From positions 1 through 61,307 of the forward strand of contig JACZJN010000036.1 in NCBI GenBank assembly GCA_014860565.1: a stretch of 61,307 bases of DNA, written 5' to 3'. The notes under the pieces were generated by a model. It ran no database searches, was not told the origin of the DNA, and worked only from the letters and a program-made list of their open reading frames with translations. The DNA is from Bacteroidota bacterium (GTDB lineage: Bacteria; Bacteroidota; Ignavibacteria; SZUA-365). Positions 1-61,307 of this stretch are shown in pieces. Position 1 is the stretch's first letter; each line of letters opens with the position of its first letter. The translations under genes and the position numbers were made by a program.

Positions 1-471
1 CCTTTTTCCTCAGCCTGACTTGCTGGCACTTGCAACGACTTACAGGCGACGGCTGACGTTCAGCCTGACCTACTGACTACAAGTCGTCGCTCGACGGACT
101 GCGTCCGCCGTACAGTCGCTTGCTGACGCCAACATGGACGCAATGCGGCACGCGCATTCCGCCGTCTATGGGCTGACGAGGAGGCATGAGTGGAGTTCCT
201 ACCCCTCATACAGCCGACTCATCGTCGCACAACTGGCCAGTCTTGCTTCGTCAGTCAGTCTTCATTGGGCAAGGCCGCGATTTACGTCCGTCACAAGGCG
301 TATCCGTGGCTCCCCTAAATCAGGCCTTCAGGATTCAATTCGCTAAAGGAACAGCCTGCCAGATTGGCGGGTTGGGGCTGTCGTTCGTTGGGAGTATTCG
401 CGTCTCAGGGCGGGCTTTTGGGATCGCGAGATACACTTGCGCCTGATTCACGTTTCATAAGGAGATTCATC
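1..471. other. Gene-poor left edge
   Basis: No open frame here has a credible start, ribosome site or protein-like composition. The first 180 bases contain the word CTGAC six times (15, 53, 65, 73, 123, 173), unevenly spaced. This may be remnant or regulatory DNA of the accessory region; I assign no function. Confidence 0.4.
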
Positions 472-948
472 ATGACACAGTTCACGATCATCATCGACGG
501 CAAGCAGTTCAGCGCGGAAGGTTTCGTTGCATCGGGCGTCAACGAGAACAACGGGAAGGCCTTCGAGGTCTACGGCGTCCAGACGATGAAGGACGCGAAC
601 GGCGCCAACGTGGCCAGCTATCTGCCGGTGAAGGATGGCAAGCTCCGTCAGTCGGAACTCGACAACCGCAAGGCCGAATACGACGCGAAATGGGAAGCCG
701 AGAAGGCCCGCATCGTCGCATCGAATCCGTCGGTCAGCCCCGAGGAACTCGACTTCCAGGAGTCCATCTTCCGCGCGAAGCCGGAGAACCGCATCCTGGC
801 CAGCACGCTCACCAACGGACTGACGGCAACGATCGTCGACGCCAACGGTGAGGCGCACGAGGCGTACTTCATGCGGGAGTCCACCAACCGCTTCCGTACC
901 TACCAGCCCCGGAAGCAGACGGTGACAGCCGACGCCGAACCGTTCTAA
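472..948 (+). CDS. Small unknown protein of the accessory region
   Basis: A 158-residue soluble protein beginning MTQFTIIIDG. The frame is open further upstream, but ATG 472 is chosen because AAGGAG lies at 459-464, eight bases before it. The middle (about residues 55-85) is charged and rich in K, E and A, probably helical; the ends look like mixed alpha/beta. There is no signal peptide or membrane segment and I recognise no family. It is followed on the same strand by two further small genes with equally strong ribosome sites, an arrangement typical of phage or integrative-element accessory genes. Function unknown; that it is translated is fairly secure. Confidence 0.65.
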   Translation: MTQFTIIIDGKQFSAEGFVASGVNENNGKAFEVYGVQTMKDANGANVASYLPVKDGKLRQSELDNRKAEYDAKWEAEKARIVASNPSVSPEELDFQESIFRAKPENRILASTLTNGLTATIVDANGEAHEAYFMRESTNRFRTYQPRKQTVTADAEPF

Positions 949-1044
949 CGATACCGCCGGAGTCCGCCACCAGGACTCCGGCGACTTTCTTCTGCCAGCG
1001 AAGCATCAGCGTCCAGTCTATGTACCAGTAAACAAGGAGTCATC

Positions 1045-1335
1045 ATGATCTACGCAATCACCTACGAAGGACTGCATTACTGCATGGAATGCGGATACAG
1101 CGAACGTGGCATCAAATACGTGTCTGAAGATTCGGCATACGATGAATTCTTCAAGGCCATCAAGAATGAAATCGAGAGCGGTCCTGATGACCCTATTGCT
1201 GGCATCAATCTATGCCGATTCAAGCAGTACGAACCGGACAACTCGTACATACTTGAGCCGGTGCTGCATTTCGATGCCGGCACGAAACTCGTAAGCGTCC
1301 CGAACATGACGCCGCGATGCGAGATCCCATTCTGA
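1045..1335 (+). CDS. Small unknown protein of the accessory region
   Basis: A 96-residue protein starting MIYAITYEGL at ATG 1045, with AAGGAG at 1034-1039. It holds cysteines at about residues 14, 17 and 52 and is acidic overall. No signal peptide, membrane segment or known domain is visible. It lies 96 bases after the gene ending at 948 and shares that gene's leader style (AAGGAG, then TCATCATG). Family unknown; likely a cargo gene of the integrated element. Confidence 0.6.
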   Translation: MIYAITYEGLHYCMECGYSERGIKYVSEDSAYDEFFKAIKNEIESGPDDPIAGINLCRFKQYEPDNSYILEPVLHFDAGTKLVSVPNMTPRCEIPF

Positions 1336-1408
1336 CCATGACCAGGCCTTGGACTCGCAATCCGAGGCCGTTCCTTTTGTCCCCTTACCATGTACAGGAG
1401 CAATCAGT

Positions 1409-1798
1409 ATGACGCTATCGAAAGACCTTATGAGTGCCATCCGGCTGGTCCATCAGCAGTCCGTGGATCCGGTCGTGCACGTGTTTGCCGCCCGGTGGTC
1501 CATGTGGTACATGTCCTATGCCGCCCATGGATACAGTATGACGCTGTACTCCGACGGCAGCGCGTTTCATGTCATCAAGGAGTCGGTCTTCAAAGAGTCC
1601 ATCTTTGGCCGCGGAAATGTCGAACGGATGAGATTTACGGCTTTCACTGATGCCGTGGAGTCCTATGTGCGGCTGTTGTGGGAAGTAACTGGCCACCCAT
1701 GCCCTCAGCCTGACGAGGACGAGTATCGAAGCGGCCGCATGATGACAGACTGGAGAGGCCGGCAGGTCAGCTCGCCAGAGGTGCTCGCCAGAGCGTAA
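1409..1798 (+). CDS. Small unknown protein of the accessory region
   Basis: A 129-residue protein starting MTLSKDLMSA. The frame extends back to 1349, but ATG 1409 has CAGGAG at 1395-1400 and is the better start. It has an aromatic, methionine-rich stretch (about residues 29-45) that could be a buried core, and a basic C-terminus. No known family. Third member of the cassette of small plus-strand genes at 472-1798. It is followed by stem-loops and a T-run at 2021-2073. Confidence 0.55.
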   Translation: MTLSKDLMSAIRLVHQQSVDPVVHVFAARWSMWYMSYAAHGYSMTLYSDGSAFHVIKESVFKESIFGRGNVERMRFTAFTDAVESYVRLLWEVTGHPCPQPDEDEYRSGRMMTDWRGRQVSSPEVLARA

Positions 1799-2219
1799 TT
1801 CTCCCAGTCGGGTGGAAGATGTCCCACTTCAGCTGACAGAGGACCCAATCGAAGGCAAAATAAATGTCCGCCGCGACCAAAAAATCCCCGCAGATGGCCG
1901 TTCCTGGTCACTGTGGGGCATTTTTAATTGTCGTTGATGTTGCTGCGCGAGTCCCTATTGAGGGCTGTAATGAGGCAGAAGGAGGGCAGAAGGAGTCTGT
2001 GATGGCTGGCAAGTTTAAGACAACGACGAGTACGTCGTTGGCGATGAATACATCGCCCGCGATATTTTTTTTTGTTTTACTTGAAATGGTAGGCAGAAGG
2101 GTGGCAGTTTGGCTGGCAAAACAGGCCGGCTGGTATTAAGAGGCGGCAACTGCGCGCCGCCAAGGATACGGGAAAAGGCCTATTCAAGTCAAGTGGGTAT
2201 CCTATTCGAGACAGTCAAC
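1799..2219. other. Intergenic stretch without a convincing gene
   Basis: Short open frames exist (for example from ATG 1864) but their proteins look random. The one visible structure is a pair of stem-loops with a T-run at 2021-2073, listed separately. Confidence 0.4.
2021..2073 (+). terminator. Stacked stem-loops followed by a T9 run
   Basis: CAACGACG (2021-2028) pairs perfectly with CGTCGTTG (2033-2040) around a 4-base loop. Directly after it GCGATG (2041-2046) pairs with CATCGC (2051-2056), and a run of nine T follows at 2065-2073. This is plausible as a rho-independent terminator for the small plus-strand genes ending at 1798, although the T-run sits 8 bases after the second stem, farther than usual. 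Confidence 0.4.
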
Positions 2220-3098
2220 TCATTCAGCTTTTTCAGGAATCAACCAGGTCACACGCGTGTGTGTCTCCCGACGAAGGACGATATTCTCTACAGTCCGTTG
2301 TCCATTCAGATGGCCTCGTGAATTGCTGACCATAGAGAATTTGATATCTCTCGCGTGCGCTGTCTCCACTTCGAGGTCTGCTTCTAAAGTTGTCGCGACA
2401 TCAGACGTATATTGTGCCCCGCTGATTGCACCGTCTCTCGTCAGCCTATACGCAATGGTGACATGCGATGTGCCATCAGGCTGCAGAGGCATCCATTCGA
2501 CAAAGACATTCGAGATGGAATCAGTCATCCTCACATCTCCTGCGGCGTGATACAGCTCGAGTAGCCGTTTCACTCTCTCCTGGATCTGCGGCATCCCCGC
2601 TTCGTCAAGACAGACACCGCTGAAGATACGAAACAGGATTTCCGGATAATCTGGCTTTCGAAAGTCATTGACAAGCCATCGTTCGCCAGGCAGCACCAAC
2701 GCTGATGAGTCGCAACGCGACATGGTTGTATCAGCTTCGGGATACCGCCGGACAGAATAACAAGCGCCGAGTACCGGCATGGTACGTAGTGAATCCGGAA
2801 TGAAACCGGGAAGGCATTGTTCATATCGCGACCATGAAACGCTCAACTCACGAATCCCATCGTGTGATAGTTCCGTCCATCTTTCCGTCCTCTCTTCAAC
2901 GGATCCTGTCTGCTTCATGCCACCTACCGCAGACAGCCTGCTCGACAGCTCACCTGGAGGAATCGTGACCGATGAGTCGTATATATGAAGGATCGTTCCG
3001 GGCGGTATTTCGGCCTGATCGAAACAGACCGTCTGGGCGGCCATGTTAGCCGTGCAAGCTATGAACAAAACGAGTGCGATGATGGCAAGGTCTTTCAT
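2220..3098 (-). CDS. Secreted protein of unknown function
   Basis: A 292-residue protein beginning MKDLAIIALV with a typical Sec signal peptide (K at residue 2, hydrophobic stretch, then ANMAAQ near residues 17-22). ATG 3098 is preferred because GGAG lies four bases upstream; ATG 3101 is the alternative. The mature part has several cysteines (C in TVCF, QCLP, GACY, SRCD, GVCL) that could form disulfides in the periplasm or at the surface. I recognise no domain. It follows the small membrane-protein gene 3146-3463 by 47 bases and is probably co-transcribed with it. Confidence 0.65.
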   Translation of the reverse strand: MKDLAIIALVLFIACTANMAAQTVCFDQAEIPPGTILHIYDSSVTIPPGELSSRLSAVGGMKQTGSVEERTERWTELSHDGIRELSVSWSRYEQCLPGFIPDSLRTMPVLGACYSVRRYPEADTTMSRCDSSALVLPGERWLVNDFRKPDYPEILFRIFSGVCLDEAGMPQIQERVKRLLELYHAAGDVRMTDSISNVFVEWMPLQPDGTSHVTIAYRLTRDGAISGAQYTSDVATTLEADLEVETAHARDIKFSMVSNSRGHLNGQRTVENIVLRRETHTRVTWLIPEKAE

Positions 3099-3145
3099 CA
3101 TGCTCCAAAGGACGGGAAACGATAGTCCGACCGGTGACACCCAGT

Positions 3146-3463
3146 CTACAACCACACGTCGAAAACGAAAAATATGGAAGTCGTCCAGATGGCCAGGAAA
3201 AAGACGAACACGACGATACGCCAGGGCTTCAGCCTCGCAATAGATTCACCCATGAAATACAACATCATGAACTGGAAGCCGCACGTCCAGCCGAAATCGA
3301 AATCGATCGTGTCCGGCGGGTGAAAGATCGCTTTCAAGGTCGCGAGTGTCGCCCCGGAAATGATCATCAGCGATAGAATGATGGCGAGCTTCCGGCCGGC
3401 ATGCTGCCAGCCGTCAACATGCCGGGGTGGAATGATAGCGCCGTTGGGTTCCATCGAGGTCAT
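3146..3463 (-). CDS. Small membrane protein of unknown function
   Basis: A 105-residue protein with three hydrophobic segments (about residues 26-47, 58-76 and 82-103), so probably a three-pass inner-membrane protein with its N-terminal ~25 residues outside the bilayer. No clear ribosome site precedes ATG 3463; ATG 3454 is an alternative. The gene downstream encodes a secreted protein, suggesting a two-gene unit. Family not recognised. Confidence 0.5.
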   Translation of the reverse strand: MTSMEPNGAIIPPRHVDGWQHAGRKLAIILSLMIISGATLATLKAIFHPPDTIDFDFGWTCGFQFMMLYFMGESIARLKPWRIVVFVFFLAIWTTSIFFVFDVWL

Positions 3464-3807
3464 CTATTAGTGCGAGGAGTTGGCCGATAAAACGTGGCGC
3501 CAGGTAAAGAAAGATTCGACGCTTGCTCGCCGCGATGGGCACGGGGAACGAACCATTCAAGCTAAGTGACTGGCATGGAACCTGACGGTTTAGCGAGGAG
3601 GATTTAATGAAACATACCAAAAGTATTTTCTTATATATAGCACCAACTGTTCTCGTAAAACCAGTTAATAATAAGTGTATTATATGAGCAGCATAGAATG
3701 ATCGAATATAAAATACCACTGGATGAAATTCCTCGATAACCATCCATTCCATACACACCACACTGGCAATAAATATATACGGTATAAATATAATTCGTCA
3801 TTAAATC
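3464..3807. other. AT-rich intergenic stretch
   Basis: The frames open here (for example 3761-3414 minus) give low-complexity, implausible proteins without ribosome sites and overlap the better gene 3146-3463. The sequence is clearly more AT-rich than the rest of the window, like the adjacent gene 3808-5526. I see no RNA gene. Confidence 0.4.
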
Positions 3808-5526
3808 TTATTTCCTTACTGCTATTATATGTTTACGATTGTCAAACGCTACGCCGTCACTTATAAATATTCCATATATGCCCTCGCTAAATCTACTAAT
3901 GCATATTGTCTTCGATGACTCTTGGCGTACGACTACATCATCCACAGCTTTACCTGATTCTAGATTCACGAATACGCACATAATATCAGCTGTAGCTTTA
4001 TTCTCTATCGTAACATAATTATTGGCAATTGTAGGATAGATATTGGTAGTAGCATTCCACGAATTAAACTCTACTATTTGACTAACACCACTATTCCAAA
4101 CTAAGATGCCTAAGACGCCGGCGTGCATTCCCTCTTTCGTCTTCTGCATTGCGTCATTACTGGTGTAGATGTCATTACTTGATGTCCAGCCGCAATAATA
4201 GACAGATTCGCCGCAGTTTCTGGCGCAAAATGCCACGCTATTATTTCCACTGTATAATTTTAGAAATCCGTCAACGGTGTAATCTTTCCAAGATATCAGC
4301 ACGGCACATTCCATCTTATCGATATACATACCTGTATATTTACCATCAACTCCATCAGAATCATATGAATTTGATCTACCAATAATTACAATACCTTCCC
4401 GGCTGAGTACCGCGGCGTCCATTCTTTCATCCTTTGAGCCCCCGTAAAATGACGAATAATGTGTCTGCCATGATTCTGTGGAAATAATACTTATATACCA
4501 GTCATATTGCGAGCCACCAACTTGGTTGTTCAATATGTTTTGATAAGCGTTATGTGTAATCGGAAAATTCGAAGAGCTTGTCTCACCGATAAGGTAAAGA
4601 TAATTGTCCTTCACAAACACGTCTGTTATATAATCGTCCTTTTGACCGCCAAAATAAGAAGCATATTCTATATCCCACGACTCGCAATCCAGCACAACAA
4701 TAAATACATCCCAAATGCCATTAAAATAACGGCTGCTAGCGCTAGTGGTCGTAAATATAGTCTCTGAGGACGTACGTCCCACACAGTAAAGTCGATGATG
4801 GTCCAGTATCACTTTGTAAATCGCATCGTTCTCCTCGCCACCGAGAAAGGAGCAGTAACTCCTTTGCATATTCATATCATATAATACAACGAACCCAGTT
4901 CTCGTAGACGCCCTGTTTTCCTTTTGTATAGCGTTAGTAGTTACCGGCAAAGACGGCGACGCGGTCGATCCGCCAACAATCACACCATAATATGAATCAT
5001 AATCAATTGACTCGGCGCCATCGGCACCGGGCCCACCAAAGTATGTAGACCAATTAATTCTCAGTGTATTTAGATCTAAAGCGAATATTATCGCGTCTGA
5101 CATCCCTGCATTATAGGGTTGAGGAGAGCCTGAAGATGTCGGAAAATCATTTGAATCAGATTGACCACATAAATACAGCGTCTCTTCTCCATCATACTTG
5201 ACGTCTGATACCCAGTCATCACCGCCCCCACCAATATATAAAGCGCCTACAAATTCTCGGTAATGCAATGTCCAAACAGCGATGTATATGTCTTGTCCGC
5301 CATGGAATAGAGCGCTTGCATCGTAGGGTTTAATGGGGAGATAAGGTTCTTTCGTAACAGACACGATGTAGATCCTATTTCTGCAACTATCAGGCACAAT
5401 TCGGATAGGGACGGTCGCGACTTCTACAGAATCACTAAGACCCCCATAGTATGTTTGGTATAATATTTCCTGAGCCCAGCAATAACTTGGCAACATCAGG
5501 ATGGCTGCAACAATTATACTTTTCAT
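3808..5526 (-). CDS. Secreted SBBP-type beta-propeller protein, probable T9SS client
   Basis: A 572-residue protein with a signal peptide (MKSIIVAAIL..., cleavage likely after CWAQ near residue 19). From residue 20 to about 470 it repeats a ~60-residue unit with the signature Y-x-GG-x-x-D-x-x... followed by a G-x-T/S-x-S motif (YYGG, YIGGGGDD, YFGGPGAD, FLGGEEND, YFGGQKDD, FYGGSKDE). This matches the seven-bladed beta-propeller SBBP repeat. The last ~75 residues look like a T9SS type-A sorting domain: beta-rich, with YPTIANNYVTI and a G-I-Y-x-x-F/I motif near the end. It is expected to be exported and anchored at the cell surface. Base composition is markedly AT-richer than the chromosomal genes to the right, which fits recent acquisition with the accessory region. 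Ligand unknown. Confidence 0.75.
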   Translation of the reverse strand: MKSIIVAAILMLPSYCWAQEILYQTYYGGLSDSVEVATVPIRIVPDSCRNRIYIVSVTKEPYLPIKPYDASALFHGGQDIYIAVWTLHYREFVGALYIGGGGDDWVSDVKYDGEETLYLCGQSDSNDFPTSSGSPQPYNAGMSDAIIFALDLNTLRINWSTYFGGPGADGAESIDYDSYYGVIVGGSTASPSLPVTTNAIQKENRASTRTGFVVLYDMNMQRSYCSFLGGEENDAIYKVILDHHRLYCVGRTSSETIFTTTSASSRYFNGIWDVFIVVLDCESWDIEYASYFGGQKDDYITDVFVKDNYLYLIGETSSSNFPITHNAYQNILNNQVGGSQYDWYISIISTESWQTHYSSFYGGSKDERMDAAVLSREGIVIIGRSNSYDSDGVDGKYTGMYIDKMECAVLISWKDYTVDGFLKLYSGNNSVAFCARNCGESVYYCGWTSSNDIYTSNDAMQKTKEGMHAGVLGILVWNSGVSQIVEFNSWNATTNIYPTIANNYVTIENKATADIMCVFVNLESGKAVDDVVVRQESSKTICISRFSEGIYGIFISDGVAFDNRKHIIAVRK

Positions 5527-5827
5527 TACAAAATCAGTCTATTAATAAACAAAATTGCTTATGGTGCGCTATGCTGTCGTATACGTGGACAGACGGAAGT
5601 ATTATACTGCTTACTGTTTCCTGAATCCGTGAGTTCGACATATCTTCTCGCCCAACATACGCAATTCGGGCAATGAAGTCAATTTATCAGCAACGACAGG
5701 CCATTCCCGAGGCCATTTACGATTTCGGACCCACTGATTTTGGCTGTTTTTCCCTATTGAGCCCATAGCAACACATCGCCATCATGTGGCTGCTCATGAA
5801 CAGAATTTATCCAAGACGGCTGAGTCG
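5527..5827. other. Intergenic stretch between surface-protein gene and transposase remnant
   Basis: No gene is supported. The stretch lies upstream of the minus-strand gene 3808-5526, so its promoter should be here, and it also contains whatever remains of the 3' end of the IS1380-type element. I could not identify terminal inverted repeats by eye. Confidence 0.35.
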
Positions 5828-6253
5828 TCAGAGTGAGGCGAGAAACGCTGGTGTCCAGGCGTTATGTTCGCAAACACGAAGTATCATCTGGCCCGCATGG
5901 GATACGACAAGACCAGCGAGGTACATAGCACTCTGCAGCACTGTCCGCAAGCGTAATCGACGTCCACGTTTCCCCGGAGATTTCTTCGTCAGTAACAATT
6001 GCGTTCCGACACGGCGCAGCAGATTGAACGCAACCATTGAGAACAACAGATGCAGAGTGTTCGCATAGAATTTCCCCGAGGGAAGACGTTCCACACCAAG
6101 ATCGCTCTTCAATTCCGCATGATACTGCTCGCTTGTGCCGTGTTGATGATAGATATGCTCAACTTCTGTTGCTTCGGCAGGCAAGTTGGTCCAGTACGTC
6201 TCAACGCGCGTCTCCGGTTCGAGAAGCATCTGGCCCTGGCACGCGTACCTTTG
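5828..6253 (-). pseudogene. IS1380-family transposase, C-terminal remnant
   Basis: The frame reads from about QRYACQGQML (upstream of ATG 6229) through VETYWTNLP, EQYHAELKSDLGVERLPSGK, then FYANTLHLLFSMVAFNLLRRVG to a stop at 5828. An E-x-x-x-x-x-LK segment followed by a long hydrophobic N-x-L-H-x-L-x-x-x-x-AFNLLR helix is typical of the C-terminal end of IS1380-type DDE transposases, which are normally 400-460 residues; only ~140 remain. An in-frame stop lies at 6293-6295 and I find no continuation. This is a dead fragment, evidence of past insertion in the accessory region. Confidence 0.75.
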
Positions 6254-6289
6254 TCGAGATATTACTGTCGTGGAATTGGCGATTGTGCA

Positions 6290-6979
6290 GCATTATTCAG
6301 TCTTGCACAATAACATTCATTAGCAGATTGCACCTACAAACCAATGGATATGTTATCACATCACCATGCGGCAGTCCGCATCATTGATTCAAGTTGGCAA
6401 TCTTTGAATTTTCCATATCATACAATGCTTCAGCACCATCGCGCCATTCCTTTCCTCCTAGAGCTAGTGATATTTTAGACCCTAATTATACCTATCGATT
6501 CTGCTCTGACGGCGACTCATCATCCAAGCACCCATAGGACCTCCTCTGCAGATCATAAAACAGATGATGGGGTCGAATTTAATCATGATTCTGACAAAGT
6601 CAAGTCCCCCCCCCAGACTCGATAATATTACGGTTCATTCAACCGACACAGGGCCCATAACACCTTGTTATACAAGGGTTAGCACATACAGACGACCGAA
6701 TATTAATTATTTGTAAGATTTGTAAGGCGGGAGTCTGGAAGGCCCGTAGTTGTCCGATAATGATGCGGCATTATGGGGCGTGTCGGTAACAGCCAGCCTC
6801 GAAGACGTAGTCGTTGGTAGTAGTAGCGTCAGCCTCTACGGCCCCTGTCATCGCGCGCAGGCGGCTTTCATAGGCGGAGACACATATATATATCGCTCGC
6901 CTTTGATTCGTAACGTATACCCTGATTATAAGGTGTCTGAGGTGCGTCCATGATATCACCGCCAGCCGAAGTGTGCCCG
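6290..6979. other. Long stretch without a gene
   Basis: About 690 bases with no supported coding sequence. It is AT-rich to 6740, contains a C9 run at 6606-6614 and a short TA repeat near 6890. The frame 6750-6953 (plus) lacks a ribosome site and looks random. Most likely decayed mobile-element DNA. Confidence 0.45.
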
Positions 6980-7225
6980 CTATTGCAGGCCTTCCTCGTT
7001 CTCGTATGCGTGACAGCTGAACGGCCGCCATTCGTCCTCCGGTGTCAGCATTTGGTCCAACCATGACAGCTGGCACAGGACGCCCGTGAAGCCCTCTGCC
7101 GCCCGCTGGACGCATGTCTGGCATAAGGGCGGCATGTCGATCTCACCCGACTTGTACCGCCTTCCGTCGTCGTCGTAGATGCCCATGAAGTCAACGCTGA
7201 CGCCGGCATCGTCCGTGGTACTCAT
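6980..7225 (-). CDS. Small unknown acidic protein next to the integrase remnant
   Basis: An 81-residue acidic protein starting MSTTDDAGVS. On the minus strand its start is preceded by AAGGAGGACATC, an almost perfect ribosome site, so translation is likely. It contains a C-x-x-C pair (CQTC, about residues 35-38) and two further cysteines, possibly a small metal site or disulfide. No known family. Its start lies 22 bases downstream of the integrase remnant (stop codon at 7247-7249), in the same orientation, as expected for genes read out behind an integrase in an integrative element. Confidence 0.65.
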   Translation of the reverse strand: MSTTDDAGVSVDFMGIYDDDGRRYKSGEIDMPPLCQTCVQRAAEGFTGVLCQLSWLDQMLTPEDEWRPFSCHAYENEEGLQ

Positions 7226-7246
7226 GATGTCCTCCTTGATGTATGA

Positions 7247-7378
7247 TTAGAACTTGATTCTGTCCACCACGTCATGCATGGTCTCAGGCTGCAGGTGGGC
7301 GTAGATTTCCGTCGTCCTTGTGTTCGTGTGGCCCAACAATCGCCCGACCTGAAACAGCGATACGCCGTCCTGGACGGC
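7247..7378 (-). pseudogene. Tyrosine recombinase (integrase), 3'-end remnant
   Basis: Read on the minus strand, this stretch encodes VGRLLGHTNTRTTEIYAHLQ followed by about ten residues and a TAA at 7247-7249. The LLGH-x-x-x-x-T-x-x-Y-x-H pattern is the C-terminal active-site box of phage/XerC-type tyrosine recombinases, with the H of LLGH and the nucleophile Y of IYAHL both present. Only about 40 codons are recognisable; beyond about 7378 the similarity ends abruptly, so the box R and the whole N-terminal part are missing. It lies 131 bases from a tRNA-Ser gene, the usual position of an integrase beside its attachment site. Non-functional by itself. Confidence 0.8.
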
Positions 7379-7432
7379 AGGGGAGGGAGCGGTTTGACTG
7401 GTCGTTGGAGGGCGATTATATTCCCGGAAATA

Positions 7433-7466
7433 ACTGTTGACCTACTGTTGACCTAAAAGGTCAACA
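7433..7466. repeat. 11-bp tandem repeat with overlapping perfect inverted repeat
   Basis: ACTGTTGACCT occurs twice in exact tandem (7433-7443, 7444-7454). The second copy forms a perfect 9-bp inverted repeat: TGTTGACCT (7446-7454), loop AAA, AGGTCAACA (7458-7466). A related small palindrome, TGTTG-T-CAACA, lies at 7494-7504. Position between an integrase remnant and a tRNA attachment site suggests integrase arm-type or excisionase binding sites. Confidence 0.55.
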
Positions 7467-7508
7467 CTTGAGGCCCGAGTGGAACCTGTAATGTGTTGTC
7501 AACAAATG

Positions 7509-7594
7509 AGTTAGATGCTAGAGTGGTTGAATAGGACGGTCTCGAAAACCGTTGTGCCCTATGGGTACCCTGGGTTCGAATCCCAGTCTCTCCG
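7509..7594 (+). tRNA. tRNA-Ser(CGA), with degenerate 5' acceptor strand
   Basis: D arm CTA/TAG with AGTGGTTGAA loop (7518 onward), anticodon stem ACGGT/ACCGT with loop CTCGAAA (anticodon CGA), long variable arm typical of serine tRNAs, and a perfect T arm CTGGG-TTCGAAT-CCCAG are all intact. The 3' acceptor strand TCTCTCC plus discriminator G ends at 7594; CCA is not encoded. The 5' strand that should be GGAGAGA is instead AGTTAGA, pairing at only four of seven positions. This is the expected look of the distal copy of a tRNA attachment site, with chromosomal sequence on the right and element sequence on the left. It may not give a functional tRNA. Confidence 0.8.
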
Positions 7595-7605
7595 CGACCC
7601 TCCCG

Positions 7606-7644
7606 ACAGGCCCCGTCCTCACCCGACCGGGCCTGTTATTATTA
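7606..7644 (+). terminator. Terminator after tRNA-Ser
   Basis: ACAGGCCC (7606-7613) pairs perfectly with GGGCCTGT (7629-7636) around a 15-base loop, followed by TATTATTA. It lies 12 bases after the tRNA 3' end, where a transcription terminator is expected. Confidence 0.65.
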
Positions 7645-7760
7645 GACTTACCGAAACCACCCTCCTGCACTGCACGCCCATTTTCGGCACTCACCAGAGA
7701 GTTCATGCGACGGGGAGGTCGGAGCGAGGTGCGCTGGGTGGGTAAGTGCCGTACCGCAGT

Positions 7761-7777
7761 CGTGCATGCACGTGCAT
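7761..7777. promoter_or_regulatory. Two overlapping 12-bp perfect palindromes, operator candidate
   Basis: CGTGCATGCACG (7761-7772) and ATGCACGTGCAT (7766-7777) are both perfect palindromes sharing seven bases. They sit directly upstream of a TTGACA box (7780-7785). The position suggests a repressor or activator site for the oxidoreductase operon; the regulator is not encoded nearby. Confidence 0.4.
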
Positions 7778-7779
7778 TC

Positions 7780-7808
7780 TTGACATTTGTGTCCTTATTT
7801 GGTATCGT
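7780..7808 (+). promoter_or_regulatory. Candidate sigma-70-type promoter
   Basis: TTGACA at 7780-7785 and TATCGT at 7803-7808 with 17-base spacing. The -35 is perfect, the -10 matches at four of six positions. It would give a leader of about 130 bases before ATG 7946. Confidence 0.35.
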
Positions 7809-7945
7809 ACCGCGTGAATCGGTGGCGCACGCCCGTGCGTATCGTGATACGAAAAGAGACCTCGTTGCGCCTGCGGAGTGACATCTGGCGAGGGACAAGG
7901 CGGCGCATTCCAGATTGACCTTCCATCAAACAGAACAACAGTCGC

Positions 7946-8401
7946 ATGCTGCAGGACGAACCTCCATACAAAATGCTGGACGTGGACACGATTACACAGT
8001 TGTGGTCGAAGACCTATAATACGGCGGGCAAACCGGACTGGTCGCATATCCTCCCGTACTACGACGAGAATATCATTTTCCGGGACTCGGTCCAGGAAAT
8101 CCGGGGCATCGTCGATTTCAAGACGATGACCGAACGTCTGACCGCGCGTTCACAGGATCTGACCATGAAGGTGGTCAGAGGTGTGATGCAGGGTAACGTC
8201 ATCTTCATCGAATGGGAGATGACCATCAGCTATAAAAAGTACCCCAGCTCGGTGCTCTATGGCAGCAGCCGGCTGACGCTCAATGAGCGTGGGAAAATCG
8301 CGGAGCAGCGGGATTATTACGATCTCTGGGGCGATATCTTCGATAACATTCCACGCTTTGGCAGGGCGTACAGGAAGTTCATGCATAAAAAATTTGGTTG
8401 A
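7946..8401 (+). CDS. NTF2/SnoaL-like protein
   Basis: A 151-residue protein with the NTF2-like pattern: an N-terminal helix (LWSKTYN), then Y-x-x-x-x-IFRDSV-x-EIRG, a central sheet (NVIFIEWEMTI) and a C-terminal strand with G-K-I-x-E-Q-RDYYDLW. The closing amphipathic segment (FGRAYRKFMHKKFG) is typical of the NTF2-like proteins encoded beside an SDR and an FAD oxidoreductase in many bacteria. ATG 7946 has only a weak ribosome site; ATG 7973 is possible. It is first of three genes spaced 9 bp and overlapping 4 bp, so surely an operon. Role inferred as a binding or isomerase partner in oxidation of a hydrophobic substrate, probably a lipid. Confidence 0.75.
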   Translation: MLQDEPPYKMLDVDTITQLWSKTYNTAGKPDWSHILPYYDENIIFRDSVQEIRGIVDFKTMTERLTARSQDLTMKVVRGVMQGNVIFIEWEMTISYKKYPSSVLYGSSRLTLNERGKIAEQRDYYDLWGDIFDNIPRFGRAYRKFMHKKFG

Positions 8402-8410
8402 TGCGGACCG

Positions 8411-9412
8411 ATGAGTACCAGGAAAGTCTTCCAATACTACCGTGCGTATCAGTGGACCGATATTTTCGCCATGATACGCAACAGCCGACAGGCGCCGAAG
8501 GTGTGTACCGACCGTTTCGACGGAAAGCTTGTGGTGATAACCGGGGCGACCTCGGGCATCGGGTACAGCACCGCACGGAAGTACGCTGCCCAGGGAGCGA
8601 ACCTGCTGTGCGTGAACCGGAACAGTGAGAAATCCGAAGCACTGCGCAGAGAAGTGGAAGATGAGTTCTCGGTGCGCTGCGACTGCCTTCTCGCCGATCT
8701 GAGTTCGCTGGAAGACATTCATCGTGTCGCGCATGAACTGGCTTCGCTGCATGCTCCCATCGACGTGCTGATTCACAATGCCGGTGTGTACCTGACGGAG
8801 CAGGAACGCACTCCCGACGGACTCGACAAGGTTCTCGTCGTCCACCACCTCTCCTCCTTCATCATCAACTACGTGCTGATGGAGAAGCTGAAGGCACAGG
8901 ACAGCGCACGGATTCTCCTGGTGAGTTCGGAGGGGCATCGTTTCGCCGCATGGGGACTGAACCTGGACGATGTGAACTGGGAGAAGCGCCGGTATACGGG
9001 ACTGAGAAGCTACGGCGCCGCCAAGACGTCGCAGCTGCTGTCGATGCTCGTATTCGCCGATCGCTTCCGCGATTCGGGCGTCACCATCAACGCGGTCCAT
9101 CCCGGTGCCGTGAAAACCGAAACCGGACAGGAAAACGGTCCGCTCTACCGCTGGTGGAAGAAAACGTTTTACGATCCGATCCTGAAAACCCCGGCGATAT
9201 CGGCGGAAGCGCTGTACTACTGCGGCGCATCCACGGAATTGGAGCACGTCAGCGGCAGGTTTTTCAATCTCACCATCGAAGAGAAACCCGCACCGCCTGC
9301 GCGCGACCATGACCTCGCGCTCGCACTGTGGAATACAAGCCTCGAACTGGCCGGGCTGGCCGATGCCGCCGCCGAACATCCTCTTTCCAACAGCATTCTG
9401 AAGGCATCATGA
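8411..9412 (+). CDS. Short-chain dehydrogenase/reductase (SDR)
   Basis: A 333-residue NAD(P)-dependent oxidoreductase. The cofactor loop TGATSGIG is at residues 44-51, the structural NAG motif at 123-125, the catalytic serine region LVSSEGH near 172, and the active-site Y201-x-x-x-K205 (SYGAAK). An R at 70 after the second strand (VNRN) suggests NADP preference. The ~35-residue N-terminal extension resembles retinol-dehydrogenase-like members. It begins 9 bp after the NTF2-like gene and overlaps the FAD oxidoreductase gene by 4 bp (ATGA). Substrate unknown; a fatty acid, sterol-like or carotenoid-like compound would fit the neighbours. Confidence 0.88.
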   Translation: MSTRKVFQYYRAYQWTDIFAMIRNSRQAPKVCTDRFDGKLVVITGATSGIGYSTARKYAAQGANLLCVNRNSEKSEALRREVEDEFSVRCDCLLADLSSLEDIHRVAHELASLHAPIDVLIHNAGVYLTEQERTPDGLDKVLVVHHLSSFIINYVLMEKLKAQDSARILLVSSEGHRFAAWGLNLDDVNWEKRRYTGLRSYGAAKTSQLLSMLVFADRFRDSGVTINAVHPGAVKTETGQENGPLYRWWKKTFYDPILKTPAISAEALYYCGASTELEHVSGRFFNLTIEEKPAPPARDHDLALALWNTSLELAGLADAAAEHPLSNSILKAS

Positions 9413-11022
9413 GCGCACCGTCCCCGGAAGCTGCTTCCTACGATACCATCGTCGTCGGTGGAGGGATCGCCGGACTGACGTCCGCGGCCTACCTTTCCCG
9501 GGCAGGACGGAAGGTGCTGCTCATCGAGAAGAACAAGGAGTGTGGCGGCCTGGTCAATACCTTCACACACAATGGCTTCCGCTTCGACGCCGGGGTTCGC
9601 GCTCTCGAAAATGCGGGCATCATTTTTCCGCTGCTGCAGGACCTGGGAATCACGATGGAGGTCGTGAAAAGTCCGGTATCCGTCGGCGTCGAGAAGGAAA
9701 TCCTGCATATCAGGAATCATGAAAGCCTGCGCGAATATCGCGACATGCTCGCGCGAATCTACCCGGAAAGCACGAATGAAATCGACGACGTCATCGCGCT
9801 CATACGCAAGATCATGAAGTACATGGATGTCCTCTACGGCGTCGAAAACCCCGTGTTCAAGGACATGAAGCGGGACCGCGAATTCCTCATGAAGCAGCTC
9901 CTGCCCTGGCTGCCGAAATTCCTGCTCACGGTGCGGAAGATCAACCGGCTCAGCACGCCCGTCGAAGACACGCTGGAACGCATCATCCGGAATCCCTCGC
10001 TTCGGGACATCATCGCGCAACATTTTTTCCTGGGGACGCCCACGTTTTTCGCCCTCAGCTATTTTTCGCTGTACCTGGATTATTTCTACCCGAAGGGCGG
10101 GGTGGGTGCGCTGGCAGAGGGACTCGCGAACAAAATCCGCGCGGAAGGCGGAGAGATCATGACCGAAACGACGGTCACGGATGTCTTCGCGGAACAGCAT
10201 TCCCTCCGCGATGATACCGGAAGAACATACGCGTACGACACGTTGATATGGGCGGCGGATCTGAAAACGCTGTATCACCGAACACAGACCGACGGACTCC
10301 CGCAAAGGGAAAAGAAACAGATCACGGGCGTGAAAAACGCCATGCTCAAGGGAAGAGGAAGCGAATCCGTGTTCAGCCTCTTCCTCGAAGTGGATGTTCC
10401 GCTGGAAACCTTCCGCGAGATATCGCACGGACATTTTTTCTATACTCCTTCAAAAAGGGGACTGGGCGAAACGCATCACGCCCAGCTCCGGCAGCTGCTC
10501 GACAACTGGGAGACGACAGGCAGGGAGCAGGTTTTCTCCTGGCTCGACGCATTCACGGAATACAATACTTTCGAGATTTCCATTCCCGGACTGAAGTATG
10601 CGGACATGGCGCCGCCAGGGCAATCCGGGCTCGTGGTCAGTCTCCTCGCAGAGTACGACCTGTTCGTCAAGGTGCGGGATGCGGGCTGGCTCGAGGAATT
10701 CACTGCCGGGCTCGAGGCTCGGATTGTCCGCGTACTGTCGCATTCGATATTCCCGATGCTGAAGGACGCGATCATCGAACAGTTTTCATTTTCCCCGCTC
10801 AGTATTGAAAATCGCATCGGCAGTTCCGAGGGCGCCATCGTCGGATGGTCCTTTGCGGAGCCGCTGCCGGTGCTCAGCAAGATTCAGCAGGCCGGCCGCG
10901 CGGTCCTGACCCCGATTCCCGACGTGTACCAGGCAGGACAGTGGGCGTACAGTCCGGGCGGTGTGCCGATGTCCATTCTCACCGGCAAGCTCGCCGCGGA
11001 CCGGGTGCTGCGGAAGCGTTGA
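9409..11022 (+). CDS. NAD(P)/FAD-dependent oxidoreductase, phytoene-desaturase-like
   Basis: A 537-residue protein. Residues 12-42 form a Rossmann beta-alpha-beta with GGGIAG (17-22) and a closing acidic residue in LLIEKN. The segment GGLVNTFTHNGFRFDAG is the CrtI/amine-oxidase-type substrate-domain signature, and the C-terminal PGGVPMSILTGKLAAD box is the second FAD contact of that family. ATG 9409 overlaps the SDR stop, so translation is coupled; an earlier ATG in frame lies within the SDR gene. It may desaturate or isomerise a long hydrophobic chain. No other carotenoid gene is in the window, so the carotenoid role is not established. Confidence 0.85.
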   Translation: MSAPSPEAASYDTIVVGGGIAGLTSAAYLSRAGRKVLLIEKNKECGGLVNTFTHNGFRFDAGVRALENAGIIFPLLQDLGITMEVVKSPVSVGVEKEILHIRNHESLREYRDMLARIYPESTNEIDDVIALIRKIMKYMDVLYGVENPVFKDMKRDREFLMKQLLPWLPKFLLTVRKINRLSTPVEDTLERIIRNPSLRDIIAQHFFLGTPTFFALSYFSLYLDYFYPKGGVGALAEGLANKIRAEGGEIMTETTVTDVFAEQHSLRDDTGRTYAYDTLIWAADLKTLYHRTQTDGLPQREKKQITGVKNAMLKGRGSESVFSLFLEVDVPLETFREISHGHFFYTPSKRGLGETHHAQLRQLLDNWETTGREQVFSWLDAFTEYNTFEISIPGLKYADMAPPGQSGLVVSLLAEYDLFVKVRDAGWLEEFTAGLEARIVRVLSHSIFPMLKDAIIEQFSFSPLSIENRIGSSEGAIVGWSFAEPLPVLSKIQQAGRAVLTPIPDVYQAGQWAYSPGGVPMSILTGKLAADRVLRKR

Positions 11023-11141
11023 CAGCGCGGTCGCTTTCCAAGCCCGTGTGCTAACGCGGACACGCCATACGGAACAGGCGAACATAGTATATTAATACAG
11101 CCTTGAATACAGGGCGTCATAATCGAAAACTCGGAGGAATC

Positions 11142-11627
11142 GTGAAGAATATTCTGAAACCTGTGCATGTCTTATCCGCGACCATCATCGCAATAATTTT
11201 CATTTCCGTCACCGGTTGCGACAACAGCACGGATCCCGCACCTGCGTCTCCTGACACGTTCGTCGGTGCATGGGAGATGACGACCATCATCATGCATGAC
11301 ACACCCATCGGTGAGATGACCATACCGGCGGCGCAATTCCTGGGAATGTCAGGAACCGGGGCCGCGAAGTCCGTTCTGCGATTCAAGGACGATGGCTCCG
11401 CCTCCGTCATAACGACGTATACCGACAGCAGTCAGGATACGATTTCAGGAACATGGAGCGAGGACGGAAATAATCTGACCGTTACTGGAGCAGGAATCGA
11501 CGATACGGTACAGTTCAAGGTAGAAGGAAACTCGCTGACCCTTACGAGGGTCATGGCCATCAATTTCGTTCCGGACGGCCCGAAACAAGACATCGTGGTT
11601 GATATGAAATACACCAGGATCGAATAA
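11142..11627 (+). CDS. Lipocalin-like lipoprotein
   Basis: A 161-residue protein starting at GTG 11142, with GGAGGA six bases upstream. A hydrophobic signal ends in the lipobox SVTGC near residue 25, so the mature protein is probably lipidated. The rest reads as an antiparallel barrel: FVGAWEMTTI, SVLRFKDDGS, ISGTWSEDGNNLTV, then NSLTLTRV. This is typical of the short lipocalin-like lipoproteins of Bacteroidota. Its stop is directly followed by the ATG of the barrel gene at 11628. Confidence 0.75.
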   Translation: MKNILKPVHVLSATIIAIIFISVTGCDNSTDPAPASPDTFVGAWEMTTIIMHDTPIGEMTIPAAQFLGMSGTGAAKSVLRFKDDGSASVITTYTDSSQDTISGTWSEDGNNLTVTGAGIDDTVQFKVEGNSLTLTRVMAINFVPDGPKQDIVVDMKYTRIE

Positions 11628-12308
11628 ATGATGGTCTGTGTCACTGCCGTCAGCATGGTGTTTCTGTTTCTCGCCATGCCTCTCTCGGCGCAGACCGGTG
11701 TCCGTTTCGGCTTCAAAGGCGGGTACAGCATGTCTCTCCAGTACGGGATTACGCCCGTCGACAACAAGTATACCGTGAGCACGCATTCACGGCACGCCGC
11801 CGCCGGGGGATTCATGATGCAGTACCCGATCACGGAGTCTTTCGCGGTGCAGCAGGAGTTCCTGTATGTCATGAAAGGATCGCGCCACGATATCGGTATA
11901 CCCGCGCAATCGGTGAAAACCCTCACTATCTATGATATCAACTACTTCGAAATTCCCCTGGTCTTCCGTTACACCTTTCTCCATCCCGGTGATTTCAAGG
12001 TCTATGGGACCTGCGGCTGGGCTCTGTCGATACTGCTCAACGGCAGGGTGGAACTCGATGGCACGGTGGAGGATGACGGCGCCCTGATATCGTTCAAGTA
12101 TGCCGACAAGATACGCGGCCTCGACCTTTTCGATTACGGTTTCGTCTACGGCCTCGGGGTGGAAGCCCCCTTCGTCGGGAAAGACTGGTTCTTCGAATAC
12201 CGGTTCACCATTGGCTGGAACACCCTGCAGATGCCGACGTTTCCCGACGAACCCACCGCGCCGTTGCGCAACCAGAACTACGTTTTCGCGCTGGGTATGT
12301 ACCTGTAA
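11628..12308 (+). CDS. Outer-membrane beta-barrel protein, PorT-like
   Basis: A 226-residue protein with a signal peptide (MMVCVTAVSMVFLFLAMPLSAQ). The mature part begins with the GFKGGYS pattern of the PorT/outer-membrane beta-barrel 2 family and continues in about eight alternating strands (for example SFAVQQEFLYV, YFEIPLVFRYTF, WFFEYRFTIGW), ending with an outer-membrane-type last strand YVFALGMYL. ATG follows the TAA of the upstream lipoprotein gene with no gap. The pair is probably one envelope unit; ligand unknown. Confidence 0.8.
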   Translation: MMVCVTAVSMVFLFLAMPLSAQTGVRFGFKGGYSMSLQYGITPVDNKYTVSTHSRHAAAGGFMMQYPITESFAVQQEFLYVMKGSRHDIGIPAQSVKTLTIYDINYFEIPLVFRYTFLHPGDFKVYGTCGWALSILLNGRVELDGTVEDDGALISFKYADKIRGLDLFDYGFVYGLGVEAPFVGKDWFFEYRFTIGWNTLQMPTFPDEPTAPLRNQNYVFALGMYL

Positions 12309-12329
12309 CAGCATCATAACAGGGGGACC

Positions 12330-12387
12330 GAAAGCCAGCAGCGGGCGGGGCCTTCTTCGGGGAGGAGAAGCCCCGCGGCTTGCTTTC
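12330..12387 (+). terminator. Long imperfect hairpin after the barrel gene
   Basis: GAAAGC (12330-12335) and GCTTTC (12382-12387) close a G/C-rich imperfect hairpin whose inner part pairs CGGGGCC-TTCTTC with GAAG-CCCCG. A modest T-rich stretch follows at about 12398-12409. Likely the transcription end of the 11142-12308 unit. Confidence 0.4.
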
Positions 12388-12466
12388 CAGGGAGATGTTT
12401 CTATCTTTTGACGATACCCCGACCCTCATCGTCTGATCACCAGCGCATACCTATCCGGAGGATACA

Positions 12467-15400
12467 ATGAAAAAATCGCTGCCCATTATCCTGGCTGCTG
12501 TTCTCGCATTTCCCCTACTGCTGCAGGGGCAATGGCAGTCGGCACAAGGCCCCGAAGGAGGGACGATCAATACACTGTACCGGTTCAATAATTTCGTATT
12601 CGCCGGAACGACGGGCGGGATATTCCGTTCGTCAGACGGGGGACAGTCATGGACTTCCTGCTACGGTGGCGTCGATCCGAGCGGTGTGTACTGTTTCGTC
12701 GACCATGGCGGTGAACTCTATGCCGGAACCGCGGAACAATATGTGCGTTTGAGCACGGATGGCGGCGTCACCTGGTCCCGCGTCGCTTCCGAGAACGGCA
12801 CGCAGATCAACGACCTCGTAAGCGCGGGCGGTGCGCTGTATTCCGGTAGTCTTTGGAGCGGTGTGTATCGCACCACGAATCGCGGTGCCAGCTGGGAAGA
12901 GCGGAATAACGGACTGCCACAGACGCGCTGCAGAAAGCTGTTCGGTATTGGCAATACCCTTCTGGTCGGTCTCCCAGGCGGAGGCCTCTACCGCAGTACC
13001 GACGGGGCAGCGAACTGGACGGATGTCTCGTCGTCGGCCCCTCCCGGGGAAGTCCGCGCCGCATGCGTGCACCTCGGAAAAGTGTACGCCTATTTCGCCG
13101 GCAAGGGCATCCATGTCTCGACGGACGAAGGGGAGACCTGGAATCTGGTCAATAACGCGCAGATCGTGAGTATGCTGTATTCGGACGCTGCAAGAATCTA
13201 TGCCGTGGGCGCAAACAAACTCTCATACAGTGACGATGGCGGAACGTCGTGGACGCAGCGGAATCTGATCGCCGGAACGACGCTGGGCAGAGCGGTCCTC
13301 TTTATGAACGGCCGTCTGCTCGTCGGCGATAATGCACGGGGTGTTTCCGTCAGTACCGATGACGGCGTGAACTGGAGCCCAAGCTCCACGGGACTTTCCG
13401 CCACCATGGTCAACACCGTGCTTCGTAGCGGTTCCTATTTCTTCGCCGGCGTGAGCAGCGCGGGTCTCTTTCGAAGCAGTGATGGCGGCGCAACATGGAC
13501 ATCGCCCCAGGGCCTCTCATCGATCAACAGCGTCCGCGCCATGGTCGATCGCGCGGGCACCGTATTCTGCGGTACGAACATCGGGATATTCTCCACCACG
13601 GACGCCGGGGATACATGGCAGAACGCTCCCGGGGGCGCGTACCCGATTACATGTCTCTTCAGCGGTCCGGCCGCGATGTACGCGGGGACTTCCGACGGAC
13701 GGGTTCTTGTCTCGACCAATAACGGGGCGAACTGGTCACTGCTGGCTGATCTCGGCACCCATGAGAATATCAATGCCATTATCGATAACGGAACGGTCAT
13801 CATGGCGTCCACAACCAGCGACGGCCTCATCGTCTCCACCGATGGCGGTGCGCAGTGGGCCAAAAGGAATAACGGTATTTCCGGGTCCCCCTCGAGCCAA
13901 TGCCTTGCGTATCAGAACGGTGTATGGTACACCGGCAGGGCGCCGGGATTCTTTACCTCCACCGACAACGGGCTGAACTGGACCGAGACCATGAATCCGA
14001 TCCGGACGGGAGATGCATATCGAATGATCGGAGTGAACGGCGGATTGATCATCGGGACCTACAATCAAGGGATGTATTTCTATGATACCGTCGACTCGGT
14101 ATGGTCGGAGATCTCCGACGGCTACGGCGGCTCAGGTGTCGAGGCGATTTCGGAAGCGCAGGGGACGGTGCTGCTGGGCACCTACGCGAACGGTGTGTGG
14201 AAAAGACAGCTGGATGAACTCCGACCGGAACCGAAGGTGACGCCCGGCGCCATCTCCGTGGATTTCGGGACGATCGGCACGGGAAGCGTCGGACTGGATA
14301 CCGTGACCGTGCAGAGCACGGGCGACGGTACCGTGCGCCTCCGCTCATGGATGGTGACAGGGCCTGACGCACCCGCGTTCTCCGTGTCCCTCACGGGCAA
14401 AGATATTCTTTACACAGGGGAATCCGCAGGCTTCGCCCTGCAATTCAAACCGACCGAGGCACGCAGCCATACCGCCGAACTGATCATTTCAGTAAACGAT
14501 CCGACAACGCCGGAGTACCGGATTTCGCTCAGCGGCATGGGTATAATCGCGCCCTCCATACGTGTCGTTCCGGTGGCAAACGATTTCGGGACCGTGGAAA
14601 CAGGCTCCATGAAGGAAAAGGTGTTTTCGGTATTCAATGACGGCACGGATACGCTGGACGTGCAGCTGCCAACGCTGACGGGGCGCGACGCTGCTTCGTT
14701 TTCGCTTGCGGGTACCGCGATGCAGATTCCACCGTCCGACCTCGGAAGTATTGCGGTGCAGTTCAAGCCAAGGTCCGTAGGTAGGAAGGAAGCCACGCTC
14801 GTACTCAACAGTAACGATCCGGGGCATGCGCGGGTTGAAATTCCCCTGACGGGAAATGCGATCATCCCGCAGGTCCCAGACATCGCCGTCGACCGGTCGG
14901 CCATCGCGTTCCCTACCACCACCGTCGGGGAACGGAGCAGCGAGCGTGTCAAGGTGAGCAACAAAGGGGGCGTGCCCCTCTCCATTCGCGGAACCATGCT
15001 GACCGGAAACGGCAGCGCGGCATATGTCGTTCGAGACGGCGACACCACGACGATTGCGCCGGGAGCATCGTGGGAGTTTACCGTGGAATTCACTCCACCG
15101 GATGCGATTCCATTCAGCGCGACGCTGACAATCTACAGCAACGATCCGGACAGTCCCGCGTATCCCGTGTTCCTCAATGGTACAGGAGTCGGGGCAATAG
15201 AACCGCAGATCGAACTCGAACGCAGCACCATCAATTTCGCGTCCATTCCGATTGGCGCATCGAGAGAAGAGTCGCTGAAGATCGAGAACGTGGGTCTGGC
15301 TTCTCTCACACTGATAAATTATGCGCTGCAGGGAGTGGATGCCGGTCAGTTCGCGCTGGTGACCGGCAATCCTGTCACACTCGATCCGGGGCAAGTCACG

Positions 15401-15814
15401 ACCATCACTCTCGCCTTTACACCCACCTCCGGCGGCATGCACTCCGCGGACCTGATCATCCATTCCAACGATCCCGTCACGCCGAACGCGCTGGTGACGC
15501 TGATCGGCCATGCCGCTGTCACAGGTGTGGAAGATGATGCGCATGCCCCCATGACCGTGCTCCTCGGCAATCATCCGAATCCCGCGGTAGTGGAGACGAC
15601 GATTCCCTTCGTCCTCCGTCGTGCCGGACATGTGCGCGTGGAACTCTTCGACCTGCTCGGCCGATCAGCGCTGCTCGCTGCCGATGCGGAAATGGCCTCC
15701 GGCAAGCATGCGTTGCGGATCGACGTCTCGACGCTTCCTGACGGCGTGTACCTGTGCCGGCTGAGTTCCGCCGGTGAGGTACGGACGCGGAGGTTGGTAG
15801 TGCGGGGGAGGTAG
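12467..15814 (+). CDS. Surface protein: BNR repeats, four choice-of-anchor-D domains, T9SS sorting domain
   Basis: A 1115-residue protein with a signal peptide (MKKSLPIILAAVLAFPLLLQ). Residues ~25-585 form many beta-propeller repeats with the sialidase/sortilin-type Asp box S-x-D-x-G-x-x-W (SSDGGQSW, STDGGVTW, STDDGVNW and more). Residues ~595-1010 hold four Ig-like choice-of-anchor-D/ASH domains, each opening with a V-D-F-G-T-I-x-x-G pattern (variants ISVDFGTIGTGS, ANDFGTVETGS, IAFPTTTVGER, INFASIPIGAS). The last ~80 residues (PNPAVVETTIPF... GVYLCRLSSAG... RLVVRGR) are a T9SS type-A sorting domain. Expected to be surface-anchored. AGGAGGA-like leader CCGGAGGATACA precedes ATG 12467. Monocistronic as far as can be seen. 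Confidence 0.88.
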   Translation: MKKSLPIILAAVLAFPLLLQGQWQSAQGPEGGTINTLYRFNNFVFAGTTGGIFRSSDGGQSWTSCYGGVDPSGVYCFVDHGGELYAGTAEQYVRLSTDGGVTWSRVASENGTQINDLVSAGGALYSGSLWSGVYRTTNRGASWEERNNGLPQTRCRKLFGIGNTLLVGLPGGGLYRSTDGAANWTDVSSSAPPGEVRAACVHLGKVYAYFAGKGIHVSTDEGETWNLVNNAQIVSMLYSDAARIYAVGANKLSYSDDGGTSWTQRNLIAGTTLGRAVLFMNGRLLVGDNARGVSVSTDDGVNWSPSSTGLSATMVNTVLRSGSYFFAGVSSAGLFRSSDGGATWTSPQGLSSINSVRAMVDRAGTVFCGTNIGIFSTTDAGDTWQNAPGGAYPITCLFSGPAAMYAGTSDGRVLVSTNNGANWSLLADLGTHENINAIIDNGTVIMASTTSDGLIVSTDGGAQWAKRNNGISGSPSSQCLAYQNGVWYTGRAPGFFTSTDNGLNWTETMNPIRTGDAYRMIGVNGGLIIGTYNQGMYFYDTVDSVWSEISDGYGGSGVEAISEAQGTVLLGTYANGVWKRQLDELRPEPKVTPGAISVDFGTIGTGSVGLDTVTVQSTGDGTVRLRSWMVTGPDAPAFSVSLTGKDILYTGESAGFALQFKPTEARSHTAELIISVNDPTTPEYRISLSGMGIIAPSIRVVPVANDFGTVETGSMKEKVFSVFNDGTDTLDVQLPTLTGRDAASFSLAGTAMQIPPSDLGSIAVQFKPRSVGRKEATLVLNSNDPGHARVEIPLTGNAIIPQVPDIAVDRSAIAFPTTTVGERSSERVKVSNKGGVPLSIRGTMLTGNGSAAYVVRDGDTTTIAPGASWEFTVEFTPPDAIPFSATLTIYSNDPDSPAYPVFLNGTGVGAIEPQIELERSTINFASIPIGASREESLKIENVGLASLTLINYALQGVDAGQFALVTGNPVTLDPGQVTTITLAFTPTSGGMHSADLIIHSNDPVTPNALVTLIGHAAVTGVEDDAHAPMTVLLGNHPNPAVVETTIPFVLRRAGHVRVELFDLLGRSALLAADAEMASGKHALRIDVSTLPDGVYLCRLSSAGEVRTRRLVVRGR

Positions 15815-16013
15815 GCTGAAAAAATAGGCTCCAGTCCTCCTCCGAGGACGCGTTAAAAAGGAATGTCTTCACATATTGAACGCGCTGCGTGAAAAGAAAG
15901 CAGCGAATGACTAATTGGAAGACTCCGCTGGGGCAGACCGTGTAACTTCTGCGCCGGCTGTGCAGTCAGTCAATTCGTTTGCATTACCCACGATTAATTG
16001 AAGGATCACATAT

Positions 16014-16805
16014 ATGAAACAGCTGGCATTCATCGCAACGGTATTCATTGTTTCCGTCATTGCGCTGGGGTATGCCGCGGCACATTCGAATTACACCGGC
16101 CGCACGATGATGAGCGGTTCGCAGGGGTGCGGCGGCTGCCATGCGAGTCTGAACAGTTCGGTGACCGTTTCGATAAGCGGTCCTGACCAGCTCACCGCCG
16201 GTGAGAAAGGCACATTCCAGGTGACGATCAGCGGCGGCAGCGGAAGCTCGGTCTGCGTCGATATCGCCGCGTCCGCAGGAACGCTCGCTCCCGCGGACGC
16301 CAATACTAAAACCTCGAAGGGAGAACTGGTGACCAACGGTGTGAAACGGTATTCCGGAGGAAGCTACACGTATTCGTTTTTCTACACTGCGCCTGCGAGT
16401 CCGCAAAGCGTGACGCTTTACGCGACAGGCATGAGCACAATGCAGACCTTCAATTTTGCTCCGAACAAGACCGTGACCGTTACCTCGGTGTCCACCGGCT
16501 TGAATGACGTGCTCCCAGCAGCCCCTGTCACTATTCAGCTTGAGCAGAACTTCCCGAACCCCTTCAATCCCTCGACATCGGTTTCCTACGGCCTGTCCGC
16601 GCCGGCGGATGTGCGTCTCGTCGTATTCGATGCCGTCGGGAACGAAGCGGGCGTTCTTGACGAAGGACTGCGTGAATCAGGAACGCATCACGTCAGCTGG
16701 AACGCCGCTGGTTTATCGAGCGGCGTCTATTTCTGCCGCCTCACCGCTCGCACGGCGGATGGCCAGACAACCATCGCCATCCGAAAAATGTCGCTGCAGA
16801 AGTAG
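16014..16805 (+). CDS. Choice-of-anchor-V protein with CxxCH haem motif and T9SS sorting domain
   Basis: A 263-residue protein with a signal peptide (about residues 1-23). Just after it, C39-G-G-C42-H43 is a c-type haem attachment motif in the context TGRTMMSGSQGCGGCH. Residues ~50-165 match the choice-of-anchor-V pattern (GPDQLTAGEKGTF, then SGGSGSSVCVDIAAS, GELVTNG). The last ~85 residues (NFPNPFNPSTSVSY ... GVYFCRLTARTADG ... KMSLQK) are a typical T9SS type-A sorting domain. Known of the family: these proteins are common in Bacteroidota and carry one CxxCH; whether haem is really bound is usually untested. Inferred role: surface-displayed single-haem protein. Confidence 0.85.
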   Translation: MKQLAFIATVFIVSVIALGYAAAHSNYTGRTMMSGSQGCGGCHASLNSSVTVSISGPDQLTAGEKGTFQVTISGGSGSSVCVDIAASAGTLAPADANTKTSKGELVTNGVKRYSGGSYTYSFFYTAPASPQSVTLYATGMSTMQTFNFAPNKTVTVTSVSTGLNDVLPAAPVTIQLEQNFPNPFNPSTSVSYGLSAPADVRLVVFDAVGNEAGVLDEGLRESGTHHVSWNAAGLSSGVYFCRLTARTADGQTTIAIRKMSLQK

Positions 16806-16851
16806 CTCTATGCAACATGGATGAAAAACGGCGCGCGGTTGTCCATGTGCC

Positions 16852-18516
16852 TTAGCGCACTGAGGTCGGTCGCAGATTCAGTGCGTAATCGAGAACGGTG
16901 TCCTTCCCATCGAGAAAATCCTTGTACTTCTGCGAGACCGCGTAATCCGGAACGACACCTGTCTTGGGATTCATCCCGCTCACGGCCGTGGCGAACGATT
17001 CCGTGGGAATGAGCTGCAGCAGCCTTGTGTGGGACAGATGCAGTTCGTGCGCCGCGGCGTTGCAAACGTAGGTGCCGCCCGTCTCGGAACCGATCATGAT
17101 CCCGATGCCGTGCGATTTCAGCAGCGCGCACAGATGCGCGGCGGTGGAAAAATTGCTGCCGTCTATCAGCACAATCAGCGAATCGCGATACTGCAGCTGA
17201 GAGACGGGGACGGGATCCGCAAGTTCGGCGTACTTGCCGTATTTCTGGGAAAAGTAGGGAACAGGATGTCTGGCCAGATGGGAAAACAGTGCGGCGGCAC
17301 AGAACGGATCGCCCCCGTCATTGCCGCGCAGGTCGAGAACAAGTTTGTGGATGCCTCGTCCCAATATCACGCGGAAGCAGCTGTCGAGGAACGCCTCGAA
17401 CATGGGAACGCGGTCGTAGTAGGAAAAGCTGGTGATGCCGAGCACCGCCGCGCGATCGTTCTCGCGAATGTCAAAAAGCAGTTGCGGAGCGACGAATATT
17501 TTCGCGCGGACCTGATCGATGTCCGTCGACCGCAGCACTGCATTGGCCGAAGTTTTGCGTCCCGGCAGCGCGTATTTCACCGAATACGCGGTGGGAAAAC
17601 CGTATGTTCGCGCATATAACATGGGGAACCGCCGCTCGACCTGCACGACGCGAAAATTGTGATTGAAAGCGTCCGCCGTATAGAGATCCGCAAGTTCATT
17701 GATCACTTCGCGCATGGAACGCCCGTTGATTTCGAGCACGATGCTGCCGATGGGGACGTCCTGGTCACTGCCGTAGTAGCCCACCACCACCGGGTCGCCA
17801 TCCATCACTCGAATGCGGAGCGGAAACAGGGCGTCACCTGCGTACGTCCAGTACGCCTCCGACATCCAGAGGCTGGTATGCCCGCAGCCTACGGCAGCGG
17901 AGATCGGGGCGATGACGCGATAGAACTCGAACGGCTGCATCGGTTTATCGAGCAGTGCTCCCTGCCGCTCGAACAAAGCGTCGAGCACGGGTTTGCCGGT
18001 ATGTGTATACAGACAGCAATGTTTCGTCTCGAGGGCTTGTCGGAGTTGGGCGAAATCGGCCCGCAGCTCGTGGACCGGAAACATCACGGGCATTCCGACT
18101 GCTGCGAGATCATAACGATCGATAATGAAATTTCCCTTCGGCACGTTCTGGGGATTCCCCGTGAGAAGCAAACGGCGGTTTCCGAACGGCTGGTTTGCAG
18201 GTTCCGGCTGCCATTCCCAGAATACGCTTCCATCCGATTTCAGAACAAGATACTTGTATTCCGCACTGCTCCCGGCCTCGCCGTGAAGGGTGAATTCGCC
18301 CTTGTACGTCCCGTCACCGTCATCGTCCCGAAGTTCGAAACGGTCGCCTTCCCAGCCGGAAAACGTGCCACGGAGAATGACACGATCGCCTTTCGACGGG
18401 GTGAAGAGCTCCCAATCCAGAGCATCTTCCATGTTTACGCTGAAAAAGATGTCGTTTTGCGCTTGTGCTTCCCCTCCTGTGCAGAGGAGCAGGAAAAGAA
18501 TGATCATCCACCGCAT
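16852..18516 (-). CDS. Secreted S41-family peptidase with N-terminal glycogen-binding-like domain
   Basis: A 554-residue protein with a signal peptide ending about residue 19 (GEAQA). Residues ~22-125 resemble a starch/glycogen-binding fold (VILRGTFSGWEGD, FTLHGEAGSSAEYKYLVL). Residues ~225-275 look like a PDZ segment (PIGSIVLEINGRSM). Residues ~340-535 form the S41 tail-specific protease domain, with VLDLRGNDGG near 393-402 and the expected nucleophile S457 in SNFSTAAH, followed by GSETGG. Minus strand, convergent with the gene ending at 16805 and 46 bases from it. Substrate unknown. Confidence 0.85.
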   Translation of the reverse strand: MRWMIILFLLLCTGGEAQAQNDIFFSVNMEDALDWELFTPSKGDRVILRGTFSGWEGDRFELRDDDGDGTYKGEFTLHGEAGSSAEYKYLVLKSDGSVFWEWQPEPANQPFGNRRLLLTGNPQNVPKGNFIIDRYDLAAVGMPVMFPVHELRADFAQLRQALETKHCCLYTHTGKPVLDALFERQGALLDKPMQPFEFYRVIAPISAAVGCGHTSLWMSEAYWTYAGDALFPLRIRVMDGDPVVVGYYGSDQDVPIGSIVLEINGRSMREVINELADLYTADAFNHNFRVVQVERRFPMLYARTYGFPTAYSVKYALPGRKTSANAVLRSTDIDQVRAKIFVAPQLLFDIRENDRAAVLGITSFSYYDRVPMFEAFLDSCFRVILGRGIHKLVLDLRGNDGGDPFCAAALFSHLARHPVPYFSQKYGKYAELADPVPVSQLQYRDSLIVLIDGSNFSTAAHLCALLKSHGIGIMIGSETGGTYVCNAAAHELHLSHTRLLQLIPTESFATAVSGMNPKTGVVPDYAVSQKYKDFLDGKDTVLDYALNLRPTSVR

Positions 18517-18678
18517 GGCAATGCCTCCGGTTACTCATGGGTGCGGGGGAGCGTTCGCTTTCCTCGCGAATCAAATGGATATGACAGAGTAAAAGATAAC
18601 AGTATCCGGGAAGGAGTCAAGAGGGAAATGAAGTCGCGGGGAGAGGAGTGGAATGCGTCAGAAACCGATGTGCCGATC

Positions 18679-19029
18679 TTATGCGCCGGCGTCTCGAATG
18701 AAGTGCGGCATATCGGCGGGGAGTTCGATGGAAAGTTCGACGATCCCAGCAAAGAGGCCATCTTCGAACCAGGGCATCTGCGCGATCAGTTTTTTTCTTC
18801 CGGTTTTCTCTATGGTGTAGATGTTGCTGCAGTGCTCTCGAAGGAGGCCGGCGAGCTTGCCGCGGGAGGGTTCGGGGTGACAATCGAGCACGTTGCTACC
18901 GATGAGATCGGCTCCGCCGTCGGCGGCAAAAGTCGCGATCGATTTCTGGTTCATGAAGAGAATGATCCCGTCAGCATCACAAACGGTGATGGCGCCGGGA
19001 AATTCGCGGGTCCAATCCGGAATGCTCAT
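18679..19029 (-). CDS. Small PAS-domain protein
   Basis: A 116-residue single-domain protein. It opens with FPGAITVCDADGIILFMNQKS, the usual first strands of a PAS domain, then GSNVLDCHPEP, and closes with strands KKLIAQMPWFEDGLFAGIVELSIEL. Nothing else is attached, so it would act in trans as a sensor or cofactor-binding subunit. It starts 17 bases after the 626-residue gene 19047-20927 and is probably co-transcribed with it. No obvious ribosome site; translation may depend on the upstream gene. Confidence 0.7.
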   Translation of the reverse strand: MSIPDWTREFPGAITVCDADGIILFMNQKSIATFAADGGADLIGSNVLDCHPEPSRGKLAGLLREHCSNIYTIEKTGRKKLIAQMPWFEDGLFAGIVELSIELPADMPHFIRDAGA

Positions 19030-19046
19030 GGGCGCGTATCCGGGAA

Positions 19047-20927
19047 TCAGAGAACGGGGACGGAAGCGGATTCCGGCATTTCTTCGAATATCGCAAAGGG
19101 AGAGAGCTCCGTCAGACGCGCTTCGAGCAGTTCGAGTTCGTGGCGCATGCGAAGCAGCATGTGTTCCGATTCCTCCCGGATATCAGGGATCAGGCCCCGA
19201 TAATACTCAATGCCGTCCATGAGATTCTCGTGGAAGGTATGCAGCAGCGTGCGTGCCTTGCTCTGCAGCGAGTCCACCGCCGTATGCAGGCCTTCCATGT
19301 GCTTTTCGAGCAGACGCTGGTAAAAATCGATGTACAGCTGAAGTTCCTTTATGAACATGTTCGGACGGTCTGGATCGCTCATCAGATTCATGCGGCCATA
19401 GATGTGGTCGATCATTTCGCGGAGCGTGACGATGCTGGAAAAATACGCCAGGTTGGGCCCCGGACACACAGAGACGGCCTTGCTCAGCTTGGGTATTTCG
19501 ATGTTGTTGACCGTCAGCGCACTTACCGTGAGACCTTCGCACAGGCACGCTTTCCCCGTGGCGGCGTCGTAGGCATCGCGATATTCCGCGGTGTGCTCCA
19601 GATGTCGTTCACGAAGCGTCGCAATTTTCTTTTTCAGAAAGGTGATCGATGCCGTGCAGATCGGTTTTTCGGAAAGCTCGGTATTAAGCGAAAGGAATTT
19701 CTTTACACAGGCACTGCCCGGCTTGCCGGCTTCGATCAGGCCTTGCTTCTCGAGATCCTTACTGTTGCCGCGCAGGTTATTAAAAGGCACTCCGAGGGGG
19801 GAAATTTCACTCAGGTAGAGATCGTCTTCTTTTGCGACGCGCAGTTTCTCCAGCGTCTCGGGATCAACATTCATGACCTCCGGCACGAGAAGGAAGGGAC
19901 TGCCCCAGCCAACGGAACTCACGGCATAGCGACGGAGGAGGAACTCGTGCTCACGCACCGTGCCAACCCCGCCTTGCACGGTGACATCGATGCGCATGTC
20001 GTCAGCGTCGACATTCGACCCTCGCTCCCTCATGGCAGTGGCGAAAAGCGCCCGCTGCTCAGCGAGTAGCTCTTCGCGTCGGGTGAGAAATTCTTCGAGA
20101 ATCGGACCGAGCAGGTACCCGTCTGTTGCAAACGCGTGCCCACCGCAGTTGAGCCCGGATTCGATGCGATACTCTGAAATCCAGAGACCTTTCTTCGCCA
20201 TGAATTTGCCCTGGATCATGGCGGAACGGAAATCACTGACTTTGATCGTAATGCGTTTCTTCAGGTATCCCTTCTCGTCGGGAAAGAAATCATCGAACTG
20301 GCCGCAATAGCTGTATAGACGCGGGTTCATTCCCGCCGAGAGTACCACCGCGCTGTCAAGATCACTCAACGCGAATCCACGGAGCGAAGCGTGCGCATCA
20401 TTGAATTCGTTTGGCAGGACCACGCCTTCACGCGTCCTGTTCGCCTTGTCCACTTTTGTCATGATGTTGACATCGATGGCGCCCGGTTTGATGCTCTGCC
20501 TCAGCTTCGCCTGTTTCTCTCGTTTCCGCTGCGGGTCGGGGTCCGCCAGCATCGAGATATATGCCTGTTTCAATGGGGAGCGATCAGGCAGAAGTTCAAA
20601 ATAGGTGTGCAGTTCGCTGCCGCTTTCGAAGCCACTCTCGCGCAATCTGGCAAAATCCGTATCCACAATGCGCTTGATCACATTGAGATACGCGGTGGTG
20701 CGGCGTGCACGGGCATCGTCTTCGTTGTCATGTATCGGCTCGAAATCCCAATTGTGACGCTCACTGTAATGCTTACGGAGATTCTCCAGAAGGCTGTCGT
20801 CGACGAGCGAAATGACGGATGAGATGCCGTAGCGTGCGACCTTGACAGGAGCGTCTACGGAAAAACCGACCCCGAGGACCGGAATATGGAAAGTGTGATC
20901 GGATGTATTGGGCATATGTTCTTTCAA
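19047..20927 (-). CDS. Conserved-looking 626-residue protein, possible flavin TIM barrel
   Basis: No family is recognised with confidence. The N-terminus HIPVLGVGFSVDAPVKVARYG and the later blocks PGAIDVNIMTKVD, GLNCGGHAFATDG (about residue 265) and VTVQGGVGT...SVGWGSPFLL have the order and look of FMN-dependent TIM barrels such as nitronate monooxygenase, where an x-GGH motif lines the active site and a GG-x-G-T loop holds the phosphate. This is inference only. The C-terminal ~170 residues are helical and charged with several cysteines (KACLCEGL, VCPGPN). No signal peptide, so cytoplasmic. Followed 17 bases downstream by a PAS protein. ATG 20927 or ATG 20915 (MPNTSD) could be the start. Confidence 0.6.
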   Translation of the reverse strand: MKEHMPNTSDHTFHIPVLGVGFSVDAPVKVARYGISSVISLVDDSLLENLRKHYSERHNWDFEPIHDNEDDARARRTTAYLNVIKRIVDTDFARLRESGFESGSELHTYFELLPDRSPLKQAYISMLADPDPQRKREKQAKLRQSIKPGAIDVNIMTKVDKANRTREGVVLPNEFNDAHASLRGFALSDLDSAVVLSAGMNPRLYSYCGQFDDFFPDEKGYLKKRITIKVSDFRSAMIQGKFMAKKGLWISEYRIESGLNCGGHAFATDGYLLGPILEEFLTRREELLAEQRALFATAMRERGSNVDADDMRIDVTVQGGVGTVREHEFLLRRYAVSSVGWGSPFLLVPEVMNVDPETLEKLRVAKEDDLYLSEISPLGVPFNNLRGNSKDLEKQGLIEAGKPGSACVKKFLSLNTELSEKPICTASITFLKKKIATLRERHLEHTAEYRDAYDAATGKACLCEGLTVSALTVNNIEIPKLSKAVSVCPGPNLAYFSSIVTLREMIDHIYGRMNLMSDPDRPNMFIKELQLYIDFYQRLLEKHMEGLHTAVDSLQSKARTLLHTFHENLMDGIEYYRGLIPDIREESEHMLLRMRHELELLEARLTELSPFAIFEEMPESASVPVL

Positions 20928-21008
20928 TCCATTGCAAGCAATATCGTATTAAGATACCGCGATACCGAGAAGGAACAAAGGGAAAAGCACGGTTGCATCG
21001 TGCCTCGG

Positions 21009-22496
21009 TCAGTGGATCATGCTGATGGCCTTGTTCCGAATCAACGCATATTCGATATCGTTAAAGTCCCAATTTCCGACTTCACGGAACAGTTCCTGCG
21101 CATCTGAAACGCGCCCCAGGTGCTCAAGGGCCAATGCGCGATAGAATTTCACCTGGATCAGATCGGGATTCGCCTCGTCGAAATGTTCGAGTGCATGGAC
21201 AAAGTCTTTTTGGGCAAGAAGAATCGTTCCGATGAGCAGTTCCGTGTTCTCTTTTTTCCTGGCGCTGCGGATGTCGCGGAGAAAATCAAGGGACCGGTCG
21301 GTATGCCCCATTGCAGCAACATAGTCACCGCGCTGCAGAGCCAGGCGCCCTTCCAGCAGCGCGATTTCAGATTCCGTTGTCCGCTGGTAATTCGGGGTAT
21401 TGATCTGCTGTGCAATGGCGCGCGCGTACGAGCGGTAGCGAACCAGTGCGGCTTCCGCCTGATCGAAAGCCCTGGCCTCCGTGCACATCAGAAAACGGTT
21501 GAGAGTCGTGTTCATGTACGGGAGGAAATCAACGCTCTCGTCGTATCCGAGCAGCGGCAGACTGTTGAGCAGTGCCTCATTCTCATGTAGTGCGTCTTCC
21601 AGCTGACCGGCATAAATCCACGTGAAGGTACGATAATTGGCGGCGCGTGCTTTTGCGGGGCCCGTACCCAACTCGGTCGCACGGGCGAAATCCTTGCGCG
21701 CGTCACGATACAGACCGATGAACGTCAGGGCATGACCACGCTTCACATATGCGATGTAGGAGTTATTATCCACGGTCATGGCGCGTGTGTACTCTCCGCG
21801 GGCTTCCTCGAGATGCATATCGGCACGGTAGACATCGCCGAGAAGGATGTGCGAATCAGCGACTTCCGGATACCGCAGCACATACGTCAGTGCATATCGT
21901 TCCGCTTCGTGGAGGTTACGCGGGTCTTCGAAGAGGTACGAAGTAGCGAGGGCGCGGAGTGCCGGCGCGAAAAGGCCGTTCAGGTCGATGGCCTGCTCGA
22001 GGAGTGCGCGTTCCTCGTACGTGTTTTTGTTCGCCGCCAGCATTGCCGCGTATTCGACGAGCGCTCGCGGGCTTCGCGGATACCGGTTTTTCAGGCTGCG
22101 GGCCAGCGCTGTGGACTCCGGCAAATCACTCTGTGTCTCCGCACGAAGCATGGCGATCAGCAGCTGCTCACCCTTACTGGCGGAGGAGGCGTGTCTTTCG
22201 GCGAGGTCGGCATAATGTCTCCAGTCTGCCGAAGAGGTGGCTGTTCTGGTGCGATAATAACACGCGAGAGCAAAAGTCGAATCCGAGGCGATTGCCTTGT
22301 CGAAGTGTACCGCAGCGTCGTCCAGCCGACCGACATCAAAGGCATCGCGTCCCTCAAGAAAAGATGCGCGCGCAGCGGATGATGACGTGGTGATCGGGAT
22401 ATCGCTCTCCTCACTCTCCGTCGAACCGCAGCCTGAAAAGACGACGGACGCCAGAAAAGCGAGCGATACTAAGAGCACGGCAGGGAATGGTCGCAT
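21009..22496 (-). CDS. TPR-repeat lipoprotein
   Basis: A 495-residue protein with a lipoprotein signal; the lipobox is VFSGC near residues 19-23. From about residue 40 to the end it is helical and repeats the TPR pattern (for example FLEGRDAFDVGRLDDAAVHFDKAI, ADSHILLGDVYRADMHLEEARGEYTRAM, AYVKRGHALTFIGLYRDARKDF). It likely scaffolds protein contacts in the periplasm or at a membrane face. No partner is evident. Divergent from the sensor kinase gene starting about 22784, with a 287-base region between them that must hold both promoters. Confidence 0.8.
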   Translation of the reverse strand: MRPFPAVLLVSLAFLASVVFSGCGSTESEESDIPITTSSSAARASFLEGRDAFDVGRLDDAAVHFDKAIASDSTFALACYYRTRTATSSADWRHYADLAERHASSASKGEQLLIAMLRAETQSDLPESTALARSLKNRYPRSPRALVEYAAMLAANKNTYEERALLEQAIDLNGLFAPALRALATSYLFEDPRNLHEAERYALTYVLRYPEVADSHILLGDVYRADMHLEEARGEYTRAMTVDNNSYIAYVKRGHALTFIGLYRDARKDFARATELGTGPAKARAANYRTFTWIYAGQLEDALHENEALLNSLPLLGYDESVDFLPYMNTTLNRFLMCTEARAFDQAEAALVRYRSYARAIAQQINTPNYQRTTESEIALLEGRLALQRGDYVAAMGHTDRSLDFLRDIRSARKKENTELLIGTILLAQKDFVHALEHFDEANPDLIQVKFYRALALEHLGRVSDAQELFREVGNWDFNDIEYALIRNKAISMIH

Positions 22497-22783
22497 ACTG
22501 TCCTCCGTGTTTTGCTGGAAATGCAGTTTTCCATGTCTATTATGTTTCGAGCTGATACCTTAAAATGATCAGCAACGGCCTCATTGTCAAGAGTGAATAA
22601 TCTGACCGGGAATGCGCACCGATGACGGGATCGGTGCAGAATGCGGACAGGAGCTTCTGGCCCCCGTCCTTGCTCCTGTGGGTGGAGTTCGGTAGATTCA
22701 TCGGAAACAATCCATTTGTCTGTCTTTCATGGAATGCAATTTCTCGGCAATGCTGCACCTTTGCCGAAGCACTGGAGAACGGT

Positions 22784-24439
22784 GTGCTGCGCGAACGTCC
22801 TGATATACGCATCGCTTTAATCTTCGTCATCATCGCTTCGGCATGGATATTCTTGTCTGATTCGGTCATGTTTTTGCTCTTTCCTGATATGAAGGAGATT
22901 CATACCGTCGGCACGGTCAAAGGGCTCGCATTCGTCGTCGCGACGTCACTCATACTTTTCGGCCTTCTTCGGCGCGAGCAGTCGGAACAGAAACGGAAGC
23001 AGCATGAAATCCATACTCTGAATGCGCTGCTCCAGTCCGTTCTCGAACCCATCGAGGATGTGCTGCTTGTCATTGACGGGGAATGTCGCATCCACTATCA
23101 CACAAAGGGTGCAGTGAATGTGGCGACTTCCCGGGTGTCGCTCCGTGACGGAGAATCGCTGTGGCACGCCATCGCAACCCCTTTTTCGAACGCAATCCGT
23201 CCTGGCATCGAGCAGGTCCTCGCGACAGGCGCGGATCAAACCCTTGAGTTCGAGGATGAAGAACGACGGTTGTGGTTCGCCCGCATCTACGCGATCCCCA
23301 CGGGTGCGTGTCTGCTGCTCAGGGATGTCTCACAGAGAAGGACCGAGGAACGGGCGCTCCGGCTCAGTGAGATGCGCTATCGGGCCTTGATTGATCATGC
23401 GAACGATGGTATTCTCACGATACAAGATGGCATTTTTTCTTCGTGCAATCCGAGTGCCTGCCGCATGCTCGGATATACCGAACACGATATCGTGGGCCGA
23501 TCGCCGACGGAAATCTCCCCCACGCTGCAGGCCGAAGGCGTTCCCTCCATTCTGCTGGCCAAGGAATATATGGAAAAGGCGCTCTCCGGTGCGTCGCTCG
23601 TCTTCGAATGGGTCCATACACACCGCAACGGATCCACGGTGGTGATCGAGGTGAGTCTGAACAGAATATCGCCGGAAGGTGAGGAGTTCTTGCTCTGTAT
23701 CTGGCGTGACGTTACCCTGCGCAGGCAATACGAAAATGATCTCATCGAATCCCGTTTCCGGCTGCGCGCCCTCGCCGCCCGCCTTGATGAAGTGCGGGAG
23801 GAGGAGCGCATTCGGCTTTCGCGCGAGATTCACGATGGACTTGGACAGTCGCTTACCGGACTGAAAATCGATGTTTCCCTGCTCAAACGCGCCCTGCTGC
23901 CGGAGCACCCGATTGCGGACAGTGTGGCCGAAGTCGTCACCTCGATGGAGCGCATCCTTGACGAAACCATCTCACAAACACGTCAGCTCGCACGGAAGCT
24001 CCGTCCGGGAATGCTAGAAGAGGTTGGCATATCCGAAGCCATCCGGCAATTCATGATGGAATTCCGACAGAGGAGCGGAATGACGGTCAGTCTGCAACTG
24101 TCCTCATCCTCGCTTCCCATACCGCCGCGGCAGCAACTCGCCCTGTACCGCATCACACAGGAGGCCATCACCAATATCGTTCGTCATGCCGTAGCGCGCC
24201 GCGTGGAGGTTTCGCTCGATCTGGTCGCCGGGATGGCGATGCTCGAGGTGCGCGATGACGGGAAGGGATTGTCGCCTGATGATCTCGTGAAATCTGGGTC
24301 TCTTGGCATCGTCGGCATGTGTGAACGGGCGGAACTGCTGGGCGGTTTCTGCCATATTCTTCCGCGGGACGGTGGAGGAACCGTCGTTCATGTCGAACTT
24401 CCGCTTGCAGCGGATGCGGGCCTGGCCGGAAAGCCATGA
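22784..24439 (+). CDS. PAS-domain sensor histidine kinase, NarL/DesK type
   Basis: The chosen GTG 22784 has GGAG seven to ten bases upstream and gives 551 residues; the frame is open back to 22622 but that extension looks random. Two membrane segments lie at about residues 8-29 and 43-64. A degenerate PAS (about 85-185) and a clear PAS (YRALIDHANDGILTIQDG..., about 205-325) follow. The HisKA_3 box EERIRLSREIHDGLGQS has the phosphoacceptor H350. The HATPase domain shows the N box EAITNIVRHA and G boxes RDDGKG and GSLGIVGM. It should phosphorylate the LuxR-type regulator encoded 31 bases downstream. Confidence 0.87.
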   Translation: MLRERPDIRIALIFVIIASAWIFLSDSVMFLLFPDMKEIHTVGTVKGLAFVVATSLILFGLLRREQSEQKRKQHEIHTLNALLQSVLEPIEDVLLVIDGECRIHYHTKGAVNVATSRVSLRDGESLWHAIATPFSNAIRPGIEQVLATGADQTLEFEDEERRLWFARIYAIPTGACLLLRDVSQRRTEERALRLSEMRYRALIDHANDGILTIQDGIFSSCNPSACRMLGYTEHDIVGRSPTEISPTLQAEGVPSILLAKEYMEKALSGASLVFEWVHTHRNGSTVVIEVSLNRISPEGEEFLLCIWRDVTLRRQYENDLIESRFRLRALAARLDEVREEERIRLSREIHDGLGQSLTGLKIDVSLLKRALLPEHPIADSVAEVVTSMERILDETISQTRQLARKLRPGMLEEVGISEAIRQFMMEFRQRSGMTVSLQLSSSSLPIPPRQQLALYRITQEAITNIVRHAVARRVEVSLDLVAGMAMLEVRDDGKGLSPDDLVKSGSLGIVGMCERAELLGGFCHILPRDGGGTVVHVELPLAADAGLAGKP

Positions 24440-24470
24440 TAGAAAACGTATTCTTCCATACGAGGCGTTC

Positions 24471-25100
24471 ATGATTCGCATACTGATCGCGGACGATCAT
24501 CACATCGTGCGTGAAGGACTGAAAAAGATTCTTTCTCTTGAGAACGATTTCGAAGTCGTCGGCCAGGCCTCGACGGTCGAGGAAACCATGCAACTGCTGC
24601 AGCACTTTCATCCCGATGTGCTCATACTGGATATTTCGATGCCCGGGCGCAGCGGATTGGACGCGATCCCGGATTTCCTCGCGCATTTTCCTTCGACAAA
24701 AGTTCTCGTGCTGAGCATGCATCCGGTGGAAATGCATGCAGTACGCTGCATCAAAGCCGGCGCCGCCGGGTACTTGACGAAGGATGCGGTACCTGAAGAA
24801 CTCGTGACCGCCGTACGCCGGATCCATATCGGAAGGAGGTATATCAACGCGGCGCTCGCTGAACAGCTGGCCTCACAATTGACCGCTACTTCAAATGCAC
24901 TGCCACTCGATACACTCTCCGGCCGCGAGATGGAAGTGCTTCGCCTTCTTGCAATGGGGAAAAAACCTGCCGCGATCGCCAGCGACCTTGGAGTAAGCGC
25001 TCGTACGGTCGGAACCTATCGGCAGCGTATACTTGATAAACTCGAGCTGAAATCGACGGCGGAACTGATAATCTTCGCAATAGATCAGGGCCTCGTGTAG
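24471..25100 (+). CDS. LuxR/NarL-family response regulator
   Basis: A 209-residue regulator. The receiver domain has acidic pair D8-D9 (IADDHH), phosphoacceptor D54 (LILDISMPG) and the conserved K in YLTKDA. The C-terminal helix-turn-helix runs LSGREMEVLRLLAMG ... IASDLGVSARTVGTYRQRIL. The frame extends upstream over the kinase gene, but ATG 24471 is the natural start of the receiver. It is the cognate partner of the kinase just upstream. Target genes unknown. Confidence 0.9.
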   Translation: MIRILIADDHHIVREGLKKILSLENDFEVVGQASTVEETMQLLQHFHPDVLILDISMPGRSGLDAIPDFLAHFPSTKVLVLSMHPVEMHAVRCIKAGAAGYLTKDAVPEELVTAVRRIHIGRRYINAALAEQLASQLTATSNALPLDTLSGREMEVLRLLAMGKKPAAIASDLGVSARTVGTYRQRILDKLELKSTAELIIFAIDQGLV

Positions 25101-25305
25101 CTTCCTTGCCTGCCTCCCCGATGCCGTGCACACCGGGTTCCTCACGGCATCCCACGCATCCATAGTATGCGGAATGCGTACATGGCGCTTGAATTCACCG
25201 ACATCATTTTCGTGGAATGTGCCCCGACGGAAATGCGGCGCAGGCATACGCGGCGTGCGCACCGATGGAACTATCTTGTTTCATCATAACGCATCAGGAT
25301 GAGAC

Positions 25306-25716
25306 ATGAAGGACGGCGCGCGTATCATGATCGTAGACGACTCACTGGTGGTCGGCGAGCGGCTGCAGCGGTTGCTGCTGAGCGTTCGTGAGATCGCCGC
25401 GATCGAGTTCGAGCCCAGCCTTCAGCTGGCTGCCAGTCGCCTGGTCAATTTCCCGCCAGACATTCTCATTCTCGACCATCACTTTCATGACGGCAGCGGT
25501 GAGGATCTCCTGCGCACGCAACGCGCGCAGTTGGAGAACACGCATGTGATCGTGTATTCGGCATTTGGCTCGTTGCTAAACCATGCGCGCTATCGGGCGC
25601 TCGGAGCAAAGGTCATTTTTGATAAGAGTGAATCCCCGGAAACCCTGATAGCCGTTGTTGAGTCCATCATTCGTGTCCGTTTAAAGCAATGGAAGGCCAC
25701 CGAGGTTCAAATATGA
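25306..25716 (+). CDS. Single-domain response regulator
   Basis: A 136-residue receiver without output domain: D11-D12 (IVDDS), phosphoacceptor D57 (LILDHHFHDGSG), T/S region VIVYSAFG and K in VIFDKS. AGGATGAG precedes the ATG. Its stop overlaps the ATG of the next gene by four bases (ATGA), so the two products are likely made together and may interact. It lies 205 bases after the LuxR-type regulator. Confidence 0.85.
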   Translation: MKDGARIMIVDDSLVVGERLQRLLLSVREIAAIEFEPSLQLAASRLVNFPPDILILDHHFHDGSGEDLLRTQRAQLENTHVIVYSAFGSLLNHARYRALGAKVIFDKSESPETLIAVVESIIRVRLKQWKATEVQI

Positions 25717-26132
25717 AAATCTACGATAGTGCCACGGAGTTCCAGGAGTATATCGTTCCGCCTTCCCAGAACAGCGCATCTGTGCTGCCGAGTCCCTTCG
25801 GGGAGGCCGGATTCAACCTGAAGCGCTCCGTGTTCGATTTTCTCAATACACTCAGCACGGAAACAGAAGGGAAACAGCCGGTCTGGCTGTTTGGGGAATT
25901 GCCCCCTCTGGAATGGAACTCACAGGAGATTGTCCCCCTCCTTAATGACGCGTTGCGGTTTGCGTGGAAGCGGTGTTTGGCTGGGGAATATTCGACGCTC
26001 CATGTACACTGCACCGTGCGTCAAGCATCCCTCATTCTTGAGATAGATGAGTTGTCCGATCCGGCCAAGACCGGGAATTGTTTGGTGTCCGTCGCCCTTG
26101 GCAAAGTACTGGAGCGCTCGAAGTCCGACTGA
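25713..26132 (+). CDS. Unknown protein, possible degenerate HATPase-like domain
   Basis: A 139-residue protein translationally coupled to the receiver gene (ATG 25713 overlaps its TGA; GAGG lies upstream). The second half, LLNDALRFAWKRCLAGEYSTLHVHC followed by SLILEIDELSD, resembles the N box and following strands of GHKL ATPases (N-x-x-K/R-H/F-A... then L-x-I-x-V-x-D), but no G boxes are seen. If real, it could be a phosphatase or a non-catalytic partner of the adjacent receiver. This is inference; no family is firmly recognised. Confidence 0.6.
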   Translation: MKIYDSATEFQEYIVPPSQNSASVLPSPFGEAGFNLKRSVFDFLNTLSTETEGKQPVWLFGELPPLEWNSQEIVPLLNDALRFAWKRCLAGEYSTLHVHCTVRQASLILEIDELSDPAKTGNCLVSVALGKVLERSKSD

Positions 26133-26386
26133 TAAGATAATTTTCTCCTCTCTCTCTCTCATAGTGGATCCCCGGCCTGTTCAACCCTTGCGCACCCATA
26201 CTGAACAGGCTGGGGATTCGCATTGTTACGGATTTCGCACAAGTCCGAGGCGTGAAGTGCGGATTCCGGACGCGTCCCCCTGTGGAAAACCTCGAAAAGC
26301 GACAGGATCGGCATCGGTGTCGATTGGCATGCGGTTTGCATAAGTGAGTGGCAGTAATATCTGTAACTCAAACAGGAACATAGAAA

Positions 26387-27613
26387 GTGAACCGTAAATC
26401 GATCGCCCTGACACTCATCTTCCATTTGTGTTTTGTCCTTACCGCTTCGATGCAGGCCCAGATGCTTGTCAGCCGATTTGATTTCAATGCTCTTCCGTTG
26501 ACAGCAGCCACCGCTGGTCCGAACGGAACATATGCGAACCCCAGTGCCACCACCGGCGGTTCGGGTGTCCGTTTTGCAAGCAGCGGATCGAATGTCGGTC
26601 TCGATCTTGTAGTTCCCGGTGCGACCTTTGACGACGGGAGCATTGATGTCGTCATCGAGTATTCCCGCAACGAAAGCCAAGCCACCTTTTTCGAACGGGG
26701 AGCTACGAAATTTTATATGGATGGCGGCAACCTGTATTTCAACTACCGGGTGTACAGATCAACGCGTCGATATTCTGATTATGTACTCGGGCCGGTGAGC
26801 GCCCAGGCATTTGGAACATCTGGCGTTTATACCACGATTCGCGTTCTCTATGCTGCCTCCACAGGGGAAGCCGCGGTCTTCATCAACGGTGTCCGGGTGC
26901 TCTACAATGATGGTCCCGACGGACGCGACCTCTACTGGGTCTCAGCAGGCGATATGACGATCGGGGGTATCATGGACGGGAGCGGGAACAATTTCGAGAC
27001 GCTGGGTTCTATCGCGTTCTGGATTGGAAATGTCTCTGCTCTTCCGGTCGAACTGGTTTCCTTCTCCGGTGCCATGAAGCATGAAGGTGTCGTGCTGCGA
27101 TGGAAAACGGCGACCGAGCTCAACAACTTCGGTTTTGAAGTGCAACGCTCGACGGATCGCAAGAATTGGGAGACAATAGATTTCGTTCCGGGATACGGGA
27201 CATCGAATTCACCGAAATCCTACGATTGCACCGATGCCGATGCCCTGCGTTCGGACCGCCCCGTGCTGTACTACCGCCTCCGTCAGGTCGACCGCGACGG
27301 CTCGGACGATTTCTCGAGCGTGCTGGAAATACCGCTGGCTGAGCTGAGTTCATTCCTTGTTCACCCGGCACGCCCGAATCCTTTCAATCCTTCCACCGTT
27401 ATCGGCCTTGCCATCGATCATGAGACTACGGTGAGCATGGCCGTGTACGATGCGACCGGACGCGAGGTTGCCCGGATCCTCACAAACGAAGTATTACCCG
27501 TGGGATATCATGATATCCCGTTCAATGCCGACCAATTGCCGAGCGGAATCTACTTCGCTATGGTATCATCGGATCATGGAATGCAGACCGTGAAACTGGT
27601 GCTGCAAAAATAG
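26387..27613 (+). CDS. Secreted LamG-like protein with T9SS sorting domain
   Basis: A 408-residue protein beginning at GTG 26387 with a signal peptide ending about MQAQ (residues 22-25). Residues ~28-215 look like a concanavalin/LamG jelly roll (LVSRFDFNALPLTA ... AAVFINGVRVLYNDG ... MTIGGIMDGS). Residues ~220-320 contain the LPVELVSFSGAMKHEGVVLRW ... ELNNFGFEVQRS module very common in front of Bacteroidota sorting domains. The end (ARPNPFNPSTVIGL ... LPSGIYFAMV ... VKLVLQK) is a T9SS type-A domain. A terminator lies at 27654-27682. Confidence 0.85.
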   Translation: MNRKSIALTLIFHLCFVLTASMQAQMLVSRFDFNALPLTAATAGPNGTYANPSATTGGSGVRFASSGSNVGLDLVVPGATFDDGSIDVVIEYSRNESQATFFERGATKFYMDGGNLYFNYRVYRSTRRYSDYVLGPVSAQAFGTSGVYTTIRVLYAASTGEAAVFINGVRVLYNDGPDGRDLYWVSAGDMTIGGIMDGSGNNFETLGSIAFWIGNVSALPVELVSFSGAMKHEGVVLRWKTATELNNFGFEVQRSTDRKNWETIDFVPGYGTSNSPKSYDCTDADALRSDRPVLYYRLRQVDRDGSDDFSSVLEIPLAELSSFLVHPARPNPFNPSTVIGLAIDHETTVSMAVYDATGREVARILTNEVLPVGYHDIPFNADQLPSGIYFAMVSSDHGMQTVKLVLQK

Positions 27614-27653
27614 AGGAGAAGAAATATCGACAAGTGAGAGTGAAAGAGAGGTG

Positions 27654-27682
27654 GTCCGTCGCAAGGCGGACCATTTTTTTGC
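27654..27682 (+). terminator. Rho-independent terminator
   Basis: TGGTCCG (27654-27660) pairs perfectly with CGGACCA (27669-27675) around an 8-base loop, followed by seven T. It ends the T9SS-client gene 26387-27613. Confidence 0.85.
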
Positions 27683-27758
27683 CCCACGCTTGCTTTCATT
27701 TTGACACCACTTTGCACATCTTTTAGTGATATTTCGAAATCATAATGGAGTTCAAACC

Positions 27759-28310
27759 ATGCCAGGGAAAACCCTTCTCGCGCGCGAGTGGAACAGTGTG
27801 CGTGTAGAGGTTGTTGAGGGTGATCTCACCGAAGAAGTGGTGGACGCGATCGTCAACGCAGCCAATGCCAATCTTGATCACGGCGGCGGTGTCGCACGTG
27901 CGATCGTTCGGAAGGGCGGAATGAGCATCCAGCAGGAAAGCAAGCGCATCGGTACCATAAAAACCGGCCAGGCAGTGTATACCGGCGCCGGTGAACTCCC
28001 GGCAAAATTTGTGATCCATGCCGTCGGCCCGATCTGGACAGATGGGGAAAGCGGGGAAGAGGAACTGCTTGCAAGCGCCGTACGTAGTAGCCTCGCGCTC
28101 GCCACGACGCTCGAGTGCGAGAGCATTTCCATCCCCGCGATCAGCTCGGGGATTTTCGGATTCCCGAAAGAGAGCGCTGCTGAGATTATTATCCGGACAA
28201 TTCGTATCTTCATTAATGACTATCATGGAAGCCTGCGGCGCATTCGATGCACGAACATCGACATGGAAACCGCGGAGCTCTTCCGCAGTGCGCTCGCAGC
28301 AACCGCATAA
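27759..28310 (+). CDS. Macrodomain protein (ADP-ribose/O-acetyl-ADP-ribose processing)
   Basis: A 183-residue single macrodomain. GDLTEE...VDAIVNAANANL followed by GGGVARAIVRKGG is the ADP-ribose binding and catalytic loop seen in O-acetyl-ADP-ribose deacetylases; a second loop ISSGIFGFP contacts the diphosphate. Length matches single-domain bacterial macrodomains. ATG 27759 has GGAG eight bases upstream. Substrate may be O-acetyl-ADP-ribose, ADP-ribosylated protein or nucleic acid; sequence alone does not decide. It lies 29 bases before hppD. Confidence 0.88.
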   Translation: MPGKTLLAREWNSVRVEVVEGDLTEEVVDAIVNAANANLDHGGGVARAIVRKGGMSIQQESKRIGTIKTGQAVYTGAGELPAKFVIHAVGPIWTDGESGEEELLASAVRSSLALATTLECESISIPAISSGIFGFPKESAAEIIIRTIRIFINDYHGSLRRIRCTNIDMETAELFRSALAATA

Positions 28311-28339
28311 CAAACGTTTCACAGATACATGGAGCAGGA

Positions 28340-29452
28340 ATGCAGGTAGAAACCCATGAACTCAAGCAGGATCTTCTCCCGCTGCGCGCGGTGAGCCATG
28401 TCGAGATATACTGCGGCAATGCCAAGCAGTCTGCATACTATTACCGTCAGGCCTTCGGCTTTTCCCTTGTCGGATATCTCGGTCCGGAAACCGGAGTCCG
28501 CGACCGTGTTTCATACGCGCTGCAGCAGGGCAAGGTGCGTTTCATCCTCACGACACCGCTGCTTGAAGACGGCATCATTCCGTTTTTAAGCAAGCACGGC
28601 GACAGTGTGCGCGATATTGCAATCGAAACCACCGACGCCGAGTATTGCTTCCGCACTACGGTCGAACGAGGCGCGCAACCCGTGCGTGAGCCGCAGATCG
28701 TAGAAGACACATTCGGCAAGGTGAAGATCGCCACTATCGCGACTTACGGCGACACGGTGCACACGTTCGTCGAACGCATCGATTACGATGGTCCGTGCAT
28801 GCCAGGCTTCCAACCCATGCCCGAGGATCCGCTCGCACGCCCGGTCGGACTGAAGCATATCGACCATATCGTCGGGAACGTGGACTGGAATCAGATGGAG
28901 GAATGGGTGCAGTTCTACATCGATGTGTTCGGCTTCTCCCGCTTCGTCACCTTTGATGACAACGATATTTCAACCGAGTATTCGGCGCTGCACTCCACGG
29001 TCGTCTCCAACAGCAGCAAGTGGATCAAGTTTCCGATCAACGAACCTGCGAAGGGGCTCAAGAAATCTCAAATCGAGGAATACATAAGCTTCCACAACGG
29101 TCCCGGTGTGCAGCATGTCGCCATCGAGACCGACGATATCATTTCCACGATATCGAAAATGCGGGAGCAGGGCGTCGAGTTCCTCGATATCCCTGATTCG
29201 TATTACACCGATCTGCTTGACCGTGTCGGTCCGATCGACGAAGACCTGGAGCCCCTGCGCAAGCTGAACATTCTGATCGATCGCGACGACAAAGGGTACA
29301 TGCTGCAGATATTCACAAAACCAGTGGAGGATCGGCCCACGCTGTTCATAGAAATTATCCAGCGCAAAGGAGCGGAAAGCTTCGGCAAAGGCAATTTCAA
29401 GGCGCTGTTCATTTCGATCGAACGCGAGCAGGAGCGGCGGGGGAATCTCTAG
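28340..29452 (+). CDS. hppD: 4-hydroxyphenylpyruvate dioxygenase
   Basis: A 370-residue non-haem iron enzyme that turns 4-hydroxyphenylpyruvate into homogentisate in tyrosine breakdown. Two vicinal-oxygen-chelate halves are present (about 14-150 and 170-345). The three iron ligands are visible as H176 in HIDHIVGNV, H259 in GPGVQHVAIET and E338 in LFIEIIQRKG. The C-terminal GNFKALFISIEREQ is typical. ATG 28340 with AGGA just upstream is chosen over an earlier frame start inside the macrodomain gene. No homogentisate dioxygenase is in the window, so the pathway continues elsewhere or the product serves quinone/tocopherol-like or pigment synthesis. Confidence 0.95.
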   Translation: MQVETHELKQDLLPLRAVSHVEIYCGNAKQSAYYYRQAFGFSLVGYLGPETGVRDRVSYALQQGKVRFILTTPLLEDGIIPFLSKHGDSVRDIAIETTDAEYCFRTTVERGAQPVREPQIVEDTFGKVKIATIATYGDTVHTFVERIDYDGPCMPGFQPMPEDPLARPVGLKHIDHIVGNVDWNQMEEWVQFYIDVFGFSRFVTFDDNDISTEYSALHSTVVSNSSKWIKFPINEPAKGLKKSQIEEYISFHNGPGVQHVAIETDDIISTISKMREQGVEFLDIPDSYYTDLLDRVGPIDEDLEPLRKLNILIDRDDKGYMLQIFTKPVEDRPTLFIEIIQRKGAESFGKGNFKALFISIEREQERRGNL

Positions 29453-29475
29453 ATCAACCATTTTCCAATGCACCT

Positions 29476-29507
29476 GAAAGCCCCGAATGCCAGGGGCTTT
29501 CTTATTT
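29476..29507 (+). terminator. Rho-independent terminator after hppD
   Basis: GAAAGCCCC (29476-29484) pairs perfectly with GGGGCTTTC (29493-29501) around an 8-base loop, followed by TTATTTC. Confidence 0.8.
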
Positions 29508-29638
29508 CTGTTTCCCCAGTACGTTGGCGATTGACTCTTGCTGCGACCAACGTCCGCCAGCCCATGGACAAAAGACCAGCGGCCAAAGGCCAAGATCCGT
29601 TTGCGAATGGCGTGGAGGTTGTGTTTGTTTACAGTGTC

Positions 29639-30109
29639 ATGGAATACAAACGTACGTATGTCGACGGATACAATCTGCTGCACAAGATCAGCCGCCTCGA
29701 ACGGCTGATGAAGTCGAATCCCGATGCTGCACGGCGTGGGCTCGTGGAGTTTGTGAGAAAACGCATGCGGGGCAAGGGACAGATGATCGTTGTCTTTGAC
29801 GGACATGGCGAGGTGATCGGAGCAGGAACCGCCATAAGCGTGGTTTTTTCCCTCACGCGCACCGCCGACGACTGGATTCGATTCAACCTCGAACAGGATC
29901 GACAGCCGCGGATGGCCTTGGTGGTGTCTTCGGACAATGAGGTGCGGGCGCATGCCGCTGTGTGTGGCGCGCATCTGATGTCGGCGCAGGAATTCATCTC
30001 TGACCAGAAACGCGAAAAATCAGACATGGTGGAGATGCACCTGAAAAATCGACCGCTCACGGATAGCGAGATTCAGTACTGGCTGGATCAGTTCGAGAAG
30101 GGGGGATAA
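29639..30109 (+). CDS. NYN/PIN-domain protein, YacP-like
   Basis: A 156-residue protein with the YacP/Rae1 pattern: YVDGYNLLHKI at the N-terminus (first acidic residue of the PIN-type site), MIVVFDGHGE in the second strand, and ALVVSSDNEVRAHA followed by GAHLMSAQEF. These carry the acidic residues of a metal-dependent RNase site. Known relatives are ribosome-associated mRNA endonucleases. ATG 29639 has no strong ribosome site. The frame extends upstream to 29468, but that part overlaps the hppD terminator and is not believed. Confidence 0.8.
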   Translation: MEYKRTYVDGYNLLHKISRLERLMKSNPDAARRGLVEFVRKRMRGKGQMIVVFDGHGEVIGAGTAISVVFSLTRTADDWIRFNLEQDRQPRMALVVSSDNEVRAHAAVCGAHLMSAQEFISDQKREKSDMVEMHLKNRPLTDSEIQYWLDQFEKGG

Positions 30110-30178
30110 TGGCAGTACCGGTTGGAATTGCAGGCCGAAACAGATAACTTATTTGTTCTTCCTGAAAGGAATTTCGTC

Positions 30179-30991
30179 GTGAATTCGTACCAGAAGCCGC
30201 CGCAAATATCGTACTACCAGATGACAAGGAAGCGCATTCGCAGTTCCATGGAGCAGGTGTACGGAATCACGACATTCGGACTCAAGTTTTTCCGCTATGT
30301 TTTTGTTCCGCCGTATGAATGGGGGCAGGTGCGGAAGCATTTCGACGAACTCGGGGCGAAGTCCCTCCCTCTGCTGACGATCGTGGGACTGATCATGGGA
30401 CTGATTCTCGCGCTTCAGTCACGGCCGACGCTTGATCGTTTCGGAGCGGGCGGCTTCCTGCCGGCGATGCTTGCTCTCACCATCGTGCGAGAACTCGGTC
30501 CGGTTATCACTGCCCTCATCGTCGCAGGGCGTGTCAGTTCCGGTATTGGTGCGGAAGTGGGCTCGATGAAAGTGACCGAGCAGATCGACGCGCTGGAAGT
30601 CTCTGCGGTCGATCCCTTCAATTACCTCGTGGTTACTCGCGTCCTGGCCTGTGCGATCATCCTTCCCATGCTGACGGCCTACGTGGATTTTCTCGCTATT
30701 TTCGGCGGCTACGTCTCGGAGTGGATCTCGAGCAACTCTAGCATGCAGTTGTATTTCAACGAGGTCGTGCAGAGTCTCCGCTTTTACGACGTGCTCCCGG
30801 GTATTGGCAAAACCATTGCGTTCGGGTATATCATCGGTGTGATCGGGGCCTATCAGGGTTTCAACACCAGCAGGGGCACCGAGGGCGTCGGCCGCGCAGC
30901 GACGTCGGCCGTTGTCCTGGCCTCACTCAATATCATCTTTCTTGACATGGTCATCATTCAGCTGACCCTGCTTTTTCTGGGACCGGGTTAA
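30179..30991 (+). CDS. mlaE: MlaE-type ABC transporter permease
   Basis: A 270-residue permease from GTG 30179 (AAAGGA eight bases upstream; an upstream TTG at 30122 is less likely). It has five to six hydrophobic segments and the family block LTIVRELGPVITALIVAGRVSSGIGAEVGSMKVTEQIDAL, the hallmark of MlaE/YrbE permeases. It works with the ATPase and MCE protein encoded next to move phospholipids between inner and outer membranes. Stop and next start overlap (TAATG). Confidence 0.93.
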   Translation: MNSYQKPPQISYYQMTRKRIRSSMEQVYGITTFGLKFFRYVFVPPYEWGQVRKHFDELGAKSLPLLTIVGLIMGLILALQSRPTLDRFGAGGFLPAMLALTIVRELGPVITALIVAGRVSSGIGAEVGSMKVTEQIDALEVSAVDPFNYLVVTRVLACAIILPMLTAYVDFLAIFGGYVSEWISSNSSMQLYFNEVVQSLRFYDVLPGIGKTIAFGYIIGVIGAYQGFNTSRGTEGVGRAATSAVVLASLNIIFLDMVIIQLTLLFLGPG

Positions 30992-31740
30992 TGAGCGATT
31001 CACAAAACGACATATTGATCGACGTCCAGGACGTGTGGAAATCGTTCGAGGATCTTGAGGTGCTCAAGGGCGTGAGCCTGAAAGTTCATACAGGCTCGAG
31101 CGATGTCATTCTCGGACGCAGCGGCATCGGGAAAAGCGTACTGCTGAAAAGCATCGTCGGTCTGCTCCGTCCCGAACAGGGCAGTATCAAGGTCATGGGC
31201 CAGCAGGTGATCGGTCTCAAGACCCGTGATCTGAACGAAATGCGCAAGAGCATCGGCTACGTATTCCAGTACGCGGCGTTGTATGACTCGCTCACCGTTC
31301 GTGAGAATCTGGAATTCCCACTGCGGAAGCACTCGGATGCCGGAGAGGAAGAGATCACCGAACGCGTGTTCGAACAGCTGCGCCTTGTCGGTCTGGAAAG
31401 CGCGGTGGACAAAATGCCGTCCGAACTCAGCGGCGGCATGAAGAAACGCATAGGCCTCGCACGCGCTATCATCAAGCGTCCCCGCATCGTCTTGTACGAT
31501 GAGCCGACGGCGGGACTTGACCCGATCACGGCGCGTGAGATCAGCGAACTTATTCTCAGCCTGGAAGAACAATTCGGCATTACCTCCATCACGGTCACCC
31601 ATGATCTCGAATGCGCGAGAATCGTCGCCAACCAGATTTACATTCTTGACGATGGGGTCTTCCAGCACAGCGGTACATTTGATGAACTGAAACGGTCGAC
31701 CGACCCTTACACTCGGGCATTCTTTCAGGTGGTTGTATGA
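30991..31740 (+). CDS. mlaF: MlaF-type ABC transporter ATP-binding protein
   Basis: A 249-residue ATPase. Walker A GRSGIGKS, Q-loop region YVFQYAALYDSLTV, signature LSGGMKKR and Walker B IVLYDEPTAGLDP with the switch H in TVTHD are all intact. The FQYAALYDS Q-loop and GGMKKR signature are typical of the Mla/Ttg2 lipid transporters. ATG overlaps the permease stop by one base and its own stop overlaps mlaD by four. Confidence 0.94.
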   Translation: MSDSQNDILIDVQDVWKSFEDLEVLKGVSLKVHTGSSDVILGRSGIGKSVLLKSIVGLLRPEQGSIKVMGQQVIGLKTRDLNEMRKSIGYVFQYAALYDSLTVRENLEFPLRKHSDAGEEEITERVFEQLRLVGLESAVDKMPSELSGGMKKRIGLARAIIKRPRIVLYDEPTAGLDPITAREISELILSLEEQFGITSITVTHDLECARIVANQIYILDDGVFQHSGTFDELKRSTDPYTRAFFQVVV

Positions 31741-32834
31741 AGAAGACCAATCTTTCCCGCGCACGCGTCGGATTTCTGATATTCGTGGGTGTCCTTGCCT
31801 TCGCCGTCGGAATATTTTTCGTCGGAGAAAAGAACCAGATATTCAGCCGCGTGTTTTATGTGCAAGTGAATTTCGCCAACGTCGAAGGCGTCAAACCCGG
31901 CGCAGCGGTCATGCTCTCTGGATACAACGTGGGCACCGTTACAGATATCACGCTGTCACCGCAAGCCGACTCCATAAGGCTTCTGCTTCGTATCGACGAA
32001 GCTGTCAAGACATTCATCAAGAAAGACTCCAAAGCCGAGATCAAACAGGAAGGACTTGTCGGCAACAAGTTCATCAGCATAAGCATTGGATCGCCGAAAG
32101 CACCAGAACTGCGGAATTACGGATACATTCACGGCGTGCCTCCGTTCGCGCTCAGCAGCATCGCCGATAATTTCATCTCGATCGCGGACACTGTTAAGCA
32201 GGTGACGGGCGAACTCTACATCCTCCTCAACCGCCTCAACAACGGCGAGGGCACGATCGGAAAACTGTTCACCGACGACGAGGTCTACCAGAACCTCGTG
32301 TCCATTACCGCACAGACGGAGGAAGGGTTGCGTCGGACGAACGAGCAGCTCGACAAACTCGCGGGACTGCTGTCGAGCAGCGTGAAAACGCTGGATGCGA
32401 TCGCCGTGAAGGCAGATACAGCCATGGACAACACCGTGCGCATGACGGCCAGCGCCGCCTCGATCATGGATAAGGTCAACGACGGCGAGGGCACACTGGG
32501 CCTGCTGATGAACGACCGCGCAATCTACGATTCGCTTGTGATGTTTCTTTCCGCCATGACCGACGTCGCGTACGATGCAGGCAATGCGGCCGATCAAGCA
32601 GCAAAGAGCATCCATGCCATGCGCGAGAATTGGCTGCTTGGCCGTATTTTCGCCGGTGAGGATTTCGAGCAGGAACAGCCTCCACAATCCGCGTACGTCC
32701 GGAAAATGCGTGATCTGCAGCGACGTCTGCAGGCGCTCGAGCAGCGCGAGGTCGAACTCGGGCTCCGCAAACCGGATGAGGGCAAGCCGACACATCGGGG
32801 AAGCGGCCAGGGTGCAGGCAGACAGGGCAAATGA
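31737..32834 (+). CDS. mlaD: MCE-domain substrate-binding protein, MlaD-type
   Basis: A 365-residue protein with an N-terminal membrane anchor (about residues 10-28), one MCE domain (about 36-115: VNFANVEGVKPGAAVMLSGY, DSKAEIKQEGLVGNKFI) and a long helical C-terminal region. The repeated segment N-x-G-E-G-T-I-G-K-L / D-G-E-G-T-L-G-L-L is typical of Bacteroidota MlaD homologues. It would form the periplasmic hexameric lipid channel with MlaE/MlaF. ATGA overlaps at both ends bind it to mlaF and the PfkB gene. Confidence 0.92.
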   Translation: MKKTNLSRARVGFLIFVGVLAFAVGIFFVGEKNQIFSRVFYVQVNFANVEGVKPGAAVMLSGYNVGTVTDITLSPQADSIRLLLRIDEAVKTFIKKDSKAEIKQEGLVGNKFISISIGSPKAPELRNYGYIHGVPPFALSSIADNFISIADTVKQVTGELYILLNRLNNGEGTIGKLFTDDEVYQNLVSITAQTEEGLRRTNEQLDKLAGLLSSSVKTLDAIAVKADTAMDNTVRMTASAASIMDKVNDGEGTLGLLMNDRAIYDSLVMFLSAMTDVAYDAGNAADQAAKSIHAMRENWLLGRIFAGEDFEQEQPPQSAYVRKMRDLQRRLQALEQREVELGLRKPDEGKPTHRGSGQGAGRQGK

Positions 32835-33736
32835 CCATACTGGTACTCGGACACCTCGTCCTCGATGAGATTCACAGTTATGACGGCAAGGTCTATCACA
32901 GTCCGGGCGGCATTGCCTTTCCGCTCACTGCCTTCAGCGCGGTGACCAAAGCAGATGACAGTCTGCTGCCGGTGTTCCCCTATGGCATCGATGCGGTGGA
33001 TGCGATGCGTGCACTCCGAGTTATGCACCCCGCGATCGATGCGCGCCGTTGCTGGGAGGTGCCTGATCAAAATACTCGTGTGCGCCTGTTCCATGTGTCG
33101 GCTGCAGAGTACAACACACAGCTCGTACGAAGCTTGGGTCCCATACCCTGGGACCGTATCGAAGCTCCTCTCGCAGCCGCGGATCTGGTCTATCTGAACA
33201 TGATGACTGGACACGACATTTCGCTGGAAACAGCGGCACGGCTGCGCGGTGGCGGACGTCTCGTATATATCGATCTGCACATGATCGCCTACCGGGTACA
33301 TGCCGATGGCCGCCGCGAGCGTGCTCCTGCCGAACAATGGATGAAATGGGTTTCCGCCGGTGACGTTTTGCAATGTAACGAGCATGAATTCGCAGCGCTG
33401 ATTCCCACCGACGGCGGTGAGGCAGAACGACTCCACATGCTGTTTGAAGTCGCGTCGCCGCGTCATGTCATCATAACACGCGGCGAGGCGGGCGCGGATA
33501 TTTTCAGCGCTCCGGAGACGCGGCTGCATGTGGATGCGATTTCTCCACGGCAGGTGGTCGACCCCACGGGTTGCGGCGATGCATTCGGCAGCACTTTGGC
33601 CATGGGTCTCGCTCGGGGCGAGGCACTCACCCACGCAGCGGGCAGGGCGGCACAGGCCGCATCGTATGTGGCCGGAATCCCCGGCTCCCTCGGGATGGAA
33701 GGACTGCGGGCGCATCTCGGTAGGAGTGCCGCATGA
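32831..33736 (+). CDS. PfkB-family carbohydrate/nucleoside kinase
   Basis: A 301-residue kinase of the ribokinase family. The N-terminal GHLVLDEI...YHSPGGIAFPLTAF is a PfkB signature 1 form, and the C-terminal VVDPTGCGDAFGSTLAMGLARGE is signature 2, with catalytic D in GCGDAF. A lid of the usual kind is short. Substrate cannot be told. ATGA overlaps couple it to mlaD upstream and the SDR-type reductase downstream, an unusual context that suggests a sugar or nucleotide-sugar step linked to the envelope. Confidence 0.88.
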   Translation: MTILVLGHLVLDEIHSYDGKVYHSPGGIAFPLTAFSAVTKADDSLLPVFPYGIDAVDAMRALRVMHPAIDARRCWEVPDQNTRVRLFHVSAAEYNTQLVRSLGPIPWDRIEAPLAAADLVYLNMMTGHDISLETAARLRGGGRLVYIDLHMIAYRVHADGRRERAPAEQWMKWVSAGDVLQCNEHEFAALIPTDGGEAERLHMLFEVASPRHVIITRGEAGADIFSAPETRLHVDAISPRQVVDPTGCGDAFGSTLAMGLARGEALTHAAGRAAQAASYVAGIPGSLGMEGLRAHLGRSAA

Positions 33737-34674
33737 GAGTCATGATTACCGGAGCGCACGGGCTGCTGGGGCAGAAACTTTCCCTTGTGTTCGGAAGGGA
33801 AACCAGCCACGAACTTCTGCTGACGGATCTCGCGGCACGGACGTTCTTCATCAACAAACGCTTCGATTACCAGCAACTCGACATCACACAGCTCAGCGAC
33901 GTCAAGAGCCTTGTCGGTTCATATCGTCCCGATGTCATCATCAATACCGCTGCGCTGACGAATGTCGATGCCTGTGAGGAAGACAAGCTCGCCGCCTGGC
34001 GGCTCAATGTCGATGGGGTGAAAAATCTGATCATTCCCGCACGTCGCATCGATGGATGCCGTATAGTGCAGCTGTCCACCGACTATGTGTTCAACGGGCG
34101 ATCCGGGCCCTATGACGAAACCGCGCGACCAAATCCGGTGAGCTATTACGGCAAATCGAAATTGGCCGCGGAGAATGCGATGCTCGATAGTCCGGTGAAT
34201 GGAATCGTGGCCAGAACGCAGGTGCTCTACGGCGCAGGTTATGAAGTGCGCCAGAATTTTGTCTCCTGGGTCCTTGCTCAGCTGGAGAAAGCCGTACCGT
34301 TCCGCGTCGTGGATGATCAGAAGGGAAATCCCACGCTCGCCGACGATCTTGCATTCGGCATCCTCAAACTGATAGAGCGCGGTGCGGAGGGAATATTCCA
34401 TGTCTCAGGACCCGAATCAATCGACCGCTTTTCTTTTGCACGGAAAATTGCCGAAATTTTTGGATTCGATCCGGAGTTGATTTCTCCGACATCATCGGCG
34501 GAAACCGGGCAGGCCGCAAACCGTCCGCCCGACAGCACGTTTATTACATTGAAATTCGAAGCCGCCTGCAACGAGCGGCTCAGTGACGTGGCACGCGGAC
34601 TCGAACGCCTGCGCCAGCAGCTTCGTGACGGCGCCACGCATACCGACCTGCTGAGCGACAGCAGATTTTTCTAA
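33733..34674 (+). CDS. RmlD-like NAD(P)-dependent sugar-nucleotide reductase/epimerase
   Basis: A 313-residue extended SDR. Cofactor loop TGAHGLLG at residues 6-13, then DVIINTAALTNVDACEEDK, the serine in VQLSTDYVF, and the active-site Y-Y-G-K-S-K pattern. The TDYVFNG and ALTNVDACE motifs are those of dTDP-4-dehydrorhamnose reductases, yet no other rhamnose gene is nearby, so the substrate may differ. Overlaps the kinase gene by four bases; serS starts 24 bases after its stop. Confidence 0.87.
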   Translation: MRVMITGAHGLLGQKLSLVFGRETSHELLLTDLAARTFFINKRFDYQQLDITQLSDVKSLVGSYRPDVIINTAALTNVDACEEDKLAAWRLNVDGVKNLIIPARRIDGCRIVQLSTDYVFNGRSGPYDETARPNPVSYYGKSKLAAENAMLDSPVNGIVARTQVLYGAGYEVRQNFVSWVLAQLEKAVPFRVVDDQKGNPTLADDLAFGILKLIERGAEGIFHVSGPESIDRFSFARKIAEIFGFDPELISPTSSAETGQAANRPPDSTFITLKFEAACNERLSDVARGLERLRQQLRDGATHTDLLSDSRFF

Positions 34675-34698
34675 CTCCAGCCAAGGTGTGAACACGAC

Positions 34699-35988
34699 AT
34701 GCTCGACATGAAGCGCATTCGCGAAGTCCCGGAACTTGTTCGTCAGGGCGTACAAAATAAGAACGAAAAAGGAGATGTGGACGCGGTACTCGTGATAGAC
34801 CGCCGTCGCCGTGATATCATCGCGGAGGTCGAGCAGCTCAAGAATACGCGAAACGTGGTGTCTCAGGAAATCGCACAATTGAAGAAAGAGAAGAAAGACG
34901 CCGATGATAAAATCGCGGAAATGAAAGTCGTCTCCGATTCCATCAAGCAGCTGGATGAGGAACTGCGGATAGTTGATGTGGATTTGCGCGACCGCGTCCT
35001 TGCGCTTCCAAACATCTGCCATGAGAGCGTTCCGGTCGGGCGCAGCTCCGCCGACAACGTCGAACTCCGTTCCTGGGTACCGCCGCACACGATGCGATTG
35101 AATGAGGAGCCCGAGCACGTCGTGCTCGATCATATCGAACTCGGGAAGAAGCACGGTATTCTCGATTTCGATCGCGGCGCAAAGCTGAGCGGGAGCGGAT
35201 TTCCTCTGTATGTCGGGCAGGGAGCCACGCTGGAGCGTGCGCTGATCAATTTCATGCTCGATACGCATCTGCGTGAACACGGCTATCGCGAAGTGTTCCC
35301 GCCGTTTGTGGTGAACACCGAATCGATGTACGGTACCGGACAGCTCCCGAAAATGTCTGAAGACATGTACCGCTGCGCCGACGACGACCTGTACCTGATT
35401 CCCACCGCCGAGGTCCCGATCACGAATATGTATCGCGACGAGATTCTCGAGGCGGAACAGGTCCCGTCGTATTTCTGCGGCTACTCGGCATGCTTCCGCC
35501 GCGAGGCGGGTTCCTACGGCAAGCAGACGAAGGGCTTCCTGCGCGTCCATCAGTTCAACAAGGTTGAGCTCGTGAAATTTGCGCGGCCGGAGCAGTCCTA
35601 CGACGAACTTGAGAGTCTGGTGGGAAATGTGGAGCACATCCTCCAGCTTCTTGAAATCCCGTATCGCGTACTGCTGCTCTGCAGCGGCGATACGTCCTTC
35701 TCGTCTGCGAAGACCTATGACCTTGAAGTTTGGTCACCCGCGGAAAATACCTGGCTCGAGGCGTCGTCGTGCAGTAATTTCGAGGATTTTCAGGCGCGCC
35801 GGGCCAACATCCGCTTCCGTCCAGAAGGCGCGCAGAGTAAGCCGCAATTCCTGCACACTCTGAATGGGTCGGGTCTGGCGACATCGCGCCTGATGGTTGC
35901 GATTCTCGAAAACTATCAGACCCCCGAAGGCAAGATTATCGTTCCCAAGCCGCTTCAACCGTATACCGGCTTCACGATGATCGGGTGA
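34699..35988 (+). CDS. serS: Seryl-tRNA synthetase
   Basis: A 429-residue class II aminoacyl-tRNA synthetase of the usual bacterial length. An N-terminal coiled-coil arm (about residues 25-105, rich in K/E/Q/L) binds the long variable arm of tRNA-Ser. Motif 2 CFRREAGSYGKQTKGFLRVHQF and motif 3 NGSGLATSRLMVAILENYQ are complete. It ends with a terminator at 36008-36044. The first Met at 34699 is followed by a second at 34708; either may be used. Confidence 0.97.
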   Translation: MLDMKRIREVPELVRQGVQNKNEKGDVDAVLVIDRRRRDIIAEVEQLKNTRNVVSQEIAQLKKEKKDADDKIAEMKVVSDSIKQLDEELRIVDVDLRDRVLALPNICHESVPVGRSSADNVELRSWVPPHTMRLNEEPEHVVLDHIELGKKHGILDFDRGAKLSGSGFPLYVGQGATLERALINFMLDTHLREHGYREVFPPFVVNTESMYGTGQLPKMSEDMYRCADDDLYLIPTAEVPITNMYRDEILEAEQVPSYFCGYSACFRREAGSYGKQTKGFLRVHQFNKVELVKFARPEQSYDELESLVGNVEHILQLLEIPYRVLLLCSGDTSFSSAKTYDLEVWSPAENTWLEASSCSNFEDFQARRANIRFRPEGAQSKPQFLHTLNGSGLATSRLMVAILENYQTPEGKIIVPKPLQPYTGFTMIG

Positions 35989-36007
35989 ACGAAGTCAGCG
36001 TTTGATG

Positions 36008-36044
36008 AAAGCTCCCGCATCCGAAGTCCGGATCGGGAGCTTTT
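36008..36044 (+). terminator. Strong rho-independent terminator after serS
   Basis: AAAGCTCCCG (36008-36017) pairs with CGGGAGCTTT (36034-36043), extended inside by ATCCG (36019-36023) with CGGAT (36029-36033) across a one-base bulge. The 3' side runs into TTTTG. Confidence 0.85.
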
Positions 36045-36074
36045 GTCATCGTATTTGTGTTGAGTGTGATTAGT

Positions 36075-36821
36075 ATGATACAGGCAATTACCATCGATTT
36101 CTGGAATACAACCGTCGACTCGAGAAACGGGGCACGCCGACGCCAATCGCGCAATCTTGCAATGGAAACCGCGTATCGCAGCGTCGGGAAGCCTTTTGAC
36201 GAACATGCGGTGGCCGCGGCATTTGAGCATTCGTACCAGACATTCGAGAAGCACTGGTATGGCGAACAGCGCACGATGGGCGCCGCGGAGAGTCTGCAGG
36301 TCATCTGGGATTATCTCGGGCTCGACGTGTCGGAGAAAACGCACGCGGACACCGTGCGGAGAATGGAGGACAGCATCCTGGAAGGAATGCCGGCTCTGCT
36401 TCCCGGTTGCTCCGAGGCACTCGAGGCGCTTGCCGCACATGCGCCGCTCGCGCTTATCTCCGATACGGCCCTCTCTCCCGGACGCGTCCTGCGGCGCGTG
36501 CTGGAGGCGCATGGGGTGGACCGCCATTTCAGTGCGATGATTTTTTCCGATGAGACCGGTGTTTCCAAACCACATCCACGGATGTTCGAACGTGCGCTCG
36601 ATGCGGTTGGAGCATCGCCTGAACATGCAGTTCACATCGGCGACATCGAACGCACTGATATCGCCGGAGCCAAAGCCATGGGCATGCGCGCCATCCTTTT
36701 CCGCGGTGATGAAAGCGGGCGCTATCACGAGGAGAATCACCCCGACCAGACATTCGCGGATGCCGTCGCCCATTCCTGGTCCGAAGTGTGCTCCATCCTC
36801 GAGAGCTGGGGACTCAAATGA
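36075..36821 (+). CDS. HAD-superfamily hydrolase
   Basis: A 248-residue phosphatase-type HAD protein. Motif I is ITIDFWNTTV, motif II ISDTALSPG, motif III K in SKPHPRMFERAL and motif IV HIGDIERTDIAGAKAMG. The helical cap lies between motif I and II (residues ~20-115). The second Asp of motif I is replaced (D-F-W-N rather than D-x-D), as in several HAD branches with weaker phosphatase activity. ATG 36075 is chosen; TTG 36057 in frame is possible. The stop overlaps the ABC exporter ATG by four bases. Confidence 0.85.
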   Translation: MIQAITIDFWNTTVDSRNGARRRQSRNLAMETAYRSVGKPFDEHAVAAAFEHSYQTFEKHWYGEQRTMGAAESLQVIWDYLGLDVSEKTHADTVRRMEDSILEGMPALLPGCSEALEALAAHAPLALISDTALSPGRVLRRVLEAHGVDRHFSAMIFSDETGVSKPHPRMFERALDAVGASPEHAVHIGDIERTDIAGAKAMGMRAILFRGDESGRYHEENHPDQTFADAVAHSWSEVCSILESWGLK

Positions 36822-38566
36822 AATCACTCATGCGGCTTGCCCCGTATTTCCGCCGCTACCGGCGGACGCTGCTCTGGGGCATCCTCTACATTTTTCTTTC
36901 TACCGTGTTCGCCGTGATCGCACCTGTGATCATACGTGACGCCGTGGATGGACTGCAGGCCGATCTCAACGCCGCGACCCTTCTGCGTTACGCCGCACTG
37001 ATCGTGGTTGTCGCCGCCGCCAGCGGCGTGTTCCTCTACCTTACACGGCAGACGATCATCGTCGTCTCGCGCCGCATCGAATACGATTTGCGCAATGATT
37101 TTCTTTCACATGTCATGAAGCTCTCGCAGGGATTTTTCTCCACGACCACCACGGGCGACCTGATGGCGTACGCCAGCAACGACATCTCGGCGGTGCGGAT
37201 GTTCGTGGGTCCCGCCGTGATGTATTCCGCCAACACTGTTTTTAACTTTGTCATCATCGTGTGGTTGCTCGTCGAGATTCATCCCATGCTGACATTGTGG
37301 GGCCTGCTCCCGCTGCCGGTGCTTTCCTTTGCGGTGCACAAGGTTGGTTCGGTGATCCACAAGAGGTACGAAGAGATTCAGGATCAGTACGGCAGCCTTA
37401 CTGCACGCACGCAGGAAAGTATTTCAGGGATCAGGGTCGTCAAAGCCTACTTGCGCGAGGCATATGAAACGTCGGTGTTTTTCGAATTGAGCGAGGAATA
37501 CCGCATCCGCAACATGCGCATGGTGAGGATACAGTCGTTATTCATGCCCATGATCGGCATGCTCGTCGGTTTCTCGATTATTCTGATCATTTACCTGGGC
37601 GGACGCGATGTCATCGACGGGAAACTGACGCTGGGAGAACTCACACAGTTCATCATTTATCTCGGCATGCTCATCTGGCCGATGGCCGCTATCGGATGGG
37701 TGGTCAGTCTCATTCAACGCGCCGCGGCATCCATGAAGCGTCTCGAGCGCGTGTTCGATTACGCGCCCGATATTGCCGACGATGGGGAGACGGAGCATGC
37801 GATTACAACGATCGATGGCAGTATCCGCTTCGAGGATGCGCATTTCAGCTATCTTCCCGAGGGGCCGGAAGTGCTCAGCGGCATTACTCTGGATGTACGC
37901 GCAGGCACGACGCTTGGCGTCGTCGGTCTGACAGGGTCGGGGAAGAGTTCGTTTGTCAATCTCATTCCTCGCCTGTTTGACGTAACCGGCGGTCGCGTGC
38001 TGATCGACGGGAGCGACATACGGCGCATCCCTGTCGAAGTCCTGCGCAGCCACATTGCGTATGTGACGCAGGAGACCTTCCTGTTTTCCGATACGCTGCG
38101 CAACAACATCGCATACGGTGTCGACGAACCTCTCGAAGCGGACGTGCTCTGGGCTGCTTCCGTCGCACAGCTCGACAAGGATGTCGTCGACTTCCCGCTG
38201 CAGTACGAGACCATGCTTGGGGAACGCGGCATTACTCTTTCGGGCGGACAGAAGCAGCGTGTCAGCCTCGCACGGGCGGTGCTGCGCAAGCCTTCGATTT
38301 TGATTCTCGACGATGCGCTCTCAGCTGTCGATACGCATACGGAAGAGGATATTCTGTTGCGTCTGAAGGAGATCATGGCAGATCGCACCAGTGTGCTGAT
38401 CAGCCACCGCATTTCCACGGTGAAGAACGCCGACCATATCATTGTGCTGCAGGACGGCAGGATCAGCGAACAGGGTACGCACGAGGAACTCGTCGCCCGT
38501 GATGGGCTTTATGCCGACCTGCATCAGAAGCAGCTCCTTGCCGCTGAACTGGAGGAGATGGAATGA
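36818..38566 (+). CDS. ABC exporter, MsbA/MdlB-like (permease fused to ATPase)
   Basis: A 582-residue half-transporter: six membrane segments in residues ~15-310, then an ATPase domain with Walker A LTGSGKSS, signature LSGGQKQR, Walker B ILILDDALSAVD and switch region LISHRIST. The Walker B acidic pair is D-D rather than D-E, as seen in MdlA/BmrC-type subunits of heterodimers, which could mean reduced ATP hydrolysis at one site; no partner half is adjacent. ATGA overlaps link it to the HAD gene and to the DHH phosphoesterase gene. Confidence 0.9.
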   Translation: MKSLMRLAPYFRRYRRTLLWGILYIFLSTVFAVIAPVIIRDAVDGLQADLNAATLLRYAALIVVVAAASGVFLYLTRQTIIVVSRRIEYDLRNDFLSHVMKLSQGFFSTTTTGDLMAYASNDISAVRMFVGPAVMYSANTVFNFVIIVWLLVEIHPMLTLWGLLPLPVLSFAVHKVGSVIHKRYEEIQDQYGSLTARTQESISGIRVVKAYLREAYETSVFFELSEEYRIRNMRMVRIQSLFMPMIGMLVGFSIILIIYLGGRDVIDGKLTLGELTQFIIYLGMLIWPMAAIGWVVSLIQRAAASMKRLERVFDYAPDIADDGETEHAITTIDGSIRFEDAHFSYLPEGPEVLSGITLDVRAGTTLGVVGLTGSGKSSFVNLIPRLFDVTGGRVLIDGSDIRRIPVEVLRSHIAYVTQETFLFSDTLRNNIAYGVDEPLEADVLWAASVAQLDKDVVDFPLQYETMLGERGITLSGGQKQRVSLARAVLRKPSILILDDALSAVDTHTEEDILLRLKEIMADRTSVLISHRISTVKNADHIIVLQDGRISEQGTHEELVARDGLYADLHQKQLLAAELEEME

Positions 38567-39570
38567 CGCAGAACAATCTGCAATTCATTGGAATCGAGGA
38601 ATGCAGCCGCATTCTGCATGCGGCAACACACATCGTGCTGACCACACATATGAATCCCGATGGCGACGCGATCGGGAGCGAATGCGCGCTGTACGCGGCA
38701 TTTACTGCGGCCGGCAAGGATGTACGCATCATCAACTGTGATGCAGCTCCGGAGAATCTCACATTTCTCAACGGCAGCGGGCAGGTCGAAGCCTACGTCC
38801 CTGCAATGCATGATGCAATCATCGCAGGTGCGGATCTTCTGGTCGCGCTCGATTTCAATGACATCCGCCGGGTCCGGCAGATGGAACAGGTGTTCCGCGC
38901 GGGAACGGGGCGGAAGCTGGTCGTCGACCATCACCTTGATCCCAAGCCCTTCGCGGATTTCTACTTCAGCCTGCCGGGCGCATCCTCCACCGCGGAGATT
39001 GTGTATGACATCCTCGAGTCCGCCAACGATACGCTCTCGTACGACTCCGCGCTCGGTTTGTATACAGGTATCATGACCGATACCGGGTCGTTTCGTTTCG
39101 ACCGCACCACGCCGCGCGTGCATCGCATCGCCGCGTGCCTGCTCGAGGCGGGCGTCGATCCCGTAACCACGCATCGCCAGATATTCGATGACTATCCGAT
39201 AGGTCGCACCCAGTTGCTGGGGATGATTCTTGCCGGTATCGAGCGGCATTGCGATGGGCGTGTTTCAGTACTCGGGGTGACCACCGACATGTTCGTCCAG
39301 ACGGGGACAACCGTGGAGGATGTGGAAAACATCGTCAATATGGGCCTTGCAATCCGGGGTGTGGAGGCGACGGCGCTGCTTACCGAATTCGACGGGCACA
39401 TCAAGGTGAGCTTCCGTTCAAGAGGGAGCATTACCGTCAACGACATCGCCGGCGCGTTCGGCGGCGGTGGACATCGTCTTGCCGCTGGAGCCATGGTCGA
39501 AGGTGTGGCTTTTTCGGAACTCAAGGAACGCGTCGCAGCAGCGCTGTGCGCCGCTGTCAATCCCAGCTGA
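38563..39570 (+). CDS. DHH-family phosphoesterase, NrnA-like
   Basis: A 335-residue protein of DHH plus DHHA1 architecture. TTHMNPDGDAIGS, DLLVALDFND and VVDHHLDP are the DHH metal-binding blocks; the C-terminal GGGGHRLAAGA is the DHHA1 substrate site. Relatives degrade nano-RNAs and convert pAp to AMP. ATG overlaps the ABC exporter stop by four bases. Followed by a convergent hairpin at 39601-39630. Confidence 0.9.
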   Translation: MTQNNLQFIGIEECSRILHAATHIVLTTHMNPDGDAIGSECALYAAFTAAGKDVRIINCDAAPENLTFLNGSGQVEAYVPAMHDAIIAGADLLVALDFNDIRRVRQMEQVFRAGTGRKLVVDHHLDPKPFADFYFSLPGASSTAEIVYDILESANDTLSYDSALGLYTGIMTDTGSFRFDRTTPRVHRIAACLLEAGVDPVTTHRQIFDDYPIGRTQLLGMILAGIERHCDGRVSVLGVTTDMFVQTGTTVEDVENIVNMGLAIRGVEATALLTEFDGHIKVSFRSRGSITVNDIAGAFGGGGHRLAAGAMVEGVAFSELKERVAAALCAAVNPS

Positions 39571-39589
39571 CGATACTGTCCGCATGTCG

Positions 39590-39630
39590 GATAAAATACG
39601 CGCGCCCTCCGCCTGACAGGGGAGGGCGCG
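39590..39630 (-). terminator. Terminator for the Spy-like gene
   Basis: CGCGCCCTCC (39601-39610) and GGAGGGCGCG (39621-39630) form a perfect 10-bp stem. Read on the minus strand the stem is followed by TATTTTAT, so it mainly serves the minus-strand gene ending at 39679; on the plus strand no T-run follows. Confidence 0.7.
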
Positions 39631-39678
39631 TGCGCATCAGGGAGTGGAGGCTCGCATCAGCAGGGAACAACGGTGAAG

Positions 39679-40203
39679 TCAGTCGTCTTCGGGCGGGGGC
39701 GCCGGATGCATGCGTTCGCGCATCATTTCGCGGTGACCGTTCATTTCGTCTTCAGAACCCCGCATTCCCTTTTCGGGACCGCGCATCCGATCGCGCATTC
39801 CCCGCATGCGTTCCATGCCTTTTGACATGCGCTGGGCCTTTATCTCTTTCCACAGTTTCTGCTGGTCGGCATTGAGCTGCTTCATCACATTCTGGTCTGC
39901 ATCGAACATCACAAGTTTTTGCCGCACCTGGAGGTCGGCAATTTCACGCGAAAGGCGTTCGAAAGCCACGCGATCCGAGGATTCGCCCTGGACCATATCC
40001 TTCATGTCGATGCGCTTTTTCTGCAGAGCGGCGCGGATGTCAATCATCTGTTTCTGAGAGTTGCTGCGGATATCCTTGAGAGCGGTTTTCTGTTCCGCGG
40101 TCAGATTCATCTTTTTCCAGGCGGCTGAGTGCGGTCCCGGTTGTGCGAAGAGGGTGCCGGCGCCCAGCAATAAGATAGTGGCGGCGACGATGATCGATTT
40201 CAT
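39679..40203 (-). CDS. Spy/CpxP-like periplasmic protein
   Basis: A 174-residue protein with a signal peptide (MKSIIVAATILLLGAGTLFAQ). The mature part is helical and has two LTxxQ-type motifs, MNLTAEQKTAL and QLNADQQKLW, the mark of Spy/CpxP chaperones or stress sensors. The C-terminal third is rich in M, R and G-M-R-G repeats and very basic, then ends with acidic residues. Divergent from the gene at 40328. It may respond to envelope stress or metals. Confidence 0.82.
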   Translation of the reverse strand: MKSIIVAATILLLGAGTLFAQPGPHSAAWKKMNLTAEQKTALKDIRSNSQKQMIDIRAALQKKRIDMKDMVQGESSDRVAFERLSREIADLQVRQKLVMFDADQNVMKQLNADQQKLWKEIKAQRMSKGMERMRGMRDRMRGPEKGMRGSEDEMNGHREMMRERMHPAPPPEDD

Positions 40204-40255
40204 TGCGTTTATCCTTGATTCGTGAGTGGGGGCTTGCTAGTTTTGTGCATTGGAC

Positions 40256-40290
40256 ATCGGAGGGTCGTCACGGGTTTAACCCCCTCCGAT
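40256..40290. promoter_or_regulatory. Hairpin in the divergent region before 40328
   Basis: ATCGGAGGG (40256-40264) pairs perfectly with CCCTCCGAT (40282-40290) around a 17-base loop. No T-run follows on the plus strand. It could be a leader structure of the plus-strand gene or a protein site between the divergent genes. Confidence 0.35.
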
Positions 40291-40327
40291 TCTTGAAGGG
40301 AGATCATTCAGCTTCGCAGCATCAGAC

Positions 40328-40786
40328 ATGAATACATCAACGGAAACATCTTCCCACGAACGTCGGAATTCGCGGCGCCCGGCTCTGTTGCTGTTCGCGG
40401 CCGTGGCAATGATTTCCGCGGGGCTGTATGTCTGGTCATCGTTTCTGCAGACGGTCCGTTATGAAATAGAAATTGATCCCCCACGGTTGTACACGGGTTC
40501 AATCGATACCGCTCGCATCGATGCCTGGGCGGTGAACCGGTGGGATGGACACATCCCGTTTTCCCGTCCCACGATTTCGGCTGAGCTTATCGAAGGCAGG
40601 GACCTCGGGTATATCATGGTGGACGAGTCCGGCAGCATGATCCTTTTTATCTCGAACGGTTCGCGGGAAGGTCAGGTGGCGCTGCGCGTCTTTGTCAAGG
40701 ATTGGCCTTTCCCGATGCTTGCCGTCATCCACGTCGCCGCACCGATCGCGGCGGTTTATCCATATCAAAAAAGGAATGACGTTTGA
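40328..40786 (+). CDS. Membrane-anchored protein of unknown function
   Basis: A 152-residue protein with one membrane segment (about residues 18-38) preceded by an arginine-rich N-terminus, so the C-terminal ~110 residues should lie in the periplasm. That part is beta-rich (RYEIEIDPPRLYTGS, ISAELIEGRDLGYIM, SGSMILFISNGSREGQVAL) and looks Ig-like. No family recognised. Its stop overlaps the TTG start of the asparaginase gene. Confidence 0.7.
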   Translation: MNTSTETSSHERRNSRRPALLLFAAVAMISAGLYVWSSFLQTVRYEIEIDPPRLYTGSIDTARIDAWAVNRWDGHIPFSRPTISAELIEGRDLGYIMVDESGSMILFISNGSREGQVALRVFVKDWPFPMLAVIHVAAPIAAVYPYQKRNDV

Positions 40787-41772
40787 AGCGCGTGGTGATG
40801 ATATTTACCGGAGGGACGATTTCCATGACCATTGATCCGGTCTCGGGAGGAGCCGTGCCCTCGCTCAGCGGCGACCAGATTCTCTCGCGTATGACAGACT
40901 TGCGCAACCTTGCGGAAATCGATTTCCGGGAATACGGCAAATATCCGGGGCCGCATGTGACGCCGTCGATGATGCTCGAGATCGCGCGCATCGCTGAGGA
41001 AGAAAGCGCCCGTGACGATGTCGAGGGAGTGATCATCACGCATGGTACCGATACGCTGGAAGAGACGGCATACTTTCTCGATCTCGTGTTGCGGACCGAG
41101 AAACCGGTGCTGCTGGTCGGATCGATGAATCACTCGGAGGATCCGGAGTGGGACGGTCCTGCCAACATTCGCGATGCGATGCTGGTGGTTCTTTCCGAGC
41201 AATTTCGAGGGCTGGGCGTCCTCACCTGCCTCAGCGGTGAGATCAACGCAGCGAGCGAAGTAACGAAAACCCACACGCTGCAGCGTGACACGTTCATGAG
41301 TTTCGATTTCGGACCAATAGGTCGGATATTTGAGGGGCGCCCGGTATTTCTCCGTAAGCCGTTCATACATGATCACATTGGCAGGGTTGCGCCGGTCGAA
41401 CCGGTGCACATTCTGAAATGTTATGCAGGAATGGACAGCATTCCTTTCAACAGCTGCATATCGGGCGGTGTACGCGGTCTCGTCGTGGAGGCCATGGGAA
41501 CGGGGAATGTCCCTCCCGGTGCCTTCGACGGCATCATGAAGGTTATTGGCGCCGGCATACCGGTCGTGCTGGTTTCACGCTGTCCGCGAGGCATCACCGA
41601 CGATGTGTACGGGTATTACGGAGCAGGCCGCAACCTGCACGCGGCAGGCGTGATCTTCGCACCTTATCTGAACGGACAGAAAGCCCGCGTCAAGTTGATG
41701 CTGGCGCTCGGCGCCACGAATGATATGGGAGTCCTGAAGAGGATGTTTGAACGAAAGGAAGGGCATTCTTAA
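40783..41772 (+). CDS. L-asparaginase
   Basis: A 329-residue amidohydrolase hydrolysing asparagine to aspartate and ammonia. The first nucleophile motif TGGTIS is at residues 9-14 and the second triad motif THGTDTLEETA near 86-96, with GSMNHSEDPEWDGPANI following. No signal peptide, so a cytoplasmic type. The start is TTG 40783, overlapping the upstream stop (TTGA), with AAGGAA eight bases before; translational coupling is likely. Confidence 0.92.
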   Translation: MKRVVMIFTGGTISMTIDPVSGGAVPSLSGDQILSRMTDLRNLAEIDFREYGKYPGPHVTPSMMLEIARIAEEESARDDVEGVIITHGTDTLEETAYFLDLVLRTEKPVLLVGSMNHSEDPEWDGPANIRDAMLVVLSEQFRGLGVLTCLSGEINAASEVTKTHTLQRDTFMSFDFGPIGRIFEGRPVFLRKPFIHDHIGRVAPVEPVHILKCYAGMDSIPFNSCISGGVRGLVVEAMGTGNVPPGAFDGIMKVIGAGIPVVLVSRCPRGITDDVYGYYGAGRNLHAAGVIFAPYLNGQKARVKLMLALGATNDMGVLKRMFERKEGHS

Positions 41773-41886
41773 CCGCTGCGGAACAGGGGAGGGTGAGAGC
41801 CAGACCAGGGAAGACGAAAGGCCACCGCCGTCGAGGGAGACAGGCACGATGGGAACGATGGAAAATAAGAGCAGGGAGCTCACATG

Positions 41887-42795
41887 TCAGAAGGAACACT
41901 GTCGGTAAATCTGCTGGCGCGCCGGATCGACCTGGGCCATGAGGTTCATCAGCCGGGGGCGCTGTGCATACCCCTCGAGAAGCTTGCAGTACTCATTGGC
42001 GTTCGATTCCAGCCACATTGTCAACAGCACCGAACGCGCGCTGCTGCGGGCGAGGATGTCGGCGATGTTTTCGATTGCCTTCGCGATGGCTGTCTGCGCC
42101 ATTTCCTTTTCCGTCTCGATAAAGTCGATGCCCTCGTAGAAATACCAATACAACGCTTCGCGGTATTTTTCGTACTGGGCGTTGAGCAGTTCGGATATCA
42201 GATTCATGCGACTGTACTGATTGCTCTGCCCCTGCCACTCTCCCGACTGACGCGAACTCTGCGACCGCTGGGCAACCGTGAGTGCTTTCGAGTAGTAGGG
42301 AGTACCCATCAGGGGTTCGTAGCTGTCGAAATCCATGCCGAGAATGACGTACATGTAAAAGTCGATGAAGCTCGCGATTTCATTGTACTGGTATTCGTCA
42401 TGCACAAACGGCGTGCCTTTCAGATAGCTGAACGACCACTTGGCGTCCATCGCCCGGAATATCAGGGATGTCAGCTGCGTGGGCCTCCCATCCTTCCATC
42501 TCCGCCGTTGCGCATCCACCACGACCTGCGCGGTGAAATCACCGGCATCCGTCCCGGAAAGAAAATTGACGCTCATGCGCACAGGGATCTTGTCGCCGTA
42601 GAATTCCACGTCGCACCAGCGATGGTCATTGACGTAGATTTTCAGCTTCTGCTCGAAATCAGAGAGATAATCCTTCTGCGCGGGAGTGAGAATATCCATG
42701 GTCACCTCCGTGGTCAGCTCGATTTCCTGAGCGTGCAGCGGGGCGATTCCCGTGAGGATCATCAGACAAAGGGCGACAGCAACATATTTCAGCAT
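41887..42795 (-). CDS. DUF4835/PorD-like envelope protein
   Basis: A 302-residue protein with a signal peptide (MLKYVAVALCLMILTGIAPLHAQ). The mature part, with YVNDHRWCDVEFYGDKIPVRMSVNFLS early, SFIDFYMYVILGMDFDSYEPLMG in the middle and RPRLMNLMAQVDPARQQIY at the end, matches the DUF4835 family, which I recall as the type IX secretion accessory protein PorD in Bacteroidota. A role in T9SS function is inferred. ATG 42795 is chosen over 42810 because the signal peptide starts there. It is head to head with the PorV-like gene, with only 13 bases between the start codons. Confidence 0.75.
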   Translation of the reverse strand: MLKYVAVALCLMILTGIAPLHAQEIELTTEVTMDILTPAQKDYLSDFEQKLKIYVNDHRWCDVEFYGDKIPVRMSVNFLSGTDAGDFTAQVVVDAQRRRWKDGRPTQLTSLIFRAMDAKWSFSYLKGTPFVHDEYQYNEIASFIDFYMYVILGMDFDSYEPLMGTPYYSKALTVAQRSQSSRQSGEWQGQSNQYSRMNLISELLNAQYEKYREALYWYFYEGIDFIETEKEMAQTAIAKAIENIADILARSSARSVLLTMWLESNANEYCKLLEGYAQRPRLMNLMAQVDPARQQIYRQCSF

Positions 42796-42808
42796 AGGGA
42801 GAACGATC

Positions 42809-43723
42809 ATGATGTACGGACATTATCCAAACAAGATAGAAAAATCGGGCAGGTGCGGCAAGGCATTGTGCGTGACCTTGCTTCTGCTGGGCATCCTGTC
42901 CTGCACCCAGCAGGCGTACGCATCACACCGCATGAATGCAGGCTTGATCCAGGGACCGAAAGCGCTGTTGGCTACCGGAGGGGAGGTGCGTGAAAGAGGC
43001 CCGCGGTCCGCAGCCATGGGCGGCTGCGCTACGGCTCTCGAAGGGGATGCAGCGGCGGCGCTCATGAATCCGGCGATGCTCTATGGACAGGCGTCAGGCG
43101 GACTCCTGTTCTGGACCCCCACGCGGTTCGGGCTGACGGAGCTCGGTTCGGCGGCAGGTGTGTGGGTGCAGTCGCTCTCAGGCTGGAATGCCGCCGTCGG
43201 TCTGCAACGCTTCGGGTCCGAGCTGTATGCGGAACATCGCATCCATTGCGCGGCCGCGTTCCCTGTTGGCGGGGCGCTCTCGGCGGGCGTTCGACTTGCC
43301 GCGCTGCATATCGGTATCGTGCACTATGGCAGCATTGTCGTACCGCTGGTGGATGCCGGTGTGCGCTGCCGATTGTCAGAGGGCTTCACGTTGGCAGCTT
43401 CGGGATATTCGCTCAACATGCCTTCGATCGGAGATGGCGAACGCCTCCCCGCTGGACTCAGCGCCGGCCTTGCCTGGGAGGACGACGAGTGCACGCTCGC
43501 GCTGGACGGAGAGAAAGAATCGCGGCAGGACCTGAATTTGAGATTGGGCGCGGAGTACCGATTTCTCGAACGCTTCGCGCTGCGCTGCGGCGCCGCGACC
43601 CTGAGCAGGATCTGGACAGCCGGATTCGCGCTACGCCATGCGTCGTTCCGCATCGAATACGCCCTGGCCGTACACAGTGAGCTCGGTGTAACGCATACGG
43701 TTGGCATTGGATTTGAACCATGA
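42809..43723 (+). CDS. PorV/PorQ-like outer-membrane beta-barrel protein
   Basis: A 304-residue protein. AGGGAG at 42796-42801 supports ATG 42809. The signal (CVTLLLLGILSCTQQAYAS) follows a basic N-terminus. Just inside the mature part, RSAAMGGCATALEGDAAAALMNPAMLYG is the PorV/PorQ-type opening (normally GMGGAFTA...D...A-x-x-NPA). The rest alternates in barrel-like strands, ending with THTVGIGFEP. PorV/PorQ-like proteins act in T9SS or fatty-acid-transporter-like barrels. Its location beside the PorD-like gene supports a T9SS role. Confidence 0.72.
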   Translation: MMYGHYPNKIEKSGRCGKALCVTLLLLGILSCTQQAYASHRMNAGLIQGPKALLATGGEVRERGPRSAAMGGCATALEGDAAAALMNPAMLYGQASGGLLFWTPTRFGLTELGSAAGVWVQSLSGWNAAVGLQRFGSELYAEHRIHCAAAFPVGGALSAGVRLAALHIGIVHYGSIVVPLVDAGVRCRLSEGFTLAASGYSLNMPSIGDGERLPAGLSAGLAWEDDECTLALDGEKESRQDLNLRLGAEYRFLERFALRCGAATLSRIWTAGFALRHASFRIEYALAVHSELGVTHTVGIGFEP

Positions 43724-43802
43724 GGGCATGTATCTTAGTGATTGCCATGCGCCGCTCATGCGCCGCCCCCGTCCCCCTCATCAGATGCAGAGGAATGCCA
43801 CC

Positions 43803-44585
43803 ATGTCATTCGCAAACATTCTCTACGAAGCGGCGGATCGAATCGCCGTCATTACACTGAACCGCCCCGACAAACTGAACGCCCTCAATCACGACACGCT
43901 GGTGGAACTGAAGGAGGCATTTTCGCAGGCGAATGGAAGTGCCGATGTCGATGTCATCATTGTGACTGGTGCTGGTGAGAAGGCCTTTGTCGCAGGCGCC
44001 GATATCAAGGAACTCTCGGCGCAGGATGCCGTGAAAGGTCAACGCTTCGCCCTCTTTGGACAGGATGTCTTCAGCGCCATCGAGCAATCCGCCAAACCCG
44101 TGATCGCTGCCGTCAACGGCTTCGCTCTGGGTGGCGGCTGTGAACTGGCGTTATCCTGCCACATCCGTATCGCCGCGGAGAATGCGAAATTCGGGCAGCC
44201 GGAAGTCAATCTCGGCGTCATCCCCGGATACGGTGGGACACAAAGACTCGCGCGCGTGGTCGGACCGGGTCTGGCTGCGGAAATGATACTCACCGGCGAC
44301 ATGGTCGATGCCACCGAGGCGCATCGCATCGGGCTTGCCAATAAGGTTGTCGCTCGGGGAGAAGCCTTGCCGAGCGCTCGTGAGATGGCAGGGAAAATTG
44401 TGGCGAAGGGACAGCCTGCTGTTCGACTGGCCCTGCAGGCGCTGCGTTGTGTCCCGCAGATGGGTCTGCGCGAGGGACTCGCCACCGAGGCAGCCCTTTT
44501 CGGCATCTCTTGTGGAACCGATGATTTCAAGGAGGGGACGGCGGCGTTTCTCGAGAAGCGTCCTCCCGCGTTCACCGGAAAATGA
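43803..44585 (+). CDS. Enoyl-CoA hydratase/3-hydroxybutyryl-CoA dehydratase
   Basis: A 260-residue crotonase-fold enzyme. The oxyanion-hole segments are AFVAGADIKEL and NGFALGGGCELAL; the two catalytic glutamates fall in GGGCE and in GQPEVNLGVIP, followed by GYGGTQRLAR. It hydrates 2-enoyl-CoA in fatty-acid or butyrate metabolism. ATG 43803 has AGAGGA upstream and is preferred to the earlier frame start. Its stop overlaps the next ATG by four bases. Confidence 0.93.
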   Translation: MSFANILYEAADRIAVITLNRPDKLNALNHDTLVELKEAFSQANGSADVDVIIVTGAGEKAFVAGADIKELSAQDAVKGQRFALFGQDVFSAIEQSAKPVIAAVNGFALGGGCELALSCHIRIAAENAKFGQPEVNLGVIPGYGGTQRLARVVGPGLAAEMILTGDMVDATEAHRIGLANKVVARGEALPSAREMAGKIVAKGQPAVRLALQALRCVPQMGLREGLATEAALFGISCGTDDFKEGTAAFLEKRPPAFTGK

Positions 44586-45691
44586 GTAAACGGACTTTCG
44601 ACGAAGAGGAACGCGAACAGCTCTATGCGATGCTTGCCGCGGACGAACAAAGCGACCGCGGCATTCGCCGACGGATCTGGGTCGCCGGCTTCCTCGTCGC
44701 CCTTATCGTCATTCTTTTTGTCGCCGACCGCTACATTACCCTGGTGCAGCCGAATCTCGTACGCATGCAGGACCGTCGCGATCTCCAGTCGGTACAGAGT
44801 CTCGAAAGCGATGTGCGCAACGTGCTCGACAGTTACGGAATTCAGGCCGAGTGGATTCGGGAGCGTTCGATCGATTTCGAAGGCGCTGGACATCTCCGTG
44901 ACCTTTGGCTCGTGCAGGTACCGCATGATCTCCCCGTCGCCTCGGTCAATGTCGACCTGAAAGCGGTGGTTGCCGAGTACGGAGGACGTGCATTCGCCGT
45001 GGAAAATGCACGACTGGGACAAATAGCATTGCATATTACCTTCCGTGGGAAGATTCGCTACTCTCTTTTATTCATGCCTACCAGTGAGGTGCGACGGGCC
45101 TCGGGCAGTATCGTCCTCCTTGTAGACGGCTTTGATGAAGCTCCGGAAGGGGAAATCGAGCAGTATATCGCGCGCAGCGAACCCATTGCCTGCATTCTTG
45201 AACCAAACAAGGACAATATCACGATGTACACGCGTCTCCGAAAAGCGGAAAAGGAGGTCGTGCTGCATTTGCATTTCCAGCCTTTCAGCGAGAATGATTC
45301 GCGTTTCGAGCTTTCGGAAGATTTAAGCGACGAGGACCTTACCACCCATCTCCGGTATATCGTCAAGAACTTTCCGGGAAGTCGATACTACTACGTGACA
45401 TCCGAACGGGCCCTTGGCACCTATATGCGTCGTGTGGATCAAATCATGCGTTTGCTCGGATACCGGGCCCTTGAAAGTTCCATGTTTTCATATCTGGATC
45501 GAAGCGCGCAGGAAAACGTGATGATCGCGCGGATGAACGATCTGGCGACCACGGCGTTGCGCGAGAAAGTGGCCATCGGCGTTGTGGAACTGCGCGAGGA
45601 TATTATCCCGTTTCTGATTGCTGAAATGAGTCGGCTGCGGAAAAGGGGCCAGGATTTTGTCCCGCTTTCTACGATCCTCCGCGTTGAATAA
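44582..45691 (+). CDS. Divergent polysaccharide deacetylase (YibQ-like) with membrane anchor
   Basis: A 369-residue protein. A membrane segment lies at about residues 31-49 after a charged cytoplasmic stretch. The C-terminal ~210 residues follow the YibQ/divergent polysaccharide deacetylase pattern: SIVLLVDGFDEAPEGEIEQYIARSEPIACILEPN, then EVVLHLHFQPF, and VGVVELREDIIPFL near the end. The usual metal-binding H-x-x-x-H is not seen (LHLHFQP remains), so activity is doubtful. It is coupled by ATGA overlap to the enoyl-CoA hydratase gene. Confidence 0.75.
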   Translation: MSKRTFDEEEREQLYAMLAADEQSDRGIRRRIWVAGFLVALIVILFVADRYITLVQPNLVRMQDRRDLQSVQSLESDVRNVLDSYGIQAEWIRERSIDFEGAGHLRDLWLVQVPHDLPVASVNVDLKAVVAEYGGRAFAVENARLGQIALHITFRGKIRYSLLFMPTSEVRRASGSIVLLVDGFDEAPEGEIEQYIARSEPIACILEPNKDNITMYTRLRKAEKEVVLHLHFQPFSENDSRFELSEDLSDEDLTTHLRYIVKNFPGSRYYYVTSERALGTYMRRVDQIMRLLGYRALESSMFSYLDRSAQENVMIARMNDLATTALREKVAIGVVELREDIIPFLIAEMSRLRKRGQDFVPLSTILRVE

Positions 45692-45794
45692 CACGGTGGA
45701 TCCTTATGTGTGGAACTCGAAAATGCCCTTGTTCCGTGTACATCCGCACCCTAGATTGACAGACATTCAAAGGATGCTAACGCAAGGAAAATCA

Positions 45795-46550
45795 ATGTAC
45801 TTCGTCTCGCGCTTCATGTTCATTTCCCTGTTGTTCTTCACCATAATGACGCCCCGTACGATGTTGGGGCAGCAGGACCCCGCATTCCCGCAGGTCTATG
45901 AGCAGGCATATGCGGGCGGATTTGACCGGTTGCCTGATGTCGCCGTTGACACTGATGCGGATGGGAAGAAATCCGGCTTTGCCGGTGTCGCGTATTCTCT
46001 TCTGCTTCCCGGTATGGGCGAATTGTATGCCGATCGCTTTGATCGTGGAAAATATCCGTTTGTGACCGAGATCGCACTCTGGATTGGCGCACTTGGGATC
46101 AACAGTTATGGAAACTGGGTGCAAGATGATGCGCGTCTTTTCGCACGGCAGCACGCCGGTGTCGATCCTACAGGGAAAAGTGATGATTTTTTTGTGAATA
46201 TCGAGAATTACAGCGATATCCACGATTTCAACAATCAGCGTTTGAATGAGCGACGGACTGATGAATTGTACCCTGATGAACCTGCATGGCAGTGGGCGTG
46301 GGATACTGATGCAAACCGGAAGGAATACAAGGATCAGCGCATCCACGCTGACGAAATGCATAACGCCGTCACGTTCTTCATCCTGGGAATGATTGCGAAC
46401 CGTATCTGGAGTGCTATTCAGGCAGCCGCTTCCGTGCGACAGTACAATGCTTCGCTCGAGGAACGCCTGACCAGCATGCCGTCCATGCAGCCTCGCTTGC
46501 GCAGCTGGGCAGGGAAGGTTGATGGTATGGAACTTCAATTTTCGTGGTGA
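45795..46550 (+). CDS. Secreted or membrane protein of unknown function, DUF5683-like
   Basis: A 251-residue protein with a signal peptide (MYFVSRFMFISLLFFTIMTPRTMLGQ). The block AGVAYSLLLPGMGELYADRFDRGKY and a later hydrophobic helix (AVTFFILGMIANRIWSAIQAA) resemble DUF5683-type proteins, where a SLLLPGxGQxYxxxxxKG motif precedes membrane helices. ATG 45795 has AAGGAA upstream. Function unknown. Confidence 0.65.
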   Translation: MYFVSRFMFISLLFFTIMTPRTMLGQQDPAFPQVYEQAYAGGFDRLPDVAVDTDADGKKSGFAGVAYSLLLPGMGELYADRFDRGKYPFVTEIALWIGALGINSYGNWVQDDARLFARQHAGVDPTGKSDDFFVNIENYSDIHDFNNQRLNERRTDELYPDEPAWQWAWDTDANRKEYKDQRIHADEMHNAVTFFILGMIANRIWSAIQAAASVRQYNASLEERLTSMPSMQPRLRSWAGKVDGMELQFSW

Positions 46551-46748
46551 GATAGTGGGGAAAGGGAGATGGAAAGTTTGCAGGCAGAAAAACGGGGATA
46601 TAACGGGGATATATCGGGAAAGACGGAAGTCTTGAAGGCTGGTTGGAGGGGATAAGAGGGAAGGATATCATGGGGTGAAGGCGCACGGGAGTTCCACAGC
46701 AAAAAAAAACTTGCTTTCTGTGTAACAATTCTACAGGTTGTTCGTAAA

Positions 46749-46766
46749 ATCTGACCGGCCAGTCGA
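46749..46766. promoter_or_regulatory. Candidate TetR operator
   Basis: CTGACCGGCCAG (46751-46762), followed by TCG, is a near-perfect palindrome of the TGACCGGTCA type used by many AcrR/TetR regulators of RND pumps. It lies 60-77 bases before the tetR start, as expected for autoregulation. Confidence 0.45.
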
Positions 46767-46825
46767 AAAAATGACCACATGTTCGACTTGGGAACTGATC
46801 AGTATGAAACGTGTGTTTTGCAGGA

Positions 46826-47518
46826 ATGGATAACACAATACAGCAACTCAGCAGAAAAGAACGCGAACGCCTTTTTAAGCGACAGGAGATAATCCAGGCC
46901 GCACGAGAGGTTTTTTCGCTCCGTGGATTTACATCGGCCACGTTGGATGAAATCGCGGAAAAGGCGGAATTCGGGAAGGGAACGCTTTACAGTTATTTCC
47001 AGAGTAAGGATGAACTTTTCGATACCGTGCTCGCCGATATGTTCGAAGAATTCGTGTCGATAGCCGCGGAAGCGTGCTCGGATCCCGAAAAAGAAATCGA
47101 GGAAAGCTATACGGATTTCGCTCGCGCACTTCTTCGGCATCTCTTTGAAAATTACGGCATGTACTATTTGCTCATTCGCGAGATGCACAAGATGGAGCAT
47201 CAATCGCACTTCGCGACGCTGTTCCCGAACCTTCTGCTAATCATCGCCGAACCGCTCAAGCGAAATCTCCCTGCGGAAAACCTCAAGGAAAACGCAGCCG
47301 AGCAGCTCGGTTTCATGTTTCTCACGCTTATTCTTTCGCTGTTCCGTTCCAGTCTCCATATCCTTGGCCAGCGGCACTGCTATGAGCAGGCAACGACCCT
47401 GGACTTATCGAGCGATGAGATTCAGCATCAGATCGATCACAATATCGCTCTTCTGAGGCAGGTGTATTTCAACGGCGTTTTATCGATGAAGAAAACAGGG
47501 AATTCACGACACACATGA
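46826..47518 (+). CDS. TetR/AcrR-family transcriptional regulator
   Basis: A 230-residue repressor. The N-terminal helix-turn-helix (about residues 18-63) reads IIQAAREVFSLRGFTSATLDEIAEKAEFGKGTLYSYFQSKDELF, the standard TetR form. The C-terminal ligand domain is helical. ATG 46826 has AGGA a few bases upstream. The stop overlaps the TolC-like gene start by four bases, so the regulator is the first gene of the efflux operon and probably represses it. Confidence 0.92.
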   Translation: MDNTIQQLSRKERERLFKRQEIIQAAREVFSLRGFTSATLDEIAEKAEFGKGTLYSYFQSKDELFDTVLADMFEEFVSIAAEACSDPEKEIEESYTDFARALLRHLFENYGMYYLLIREMHKMEHQSHFATLFPNLLLIIAEPLKRNLPAENLKENAAEQLGFMFLTLILSLFRSSLHILGQRHCYEQATTLDLSSDEIQHQIDHNIALLRQVYFNGVLSMKKTGNSRHT

Positions 47519-48894
47519 AACATCTTATCTCTTTTTCAACAGGACTCCCAATGCGCGTACTTTCAGTCACCGCGGCAATACTCTTGAGTTTTCTGATTTC
47601 GCCGGAGTTGGCCGCGCAAGTCAGAACCCTGACGATGGACGATGCCATCAGCATCGCGGTTGAGAATAACCGGGACCTGGAGGTCTCACGGCTGGAAATG
47701 GACAAGGCCGACTACCAGGTTCGCGAGGCGGTCGGGACCGCGCTGCCGAATATCTCGGCGAGCGGAACCTACTCCCGCATGCTCAAGAAGCCGGTATTTT
47801 TCCTCCCGAAAAAATTCATGGACCCGGATGCCGGAGACGGTGTGGTGCCGATCGAAGTCGGGTCAGACAACAGTTACAACTTCGGCTTCGAAGCGACGCA
47901 GATTCTTTTCAACGCCGCAGTCTTCACCGGAGTGGGAACCGCAAAGATCTACCAGGATGCATCCCGCTATCTGTATGACGACACATACAACAAGACTGTC
48001 ACGAACGTGAAAAAGGCATTCCAGGGCGTTCTACTCGCACGAGAGGTCCTTTCTCTGATGAAGGCCAGTCTCAAGAATGCAGAGGATAATCTTCACAACG
48101 TGGACGTGATGTTCAAGCAGGGTATTGTCTCGGAATACGATTTCATCCGGGCCCAGGTGCAGACCGACAACATTCGTCCCCGTGTCATCGAAGCGGAACG
48201 CAACGTCGTACTGGCCACCAACGGCCTGAAGCTTTTGCTGAGCCTTCCGCCCGGACAGGAGATCGACGTGCAGGGCAAGCTCGAATTCGTCCCCGCTGAG
48301 GATGTGATGCTCACGCAGGCGGAGGAACTGGCAGTTGAAAAAAATGCCGGGTTGAAGGCGCTCGAGCAGCAAAGTCGCGTCAATGAGAAGATTGCCACCA
48401 TCTACCGTTCCGAATCGCTCCCGACGCTGGCAGCGTTTGGAAACTATTCGTGGCAGGCACAGAACGACGCGCTAAGTAAGATTTCATCCAATGATTTCAT
48501 CGCAACCTCGCAGGTTGGTCTTTCTCTGAGCATCAATCTCTTCAACGGACTCCAGACCAATGCACGCGTCAACCAGGCGGAAATCGATTACCGCAAATCG
48601 CGCGAACAATTCAGCGCGGCTCGCGACGGGATGATTACCAATGCGCAGAATATCCGCTACCGGCTCGATGAGGCACAGCGCCGCATCGAGTCACAGACCC
48701 GTACGGTGGAACAGGCGGAAAAGGGCTACAAGATCGCGACAACACGATATCAGACAGGTTCCGGTACGCAGCTTGAAGTCAACGATGCCGATCTGGCACT
48801 GCTGCAGGCGCGGGTCAATCGTGTGCAAGCCGTGTATGATTATACGCTTGCCAAGGCAGACCTCGAACAGTTGCTCAGCGTTCATCATCCGTGA
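47515..48894 (+). CDS. TolC-family outer-membrane efflux protein
   Basis: A 459-residue protein with a signal peptide ending about ELAAQ (residue 35; ATG 47551 would give a shorter leader). Two TolC-like halves are visible, each with long helices: LTMDDAISIAVENNRDLEV... and MLTQAEELAVEKNAGLKAL..., plus strands such as SYNFGFEATQILFN and ATSQVGLSLSINLFNG. It forms the outer-membrane channel for the RND pump encoded downstream. Confidence 0.92.
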   Translation: MKHLISFSTGLPMRVLSVTAAILLSFLISPELAAQVRTLTMDDAISIAVENNRDLEVSRLEMDKADYQVREAVGTALPNISASGTYSRMLKKPVFFLPKKFMDPDAGDGVVPIEVGSDNSYNFGFEATQILFNAAVFTGVGTAKIYQDASRYLYDDTYNKTVTNVKKAFQGVLLAREVLSLMKASLKNAEDNLHNVDVMFKQGIVSEYDFIRAQVQTDNIRPRVIEAERNVVLATNGLKLLLSLPPGQEIDVQGKLEFVPAEDVMLTQAEELAVEKNAGLKALEQQSRVNEKIATIYRSESLPTLAAFGNYSWQAQNDALSKISSNDFIATSQVGLSLSINLFNGLQTNARVNQAEIDYRKSREQFSAARDGMITNAQNIRYRLDEAQRRIESQTRTVEQAEKGYKIATTRYQTGSGTQLEVNDADLALLQARVNRVQAVYDYTLAKADLEQLLSVHHP

Positions 48895-48936
48895 TAAGTG
48901 AATAAAATTTTATACCGTATCAATATGAGAACATCA

Positions 48937-49995
48937 ATGAAACGCATCCCTATTTTCCCCGTCCTGCTCCTCACCACGGTGACGATGCTCGCCCTCTCGG
49001 GCTGCGCGAAGGACAACGCCGAATCCGCCCAGGCGGCAGGCAGCAAAGAGGTGCCGGCCGTGACCGTCAGCGTACTTGAATTGCAGCCAATGGAATTCGA
49101 TGAAATTATCGACGTGACGGGCACGATCGCATCTCCCGAAGATGTGATGGTTCCAACCGATGAAGGCGGCCGGGTACTCAACTGGAAGGTGCCGCTTGGT
49201 GCCCATGTACGCACCGGTCAGGTGATCGTCCAACTCGACAGCGCAATTGTCCGTTCGACGTTCGACGCCGCCATGGCGCAGTTCAACATCGCGCAAACCA
49301 ACTATGAAAAACAGAAAAATGTGTACGAGCAGCAGGGGATTTCCGAACTCCAACTCAAGACACTGCAGTATCAGCGCGACGCCGCTCGTGCCCAGATGGA
49401 AATGAGCCGTGCCCGTCTTGAGCGCACGAGCATCAAGAGTCCGATCAACGGCGTGCTGAATGCCCGTCTCGTCGAAGCGGGAGAAATGAGTGCCCCCGGC
49501 GCCCCTATCGCGCATGTCGTCAACATCGATCGGTTGAAAATCCAGGCGGGCATTCCTGAGCGCTACTCAAGCAGCTTCGCTCAAGGTGATCAGGTCAAAT
49601 TCACCGTCGATGCTTTCCCGGGACAGGCCTACACGGGCACGATCCGTTTCGTAGGCGCCGCCGTCAACAAGGACAACCGCAGCATTCCCGTCGAAGTGGA
49701 TATTGCGGGTCACAAGGGTCAACTCAAGCCCGATATGATCGCAAAGATGAAGATCAAGCTCGGCGGGAAGGCGCAATCGATTGTTGTTCCTGAAGATTAC
49801 GTTTCCAAAACCGAGAAGAATGAATTTGTTGCGTATGTCGAAGTTGATGGCGTCGCGCACGAGCGCAAGGTGACGATCGGTGCATCGAGTCGCGGAAATC
49901 TTCTCATCGCGGAAGGCCTGAGCGCGGGCGATCGCCTTATCACTCTCGGACACCAGAACGTGGCTGAAGGTCAGCGCGTGATCGTAAAGAACTGA
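48937..49995 (+). CDS. RND efflux periplasmic adaptor (HlyD/AcrA family)
   Basis: A 352-residue lipoprotein with lipobox LALSGC about residue 22. The lipoyl-like halves (GTIASPEDVMVPTDEGGRVLNWKVPLGAHVRTGQ and SPINGVLNARLVEAGEMSAPG) flank a helical hairpin (about 115-165), followed by beta-barrel and membrane-proximal domains. GTG 48898 and ATG 48925 are other possible starts. It bridges the RND permease and the TolC-like channel. Confidence 0.92.
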   Translation: MKRIPIFPVLLLTTVTMLALSGCAKDNAESAQAAGSKEVPAVTVSVLELQPMEFDEIIDVTGTIASPEDVMVPTDEGGRVLNWKVPLGAHVRTGQVIVQLDSAIVRSTFDAAMAQFNIAQTNYEKQKNVYEQQGISELQLKTLQYQRDAARAQMEMSRARLERTSIKSPINGVLNARLVEAGEMSAPGAPIAHVVNIDRLKIQAGIPERYSSSFAQGDQVKFTVDAFPGQAYTGTIRFVGAAVNKDNRSIPVEVDIAGHKGQLKPDMIAKMKIKLGGKAQSIVVPEDYVSKTEKNEFVAYVEVDGVAHERKVTIGASSRGNLLIAEGLSAGDRLITLGHQNVAEGQRVIVKN

Positions 49996-50029
49996 CGACA
50001 CACCCGACCGGAAAAAGGAATATCACATT

Positions 50030-53000
50030 ATGAAAATCTGGAATTTAGCAGTCGATAACCGGGTGGCGGTGTACATTCTTGTGTTCATCATCATACTCTT
50101 CGGCTTCGACTCCTATATGGGTCTCCCGCGGGAAGCGGCACCCGATATCACGATCCCGTACATCATCGTCTCCGTTCCCTACCCGGGCGTGAGTCCCGCC
50201 GACATGGAGGGACTGGTTACCCAGCAGCTGGAACAGGAATTCAAGACACTCAAGGACGTCAAGGTCATTACATCTTCCTCGAATGAGGGGCTGTCGACAG
50301 TATTCATTGAGTTTGAAACAGGCATTGACATCGACGAAGCACTGCGCCGGGTGCGCGACAAGACCAACACCGCGCGCGGCAATCTGCCCAACGATATTCT
50401 CGAACCCATCATCTCTGAAATCAACTTCAGCGAATTTCCGATCCTTTATGTGAATATCGGTGGTGATGTCGGTCTTCCGCGTCTGAAGGAGATCGCCAAG
50501 AATTTGCAGGATGAGATCGAGGGTGTGACGGGCGTACTCAGCGCCGATATCACCGGCGCGCTCGAGCCCGAGGTGCAGATCAACTGCGACGTCAACCGCA
50601 TGAAAGGCTATGACATCAGCTTCGGCGACGTGCTGGGTGCCATTCAGGGGGAACACGTGACCATCCCGGGCGGCACACTCGACAACGGCACCACGGATTA
50701 CACCGTGCGCGTCCCGGGCGAATACAAGGATCCCAAGCCCATCGAAGACATCATCGTCAAGATGCGCAACGGGCAGCCGATCTATGTACGCGACGTGGCG
50801 GATGTCAACTTCTCGTTCGAGGACAGAAGCACCTACGCGCGACTCAACGACGAACAGGTGGTTACGCTCCCGGTGAAGAAACGCGCGGGCGAGAACCTCG
50901 TTCGGATCGCTGGGGATGTGAAGAATATCATCAAGGACTACAAACATAAACTCCCGAACGGCGTCACTGTGGAAGTGACAAACGACCAATCCATCATGAT
51001 CAAGGATCGAGTCTACGAGCTCGAAAACAGCATCATGACAGGCATGTTCCTCGTCATTCTCGTGCTCTTCATGTTTTTCGGCGTCAAGAACGCAATGCTG
51101 ATCAGTACAGCCATTCCGCTTTCGATGCTGATGGGCTTCATCGTGTTGTCGGTCCTGGGCATTACTCTGAATTTCGTCGTGCTGTTTGCCCTGGTGCTTG
51201 TTCTGGGAATTGTCGTCGACGATGCCATCGTCGTGATCGAGAATATCTACCGGCATCAGCAGGAATACGGCGAGAACCTTATCACGGCAGCCAAGAAAGC
51301 CACGAGCGAAGTGGCCGTTCCCGTGACCACCGCGACGCTCACGACCATCGCCGCCTTTCTCCCTCTGTTGTTCTGGCCGGGCGTCGTCGGTGACTTCATG
51401 AGCTTCCTCCCGATCACGTTGATCGCGACCATGCTTTCGTCGCTGGTCGTTGCCTTCGTGATCAGTCCGGTACAGGGGTCGGTGTTCATCAACTACCGGA
51501 AGGAAATTGCCAAGGCAAAGGAAAACCTCGAGCACCCGTCGGTCTGGAAAAAATACAATCCTTTCACCATAACGTATCATTGGGTTGACGAGAAATTTTT
51601 CCCGTCCGCACAGTCACAATACGTGCAGGTTCTGGGATGGACGCTGAAAAACAAACGGAAAACCATTTTCGGTACGATCGGACTCTTGGTATTCGTATTC
51701 ATCCTTTTCGGTTTCTTCAACAGCGGTGTGGAGTTCTTCCCGAATACACAGCCGTCACAGCTTACGGTGCAGATCACGACGCCGCCTGGAACCCCTCTGG
51801 AAGTGACCAACGATCTCACCCACATGGTGGAGAAGAAACTCAAGGAAGTGAAAGGCTATGAGGATATCGAGTTCCGCGTAACCAGTGTCGGCTCCTCGAA
51901 TAATCCGTTCGATTTCGGCGGTTCATCGATCTCGAACAAGGCCAACTACGCGCTCAGTATGTACCCGAAAAAGGAGCGCAAGCAAAGTTCGTTTGAAACG
52001 CTCGATGAAATTCGAAACGTGACCGCCCATATTCCCGGTGCGGAGATAAAGGTCGACGTTCAGAAAATGGGCCCGCCGGTCGGTGATGCGGTGAACATTG
52101 AAATCGCAGGAGAGGATTTCACGCAGCTTCGCGCGCTCTCTGCCTCCATTCAGAATGCGATCCGAAGCATCCCCGGTCTCGTTGATCTGGATGATGATTT
52201 CAATTCAGGGAAGCCAGAAATTCAGGTCATCGTTGATCGTGAGAAAGCTGCGCTTCTTGAGATCAGCACGGCGCAGATCGGGTCTACCGTGCGTACGGCG
52301 GTCAACGGCAGCGAAGCCTCGAAGTTCCGTGTCGGGGAGGACGAGTACAAGATTACTGTCCGCCTGCGCGAGGATCAGCGGCAGACGCCCGAGGATATCG
52401 AGAATCTGAGCATCACCTTCATGAACAAGAAGGGGAAGCTGCTGTCGGTTCCACTCACCTCGGTAGCGCGCGTCGTGCGCAGTACAGGTGTCTCGGCTAT
52501 CCGTCGCAAGGATTACAAACGCCTGATCACGGTCACTGCCGATGCACAGGGCCGACTCCCCAGCGAAGTGCTCACGGATGTGAAGGCGCGACTTGCATCG
52601 TTCCCGATGCCCGACGGCTATACGATCGGCTTCGCCGGCGAGCAAAAGGAACAGGACGAGGCAGCGGCATTTCTGGGACGGGCCTTACTGGTTACAATCT
52701 TCCTCATCTTCCTGCTGATGGTGAGTGAGTTCAATTCGCTCAAGGTCCCGTTTGTGATCATGATCTCGGTTGTGCTTTCCCTGATCGGCGTATTGCTTGG
52801 TCTGATGATTACTCGACAACCGTTTGGCGTTATCATGACCGGGGTCGGCGTGATCGCACTGGCGGGTATCGTCGTCAAGAACGCCATCGTGCTTCTTGAC
52901 TTCGCGAAGCAGAAGGTAAACGAGGGGATGCCCCTGGAAGAAGCACTGCTTGAGGCGGGCCGTACACGCTTGCGTCCGGTGGTGCTCACGGCTGTATCCA

Positions 53001-53266
53001 CTGTCCTCGGTGTCGTGCCGCTTGCGACCGGTGTGGATATTGACTGGCGGCAATTCACGCTCGTCATCGGTGCGGAAAGCTCTGATTTCTGGCGCGGACT
53101 CGGTATCGCGATCATTTCAGGCTTGACCGTCTCGACGTTTCTGACGCTGGTCGTGATTCCAACGCTCTATGCCTACCTGGAAGATATCCATCATGGCACG
53201 GTGGCCCGCGTGCGCCGTCTTCTGGGCAGGGACAAGAAAGACACGGTCCCGTTGACGGAAGCGTAA
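50030..53266 (+). CDS. RND multidrug efflux permease (AcrB/HAE family)
   Basis: A 1078-residue inner-membrane permease with the RND layout: an N-terminal membrane helix, a large periplasmic loop (about 35-340), six helices, a second periplasmic loop (about 570-890) and six helices. The proton-relay aspartates are present in TM4 (GIVVDDAIVVIEN). AAGGAATATCAC precedes ATG 50030. It powers drug or lipid export by proton-motive force. Terminator at 53286-53310. Confidence 0.95.
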   Translation: MKIWNLAVDNRVAVYILVFIIILFGFDSYMGLPREAAPDITIPYIIVSVPYPGVSPADMEGLVTQQLEQEFKTLKDVKVITSSSNEGLSTVFIEFETGIDIDEALRRVRDKTNTARGNLPNDILEPIISEINFSEFPILYVNIGGDVGLPRLKEIAKNLQDEIEGVTGVLSADITGALEPEVQINCDVNRMKGYDISFGDVLGAIQGEHVTIPGGTLDNGTTDYTVRVPGEYKDPKPIEDIIVKMRNGQPIYVRDVADVNFSFEDRSTYARLNDEQVVTLPVKKRAGENLVRIAGDVKNIIKDYKHKLPNGVTVEVTNDQSIMIKDRVYELENSIMTGMFLVILVLFMFFGVKNAMLISTAIPLSMLMGFIVLSVLGITLNFVVLFALVLVLGIVVDDAIVVIENIYRHQQEYGENLITAAKKATSEVAVPVTTATLTTIAAFLPLLFWPGVVGDFMSFLPITLIATMLSSLVVAFVISPVQGSVFINYRKEIAKAKENLEHPSVWKKYNPFTITYHWVDEKFFPSAQSQYVQVLGWTLKNKRKTIFGTIGLLVFVFILFGFFNSGVEFFPNTQPSQLTVQITTPPGTPLEVTNDLTHMVEKKLKEVKGYEDIEFRVTSVGSSNNPFDFGGSSISNKANYALSMYPKKERKQSSFETLDEIRNVTAHIPGAEIKVDVQKMGPPVGDAVNIEIAGEDFTQLRALSASIQNAIRSIPGLVDLDDDFNSGKPEIQVIVDREKAALLEISTAQIGSTVRTAVNGSEASKFRVGEDEYKITVRLREDQRQTPEDIENLSITFMNKKGKLLSVPLTSVARVVRSTGVSAIRRKDYKRLITVTADAQGRLPSEVLTDVKARLASFPMPDGYTIGFAGEQKEQDEAAAFLGRALLVTIFLIFLLMVSEFNSLKVPFVIMISVVLSLIGVLLGLMITRQPFGVIMTGVGVIALAGIVVKNAIVLLDFAKQKVNEGMPLEEALLEAGRTRLRPVVLTAVSTVLGVVPLATGVDIDWRQFTLVIGAESSDFWRGLGIAIISGLTVSTFLTLVVIPTLYAYLEDIHHGTVARVRRLLGRDKKDTVPLTEA

Positions 53267-53285
53267 GGCTCTCAGTGTTGAGGAG

Positions 53286-53316
53286 GCCGGCGGAGAAATC
53301 CGCCGGCTTTGTCTTT
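53286..53316 (+). terminator. Rho-independent terminator of the efflux operon
   Basis: GCCGGCGGA (53286-53294) pairs perfectly with TCCGCCGGC (53299-53307) around a GAAA tetraloop, followed by TTTGTCTTTT. Confidence 0.88.
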
Positions 53317-53366
53317 TGTCGCAATCTCTCTAATTTGCTCTATCATCCACGAACCAGCACCTCGCC

Positions 53367-55793
53367 ATGCAAAACAACCCGCTCCGTCCCGCCCGTCAGC
53401 ATCCGCAACTCTCACTCGAACAGCTTCGCTGGTTCTGTCCACAGGAAAGCATTCCTGCGGAAACCACTGAAGGTGTCGAGCCTATCGAAGGCATCATCGG
53501 CCAGGACAGGGCCCTCAAGGCACTGAAACTCGGTGTCGAACTCTATAGTCCCGGTTACAACGTTTTCGTTTGCGGTCTGTCAGGCACTGGCAAGGCGACA
53601 ACCATTAAGACCATTCTCGAAAAGATTCAGCCGCGGAAAGTGCTTACGCAGGATTATTGCTACGTACATAATTTCGAGGATCCCGACCGCCCAATGCTGC
53701 TTGTATTCGAACGGGGCCAGGGACGCCGCTTCCAGACGGATATGGCAGAAGCGATGCAGATGGTGCTCGAGCGCATACCCGGACAGTTCGAGGAAGAGGA
53801 AGTTCTGAAGAAAAAGCAATCTCTTATCGATGAATACAATCGGATGGAGGCCGAACTTTTTGCCGCCTTCGAAAAGGAGCTTGAGCCAGAGGGCTTTGTA
53901 CTCGGCAGGGTCCAGGACGGACAGACGCTGCATCCTGAAATACTGATCAAATTGGGCGAAAAGGCCGTTCTCGTCTCGGATCTGCCTGCGGCGGTCACGG
54001 AGAAACTCCTCGCCAGGGAAGAGGCCGAAAAGTATACCGAAAAGTATCGCGTCTACAAACGAAAGCTGCAGGACGTCTTCCGTCAGGGGATGAAACTTTC
54101 CCGTGAGTACCAGAAGAAAATCGCCGATCATGAGCGTCAGGTGGGAGAATTTTACGTCGGCGCCATTTTTACCGACTTGCTCAACGATTTCACCGATGAA
54201 AAAGCACAGACCTACCTGCGTTCGGTGATCGAAAGTCTGCTTGAGAATCTCGATCAGTTCAAGGTGCGCCAGGAAGAGGCCATCGATGTTCCGACCGAGT
54301 ACCAGGTGAATCTCCTGCTCGACAACAGCACGACGTCTTGCTGTCCGGTTGTCATCGAAACGGCACCGACATTCCGGAATATCTTCGGAACGCTCGAACG
54401 CAGTCAGGATGCCAACGGCTTCTATTTCACCGATTTCACGATGATCAAGGCCGGGTCGCTGCTGCAGGCGGATGGAGGCTTCCTTGTTCTCAACGCAGCG
54501 GATGCCCTGACCGAAGCGGGGGTATGGAAAAATCTGCAGCGTGTGCTGCTGTACCGCAAACTCGAAATTCAGAGCCTGGAAATGTTTTCGCAGCAGTCGG
54601 GCAGCGCCATGAAGCCGGAGGGCATTGAAGTCAACGTAAAAGTGATTCTCATCGGCAACAATGAGATCTATGGCGCGCTGAGCGCGTACGAAAGGGATTT
54701 TAAAAAAATCTTCAAAGTGAAGGCCGACTTCGATTATGAAATGCCCAACACCGAACTTGCGGTCAAGCAATACACTGCGCTGATTCGCAAGATGATTTCG
54801 GATGAAGGGATGAAGCATTTCGACAAGCGTGCCATCGCAGGCATCGTTGAGTACGGCGCGCGTCTCGTCAACAGCAAGAAAAAGCTGACTACGCAGTTCA
54901 GTGAAATTGCCGACATCGTGCGGGAAGCCAACTACTGGTGCGAGCAGAACAGCAACAAGTATGTCACGGCAGAACACGTCGACAAGGCGATCGATGAAAC
55001 ATACAGCCGTCATGCCCTTTACGAGGACAAACTGCAGGAGATGATCGACAACGAGGTCATCCTCATCGACGTGGTGGGCGAGCGGATCGGACAGATCAAC
55101 GGATTGGCCGTGTATGGCGGTGAGCGATTCTCTTTCGGAAAGCCGACGCGCATCACCGCCACGGCCGCCGCCGGAAAGGCAGGGATCATCAATATCGAGC
55201 GCGAAGCGAACATGAGCGGGAGCACGCACGACAAGGGCATGCTCATTCTCTCCGGCTTTATCCGTGAGCAGTTTGCACAGGAACGGCCGATGTCCCTGAC
55301 GGCGAGCATTTCTTTCGAACAGTCGTACTCCGGCATTGATGGAGACAGCGCCTCATCGACCGAAGTCTATGCATTGCTCTCCGCACTCTCCGACCTGCCG
55401 ATCAAACAAGCCATCGCCGTGACTGGATCCATCAACCAGAAGGGCGACATTCAGCCTATCGGCGGAGTGAACGAGAAGATCGAAGGGTTTTTCGATGTCT
55501 GCGAACGCCGCGGCCTTACGGGAAACCAGGGTGTGATCATTCCAAAGCAGAATGTTGAGGATCTCATGCTCCGGTCAAATATCGTTGAATCTGTCCGGAG
55601 TGGACGCTTCCACATCTGGGCGGTGGCAAATGTGCAGGAGGGCATTGAACTCCTCACAGGTGTGGCGGCCGGCGAAAGGGAGGAGAGCGGTCATTATCCT
55701 CCCGACACTGTTTTCGGATTGGTAGAACGGAGGCTGCAGCGACTGTATCAAAACGCGCAGGATGGCGGAGATGTGGAGCACGACCTTAAATAA
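53367..55793 (+). CDS. Lon-like ATP-dependent protease (AAA_32 plus S16 domain)
   Basis: An 808-residue protein. An atypical Walker A, CGLSGTGKATTIK, is at residues 69-81. A long helical insert (about 120-300) follows, then the second AAA part (FLVLNAADALTEAGVWKNL..., VILIGNNEIYGAL). The C-terminal S16 Lon protease domain has the nucleophile serine in DGDSASSTEVYALLSAL and the dyad lysine in GGVNEKIEGFF. Members are non-canonical Lon proteases of bacteria. No membrane segment. No clear ribosome site before ATG 53367. Terminator at 55813-55839. Confidence 0.9.
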   Translation: MQNNPLRPARQHPQLSLEQLRWFCPQESIPAETTEGVEPIEGIIGQDRALKALKLGVELYSPGYNVFVCGLSGTGKATTIKTILEKIQPRKVLTQDYCYVHNFEDPDRPMLLVFERGQGRRFQTDMAEAMQMVLERIPGQFEEEEVLKKKQSLIDEYNRMEAELFAAFEKELEPEGFVLGRVQDGQTLHPEILIKLGEKAVLVSDLPAAVTEKLLAREEAEKYTEKYRVYKRKLQDVFRQGMKLSREYQKKIADHERQVGEFYVGAIFTDLLNDFTDEKAQTYLRSVIESLLENLDQFKVRQEEAIDVPTEYQVNLLLDNSTTSCCPVVIETAPTFRNIFGTLERSQDANGFYFTDFTMIKAGSLLQADGGFLVLNAADALTEAGVWKNLQRVLLYRKLEIQSLEMFSQQSGSAMKPEGIEVNVKVILIGNNEIYGALSAYERDFKKIFKVKADFDYEMPNTELAVKQYTALIRKMISDEGMKHFDKRAIAGIVEYGARLVNSKKKLTTQFSEIADIVREANYWCEQNSNKYVTAEHVDKAIDETYSRHALYEDKLQEMIDNEVILIDVVGERIGQINGLAVYGGERFSFGKPTRITATAAAGKAGIINIEREANMSGSTHDKGMLILSGFIREQFAQERPMSLTASISFEQSYSGIDGDSASSTEVYALLSALSDLPIKQAIAVTGSINQKGDIQPIGGVNEKIEGFFDVCERRGLTGNQGVIIPKQNVEDLMLRSNIVESVRSGRFHIWAVANVQEGIELLTGVAAGEREESGHYPPDTVFGLVERRLQRLYQNAQDGGDVEHDLK

Positions 55794-55812
55794 GGGAAAT
55801 AATGTGTTTGCT

Positions 55813-55839
55813 ATCCCCGGCGCGTCCGGGGATTTTTTT
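55813..55839 (+). terminator. Terminator after the Lon-like gene, overlapping the GT9 stop codon
   Basis: ATCCCCGG (55813-55820) pairs perfectly with CCGGGGAT (55826-55833) around a 5-base loop, followed by T7 (55833-55839). The minus-strand stop codon of the convergent glycosyltransferase (55838-55840) lies in the T-run. Confidence 0.88.
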
Positions 55840-56911
55840 ACAGCCGAAGCATGTCGCGCACGGCCGCTATTACCTGCACGGGGGTAATACCGCCCTCGAA
55901 AGTACAGATGTGCGGATCGCCCGGACAGCGTGTCTGGCAGTAGTCATCAGGGGGAAGGATGGTATTCGAGCGGTTCCCCTGCGGTCCCCAGAGTATCGGG
56001 GAGCAGGCGGTGAGCGGACAGAACAGACTCACCGTCGGAGTGCCGAGCGCGGCCGCGAGATGCATGGGGCCGGTGCTCGCGGAAACGACGACGTCCGCTT
56101 CGGCGATCAGCCCCATCAGCAAGCGCAGATCGGTCGACCCATCGGGAAGCAGCATGCCGCGTGAGCGGAGAGGTTCGAAGGAGGCGCGGGCTGCGCTGTT
56201 GCCCGGGGTGACGTTAATCAGGACCTGTGCCTCCGGAATATGCGTGAGCAGGCCCTCGGCGAATTGGCGGTATACGTCCGTTGTCCAGTTCGGCGCCGAG
56301 CGGCCGCTTTCAGGATGGATGGATATCAGGGGGCGTCCGGGAACTTGACCGATCAACCGCAGACGTTCCTGCGCCGCGCTGCGTTCCACGTCGGTGAGAA
56401 ATGCCTCGGTGCGCAGATCGTCGGAACGCACACCGATTGCGCGCGCGAGGTCCAGGCAGTAATCGGCTTCATGGCGGAGGGGAATATATTTCTGCCGACT
56501 CACGCTGCGGGCACAGGTCAGAATCTGATAGAGTTTCGTTCCGACGCCGATGCGGGTACGGATGCCCGCGAGAAAGGTCATCCATGCATGGCGCTCAGTG
56601 GGAAGCAGCATCAACGCCGTGTCGAAGCGGTGGCGGCGGAGCATACGGAGCCGGTCCGCGAAGCCTGCGCGTCCGGCATGGCTCTGTTCCCAGTCATCCA
56701 CCAGGATGGCATCGATATGTGGATTGTGCCGGAGCACCGGTTCTGTCGCAGGACGTACCAGCGCGGCAAGGTTCGCGTCGGGGAATGTCTGCCGCAACGC
56801 ACGAAATACGGGCGTCGCGAGTGTGACGTCGCCGATGCGGTCGGGACGAATAACAAGGATACGGCGGTGTTTTCGGGCAAGTGCGGTCATTTGCTGCGAT
56901 GCCTGGCTCAT
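55838..56911 (-). CDS. Glycosyltransferase family 9 (heptosyltransferase-like)
   Basis: A 357-residue GT-B enzyme. The N-terminus RILVIRPDRIGDVTLATPVFRALRQTFP is the GT9 signature (R-x-D-x-x-G-D at its core). In the C-terminal half, ISIHPESGRSAPNW and VVSASTGPMHLAAALGTPTVSLFCP bind the nucleotide-sugar. It adds heptose or a similar sugar to an LPS core or surface glycan. Its ATG overlaps the stop of the upstream GT2 gene by four bases. Confidence 0.92.
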   Translation of the reverse strand: MSQASQQMTALARKHRRILVIRPDRIGDVTLATPVFRALRQTFPDANLAALVRPATEPVLRHNPHIDAILVDDWEQSHAGRAGFADRLRMLRRHRFDTALMLLPTERHAWMTFLAGIRTRIGVGTKLYQILTCARSVSRQKYIPLRHEADYCLDLARAIGVRSDDLRTEAFLTDVERSAAQERLRLIGQVPGRPLISIHPESGRSAPNWTTDVYRQFAEGLLTHIPEAQVLINVTPGNSAARASFEPLRSRGMLLPDGSTDLRLLMGLIAEADVVVSASTGPMHLAAALGTPTVSLFCPLTACSPILWGPQGNRSNTILPPDDYCQTRCPGDPHICTFEGGITPVQVIAAVRDMLRL

Positions 56912-57744
56912 GCGCCCGCTCCGCCGCTGCTCTCCTGACCTGGGGGGGGCGATTCTTTGGGGATTCCCTCGTCAACGCCGCGATACTGCATTTCCCATAA
57001 ATAAATCAGCATCTGCCGTTTATTCGCTGCATGGATCACGGAAATGATGAAGCCTTCCCAGCCATCAAGGAACGCTCGCTGGAACAGGTATTTCTTGAGA
57101 AATTCGAGTGGGGGACGCAGAAGGAAATCCAGAACCGTGATGCGTCGGCGGTTTCTTTTTTCACGTGCCTCGAAGAGCGCATAGTCGAGATTCTTCTTGA
57201 GCATGTGACGAACGCGGGGAAGTGTATAGTGAAGAAGGTGCCCGCGCAGCTCGCCGCGGCTGCCGTTGACTTCGAACCCCTCGTGCACGAGTCGGGTGGT
57301 CACACGCGCACGTTCGCGCCGGAGGAGGCGGAGCTGAAGATCGGGGTACCAGCCCCCGTAGCGAATCCAGCGTCCATGAAAATGGTTGCGTCTCGGGATG
57401 TAGTAACCGTCCTGCGCTGCACTCGTGAGTAGTACGGTGCGAATGTCCTCGCGCAATTCATCCGATACACGTTCGTCCGCGTCGATGCTGAGGACCCAGT
57501 CTCGGGTGCATTGTGCCAGTGCGAATGCTTTTTGCGATGCGAAGCCGTCGAATGGGCGGAACAGAACCTTGTCGGTGAATTCGCGGGCTATCACCATGGT
57601 GGCGTCATCCCGCTGCGAGCAGACGACGATGATTTCGCCCGCGAAGGCGGCCGATGCGAGGCAATCCCGGATGTTGTGTTCTTCGCTCCCTGCGATGACG
57701 GAAACGGAAAGTTGTGCAAAGACGCTGTCGGCGGCTGGATTCAT
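56908..57744 (-). CDS. Glycosyltransferase family 2 (LPS-core type)
   Basis: A 278-residue GT-A enzyme. LSVSVIAGSEEHNIRDCLASA opens the family-2 fold, VLSIDADERVSDEL contains the metal-binding D-x-D, and the WYPDLQLRLLRRERARV segment is typical of WaaE/KdtX-like core glycosyltransferases. The C-terminus is helical and ends in a low-complexity tail PPPGQESSGGAGA encoded over a run of eight G/C (56942-56949). Coupled to the GT9 gene by a 4-bp overlap. Confidence 0.9.
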   Translation of the reverse strand: MNPAADSVFAQLSVSVIAGSEEHNIRDCLASAAFAGEIIVVCSQRDDATMVIAREFTDKVLFRPFDGFASQKAFALAQCTRDWVLSIDADERVSDELREDIRTVLLTSAAQDGYYIPRRNHFHGRWIRYGGWYPDLQLRLLRRERARVTTRLVHEGFEVNGSRGELRGHLLHYTLPRVRHMLKKNLDYALFEAREKRNRRRITVLDFLLRPPLEFLKKYLFQRAFLDGWEGFIISVIHAANKRQMLIYLWEMQYRGVDEGIPKESPPPGQESSGGAGA

Positions 57745-57818
57745 TATCGTAATTTACGAAAAATGCGCCGCAGGGGCTATTCCCTTATGGGACAAGCGCC
57801 ATTTCTGCCCGACATTGA

Positions 57819-59030
57819 TTATTCCTCGAACACCCCGTTGAGATCGGTTTTGATGATCAGGAGATCCTGGTTGCCGCTGCCGTAGGAACGTGTTGTTCCC
57901 GTAAGGATGTAGCCGCCCTCGCGCACAGTGGCCACCGAGAGCGCGCGGTCCATGCGCGTGCCGCCGATGACGCGCTTCCATTCTTCATTGCCGTCCATGT
58001 CGACCTTGGCGAGAATGATGTCGCATCCTTCGCTGCCGTAGGGATCGGTGTAGCCGGTGAGAATGAAACCACCATCCGGAGTGTTGGCGATACCGGTTCC
58101 GATGGCGTTGTTATGGACGATGACTTCGCGCAGCATATCGCCCGAGGCGTCGGTCTTGACAAACAGCAGGTTGGAGGTCTGCAACTGCTGGGGATTGGCA
58201 TAGCCGACGATTCCGTATGCGCCGTTGCCGGCACGGACGAGCTGAAAACCGCTCTTGCTCATATCACCGTCGATGCGCCGATCCCACTCGAAGTCCCCGT
58301 TCGCCGCGACCTTGAACAGCCACAGCTCGCTGTTGCCGTTGCCGCCTGTTTCGGTAGAACCGGTGACGACGAAGCCCCCGTCCTCGGTTTCCTGCACCGA
58401 CGTGCCGAGGTCGCGTTCGCTGCCGCCGTAGCGTTTGCTCCAAATTTCGTTGCCGAGTCCATCAGTGCGCACAAGCCATGCGAACCAGTTGCCGGTGGCG
58501 GCGAACTGCGTGTATCCCGCGACGAGGAAGTCGCCGTTGCTGCATTCGATCACGTCCTGTCCGCTGTCGTAGCTGTTGCCGCCGAAAGAACGGCTCCAGA
58601 TCATGGAGCCGTTGGCGTCGGTTTTGATCAGCCACACGTCGTTGAAACCGTTGGTGTACGATTCGGTGCTGCCGGTAAGAATGAAGCCGCCATCCGAAGT
58701 CTGGGTGACGGAGTAGCCTTCGTCCTCGTACACGCCGCCGAAGGTTTTCACCCAGAGGGTTTGTCCTTCCGCGTCCGTGCGGAGCAGGAGAACGTCGATG
58801 GAGCCGGTGTGCTGCATCCATGTGCGTCCGACGACGATATACCCGCCGTCTTCGACCTGCTGGATATCGAATCCTTCGTCGTACTCGCTCATGTCCAGCG
58901 TGCGGAGGAAGTAGAGCGAGGGTTCCGTGATCCGTCGCCGGGGGGTATCAGGATCGGTCGGCGAAACGCACGCCGTGAGCAGGATAGTTGCGGCGAGCGA
59001 AAGGAGGACGGTGCGAGTGCGATGCGCCAT
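57819..59030 (-). CDS. Beta-propeller lipoprotein of the sigma-factor operon
   Basis: A 403-residue lipoprotein starting at ATG 59030 (GGAGC just upstream). The lipobox LTAC is at about residues 16-19. The mature part repeats a ~50-residue unit with G-G-Y/F-I-x-x-G-x-T (GGYIVVGRT, GGFILTGST, GGFVVTGST, GGFILTGYT, GGYILTGTT) followed by D-x-x-L-x-K-x-D-x-x-G-x-x-x-W, the pattern of PQQ-like/delta-60 beta-propellers. It starts 16 bases after the stop of the anti-sigma/barrel gene and should be co-expressed; a role as a sensor or partner for the barrel is inferred. Confidence 0.82.
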   Translation of the reverse strand: MAHRTRTVLLSLAATILLTACVSPTDPDTPRRRITEPSLYFLRTLDMSEYDEGFDIQQVEDGGYIVVGRTWMQHTGSIDVLLLRTDAEGQTLWVKTFGGVYEDEGYSVTQTSDGGFILTGSTESYTNGFNDVWLIKTDANGSMIWSRSFGGNSYDSGQDVIECSNGDFLVAGYTQFAATGNWFAWLVRTDGLGNEIWSKRYGGSERDLGTSVQETEDGGFVVTGSTETGGNGNSELWLFKVAANGDFEWDRRIDGDMSKSGFQLVRAGNGAYGIVGYANPQQLQTSNLLFVKTDASGDMLREVIVHNNAIGTGIANTPDGGFILTGYTDPYGSEGCDIILAKVDMDGNEEWKRVIGGTRMDRALSVATVREGGYILTGTTRSYGSGNQDLLIIKTDLNGVFEE

Positions 59031-59046
59031 GAGCTGCTCCGGTCGG

Positions 59047-60561
59047 TCAGAGGAGAATGGAAATGCCGTAGGTGAAACCGGCGCGTTTCGAGGTGAACCA
59101 GGTATTCTGATACGGATAGGCCAGAAGCGAGCCTTCGAGTCCGAGATGGAAGCGTACGCGGCGATCGGGCATATACATGAGGCCGACGCCGGCGCGTGCC
59201 AGCGGCCAGGCCTGGAGCGTAGTGCCGAGGCTTGTGGTGACATAGGGTTCGATCGAGCCGAGGGCTTGCACGGGCAGGAAGCGATGGCGGTAGCCGAGGA
59301 GGATCCACGACGTCAGCAGATTCTGCTCATAGTAGACGTCCTTCCCGTGTTCGACACCGTGATAGTGCTGGGAGAAGGGTTCCTGACCGTATTCCAGTCC
59401 GTAATCCTCCTGTTCGTCGCTGTAATAGACCGCGGCGGCCATGTTTGCCATCCACGGATTCGAACGCGTCCCGATGGTCACATCGGGGAAGGAGGCGGCT
59501 GAGACGCCGCGGAGTTCCACCGACAGGTAATGCAGTACGGGTTCCTGGTTCAGCATCGGGAAATAGCGGCGCGTGTCGACAACGTCCTGTCCCGCCATGC
59601 CCTGTTGCGCGAGGATGCTTGCATCCTCCGTCGGCATCGGGGAGGCCGGTGTGGGAATCCATCCTCCGTTCCTTTCCGTGGCCGGAGACGCGTCATCAAA
59701 CGGAGCGGTGTCCGGGCGCGGAACTGACGTCTGCGGAGCAGCCGTCTGTGGTGAAACAGCGCGATCCGTTGCGTCGGCGAATGAGCGGTCGGTCTGCGTC
59801 GTCACCCCGGCAGGAGCGGGGGTCGTGGGAGCCGGGCTCGCGGTGGAGGCGGCGAAGGTTGGAGCAACGGATCGGTCGGGAGATGGCTGCACCGGGTCCG
59901 CGGCGGGAACCGGGGACGCAGGTGCCGGGGACGCAGGTGCCGGGGACGCGGAGGTGCGGGAGGCGTTGGCATTCTGCGCTGGATGGTCGGATTGTGACGG
60001 ATTCGCGGCGCGTTCGTTTGACGGCGCGGCGCTGGGCTGCGCGGCGTTGGGCTGCGCGGCGCTGGGAACGGCGGTTGATTGCGTGCCGTCAGCGTTGGAG
60101 GTTGCGGAGGCGTCGCGGGATTCCGGGCGCGGAGTGGTTGCGGTATTCGTCTGCCGGTCGGCGAGCGCGGGGGTGGAGTCGCGAGAGAGATTCCCCTGCA
60201 AACCGAATATCACTGTCGCGGTCAGGATGGCAGCGGCCGCTGCGGAGGCGACGGGAGCCCAAGCCTGTCGGAACAGAAGGGCGGCGCCGAGGAGATGCTT
60301 CGGACGAACGGATGACGAATGGGCGAATCCGAGTCGGCCGAATACTGCGCTTGTCAGTTCCGGAGGAGGTGCTGCAACTGTGCCGAAGCGCCGTGCCTCT
60401 GTGCGAATTCCACGCAGCTGACGCAGGCGCGCCCGCAGATCTCCATCGGTGGCAAGTATGGCATAGAACTGCTGTTCGATCTCCGCGGGGAGTTCCTCAT
60501 CGATATAGGCATGCAGCAGTTCATCGGGGGTGCTGTGTGCGGTGTACATGACAGTGCTCAC
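59047..60561 (-). CDS. Anti-sigma factor fused to an outer-membrane beta-barrel
   Basis: A 504-residue protein. Residues 1-80 look like an anti-sigma domain (STPDELLHAYIDEELPAEIE, then ATDGDLRARLRQLRGIR). One membrane helix lies at about 98-121. Residues ~125-330 are a low-complexity linker rich in A, P, S, T with repeats such as SPAPASPAPAS. Residues ~335-504 read as an eight-strand-like barrel (PVLHYLSVELRGVSAAS, MANMAAAVYYSDEQEDYG, LTSWILLGYRHRFLP, VRFHLGLEGSLLAYPY) ending FTYGISILL. One chain would thus cross the inner membrane, the periplasm and the outer membrane, like the dual membrane-spanning anti-sigma factors described in Bacteroides. GTG 60561 overlaps the sigma stop by four bases; ATG 60549 is the alternative. 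Confidence 0.82.
   Translation of the reverse strand: MSTVMYTAHSTPDELLHAYIDEELPAEIEQQFYAILATDGDLRARLRQLRGIRTEARRFGTVAAPPPELTSAVFGRLGFAHSSSVRPKHLLGAALLFRQAWAPVASAAAAAILTATVIFGLQGNLSRDSTPALADRQTNTATTPRPESRDASATSNADGTQSTAVPSAAQPNAAQPSAAPSNERAANPSQSDHPAQNANASRTSASPAPASPAPASPVPAADPVQPSPDRSVAPTFAASTASPAPTTPAPAGVTTQTDRSFADATDRAVSPQTAAPQTSVPRPDTAPFDDASPATERNGGWIPTPASPMPTEDASILAQQGMAGQDVVDTRRYFPMLNQEPVLHYLSVELRGVSAASFPDVTIGTRSNPWMANMAAAVYYSDEQEDYGLEYGQEPFSQHYHGVEHGKDVYYEQNLLTSWILLGYRHRFLPVQALGSIEPYVTTSLGTTLQAWPLARAGVGLMYMPDRRVRFHLGLEGSLLAYPYQNTWFTSKRAGFTYGISILL
59911..59955. repeat. 15-bp tandem repeat in the anti-sigma linker
   Basis: CGGGGACGCAGGTGC occurs twice exactly (59911-59925, 59926-59940), followed by a partial third copy. 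It encodes the A-S-P-A-P repeats of the linker on the minus strand. Confidence 0.75.
60024..60068. repeat. Second 15-bp tandem repeat in the anti-sigma linker
   Basis: Three near-identical 15-bp units (GCGCGGCGCTGGGCT type, with one C/T change in the second copy) encode S-A-A-Q-P / N-A-A-Q-P on the minus strand. Confidence 0.7.
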
Positions 60562-61157
60562 TGTTTCTTCTGTTCCTGTTCGTATTCGGCGATATACGGC
60601 TCGAGTATTTTTCTGATTTTCTCACGGGCGCGGGTGACGCGGATGCGCACGTTGACATTGGTCAGGTTCATCACCTGCGCGATTTCTTCATAAGGCATGT
60701 CCGCAAATTCGCGGAGAAAAAATGCTTCTCGGTAATCTTCGGAAAGCAGTTCCATCGCCATGTGGATGAGCTCGAGCATCTCCGTTTTCTCATGCGGCAC
60801 CGCGGCCATCGCGAGCGTGTCGTGCTCGATGCTGATGACCGGCTTGCGGTCGCGCTGCATGTTGAGATAGAGATTTCGTGCAATCTTGATCACATAGCCG
60901 GAAATATTGCTGATATCACGGCCTTGCAGGGCACTTTCGTACAGGCGAGTGATCGCTTCCTGGAAGAGGTCGTCGCTCTCTTCGCGTCTCCAGGCGAGGC
61001 ATCGACAATAGGCATAGAGACTGCCCGAGAGTCGACCATACAACTCCCGGAAAGCGGACTCGGCTACGGTGCCGCCCTCTCGCACCTTGCAAAACAGCTC
61101 GAGGTCGGTGCATTCCGTCAGTCGCGCCTGTGTGTTATGGCTGCCGCGCAATCGCAA
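60558..61157 (-). CDS. ECF-type RNA polymerase sigma factor
   Basis: A 199-residue sigma factor with region 2 (FRELYGRLSGSLYAYCRCLA...SDDLFQEAITRLYES) and region 4 (LSEDYREAFFLREFADMPYEEIAQVMNL, then VRIRVTRAREKIRKIL). No region 1 or 3, so group 4 (ECF). The start is TTG 61157 with AAGGA about ten bases upstream; no ATG is available in a suitable place. Its stop overlaps the GTG of the anti-sigma/barrel gene, so the pair is translationally coupled, the usual arrangement for a sigma factor and its own inhibitor. Confidence 0.93.
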   Translation of the reverse strand: MRLRGSHNTQARLTECTDLELFCKVREGGTVAESAFRELYGRLSGSLYAYCRCLAWRREESDDLFQEAITRLYESALQGRDISNISGYVIKIARNLYLNMQRDRKPVISIEHDTLAMAAVPHEKTEMLELIHMAMELLSEDYREAFFLREFADMPYEEIAQVMNLTNVNVRIRVTRAREKIRKILEPYIAEYEQEQKKQ

Positions 61158-61202
61158 TAAATGGGTCCTTACATACGACTATCAGTGACCGCATGAAGTA
61201 AA

Positions 61203-61227
61203 GACACGTGAATGTGTGCTTTGTTTC
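61203..61227 (-). promoter_or_regulatory. Candidate ECF-type autoregulated promoter
   Basis: On the minus strand GAAAC (61227-61223) is followed after 17 bases by GTC (61205-61203), resembling the GAAC...GTC layout of ECF promoters. It lies 46 bases before the sigma start codon. Confidence 0.35.
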
Positions 61228-61233
61228 AAGATA

Positions 61234-61307
61234 CGGAAGGAGTGGGAAGAACGGAAGGAGTGGAAGGAGCGGAAGGGGCGGAAGGAGCGGAAGGGGCGGA
61301 AGGAGCG
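61234..61307. repeat. 9-bp minisatellite at the right edge
   Basis: Eight consecutive 9-bp units of the form CGGAAGGAG (variants TGGAAGGAG, CGGAAGGGG, TGGGAAGAA) fill 61234-61305 and continue past the window. The last four units alternate CGGAAGGGG and CGGAAGGAG, giving an 18-bp higher-order period. One strand is purely G/A-rich. It lies upstream of the sigma-factor gene. Confidence 0.9.

Follow-up and report, generated by a model that had tools for sequence, protein, structure and literature searches.

The window analysed here, a stretch of 61,307 nucleotides that makes up a complete contig from a 4.75 Mb genome, carries near its end a run of reverse-strand genes that begins with an ECF sigma factor gene and continues with a predicted membrane-spanning anti-sigma factor, a lipoprotein and two glycosyltransferases. 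In the direction of reading, the features are as follows:

61203..61228, minus strand: putative ECF-type operon promoter, TGAAACAA-N13-GTGTC, ~45 bp ahead of the sigma start codon
60558..61157, minus strand: ECF sigma factor gene with regions 2 and 4, TTG start (Pfam Sigma70_r2, 5.5e-07; Sigma70_r4_2, 6.5e-16)
59047..60549, minus strand: anti-sigma/barrel ORF of 500 aa, ATG at 60549 (ORF and AlphaFold2 model)
60334..60528, minus strand: RseA-type anti-sigma domain, residues 8-72, four helices (pLDDT ~95 for helices 1-3)
60193..60285, minus strand: single predicted inner-membrane helix, residues 89-119 (AlphaFold2; best 19-residue hydropathy, 1.91, inside the helix)
59527..60192, minus strand: predicted disordered A/P/S/T-rich periplasmic tether, residues 120-341 (pLDDT mostly 41-56 up to residue 320)
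59050..59526, minus strand: predicted closed 8-stranded outer-membrane barrel, residues 342-500 (eight strands, 342-499)
57819..59030, minus strand: third gene, lipoprotein of 403 aa (a signal peptide leads into C-V-S-P-T-D-P-D-T-P-R; the body consists of delta-60-like repeats)
58939..58970, minus strand: conserved lipoprotein N-terminal motif CxSPxDxxxPR (matches with a signal peptide adjoin barrel anti-sigma genes)
56908..57744, minus strand: glycosyltransferase family 2 (PF00535, 8e-07; conserved in 5/5 family loci examined)
55838..56911, minus strand: glycosyltransferase family 9, heptosyltransferase (PF01075, 6.2e-19; overlaps the family 2 gene; same place in 5/5 loci examined)

Both sigma-factor Pfam domains exceeded their cut-offs, and the window anti-sigma protein alone gave no Pfam match above cut-off. 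The two ORFs lie where the original prediction, made from the sequence, had placed them; the 504-residue product that it named results from an alternative GTG start at 60561, in frame with the ATG at 60549, and the longer ORF (59047-60561) shares 4 bases with the sigma gene. That prediction had the sigma/anti-sigma pair right but overlooked the third gene, the operon promoter and the downstream glycosyltransferases. It had also supposed that no TonB receptor/FecR pair is involved, and indeed none adjoins the two genes, the next genes being the lipoprotein and the two glycosyltransferases; Pfam found no FecR match in the anti-sigma protein, and the barrel is the protein's own. On the other side, the contig ends 150 bp upstream of the sigma gene. 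At a related locus (L051), a peptidase-like gene was noticed by eye among the ORFs directly upstream.

An AlphaFold2 model, run on an alignment of 43 full-length relatives, agreed with the proposed single-chain anti-sigma factor with an inner-membrane helix, a linker and a barrel, and the 43 relatives have the same layout as the window protein. Cytoplasmic helices were placed at residues 8-16, 22-34, 36-58 and 63-72. As anticipated, this N-terminal part fits an anti-sigma fold: the family profile, searched against the PDB, found RseA as its best match (1or7_C, E 3.4e-4), with further matches to DdvA (0.0097), RsiW (0.18) and MucA (0.38), and many family members were matched by NCBIfam anti-sigma models; the domain searched as a single sequence against solved structures found nothing. 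Binding of the sigma factor by this domain, expected between sigma regions 2 and 4, is predicted, and a model of the sigma and anti-sigma proteins as one read-through chain (13 natural pairs) reached a pTM of 0.55, with an arrangement unlike any known complex. Beyond the membrane helix, the model shows a low-confidence disordered stretch at about residues 120-330 (about 220 residues). Tethers in the 43 relatives span 99-224 residues (median 143), with no short forms, and the shortest, at 99 residues, would measure ~34 nm when extended, so that the tether was always long enough for crossing a periplasm in every relative measured.

The C-terminal part was predicted to be a closed small barrel, as the original prediction had expected, with eight strands in the fold of NspA, PagL and OmpA and a pLDDT mostly above 90 over residues 342-499. 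Foldseek and VIA matched it to outer-membrane barrels over 119-148 residues at 2.5-4.3 Å, with VIA Z scores of 14.9 for NspA, 14.2 for PagL, 14.0 for OprF and 13.8 for OmpA; soluble barrels such as avidin also match, at Z 9-10. The in/out alternation of hydrophobic residues along the strands beats that of 1988 of 2000 shuffles and was reached in 12, and the C-terminal residue is F in 26 and L in 9 of the 43 relatives. From the model, insertion of the barrel into the outer membrane is predicted. Since the layout is common to the 43 full-length relatives and a sigma gene lies directly upstream of nearly every barrel gene, it is far beyond chance.

The pair is nearly always followed by a third gene. 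A lipoprotein gene lies downstream at 46 of 59 distinct barrel loci by a strict lipobox test (~54 of 59 by eye), compared with 8 of 340 control ORFs, a rough baseline given that the control ORFs were taken mechanically; some of the barrel loci are also non-independent. At its mature end the lipoprotein usually begins with C-x-S-P-L/T-D-x-D/E-T/A-P-R, and among the retrieved loci of 11 genomes CxSPxDxxxPR with a signal peptide occurred at barrel loci only (30 of the 38 matches were retrieved and checked). A general lipoprotein sorting signal was considered as the cause of the motif and found no support, the matches with signal peptides lying solely at barrel loci in these 30 of 38. Behind the motif, each paralogue has its own kind of body, which is kept across genera. 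Delta-60-like repeats are found in the window, where TIGR02608 matches below its cut-off (1.5e-08), and at L051, L055, L068 and L069; VWA lipoproteins are found at L052, L067 and L056, and serpin lipoproteins at L054 (PF00079, E 4.7e-112) and its counterpart L057. The VWA-domain third gene was seen across genera in one paralogue group (L052, 1956-2696; L067, 3246-3986; L071, 3429-4082). The serpin gene takes third place in a paralogous sigma/barrel operon of the window's own genome (contig C210; L054, 2287-3537, minus strand) and at L057 (2124-3347); it is unusual for an envelope sigma system to have a protease inhibitor as its dedicated product or partner. Near the serpin operon, at 10581-11372 of L054, we also noted an extra sigma gene followed by a 264-aa anti-sigma factor with a membrane helix and without a barrel.

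Upstream of the operon, the pattern TG(A/C)AACAA-N13-GTGTC is conserved in six orthologous upstream regions. In eight related genomes it gave nine exact matches, eight of them just before a window-type sigma gene, and it occurred as a single copy, ahead of the operon, in 7/8 relatives; a reversed control pattern matched once in the eight genomes. The ninth match (L228; G204:C1:684304-684329) precedes a long ORF resembling an outer-membrane protein, which is a possible extra sigma target. Other paralogues are preceded by related boxes, TGTAAC with GTGTTA or GTGTCT. Between the promoter and the contig end, at 61230-61307, the window consists of low-complexity GGAAGGAGCGG-type repeats. These may be the reason why the assembly breaks off here, and at L026, in another genus, a CT-rich repeat occupies a similar position. 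At the other end of the operon, the gene run after the lipoprotein leads to two lipopolysaccharide-type glycosyltransferases in 5/5 loci checked. In the window, a LonB-like AAA+ protease gene (53367-55793, plus strand) is convergent with the glycosyltransferase genes.

We determined the distribution of the family by searches that covered the phylum Bacteroidota. A barrel-only search recovered additional copies from the same genome and hit 16 of 198 genomes, and a barrel profile matched 39 of 395 genomes of the phylum, of which 37 belong to the window's own class and two gave marginal matches. Within that class, the barrel family is present in 93 of 294 genomes and 46 of 152 genera; the number of copies in a genome rises to about ten and is four in the window's genome. 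The same sigma/anti-sigma/barrel order, for which the original prediction had suggested a search, was found in many genomes of the class: in sigma-factor searches and on gene-by-gene reading, the order of a sigma gene followed by anti-sigma domain, helix, linker and barrel is kept nearly everywhere, and the sigma gene lies directly upstream of every distinct barrel gene read except one fragment. This fragment (G023:C23:25749-25946; 64 aa, with a stop and without its own sigma gene) adjoins an intact pair and is a decayed duplicate; its genome gave about ten barrel matches. A seeming sigma-barrel fusion at L030 was rejected, as an in-frame stop merely separates two genes. The nearest named relative, QKAF01000141 from "Bacteroidetes bacterium SZUA-365," was matched over residues 1-500, with 58% in the best segment. 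SZUA-365 has been listed as a separate class within Bacteroidota (PMC8655204). The "distant branch" of which the original prediction spoke thus holds for another class but not for another phylum, since this nearest named relative is still placed in Bacteroidota at NCBI.

The layout recalls the Dma proteins of Bacteroides, which control vesiculation. In Bacteroides thetaiotaomicron, Dma1 and Dma2, paired with the ECF21 sigma factors Das1 and Das2, likewise hold four parts in one chain with the sigma gene directly upstream. Dma2, described from Bacteroidota alone, consists of an anti-sigma domain, a membrane helix, a disordered tether and a barrel, and its gene stands together with a DUF4943 gene and that of an ECF21 sigma factor (PMC13088901). 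Its downstream DUF4943 gene resembles the window's third gene in position, and a match to the Dma2 operon in another class (G278, L201) comprises a sigma factor, a barrel anti-sigma factor and a DUF4943 lipoprotein (E 1.6e-69). Across the Dma-type loci, however, having a lipoprotein as the third gene is not the rule, whereas a dedicated CxSPxDxxxPR-type lipoprotein stands at nearly all loci of the window family. The families also differ in the class of Bacteroidota that carries them, in the clade of their sigma factors and in the size of the anti-sigma domain, ~75 residues for the RseA-type domain of the window versus 40-50 in Dma. Two of the Dma-type loci, L193 and L215, adjoin NigD genes. 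L217 (122-1611), from a genome that has NigD, holds an ECF sigma ORF that ends in a membrane helix and is overlapped, in a different frame, by a barrel-like ORF. The arrangement resembles either Dma3, in which a sigma factor and a barrel protein are fused, or a frameshifted Dma3.

Direct comparison of the two families pointed to separate origins. Against the first three Dma-type proteins, hhalign gave both domains probabilities of 1% and below, and against a set enlarged by profile search to 21 Dma-type proteins the barrel reached 3.6%, out of register, and the anti-sigma domain 1.2%. The Dma profile matched 57 genomes, none of them from the window's class, and in the phylum search the window's profile gave no confident match beyond its own class. 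Among 117 sigma factors placed in a tree, the 42 that are partners of the window family formed one clade (100/99), and the four Das sequences, assigned by gene neighborhood rather than by a curated ECF21 model, formed another (100/98) that was placed among other ECF factors (grouping 95/91). The expectation of finding the Dma layout in this organism is thus sustained for the four-part arrangement but not for homology, which was undetectable in either domain between families that occupy disjoint classes and whose sigma factors group apart. Given the lack of domain homology, the disjoint distribution and the separate sigma clades, the likeness to Dma is, on these sequence comparisons, probably convergence. 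Because an AU test did not reject joining the window-family sigma factors with Das (p 0.218), some room is left for common ancestry, that is, for a true but strongly diverged Dma, in which an ancestral dual-membrane anti-sigma factor would predate the split of the classes and sigma factor, anti-sigma domain and barrel would all have drifted. The identical four-part order and sigma-first gene order, and at least one Dma2-type operon with a DUF4943 lipoprotein as its third gene, are consistent with such a history, but with neither domain showing profile similarity, with anti-sigma domains of different size, with genome searches matching disjoint classes in both directions and with Das joining other ECF factors in the tree, we consider it unlikely.

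The layout, fold, gene pairing, lipoprotein linkage and promoter found by computation suggest how the system may work. The N-terminal RseA-type domain would keep the ECF sigma factor inactive at the inner membrane, while the far end of the protein would be anchored as a folded barrel in the outer membrane. As the long disordered tether would allow the periplasm to be crossed by a single chain, an outer-membrane change could be passed to the cytoplasm without a separate receptor. Candidate signals are a ligand or the state of the lipoprotein, the state of the lipopolysaccharide, and failed barrel folding, and release would most likely proceed via periplasmic cleavage followed by intramembrane proteolysis. 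The freed sigma factor would then transcribe its own operon from the TG(A/C)AACAA-N13-GTGTC promoter, yielding sigma factor, anti-sigma factor, the dedicated lipoprotein and probably the two lipopolysaccharide-type glycosyltransferases, with a remodelled cell surface as the result and fresh anti-sigma factor as feedback. We infer sigma binding, signal, proteolysis, target genes and control of the glycosyltransferases in this scheme. By analogy, self-control of the operon as the main output would fit the deletion of dma2, upon which genes in or adjoining the dma2 operon were among the most raised, the downstream bt_1557 by log2 6.0 (PMC13088901). Taken as a whole, we think it probable that the locus encodes a barrel-tethered anti-sigma factor that signals to its own operon, Dma-like in function and most likely belonging to an independently evolved family.

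Known systems share parts of this arrangement. SigmaE-RseA of Escherichia coli (1or7), the best solved-structure match of the window anti-sigma profile, has a single membrane helix as well; RseA, however, has a short periplasmic domain without a barrel, and unfolded outer-membrane proteins are sensed in trans through DegS. FecI-FecR-FecA also connects an outer-membrane barrel to a cytoplasmic ECF sigma factor, but with three proteins, among them a TonB-dependent 22-strand receptor with a signalling domain, whereas the window has one protein with an 8-strand barrel. NspA, OmpA, OprF and PagL have the fold of the window barrel (Z 14-15), and we know of none that continues into a cytoplasmic domain by way of an inner-membrane helix.

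Two further readings retain the layout and specify the signal. If the protein were a sensor of barrel folding, failure of BAM would leave its own C terminus unfolded, and this would trigger periplasmic proteolysis in cis and free the sigma factor, in the way that C termini of outer-membrane proteins act through DegS in E. coli. The terminal F or L, like the C termini of outer-membrane proteins, and the RseA-type anti-sigma domain would suit such a sensor; several paralogues per genome with different lipoproteins nonetheless suggest specific rather than general signals, and the regulon seems to be one operon, unlike a general outer-membrane stress response, which makes this reading quite unlikely. 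Alternatively, the N-terminal tail of the lipoprotein might bind or thread its cognate barrel, its displacement being the signal, with RcsF and OmpA as a comparable case. The motif after the lipid cysteine is conserved on wholly different bodies (delta-60-like repeat, VWA, serpin) and absent from other lipoproteins at the retrieved loci of 11 genomes, as this would require, but the lipoprotein could equally be output alone, as bt_1557 appears to be, and the motif could be a sorting signal; we hold such gating to be rather improbable. Least credible, and in our judgment very improbable, is a soluble periplasmic barrel on an ordinary inner-membrane anti-sigma factor with a sensor domain, for which the avidin-like matches speak but against which stand the higher scores and extent of the outer-membrane barrel matches, the alternation of outward hydrophobic residues along the strands, the terminal F or L and a tether length that suits the periplasm.

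The favored reading, a Dma-like factor signalling to its own operon, may be carried one step further. On this more tentative proposal, which we regard as conceivable but somewhat doubtful, dual-membrane anti-sigma factors would have arisen a second time, independently, and multiplied to up to about ten paralogues in a genome; every barrel would make a two-part outer-membrane sensor with its own lipoprotein, via the CxSPxDxxxPR tail, and every operon would control itself from its own promoter.

The architecture itself has been known since Dma; what is new is a lipoprotein third gene with a locus-specific motif, together with a near-unique ECF promoter. The route from an outer-membrane event to transcription is an open problem, for which Dma has so far provided the only known single-chain solutions; it is described as confined to Bacteroidota and as working with ECF21 (PMC13088901). 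If true, a second large family whose parts appear unrelated would mean that this solution can be reached more than once. Such a family would offer natural controls for what is required of the tether, the barrel and the anti-sigma domain, and its partner lipoprotein and defined promoter make the signal testable.
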